This document shows positions 1-9,652 of a DNA stretch of 9,652 nucleotides, one piece after another (within the stretch, counting starts at the first letter, position 1; every line of letters starts with the position of its first letter). Made by a program: the position numbers and the translations under genes. The stretch is taken from NCBI GenBank assembly GCA_027037705.1, contig JALVYZ010000275.1, forward strand, positions 1 to 9,652, written 5' to 3'. Source of the stretch: a bacterium (GTDB lineage: Bacteria; DYJV01; JALVYZ01). Below the pieces are notes generated by a model. That model worked only from the letters and a program-made list of their open reading frames with translations. It made no database searches and was not told the DNA's origin.

Positions 1-1
1 A

Positions 2-196
2 GTGGCAGCGGCGCTCGCCAAGCCACAGTACCGCGGCGTAGAGCGGCTACGAGAACTAGGCCACGAGCCAATACGCATAGTAGACCTCTACGTAGAGAGA
101 CAGGGAGACAAGGCAGTGCTCCGCCTAGAGGGAAGAGGCAAGCTAGAGGGGAGAAGAGAGATAATAGAAACGAGGATACAAAATCCGAGGCAATGA
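2..196 (+). CDS. 3' end of an unrecognised gene (partial)
   Basis: This frame is open from the window edge to a TGA at 194-196 and gives about 64 residues. The GTG at position 2 could be a start, but it has no visible leader, so the gene more likely begins upstream. The C-terminal half, from about residue 21 (EPIRIVDLYVERQG) to residue 57, alternates hydrophobic and charged residues as paired beta strands would. It is rich in Arg, Glu and Lys and ends IQNPRQ. I see no signal peptide, membrane segment or cysteine motif, and I do not recognise the family. Codon use (CTA, AGG, ATA) matches the other genes in the window, so it is probably a real coding end rather than noise. Confidence 0.5.
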   Translation: MAAALAKPQYRGVERLRELGHEPIRIVDLYVERQGDKAVLRLEGRGKLEGRREIIETRIQNPRQ

Positions 197-234
197 GAAG
201 CGGCGAAGAAGAGACAAGGAACCACTCCTCTCTT

Positions 235-317
235 TACCCCTTGTCCCTGGGGTTCGTGGCGTGCAAGTCCTCCCCGGAGTCCACCTTGTTAGAGACGGGT
301 TCGTGAACACAAGGGTA
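235..317 (+). other. Possible long-range hairpin in the gap before the PaREP1 relic
   Basis: The segment TACCCCTTGT near 235-244 can pair with ACAAGGGTA at 309-317, with one bulged C, enclosing about 64 bases. The motif GGGTTCGTG occurs twice inside. It has a superficial tRNA-acceptor look, but no T arm or anticodon arm fits, so I do not call a tRNA. It may be a chance stem or an untranslated structure. The rest of 197-324 shows no gene. Confidence 0.2.
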
Positions 318-324
318 ATGCTTC

Positions 325-768
325 TTGGCAACCATTACGCTTCCGCAGAGAATAGCCGAGAAGGTACGCCAAGAAGCCGAGAAACAAGGACTAAGCATCG
401 AGGAATACGTCATCGAGATTCTCAGCCAGGGCCTTGACCCGAGCAGCAGGGCCGCCAGCTACATTGAGGCAGCCGAAACCCTACTAGAACAGGCCCGCGA
501 GGAGCTAAGGAGGGGTGATGTTCGACAAGCTGCTGAGAAGCTATAGGGCGCGGCAGCACTAGCAATCAAGGCCTATGCTTCTTGGAAGGAGGGGAGGAGA
601 CTAGCAAGCCACCGAGAACTATGGGAGTACAGCAGGAAGGTTGCAAGAGAGCTAGGCGACTGGGTCTACAAGGACTGCTGCACCAAGGAGCATGTAGAGG
701 CGGCACTACGCGTTATACAGAGGCTTATCCAAGAGACAAAGGCTAAAATATGGACAGGCTTATCTTAG
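325..768 (+). pseudogene. PaREP1-family protein, interrupted by in-frame TAG
   Basis: The frame starts at TTG 325 (TITLPQRIAEKVRQEAEKQG) and meets TAG at 544-546 after 73 codons. It then stays open in the same frame to TAG 766-768. Residues 1-37 look like a ribbon-helix-helix or coiled N-terminus. From about residue 44 to the stop (YIEAAETLLEQA to AAEKL) and on past it (GAAALAIKAYASWKEGRR, HRELWEYSRKVARELGDWV), the text follows my memory of PaREP1 proteins, where the stop position is normally Trp (AAEKLWGAAALAIKAY). TGG to TAG is one base change. About 15 residues usually found between GDWV and the CCTKEHVEAAL end also seem to be missing. I infer a decayed gene, although two shorter peptides or readthrough cannot be excluded. 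The family's function is unknown; some members sit in HEPN-like toxin-antitoxin contexts. The 3' end overlaps the convergent gene by 9 bases. Confidence 0.75.
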
Positions 769-2697
769 TCGAAGAGTTATCCTGACCGGGTTCTGGATCC
801 CTGGTATCTGATGGGTAATTATTGCTATTATGCCTGTGCTCCTCGGCTTATACGCTATCGTCATTGCGCCGTAGGCCTTGTTATAGATAAATGATGTGCT
901 GTCCTCGGTGAGTACGATTAGGGGGTTTCCTAGCGCATAGTTTATCGTTGATAGGAAGGGCTCCCAGTCATCTATCCAGTTGATGTGCGGCTGTAGTACT
1001 CTATCAGCGGTGGAGAGGCTTCTTGTGGGCGGGAAGCTATATGGTTCGAACAATGAGTGGTTTGGGTCTATTTGTGCTCCTTTGAGGGTTATTGTGAAAG
1101 TTCCTACTGTTTCGCCCTCTACGTGTACCTTGTTTCTCCCGGCCTTTGTATCAACTATGATTATCCCCATGGGGGCTAGTGTCTGGGGGTCAACGGGCTC
1201 TATGAGCAAATATCTACCGGGGCTTACTTTCTCCGAGGAGCCACATACCCATCTTCCGTAGACGAGTTTTAGCGACGTTAGCGTTGCTGACTCGTTGGCT
1301 AGAATAGCTACCTCCAGTGGCTCACCAGAGATAACTGTCTCCAGCATCAAGGGGTAGATCCAGGGATACCTTATTGTAGCGTTGCAGCCTCCCAGCCCCC
1401 TGCATATGGGCAGGCCGTCTATGAGGACCTCTATGGGAGTCTTTGGGGAGACTCCAGCCTCTATCCAGAGAGCGCTATCTGTGCCTATACCCATTAGTCT
1501 CCAGGCGGATATGTAGACCGGGATCACTATACCGGGGCTCCTTATAGGCACAGTGTTTGCTAATACCAGTGCCTCGTAGCCAGCCAGGCCACCACTACAT
1601 TGACGCGGGGGCTTGTCAGCCAGTATTGAGGTAATGGGTACTGTGCTCGAGTATATCACTACCGGGGAGACGTTTGCCTCAACGAATAGCAGCGCGTATG
1701 GTAGGTAATGGAGCAGCGATGCAGAGACGACAATGTCTAGGTGCCCCTTTGAGCTAAAGCGTATCGGGGCTATCCCGGGAGGAGGAGTAGGGCTATCGCT
1801 GCCTAGTACTATTACCGCATTAATGCTGTTCGATGCTACATAGAAGCTTGTGACCGGGGCAGCGCCGCCATAGAGCCCTGCTCCTACCTCCCGCCTAAAT
1901 GGCTCGAAGTGTATACCCAATAGATTGGTGTCAAGCCTCGCTACTGAGACGCCGAGGGGCAAGCCGTTGCCGCGACTCACCCTGTTTAGCTTCACTACTC
2001 CCGCTATGTCGCACTGTAGGCTCTCTAGGAGACTATCAGTTACGGGAAGCTCGATTACTCCGATAAGCTTCTGAACGGATACGGGGCCCTTGGCGCGCTG
2101 AATGAGGTTTGAGTATCCATAGACGAGTACATGTGTCCACCCAGTGCTTAGCGGTAATGGAATTAGGTTTATCGGTTTCCTAGCATTTTTCCGTATAATT
2201 GCGAGAAATGCTAGGTCTCCTTTGGTGGGCTCTGAGCGCGCTAGTATGGTGAAGTTGCCTAGTTCTTCCCTCGTGTATCCCCTGTGCTTGCAGGGTAGTA
2301 TGGCGAGCCAGGTACGGGTCCTCCTCCACGTGTAGACTGTCTTCTTTATTGGTGCTGGGTGCTTCGCTGCTGCGTAGAGCTTGGGCCTGAGGAGGGCGAG
2401 CTTGTAGGTTTCCCAGCTGCTTGGCTGGCTACTCCATAGTCTTAGCCTGTGGAGCGGCCATGGGAGCAGGGCGACCGGGTAGTATACGTGGGTACTAGTG
2501 TTCTCTGCTACTAGGACGGTGTTCCAGGGCCCTAGGCCCTCGGGGTACTCGATGACATAGGCTCTCCATATACAGGTCGGGGCCGTGGAGACGGAGGGCC
2601 CCGGGCTAATCCCTATGTGGCGGAGATATAGTGCCGCGACCGAGGCGGCGTCGATGAATAAGAGGAGTATTAGCAGGTATGCCTGGGCCCGGTTCAT
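760..2697 (-). CDS. Membrane-anchored, probably extracellular protein, paralogue A (unknown function)
   Basis: This 645-residue protein has one hydrophobic helix near residues 7-24 with no obvious cleavage site, so it is probably an N-terminal anchor with the rest outside the cell. It is clearly paralogous to the 634-residue protein at 3548-5452. Shared blocks include GLGPWNTVL (54-62), LLPWPLH (77-83), TWLAILPC (129-136), ILARSEP (151-157), SPGIVIPVY (387-395), GLPICRGLGGC (428-438), YPWIYPLMLE (444-453) and LQPHINWIDDWEPFL (568-582). Cysteines 42, 136, 367, 432, 438 and 485 have counterparts in the paralogue, which suggests disulfides. Several N-glycosylation sequons fit a surface location. 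ATG at 2697 is preceded on its strand by GGGGAG with a spacing of about 10 bases and by a TATA box at 2739-2750, which supports this start. I recognise no catalytic motif. It could be a surface-layer, adhesion or binding protein, but this is inference. Confidence 0.85.
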   Translation of the reverse strand: MNRAQAYLLILLLFIDAASVAALYLRHIGISPGPSVSTAPTCIWRAYVIEYPEGLGPWNTVLVAENTSTHVYYPVALLPWPLHRLRLWSSQPSSWETYKLALLRPKLYAAAKHPAPIKKTVYTWRRTRTWLAILPCKHRGYTREELGNFTILARSEPTKGDLAFLAIIRKNARKPINLIPLPLSTGWTHVLVYGYSNLIQRAKGPVSVQKLIGVIELPVTDSLLESLQCDIAGVVKLNRVSRGNGLPLGVSVARLDTNLLGIHFEPFRREVGAGLYGGAAPVTSFYVASNSINAVIVLGSDSPTPPPGIAPIRFSSKGHLDIVVSASLLHYLPYALLFVEANVSPVVIYSSTVPITSILADKPPRQCSGGLAGYEALVLANTVPIRSPGIVIPVYISAWRLMGIGTDSALWIEAGVSPKTPIEVLIDGLPICRGLGGCNATIRYPWIYPLMLETVISGEPLEVAILANESATLTSLKLVYGRWVCGSSEKVSPGRYLLIEPVDPQTLAPMGIIIVDTKAGRNKVHVEGETVGTFTITLKGAQIDPNHSLFEPYSFPPTRSLSTADRVLQPHINWIDDWEPFLSTINYALGNPLIVLTEDSTSFIYNKAYGAMTIAYKPRSTGIIAIITHQIPGIQNPVRITLRLR

Positions 2698-2738
2698 TAC
2701 CTAGGCACTCCCCTACCTAGACGAGGACTATGACCCGG

Positions 2739-2750
2739 TAAATAAATATA
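2739..2750. promoter_or_regulatory. Shared AT-rich TATA element of a divergent promoter
   Basis: TAAATAAATATA lies in an otherwise GC-rich 74-base gap between divergent genes. Read leftward, its centre is about 26 bases from a start site near 2719, leaving a leader of about 22 bases with a GGGGAG site for paralogue A. Read rightward, it predicts transcription from about 2770, almost at the TTG at 2772. One AT-rich element may therefore serve both genes. Confidence 0.5.
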
Positions 2751-2771
2751 GATTGGGCAAAGAAGTACTTA

Positions 2772-3539
2772 TTGCTGGAGCAGCCGGGGAGAACAATAGT
2801 GTCTCTTCGCCGCAGCCTCCTATTAGCGCTGGTAGCTGCCCCGCTCCCCCTCGTAGGCGACCTAGCCATGGAGCTGGCTATGAAGAAGTGGCTCTCCTCC
2901 TACCCCTCGCCCGGCTCGTGGCTCGCCTTGTTCCTAGCCGCGGGGCTCTACTATTACCTCGTCTCACCGCTCTCGGCAGCGATAGCTGCTGCTCATACAA
3001 GGGATGTGTTCCGCATAGTCTTCTCAACTGCTACCTACGTGTACCTAGTATTGTTCATGCCGGGGTTCGCTGTCTACGCCCTCATCCTGGCATTCAACTT
3101 AGCCGGGATCCTCCCGTACCTACTCGTCCTCCTAGGCTCTATTCTCTCCGCGTGGATTGGGCTAGGGAGACTGTACCGGGAGAGAATGATAGAGGAGGGA
3201 GGCGATGATTCGCGGCTACGCGGCCTAGGCCCAGCATTCCTCGCTCTCTTCTTGGCCTGGATAGCGTGGGGCATAGCCCTCGTAGCCCTCTACACAGCCG
3301 GACTCAACTCCACCATATATGATGCCGGGCTGCGCATCTACTACGAGTTCTCCTCGCCGCGCCTCATAGTGGTGACTGGCATCTACCCATTAGCGAGGAT
3401 AACCATTGCATCGCTTGGTGCCAGGTTTGTCGCAGTATTTGTCCTTGCACACCTCTTGGAACCTAGTAGGAAGCTACCAGGCATAGGTAAGGAGCCAGTT
3501 TACAGCACGTATTATCCATGGATGAGGCCAGGGATATAG
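2772..3539 (+). CDS. Multi-pass membrane protein of unknown function
   Basis: This 255-residue protein is strongly hydrophobic. Likely membrane segments are near residues 12-30, 49-74, 83-105, 108-133, 153-177 and 197-228 (one long or two short). Charged loops lie at 134-151 (RLYRERMIEEGGDDSR) and at the C-terminus (EPSRKLPGIGKEP). No transporter or enzyme signature is visible and I do not recognise the family. TTG at 2772 sits almost exactly where the upstream TATA predicts transcription to begin, so it could be a leaderless start. A GTG at 2799 has GGGGAG 7 bases before it and would shorten the protein by 9 residues; I cannot decide between them. It lies between two paralogous surface proteins and ends 8 bases from the convergent one, so it may be an assembly or export partner for them. 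That link rests on position alone. Confidence 0.8.
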   Translation: MLEQPGRTIVSLRRSLLLALVAAPLPLVGDLAMELAMKKWLSSYPSPGSWLALFLAAGLYYYLVSPLSAAIAAAHTRDVFRIVFSTATYVYLVLFMPGFAVYALILAFNLAGILPYLLVLLGSILSAWIGLGRLYRERMIEEGGDDSRLRGLGPAFLALFLAWIAWGIALVALYTAGLNSTIYDAGLRIYYEFSSPRLIVVTGIYPLARITIASLGARFVAVFVLAHLLEPSRKLPGIGKEPVYSTYYPWMRPGI

Positions 3540-3547
3540 AGCCCCGG

Positions 3548-5452
3548 TCACTTGTTTTTCTCCGCTACCAGATTAGTCATAATTACTGATTTCTCCACGC
3601 CGAGGGCGCTGTACGTTAGGAGAAGCACTGGGTTTTTCTCGGGCACGTAGCTTATTTCCAAGAGGAGCTTCATGCCATGACCATTAATTACTAGCTCGCC
3701 GCTCCTTAAGGCCACGAATGGGCTCCTGATCGCGTAGTCCAGGGTGGCGAGGAATGGTTCCCAGCGGTCTATCCGGTTGATGTGTGGTTGTAGTAGCTTA
3801 TCGGGGAGGCTCATAGCGCTCCTCGGGGGAACTATATAGAAATGTCTCATCCTTGTCGTGTTTATCCTTGCTCCCCTGAGGTCTAGGGCTAGGTTGCCCG
3901 GTGCCTCGTCAAGCACGTCTATCTTGTTCTGTACCCATTTCACCACAAATACGAGCCCGGTGGGCGACAGGGTAGAGGGATTAATGGGCTCGAGGGCGAG
4001 AACCTCCCTGGGCTCGCGGCTATTTAGGTATGTAGCACACTCTCTGTACAATATGTCTAGCTTTGTAAGCGTCGTCGAGCTGTTAGTTAGTATGGTTACT
4101 TGTAGGGGCTCAGCAGAGAGTATTGATTCAAGCATAACTACGTAGAGCCAGGGATAGGCCAGGGAGGCGCTGCATCCCCCTATACCGCTGCAGACAGGGA
4201 GCCCGTTAACAAGTACCTCTATCTCGGCGTTATTGCTCGCCTCCACTCTTATTACGAGGGTGTTGTTCGGCCTTAGTGAGGCGAAGCGATACGACATGAG
4301 GTAGACTGGTATCGTTATCCCAGGCCTCTTCACAGGAACCTTGTTGGGCACAACTGCCTCTAGGGTGGTTACATTCCTGCAACTCGTCTTCGCGTTGCTA
4401 GGAAGTATTGCGCCTGCATTCGGTGGCCACGCTAGTATGTCTCCCCTCGACACATTGGTTCTGAGATCCATTCCTATATCGGCGATGAGGCCTGGAGCGA
4501 TGCCCAGGATATCTAAGTGCCCATAGATACCGTCTAGCCGCGAGCTAAGGTATCTCTTATCTCCGGTCATTGAGTAGATGCCATAACTAGCTTTATCGCG
4601 TGGAAGCTTGTAGAGGTAGAAGCCGCCAACGGAGTTAATAAGGCCGCCAAGGCTTGCTTGGCAGGGAGTGAATAGACACTCTATCGTTACTTTTCCTTGG
4701 AGAACGAGGGGGATTCCCTCTCTGTTCATATATGCCTCGAAGGGGCTCGGGGTTAGCCGTGTTGCTCTCTTTAGGGCTACTTCTCCCCTGACTAGCTCTC
4801 TTAGCTTCTCTATCGATGAACTATCCCCGGGTAGTTGTACTAGGCCTGCTAGTTGTCTTGGCGATGCTAGTAGTACTATGTGGGTCCAGTTGCTACCAAG
4901 TGGTAGGGGGATTGCGTTTGCCGCGTACATCTTGCTGGGCTGTACCGCCTCGAACACGGTATCGTCTACAGGCTCTGAGCGCGCGATTACCGCCGCCCTG
5001 CCTAGCTCCGTGGAGTTGAAGCCCCTTGCTCTGCAAGGCAGTATTGCTAGCCATGTGTCGCCAGGGCTCCACTTATAGATCGTTGTCTTGACGGGGCCTG
5101 GCACGTGTGCTCCGTAGAGCAGGGGTCTCGCAGCCCCACTGCCTATTGTTGCCCAGCCAGTAGCGGAGCTACCCCATACCCTTGCCTCGTGAAGCGGCCA
5201 CGGGACTAGGACGGGTAGCTGGTACTCATCGGCGCTGAGGTTGTGGGCTATGAGGACTGTGTTCCATGGACCGAGGCCCCCCGGGAACTTTACCACGTAG
5301 GCGGCGCTCGCGCATAGCCCTAAGGCCTTGGGGGTTCCTGGCTCTGTGCGCGGTATGGCCTCGTAGGCCAGTATCGCTGCCACAATGTCTAGGGCGAGGA
5401 GGACTAGGAGTAGGATAATCTTGGCCCGTGTACTCATGGCTCTCTGGCTCAC
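3548..5452 (-). CDS. Membrane-anchored, probably extracellular protein, paralogue B (unknown function)
   Basis: This 634-residue protein is the paralogue of 760-2697 over its full length. It has a hydrophobic anchor near residues 11-30, then GLGPWNTVL (59-67), LVPWPLH (82-88), TWLAILPC (133-140), VIARSEP (155-161), SNWTHIVLL (187-195), RPGITIPVY (376-384), GLPVCSGIGGC (417-427), YPWLYVVMLESIL (433-445) and LLQPHINRIDRWEPFL (553-568). Cysteines 47, 140, 358, 421, 427 and 472 match those of paralogue A; 259 and 264 form an extra CX4C. The region between about residues 195 and 350 is the least conserved. GTG at 5452 gives this length, while an ATG at 5437 would remove five residues and fits the upstream TATA about as well. 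The AIR-synthase-like gene ends 53 bases upstream on the same strand, but a TATA-like box in the gap argues for separate transcription. No enzyme motif is visible; a cell-surface role is inferred. Confidence 0.85.
   Translation of the reverse strand: MSQRAMSTRAKIILLLVLLALDIVAAILAYEAIPRTEPGTPKALGLCASAAYVVKFPGGLGPWNTVLIAHNLSADEYQLPVLVPWPLHEARVWGSSATGWATIGSGAARPLLYGAHVPGPVKTTIYKWSPGDTWLAILPCRARGFNSTELGRAAVIARSEPVDDTVFEAVQPSKMYAANAIPLPLGSNWTHIVLLASPRQLAGLVQLPGDSSSIEKLRELVRGEVALKRATRLTPSPFEAYMNREGIPLVLQGKVTIECLFTPCQASLGGLINSVGGFYLYKLPRDKASYGIYSMTGDKRYLSSRLDGIYGHLDILGIAPGLIADIGMDLRTNVSRGDILAWPPNAGAILPSNAKTSCRNVTTLEAVVPNKVPVKRPGITIPVYLMSYRFASLRPNNTLVIRVEASNNAEIEVLVNGLPVCSGIGGCSASLAYPWLYVVMLESILSAEPLQVTILTNSSTTLTKLDILYRECATYLNSREPREVLALEPINPSTLSPTGLVFVVKWVQNKIDVLDEAPGNLALDLRGARINTTRMRHFYIVPPRSAMSLPDKLLQPHINRIDRWEPFLATLDYAIRSPFVALRSGELVINGHGMKLLLEISYVPEKNPVLLLTYSALGVEKSVIMTNLVAEKNK
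3551..3560 (+). terminator. T-rich tract just after the membrane-protein gene
   Basis: CTTGTTTTTC, with five consecutive T at 3555-3559, begins 11 bases after the TAG at 3537-3539. Archaeal RNA polymerase terminates at T tracts on the non-template strand. The tract also encodes the last lysines of the convergent gene, so its presence could be incidental. Confidence 0.3.
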
Positions 5453-5467
5453 TGTCCCCTGCTCGAT

Positions 5468-5480
5468 TGATATACAGTGT
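5468..5480 (-). promoter_or_regulatory. TATA-like box upstream of paralogue B
   Basis: On the minus strand the gap before the gene reads CACTGTATATCA. Its centre, near 5473, predicts transcription from about 5447-5449, just inside the GTG at 5452 and about 11 bases before the ATG at 5437. This favours the shorter protein or a slightly displaced start. Confidence 0.35.
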
Positions 5481-5505
5481 TTATCGGGCTACTTAGCCCT
5501 ATTCC

Positions 5506-6519
5506 CTATTCGCCTCTCCTCTCCCAGAGCTTCATGACCTCGTCCTCTACATAGGGCTCCTCCAGGGTCTCAACTACGCCGTTGACACGGTGCAGCTCTA
5601 CTAGGTGCCCTTTGTACTCTATCATCTCGCCTATGACTGTGGCTTTTACCCCGATACTCTCTAGTTTGCTAATGGCTTCTCCTAGCTTTGCCCGCGGTAT
5701 TGTTGCTAGGAGTGCCCCGGAGCTAAGGGAGCGCAGCGGGTCCAGGTTCATCGCTTCGAGGACTTCCTTGGCGGCTGGGTGCAGGGGTATCTTTTCCTCG
5801 TAGAGCCTTATCGTGGTCCCCGAGGCATAGGCTATCTCGGCTGCGCCCCCGAGTACTCCTCCCTCGGTCGGGTCATGCATGGAGCTTGCTAGCTTGTTCT
5901 CAGCGAGTAGTAGTGCCTCTGGCACGACGCTCACCATTTCCTGTAGCCTAGCCGCTTCTCGCAGCGCCTCCTCGCTGACTCCTCTTCTCCGGAGCTCCTC
6001 TGCGTAGTCGGTCGCGAGCACCGCTGCTGCCTCCATCGCGGCGTACTTGGTCAGTACTAAGGCGTCGCCGGGCCTCGCGCCACGCGTTGCTACAAAGGAG
6101 TCCCTCCCCGCTACACCGATGGCTGTCACAGCTATCACTGGCTTCTCCACCCCGGGAGCATGCTCCGTGTGGCCACCAACAATGCTTGCCCCGAGCTCCT
6201 CGGCTGCACGGGCCGCGTCACGCATAACAGCCTCTATTGCCTCGGGGCCCGAGCCACTGGGTACTAGTAGGGCTACGAGGAGCCAGCGGGGACGAGCACC
6301 AGTAGCAGCGACATCGTTAGCGGCTACATGGACTCCTAGCCAGCCGAGAAGCCTAGAAGCACCAGTAACAGGGTCAACGTGGACGACGAGGACACGGGTC
6401 TCGTCAAGCTCTATGACCGCGGCATCCTCCCCGATACCCGGGCCAACAACCACGCTCAGGTCACGCGAGCCAAGCAGCGAGAACAAGGACTCGAGCACAC
6501 CGGGCCTAGGCTTAGTCAA
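5506..6519 (-). CDS. AIR synthase-related / HypE-like ATP-binding protein
   Basis: This 337-residue protein belongs to the superfamily of PurM, ThiL, SelD and HypE. The N-terminal half carries GPGIGEDAAVIE (26-37), HVDPVTG (47-53), AANDVAATGARP (66-77) and GGHTEH (115-120). These are the glycine- and aspartate-rich motifs that bind ATP and Mg2+ in this family. The C-terminal half carries MHDPTEGG (214-221) and SSGALLATIP (266-275), typical of the HypE-like branch. Canonical HypE ends in a cysteine that carries the carbamoyl/cyano group for NiFe-hydrogenase assembly. This protein ends ...VMKLWERRGE, with no cysteine anywhere, so it cannot do that chemistry in the usual way. I infer an archaeal HypE paralogue whose substrate is unknown. 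TTG at 6519 is the start: GGAGGTG lies 11 bases upstream, and no ATG, GTG or TTG lies between it and the preceding in-frame stop. Confidence 0.88.
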   Translation of the reverse strand: MTKPRPGVLESLFSLLGSRDLSVVVGPGIGEDAAVIELDETRVLVVHVDPVTGASRLLGWLGVHVAANDVAATGARPRWLLVALLVPSGSGPEAIEAVMRDAARAAEELGASIVGGHTEHAPGVEKPVIAVTAIGVAGRDSFVATRGARPGDALVLTKYAAMEAAAVLATDYAEELRRRGVSEEALREAARLQEMVSVVPEALLLAENKLASSMHDPTEGGVLGGAAEIAYASGTTIRLYEEKIPLHPAAKEVLEAMNLDPLRSLSSGALLATIPRAKLGEAISKLESIGVKATVIGEMIEYKGHLVELHRVNGVVETLEEPYVEDEVMKLWERRGE

Positions 6520-6530
6520 GGAGAACCCAG

Positions 6531-6537
6531 CACCTCC
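6531..6537 (-). promoter_or_regulatory. Ribosome-binding site deciding a TTG start
   Basis: GGAGGTG on the minus strand is the full complement expected for the crenarchaeal 16S rRNA 3' end. It sits 11 bases before TTG 6519, a slightly long spacing, and supports TTG as the true start of the HypE-like gene. Confidence 0.6.
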
Positions 6538-6760
6538 CAGAGCCCTATACAGGCACGAGGCACCGATAATTACCTAGGCCTCTTCCGCGACCGAGCCATA
6601 TTAGCTGATATTTCTCCCTTAGTTATGTCCTAGTTTTAATCTAATTGCTTTCACTTATACCAGTAAAGGCTCTCCATGAACTAGTCTCTGGCTAGTACGC
6701 GATTAGGTACATTTATTGTTTCTTCTTGTCCTCTCTACGAGCTACCAGGGGGCGGCCTAG

Positions 6761-6889
6761 TTGCGCTCCTTCATCTCTCGCTCTTCTTCGCGACTATTCC
6801 GGGAGAGGGGCTACTGGGCCGAGACAACTGTGGAGGAGTTTGAGAAGGAGAGCGAGGAGCTTACTAGGATAAGCGAGGAGGACCAGTAA
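6761..6889 (+). CDS. Possible 42-residue peptide or gene remnant
   Basis: A frame starting TTG at 6761 encodes a Ser/Arg-rich start followed by a charged helix (ETTVEEFEKESEELTRISEEDQ) that looks like the C-terminal end of a real protein. A TATA-like TACATTTATTG lies about 45-55 bases upstream, and GGGGCGG lies about 7 bases before the TTG. The amphipathic Glu/Lys pattern is more protein-like than chance. The short N-terminus is not, so a truncated gene is as likely as a small real one. Confidence 0.2.
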   Translation: MRSFISRSSSRLFRERGYWAETTVEEFEKESEELTRISEEDQ

Positions 6890-7140
6890 CCCCGTCAAGG
6901 AGAGTGTGTCCACGGTGTTCCTCGCCCTTAAGCGTCTCCAGCTCTTTTCGGGCCAACGAACACGTCCATGGAGAGTTTTCGCCCATGAGGCGGCGCCTCG
7001 GAGACGCTGAGACATCTACGGCTCTGTGCATGGAGTAAATACGTGATTAGGAAGTATCCCTGCATGGCGTAAACCCGGGCATAGTGCCTGGATTCGGGTG
7101 GATGAGTGCTTCTGGGTGATGTCCTTGGTAGGGGCGTGGC

Positions 7141-7150
7141 AAATAATAAA
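7141..7150 (+). promoter_or_regulatory. TATA-like box upstream of the acidic small protein
   Basis: AAATAATAAA stands out in a GC-rich surrounding. Transcription would begin near 7170. That lies after the GTG at 7159, so the longer reading of the downstream gene is unlikely to be translated. Confidence 0.4.
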
Positions 7151-7248
7151 GTAGAGTAGTGTGTAGGGAAGCGAACCAGAAACCGTATCACATAGCACTA
7201 CGAGAAGTATTACCTGGGGAAGCGGCTACTCCAGAGGGTGCAACGGGT

Positions 7249-7641
7249 ATGGTGGAGCCACTGGGTAGGTACTCGCCGAGGCTAGTAGCGAGCCTAGTAT
7301 GCAGGGAGGCCGGGGACCTCTGCATCGAGGAAGACGAGCTAGGAGAGGAGGAGCTCCTAGCCCTCGTGGGCATGGAGCTAGCGGTGATGGAGACCTATAG
7401 CTTCGTTGCCTCCGAGCTAGGCCTGGAAGCTATAAAGGAGTGCCTAGAGAGCGACGAGTGCCTAGACCAACTAGTAGACACTACTCGTGAGGCCGCCATG
7501 CTCTACGTCGAGAACAAGTACTTCTTCACCGTGAGCCTAGACGAGGTAAAAGAGGTAGCGGATTATTTACGCAGACACCTAGACGGCCACGACGGAGCAC
7601 CCCCGCACAAGAGACAAGAGATAGGAAAAGCCCTCACCTAG
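7249..7641 (+). CDS. Small acidic helix-rich protein, unknown
   Basis: I place the start at ATG 7249, giving 130 residues. GAGGGTG lies about 9 bases before it, and the upstream TATA box makes the in-frame GTG at 7159 too early. The stretch from about residue 22 to 75 is strongly acidic (DLCIEEDELGEEELLALVGMELAVMETY, ECLESDECLDQL) and should be mostly helical, followed by REAAMLYVENKYFF and a second helix ending YLRRHLDGH. The tail (GAPPHKRQEIGKALT) is basic and probably disordered. Four cysteines occur as two pairs, 18/25 and 65/71, which could be disulfides or metal ligands. I do not recognise the family. It is the last protein gene before the giant inverted repeat and is read in the same direction, so its product could be related to that locus, but nothing in the sequence proves this. 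Confidence 0.7.
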   Translation: MVEPLGRYSPRLVASLVCREAGDLCIEEDELGEEELLALVGMELAVMETYSFVASELGLEAIKECLESDECLDQLVDTTREAAMLYVENKYFFTVSLDEVKEVADYLRRHLDGHDGAPPHKRQEIGKALT

Positions 7642-7844
7642 CCCCGCGGAGAGCCAAGACAAGGAAACAAGGCTCCCCTCGAACCAGGCAACAACGCCGC
7701 GCCCCGAAGCCCCTCCGCACATAGCACTCCTTCTCCCACACCACCCCTACACAACTAGGACGCGTCACGTAGCAAGAAACCACGAGAGAATCCAGCACTC
7801 CTCATACCCCCTAACTCTTAAAGCACTATCAAAACAGTAGAAAG
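7642..7844. other. Intergenic stretch before the structured locus
   Basis: About 200 bases with no gene on either strand. It is rich in A and C on the plus strand (for example CACTCCTTCTCCC near 7725) and poor in G after about 7700. Because the inverted repeat reaches the window edge, part of this stretch could pair with sequence beyond 9652; I cannot test that. Its end carries the TATA-like element at 7815. Confidence 0.35.
7815..7824 (+). promoter_or_regulatory. Candidate TATA box for the giant structured RNA
   Basis: CTCTTAAAGC, followed by an AT-rich stretch to about 7843, is the only promoter-like element near the left edge of the structured locus. Its centre predicts transcription from about 7845, just before the first stem begins at 7861. 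The upstream purine (BRE) element is weak. Confidence 0.35.
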
Positions 7845-7860
7845 GAGGCCTAAAGGGGGA

Positions 7861-7988
7861 GCCCACCCCTAGCCACACAGCCCCTCTCCCAGGAGGAGCC
7901 ACCCTGCCTCCTGGGAGCAGGGAGCCCTGGACCCCGCCCCGGGGACCCCCTCTCGGGGAAGGAAGAGTCCCCGCGGGGAGGGGTGGGC
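7861..7988 (+). other. Left basal multi-hairpin domain
   Basis: A perfect 10-base stem (7861-7870 with 7979-7988) closes a domain. Inside it lie an 11-base perfect stem (7886-7896 with 7907-7917, loop AGCCACCCTG) and a smaller nested set of GGGG/CCCC stems (7941-7946 with 7967-7972; 7947-7950 with 7955-7958). It ends just before the long arms begin and looks like an independent fold at the 5' end of the RNA. Confidence 0.6.
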
Positions 7989-8001
7989 CCTGAGGATCCT
8001 C

Positions 8002-8747
8002 AAAGAGAGCCACGCACGGGGGTGATGCACCCAGAGAGACACGGCTCCGAGGAAACCGGGTTGGTCACAGGCCCTCGCTAGCCAGGAAGCACTAACCAGC
8101 GCCGAGAGCACCAGGAGAGCCCCGAGCCCAGGAGCCAAGAGAGGGCTCCACGGGGAGGGCAACAGGACCCGCCGCGGCAAGGAGGCCGAGCCGAGCCCAA
8201 GCCCACCAATCAACACCCACGATGCGCAGAGGCGGGGCCCAGCGAGCCCAGGGATTCCCCCGAGGACTCCGGGAAAGCACCCCCAGGGACCAGGGGCTAC
8301 GGTGGGCTGGCCAGGCCCTCCATGCCTCCCTGCGGCTAGGTGCTCCAGGGCGTCCCAAGGAGGCACCCGGGGACCCATCCCTGGCAGCCTCAGGGGACCG
8401 TGCTGGCCTACCCTCGAAGCCCAGGGACCATGCTGGCTGGCACAGCCCTGGCTCCAGGGGAGGAGCAACCCTTCGCCGGGGGGATAAGCGCCCTCGTGGC
8501 CCCGGTCAAGGGTCCCTGCCCCGAGGCGATTAAGGGCCCGGGCAGCCTCCGCTGCCTTAGAGGCCTAGGCATGGGCTCCGTGAAGCCTCTCGGTGCCGCC
8601 AGGAACCCCAGCAATAATACGATAACAATGTGCCACGGCTCCGTTGAGGAGAACCCTCCCGCGCTAGGCCCCGAAGCCAATTCCACCAGCACGCGGTTGC
8701 CGAAAGCCCCTGGCCCAAGGCGCCCCAGGGACCAAGCCCTCTAGGGA
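8002..8747 (+). repeat. Left arm of giant imperfect inverted repeat
   Basis: This arm is the reverse complement of 8805-9638 in order. The sum of paired coordinates drifts only from about 17640 at the base to 17552 at the apex, so the two arms are collinear with small insertions. The basal part is rich in A, C and G and poor in T: 8101-8160 has 15 A and 1 T. Confidence 0.9.
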
Positions 8748-8762
8748 CCCCGGGGCCTCCGC

Positions 8763-8781
8763 CGAGGCCGCATGAGCCTCG
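8763..8781 (+). other. Apical stem-loop of the giant repeat
   Basis: CGAGGC (8763-8768) pairs perfectly with GCCTCG (8776-8781) around the 7-base loop CGCATGA. It lies between the innermost paired arm segments (8737-8747 and 8805-8815) and so caps the whole rod. Confidence 0.55.
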
Positions 8782-8804
8782 GTGTATAGGAGAGCCCCCT
8801 TGGA

Positions 8805-9638
8805 TCCCTAGAGGGTGCCCCGGGAGGATTTGCCTCCCGGGGCCGGGTCCCTGGGAGCGTCGCTTCGGGCCGGGGGCCTTTTCGGCAACCGCATGAGGGG
8901 CTTGCGACACTTGTTCGCCTCTTGGCAGCAGTGCTTGGGAGGGGTTCTCCTCGACGGAGTAAGGTCTCCAGGGCCGCTAGGTCTCGGCCCAAGGGGTCTC
9001 TGGCGGCACCGAGAGGCTCTCCGGAGCTCTGCCCAGGCCGTATCGCGGAGGCTGTCGGGGCTCCGCGAAAGCCTTGGTGCATGGATCCTTGACCGGGGCC
9101 ACGGGGGCGCGCGTCTTCGACGAGGGGTTGCTCCGCTACCACCCCGTGGGCTGGGGCTGTGCCAGCTGGCTTAGGTGTCCCGGGGGCCTGAGAGGGTGCT
9201 GGCGCGCGTCCCTCTTGAGGCTGCTGGGGATGGTCATTGCTTCCCTGGGTGCCTCCTGGGGTGCCTTGGGGCTCTGGCCGCGGAGAGGCATAGGGGCCGC
9301 TGGCCCGCCGTAGCCTCTTGGCTCCCGGGGGTGTCTCTGGGGACTCGGGGGTTCCTAGGGCTTGCTGGGCCCTGCCCCTCTGCGCATCGTGGGAGGGGTG
9401 GGCTCCTAGGGCTGGCTTGGCCTCCTTGATGCGGCGGGCTCCTGCTCTAGGGGGCTCTCCCCGCGGGGCCCGGGGCTGTGTCCCTGGGCTCGGGGCTCTC
9501 CTGGTGTCTTCTTCGGCGCTGGGAACTGGGCTCCCTGGCCTAGTGGGGGCTCTGTGGCCGCCTGGTGTCTCCTCGGAGTGCGTGTCTCTCTGGGTGCCTG
9601 GGGGAGAACAAGGGTTCCCCGGGTGCGTGGCTCTCTTT
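8805..9638 (-). repeat. Right arm of giant imperfect inverted repeat
   Basis: This is the partner of the left arm. It is about 90 bases longer because of insertions such as the side hairpin at 8818-8842 and unpaired segments near 8893-8935 and 9598-9620. The basal part is T-rich and A-poor: 9421-9480 has 12 T and 2 A, mirroring the left arm. Confidence 0.9.
8818..8842 (+). other. Side hairpin in the right arm
   Basis: CCCCGGGAGG (8818-8827) pairs perfectly with CCTCCCGGGG (8833-8842) around ATTTG. The left arm has no counterpart, so it would project from the rod as a branch. Confidence 0.6.
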
Positions 9639-9652
9639 CCGGGCCCGGGGAA

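Follow-up and report, generated by a model that had tools for sequence, protein, structure and literature searches.

The window, a 9,652-nucleotide stretch of DNA (contig JALVYZ010000275.1), ends in an inverted repeat that we interpret, with a probability of about 0.8, as the gene for a giant archaeal non-coding RNA (ncRNA) of a new family, encoded on the + strand. Transcription of the RNA and its stability in the cell we infer, and its role is probably structural. A giant rod-like structured RNA of unrecognised class had already been the preferred reading of a first-pass annotation made from the window alone, and homologues in related genomes, fold energies, a bias towards G·U over A·C mispairs and a core common to rods of very different lengths all agree with it.

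The inverted repeat and its complete counterpart

Comparison of the window with itself returns a minus-strand match over 8027-9597 with 68% identity (E 2e-110), and a repeat search yields a collinear ladder of arm pairs whose coordinate sum hardly changes, with perfect runs of 24/24, 17/17 and 17/17, bearing out what had been described at first pass from the coordinate sums and long paired runs. In a global alignment the arms, which are roughly 70-80% complementary, give 600 identical, 144 mismatched and 159 gapped columns, with an alignment score of 544 as compared to a maximum of 33.5 among 100 shuffles. Folded as RNA, positions 8160-9440 form a single rod of -1021 kcal/mol, and the GC content of the rods is 65-70% (∼70% in the window) vs roughly 50% for the contig and 49-63% for other regions of the window. 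The repeat had been placed at 7995-9640 (∼1.64 kb); it is real, but these boundaries are too short, with the base stem beginning at 7858 and the contig end at 9652 truncating the element. Because the contig stops there, the remainder of the 3' core and the 3' strand of the base stem are missing from the window, amounting to ∼115 nt as estimated from a complete relative, locus L011. The features are as follows.

7249-7641, + strand: gene for a small acidic all-helical protein of 130 aa, adjoining the rod in 4 of 5 loci
7807-7823, + strand: promoter-like box (BRE/TATA) CCCCCTAACTCTTAAAG, ∼40 nt 5' of the base stem, with a putative promoter function
7858-7880, + strand: 5' strand of the base stem, GGAGCCCACCCCTAGCCACACAG; its partner, CTGTGTGGTTAGGGGTGGGCTCC in L011, lies past the window end
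7881-7922, + strand: side hairpin adjoining the base stem, an inverted repeat with 88% complementarity
7976-8001, + strand: 5' core half with palindrome GAGGATCCTC at its end; its sequence does not vary among L011, L205 and L206
7992-8001, + strand: invariant palindrome GAGGATCCTC, the last part of the 5' core half
8002-8770, + strand: left arm of the rod, A/C-rich, from the arm alignment and fold
8771-8774, + strand: apical loop; the apex (8701-8800) is 98% identical between two close relatives
8775-9638, + strand: right arm of the rod, G/T-rich, from the arm alignment and fold
9639-9648, + strand: invariant palindrome CCGGGCCCGG, opening the 3' core half, which is complete in L011

L011 (JALVSY010000007.1, genome G386, a Pyrodictiaceae MAG) is syntenic with the window (6953-9650 aligned, 89% identity) and sits inside a 1.24-Mb contig. 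Its sequence continues beyond the window end, so that the whole element is visible there: the rod opens at GGAGCCCACCCCTAGCCACACAG (window 7858), closes at CTGTGTGGTTAGGGGTGGGCTCC and is followed by a T-rich stretch, CATTTCTTTG. The full rod of 1904 nt has a minimum free energy (MFE) of -1437.5 kcal/mol vs -1011.8 ± 13 for 15 dinucleotide shuffles, and in the folding model 75% of its bases remain paired at 90 °C. Window 7801-7900, which includes the box and the base stem, is identical to L011 at 99 of 100 positions, and the rod as a whole at 88%. Noncoding DNA on the 5' side has diverged more slowly than the rod itself, which counts against the ncRNA reading. Indels between the two copies are mostly single-base and shift every open frame of at least 80 aa, so that the earlier statement that there is no gene inside holds for protein genes, with no conserved frame of that length surviving.

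The neighbouring 130-aa protein is 95% identical in L011, 88% in L204 and 42% in L205. Its gene has the same orientation in L011 and L204, is opposite and downstream of the rod in L205 and does not occur within 6 kb of the L206 rod. An AF2 model built from four sequences only is all helical (mean pLDDT 76), with no PDB fold match, and the protein may be a partner of the rod RNA. The end of a gene at window 1-196 (PRPP-related by eye) is also found near the L205 rod, and the locus therefore looks orthologous.

Several other features of the locus were recorded. A noncoding stretch 5' of the small protein gene (window 6998-7250) is ∼97% identical to L011, with 91.6% for the AIRS gene and 88% for the rod; it is single copy in the deposited bin (G000) and in G386, is partly recognisable in L204, and may represent a conserved leader or another non-coding RNA. 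L011 carries a 147-aa gene (PIN-like by eye, 9104-9547) that is absent from the window (6890-6950), and close to the same position L204 carries another insert (ATPase-like by eye). Two adjacent window proteins of 645 and 634 aa (760-2697 and 3548-5452, both - strand) are alike by eye, with no Pfam or NCBIfam match for either.

Source of the contig and homologues of the rod

The bin in which the contig was deposited belongs to a small phylum represented by only two genomes here. An AIRS-family protein in the window (5506-6519) is 93% identical to that of the L011 locus, and we therefore assign the contig to Pyrodictiaceae, in line with the archaeal chromosome supposed at first pass. The bin itself looks non-archaeal, because an RNase III gene is present both in it and in its order-mate (G001), with no RNase III family match in G386; judged from sequence, the window is probably a mis-binned archaeal contig. 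Searches of 60 and of 386 relatives of the bin returned chance matches of 22-43 nt only. Given how non-archaeal the bin looks, these searches were probably centred on the wrong domain, and a search of 397 genomes around G386 then found homologues.

Matches to the foot of the rod occur in three further genomes. In the complete genome of G399 (C1, 2,005,174 bases) the L205 rod is 1.02 kb long with an MFE of -794; it lies at 5066-6086 of the locus (C1 about 1,273,065-1,274,085, + strand), near the small gene at 6243-6680, and rod and box together are inverted relative to that gene when compared with the window, L011 and L204. The L206 rod (G407) measures 0.66 kb with an MFE of -526, while in L204 (G397 C184) the contig ends within the base stem at L204 3694, where GGAGCCCACCCCTAGCCACACAG begins. 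Comparison with dinucleotide-shuffled controls, proposed at first pass as a check on the fold, gives z values of -33, -26 and -25 for the three complete rods (L011, L205 and L206, respectively). Rod length thus varies threefold between species (0.66, 1.02 and 1.9 kb) with a constant core at the base. Two assemblies break within the rod, at the foot or the 3' core (L204 3694 and window 9652), which suggests that short-read assembly systematically loses hairpins of this size, and such loci may therefore be under-represented in draft genomes.

Sequence searches detect the rod in few family members only, which counts against the ncRNA reading; rods that keep their shape but not their sequence would be missed in this way. 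G402, G405 and G408 have no sequence match to the rod, apart from a weak one in G402 (E 0.016) that comes without an inverted repeat. In 800 kb (40%) of G405 there is neither a long inverted repeat nor a rod, and this too we count against the ncRNA. Two palindromes separated by 1.57 kb in G405 lie in unremarkable sequence with a low fold energy and are no rod. A core model built from sequence alone gave many weak matches (E above 4e-4) in GC-rich genomes, with no long inverted repeat at any of the loci examined, and phage and plasmid collections and viral contigs contain no match to the rod.

The homologues bear directly on whether the repeat might be an inverted duplication, of a gene or of a mobile element, that is without function and in decay. 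Arms that are only ∼70-80% complementary are what such decay would leave, and decaying inverted gene pairs do occur in G386, where a long inverted repeat with a short spacer (C7 1128379-1129954) turned out to be an inverted pair of diverged paralogous genes, ∼70% identical, and not a rod. Against this, diverged genomes have retained rods that share one core but measure 0.66, 1.02 and 1.9 kb, pairing is maintained between close relatives, there is no conserved reading frame, and the element is single copy with a GC content far above that of the genome. A MITE or other inverted-repeat mobile element would be expected in several copies per genome, and one copy is found in each of G000 and G386. 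Inverted repeats with arms of at least 100 bases and spacers below 1.5 kb are absent from 1.18 Mb of other, mostly archaeal loci, and a few other long inverted repeats (spacing up to ∼8 kb) occur in the contig of the close relative, of which 1.22 Mb was covered. We regard decay as very improbable; a lack of homologues together with neutral-like divergence, which the first-pass annotation had named among what would speak against its reading, is contradicted by the relatives and by the pairing that they keep.

Mispairs and pairing of the + strand

We have counted mispairs in an arm alignment that treats both strands alike. Strand-symmetric decay of DNA predicts equal numbers of G·U and A·C mispairs, so that an excess of G·U points to pairing as RNA and argues against DNA-level and neutral explanations. 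The rod columns of the window comprise 607 Watson-Crick, 55 G·U, 25 A·C and 47 other pairs, and those of L011 672, 67, 26 and 61, respectively. Mispairs common to the two include 29 G·U vs 8 A·C (P 7.5e-4), and the one-sided, recent changes between them 52 G·U vs 27 A·C (P 0.0066). The ratio is 48:9 in L205 (P 1.5e-7) and 18:12 in L206, the latter not significant alone and counted against the ncRNA reading. With L011, L205 and L206 taken together the count is 133:47 (P = 1e-10), in a test whose units are sites rather than lineages because the rods are homologous.

The outcome varies with how the arms are aligned. In a four-way MAFFT alignment, which was misaligned at gaps and was replaced by the symmetric one, the excess was smaller (window P 0.05, L011 P 0.006), and a null model of permuted substitutions on MFE pairs was dropped as it was biased towards G·U pairs. 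Strand-biased mutation caused by transcription could add to the G·U excess and would itself imply + strand transcription; a mutation bias caused by replication would not. Six pairs have changed on both sides between the window and L011 and are still Watson-Crick, and substitutions affect 8% of paired vs 15% of unpaired sites. In each complete rod the + strand folds to a lower MFE than the - strand (-1457 vs -1309 for L011, -794 vs -662 for L205 and -526 vs -485 for L206).

A palindromic DNA site that forms a cruciform or a binding array and serves in replication, in segregation or in folding the chromosome would account for the size and symmetry of the element, and its invariant palindromic motifs GAGGATCCTC and CCGGGCCCGG could bind dimeric proteins. 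Symmetric DNA pairing provides no cause, however, for more G·U than A·C (133:47) and no reason for the + strand always folding better, and the orientation of the box is fixed to the rod even in L205, whose rod is turned round with respect to the gene beside it. A DNA-level site is, we believe, improbable.

The conserved foot and a model of the rod RNA

The promoter-like box and the base stem are common to all loci and the core to all complete copies. A CCCCYAA..CTTAAA box lies ∼30-45 nt 5' of the base stem throughout, reading CCCCCTAACTCTTAAAG in L204, as in the window, CCCCCAAGCCTTAAA in L205 and CCCCTAACCCTTAAA in L206; the enrichment of TATA motifs upstream of ORFs was weak and insufficient for scoring it. 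The side hairpin is present in L205 and absent in L206. The core halves are separated by 1641-1647, 837 and 514 nt, and the foot sequences (5' side ...CGCGGGAGGG..GGGCCCCGAGGATCCTCA..., 3' side ...CCGGGCCCGGGGGGCCTGCCCCTCGGGG..GGCCGGCCGC...) are constant despite these differences in rod length. In L011, L205 and L206 11-12 nt per strand of the core are invariant, with palindromes GAGGATCCTC and CCGGGCCCGG opposite each other, so that rods of unequal length share this core together with its surrounding helices. Folded singly, the two halves being connected by a short artificial linker, the three cores adopt nearly identical structures that include three small symmetric internal loops, and an alifold consensus of these three sequences contains compensatory exchanges such as G-C/A-U/G-U, C-G/U-A and A-U/G-C. 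An apparent A-rich element common to L011 and L205 did not exceed shuffles.

Each of GAGGATCCTC and CCGGGCCCGG is a perfect 10-nt palindrome, and the differences between them preserve palindromy in both. Paired together within one rod they contribute -5.6 kcal/mol, and each with its own copy -17.4 and -23.9 kcal/mol; as pairing within the rod is poor and pairing with a copy in a second molecule is good, an exchange of strands between two feet is plausible. Because 1-3.5 ten-nt palindromes per rod are expected by chance, and these were spotted after the fact, dimerisation through them is put forward as a conjecture.

In the model that we propose, transcription would begin a little 3' of the TATA-like box at 7817, and its end would lie in the T-rich stretch that follows the base stem directly in L011. 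The RNA would fold as one long GC-rich rod, ∼1.9 kb here and 1.0 and 0.66 kb in relatives, standing on a conserved foot that consists of the base stem, an optional side hairpin and then the core helix, which is predicted to be broken by small internal loops and to hold the two invariant palindromes in opposition. Two feet might then exchange strands via the palindromes and so join two rods. Relatives of Pyrodictium live near the boiling point of water. A scaffold forming homodimers is a role that we suggest tentatively, on the basis of modelled energies, and it is similarly possible, if rather doubtful, that the family as a whole comprises kilobase-scale archaeal ncRNAs whose rigid, variable-length rods are joined at a palindromic foot to act as struts or scaffolds near 100 °C.

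Comparison with known RNAs

The rods of the window, L011, L204, L205 and L206 were scanned with the Rfam covariance models (4227 families including OLE, GOLLD, ROOL, SRP RNA, RNase P RNA and rRNA). No rod matched above the gathering score, the only match in the five loci being an unrelated tRNA in L206, and no description of such a rod RNA was found in the open-access literature. To our knowledge a single rod of ∼0.7-1.9 kb on a conserved foot is unlike any Rfam family.

Eukaryotic long hairpin RNA loci are long inverted repeats transcribed to near-duplex hairpins that feed Dicer. An archaeal analogue, in which a double-stranded precursor is cut to small RNAs, or a decoy in defence against invading RNA, would fit a near-duplex RNA extending over hundreds of base pairs. 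Nevertheless, there is no RNase III family match in G386, the match in G000 belongs to an apparently foreign bin, and, unlike the Dicer-fed loci, the rod has an invariant foot, its core and base stem being more in keeping with one definite fold than with a mixture of small RNAs. We therefore view a precursor or decoy as quite unlikely.

Obelisks and viroid-like RNAs resemble the rod RNA in shape and size, being long self-complementary rods of ∼1 kb or more, and Obelisks in particular are ∼1 kb rod-like RNAs with 68-72% of bases paired (PMC13096302). They are, however, RNA replicons, which have no DNA copy in the host, and Obelisks encode Oblin proteins; the rod sits in chromosomal contigs, at one DNA locus that has the same gene beside it in four genomes, and has a linear base stem and a promoter-like box. 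Neither a conserved frame nor a self-cleaving ribozyme was found among frames of at least 80 aa and the Rfam ribozymes. That the element is the chromosomal copy or descendant of a rod-like replicon (viroid, Obelisk or delta-virus like) is thus highly unlikely.

The giant ncRNA to which we give preference has its nearest counterparts in OLE, GOLLD and ROOL, which are likewise very large, DNA-encoded and built around conserved structured cores (PMC12286853). OLE forms RNA-only dimers in cryo-EM structures, and the palindromic kissing loops that OLE and GOLLD use in their homo-oligomers covary as palindromes (PMC12286853), the same principle of contact that we propose for the rod RNA, here from computed pairing energies. 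In contrast to all three, the rod RNA is essentially one unbranched rod with a threefold range of lengths and no Rfam match. OLE, GOLLD and ROOL are all bacterial, whereas the rod RNA is detected here only in archaea related to Pyrodictium and would be an archaeal giant structured ncRNA of a different architecture, one that bears on how large RNAs remain folded near 100 °C and on why the length of a rod can vary so freely.
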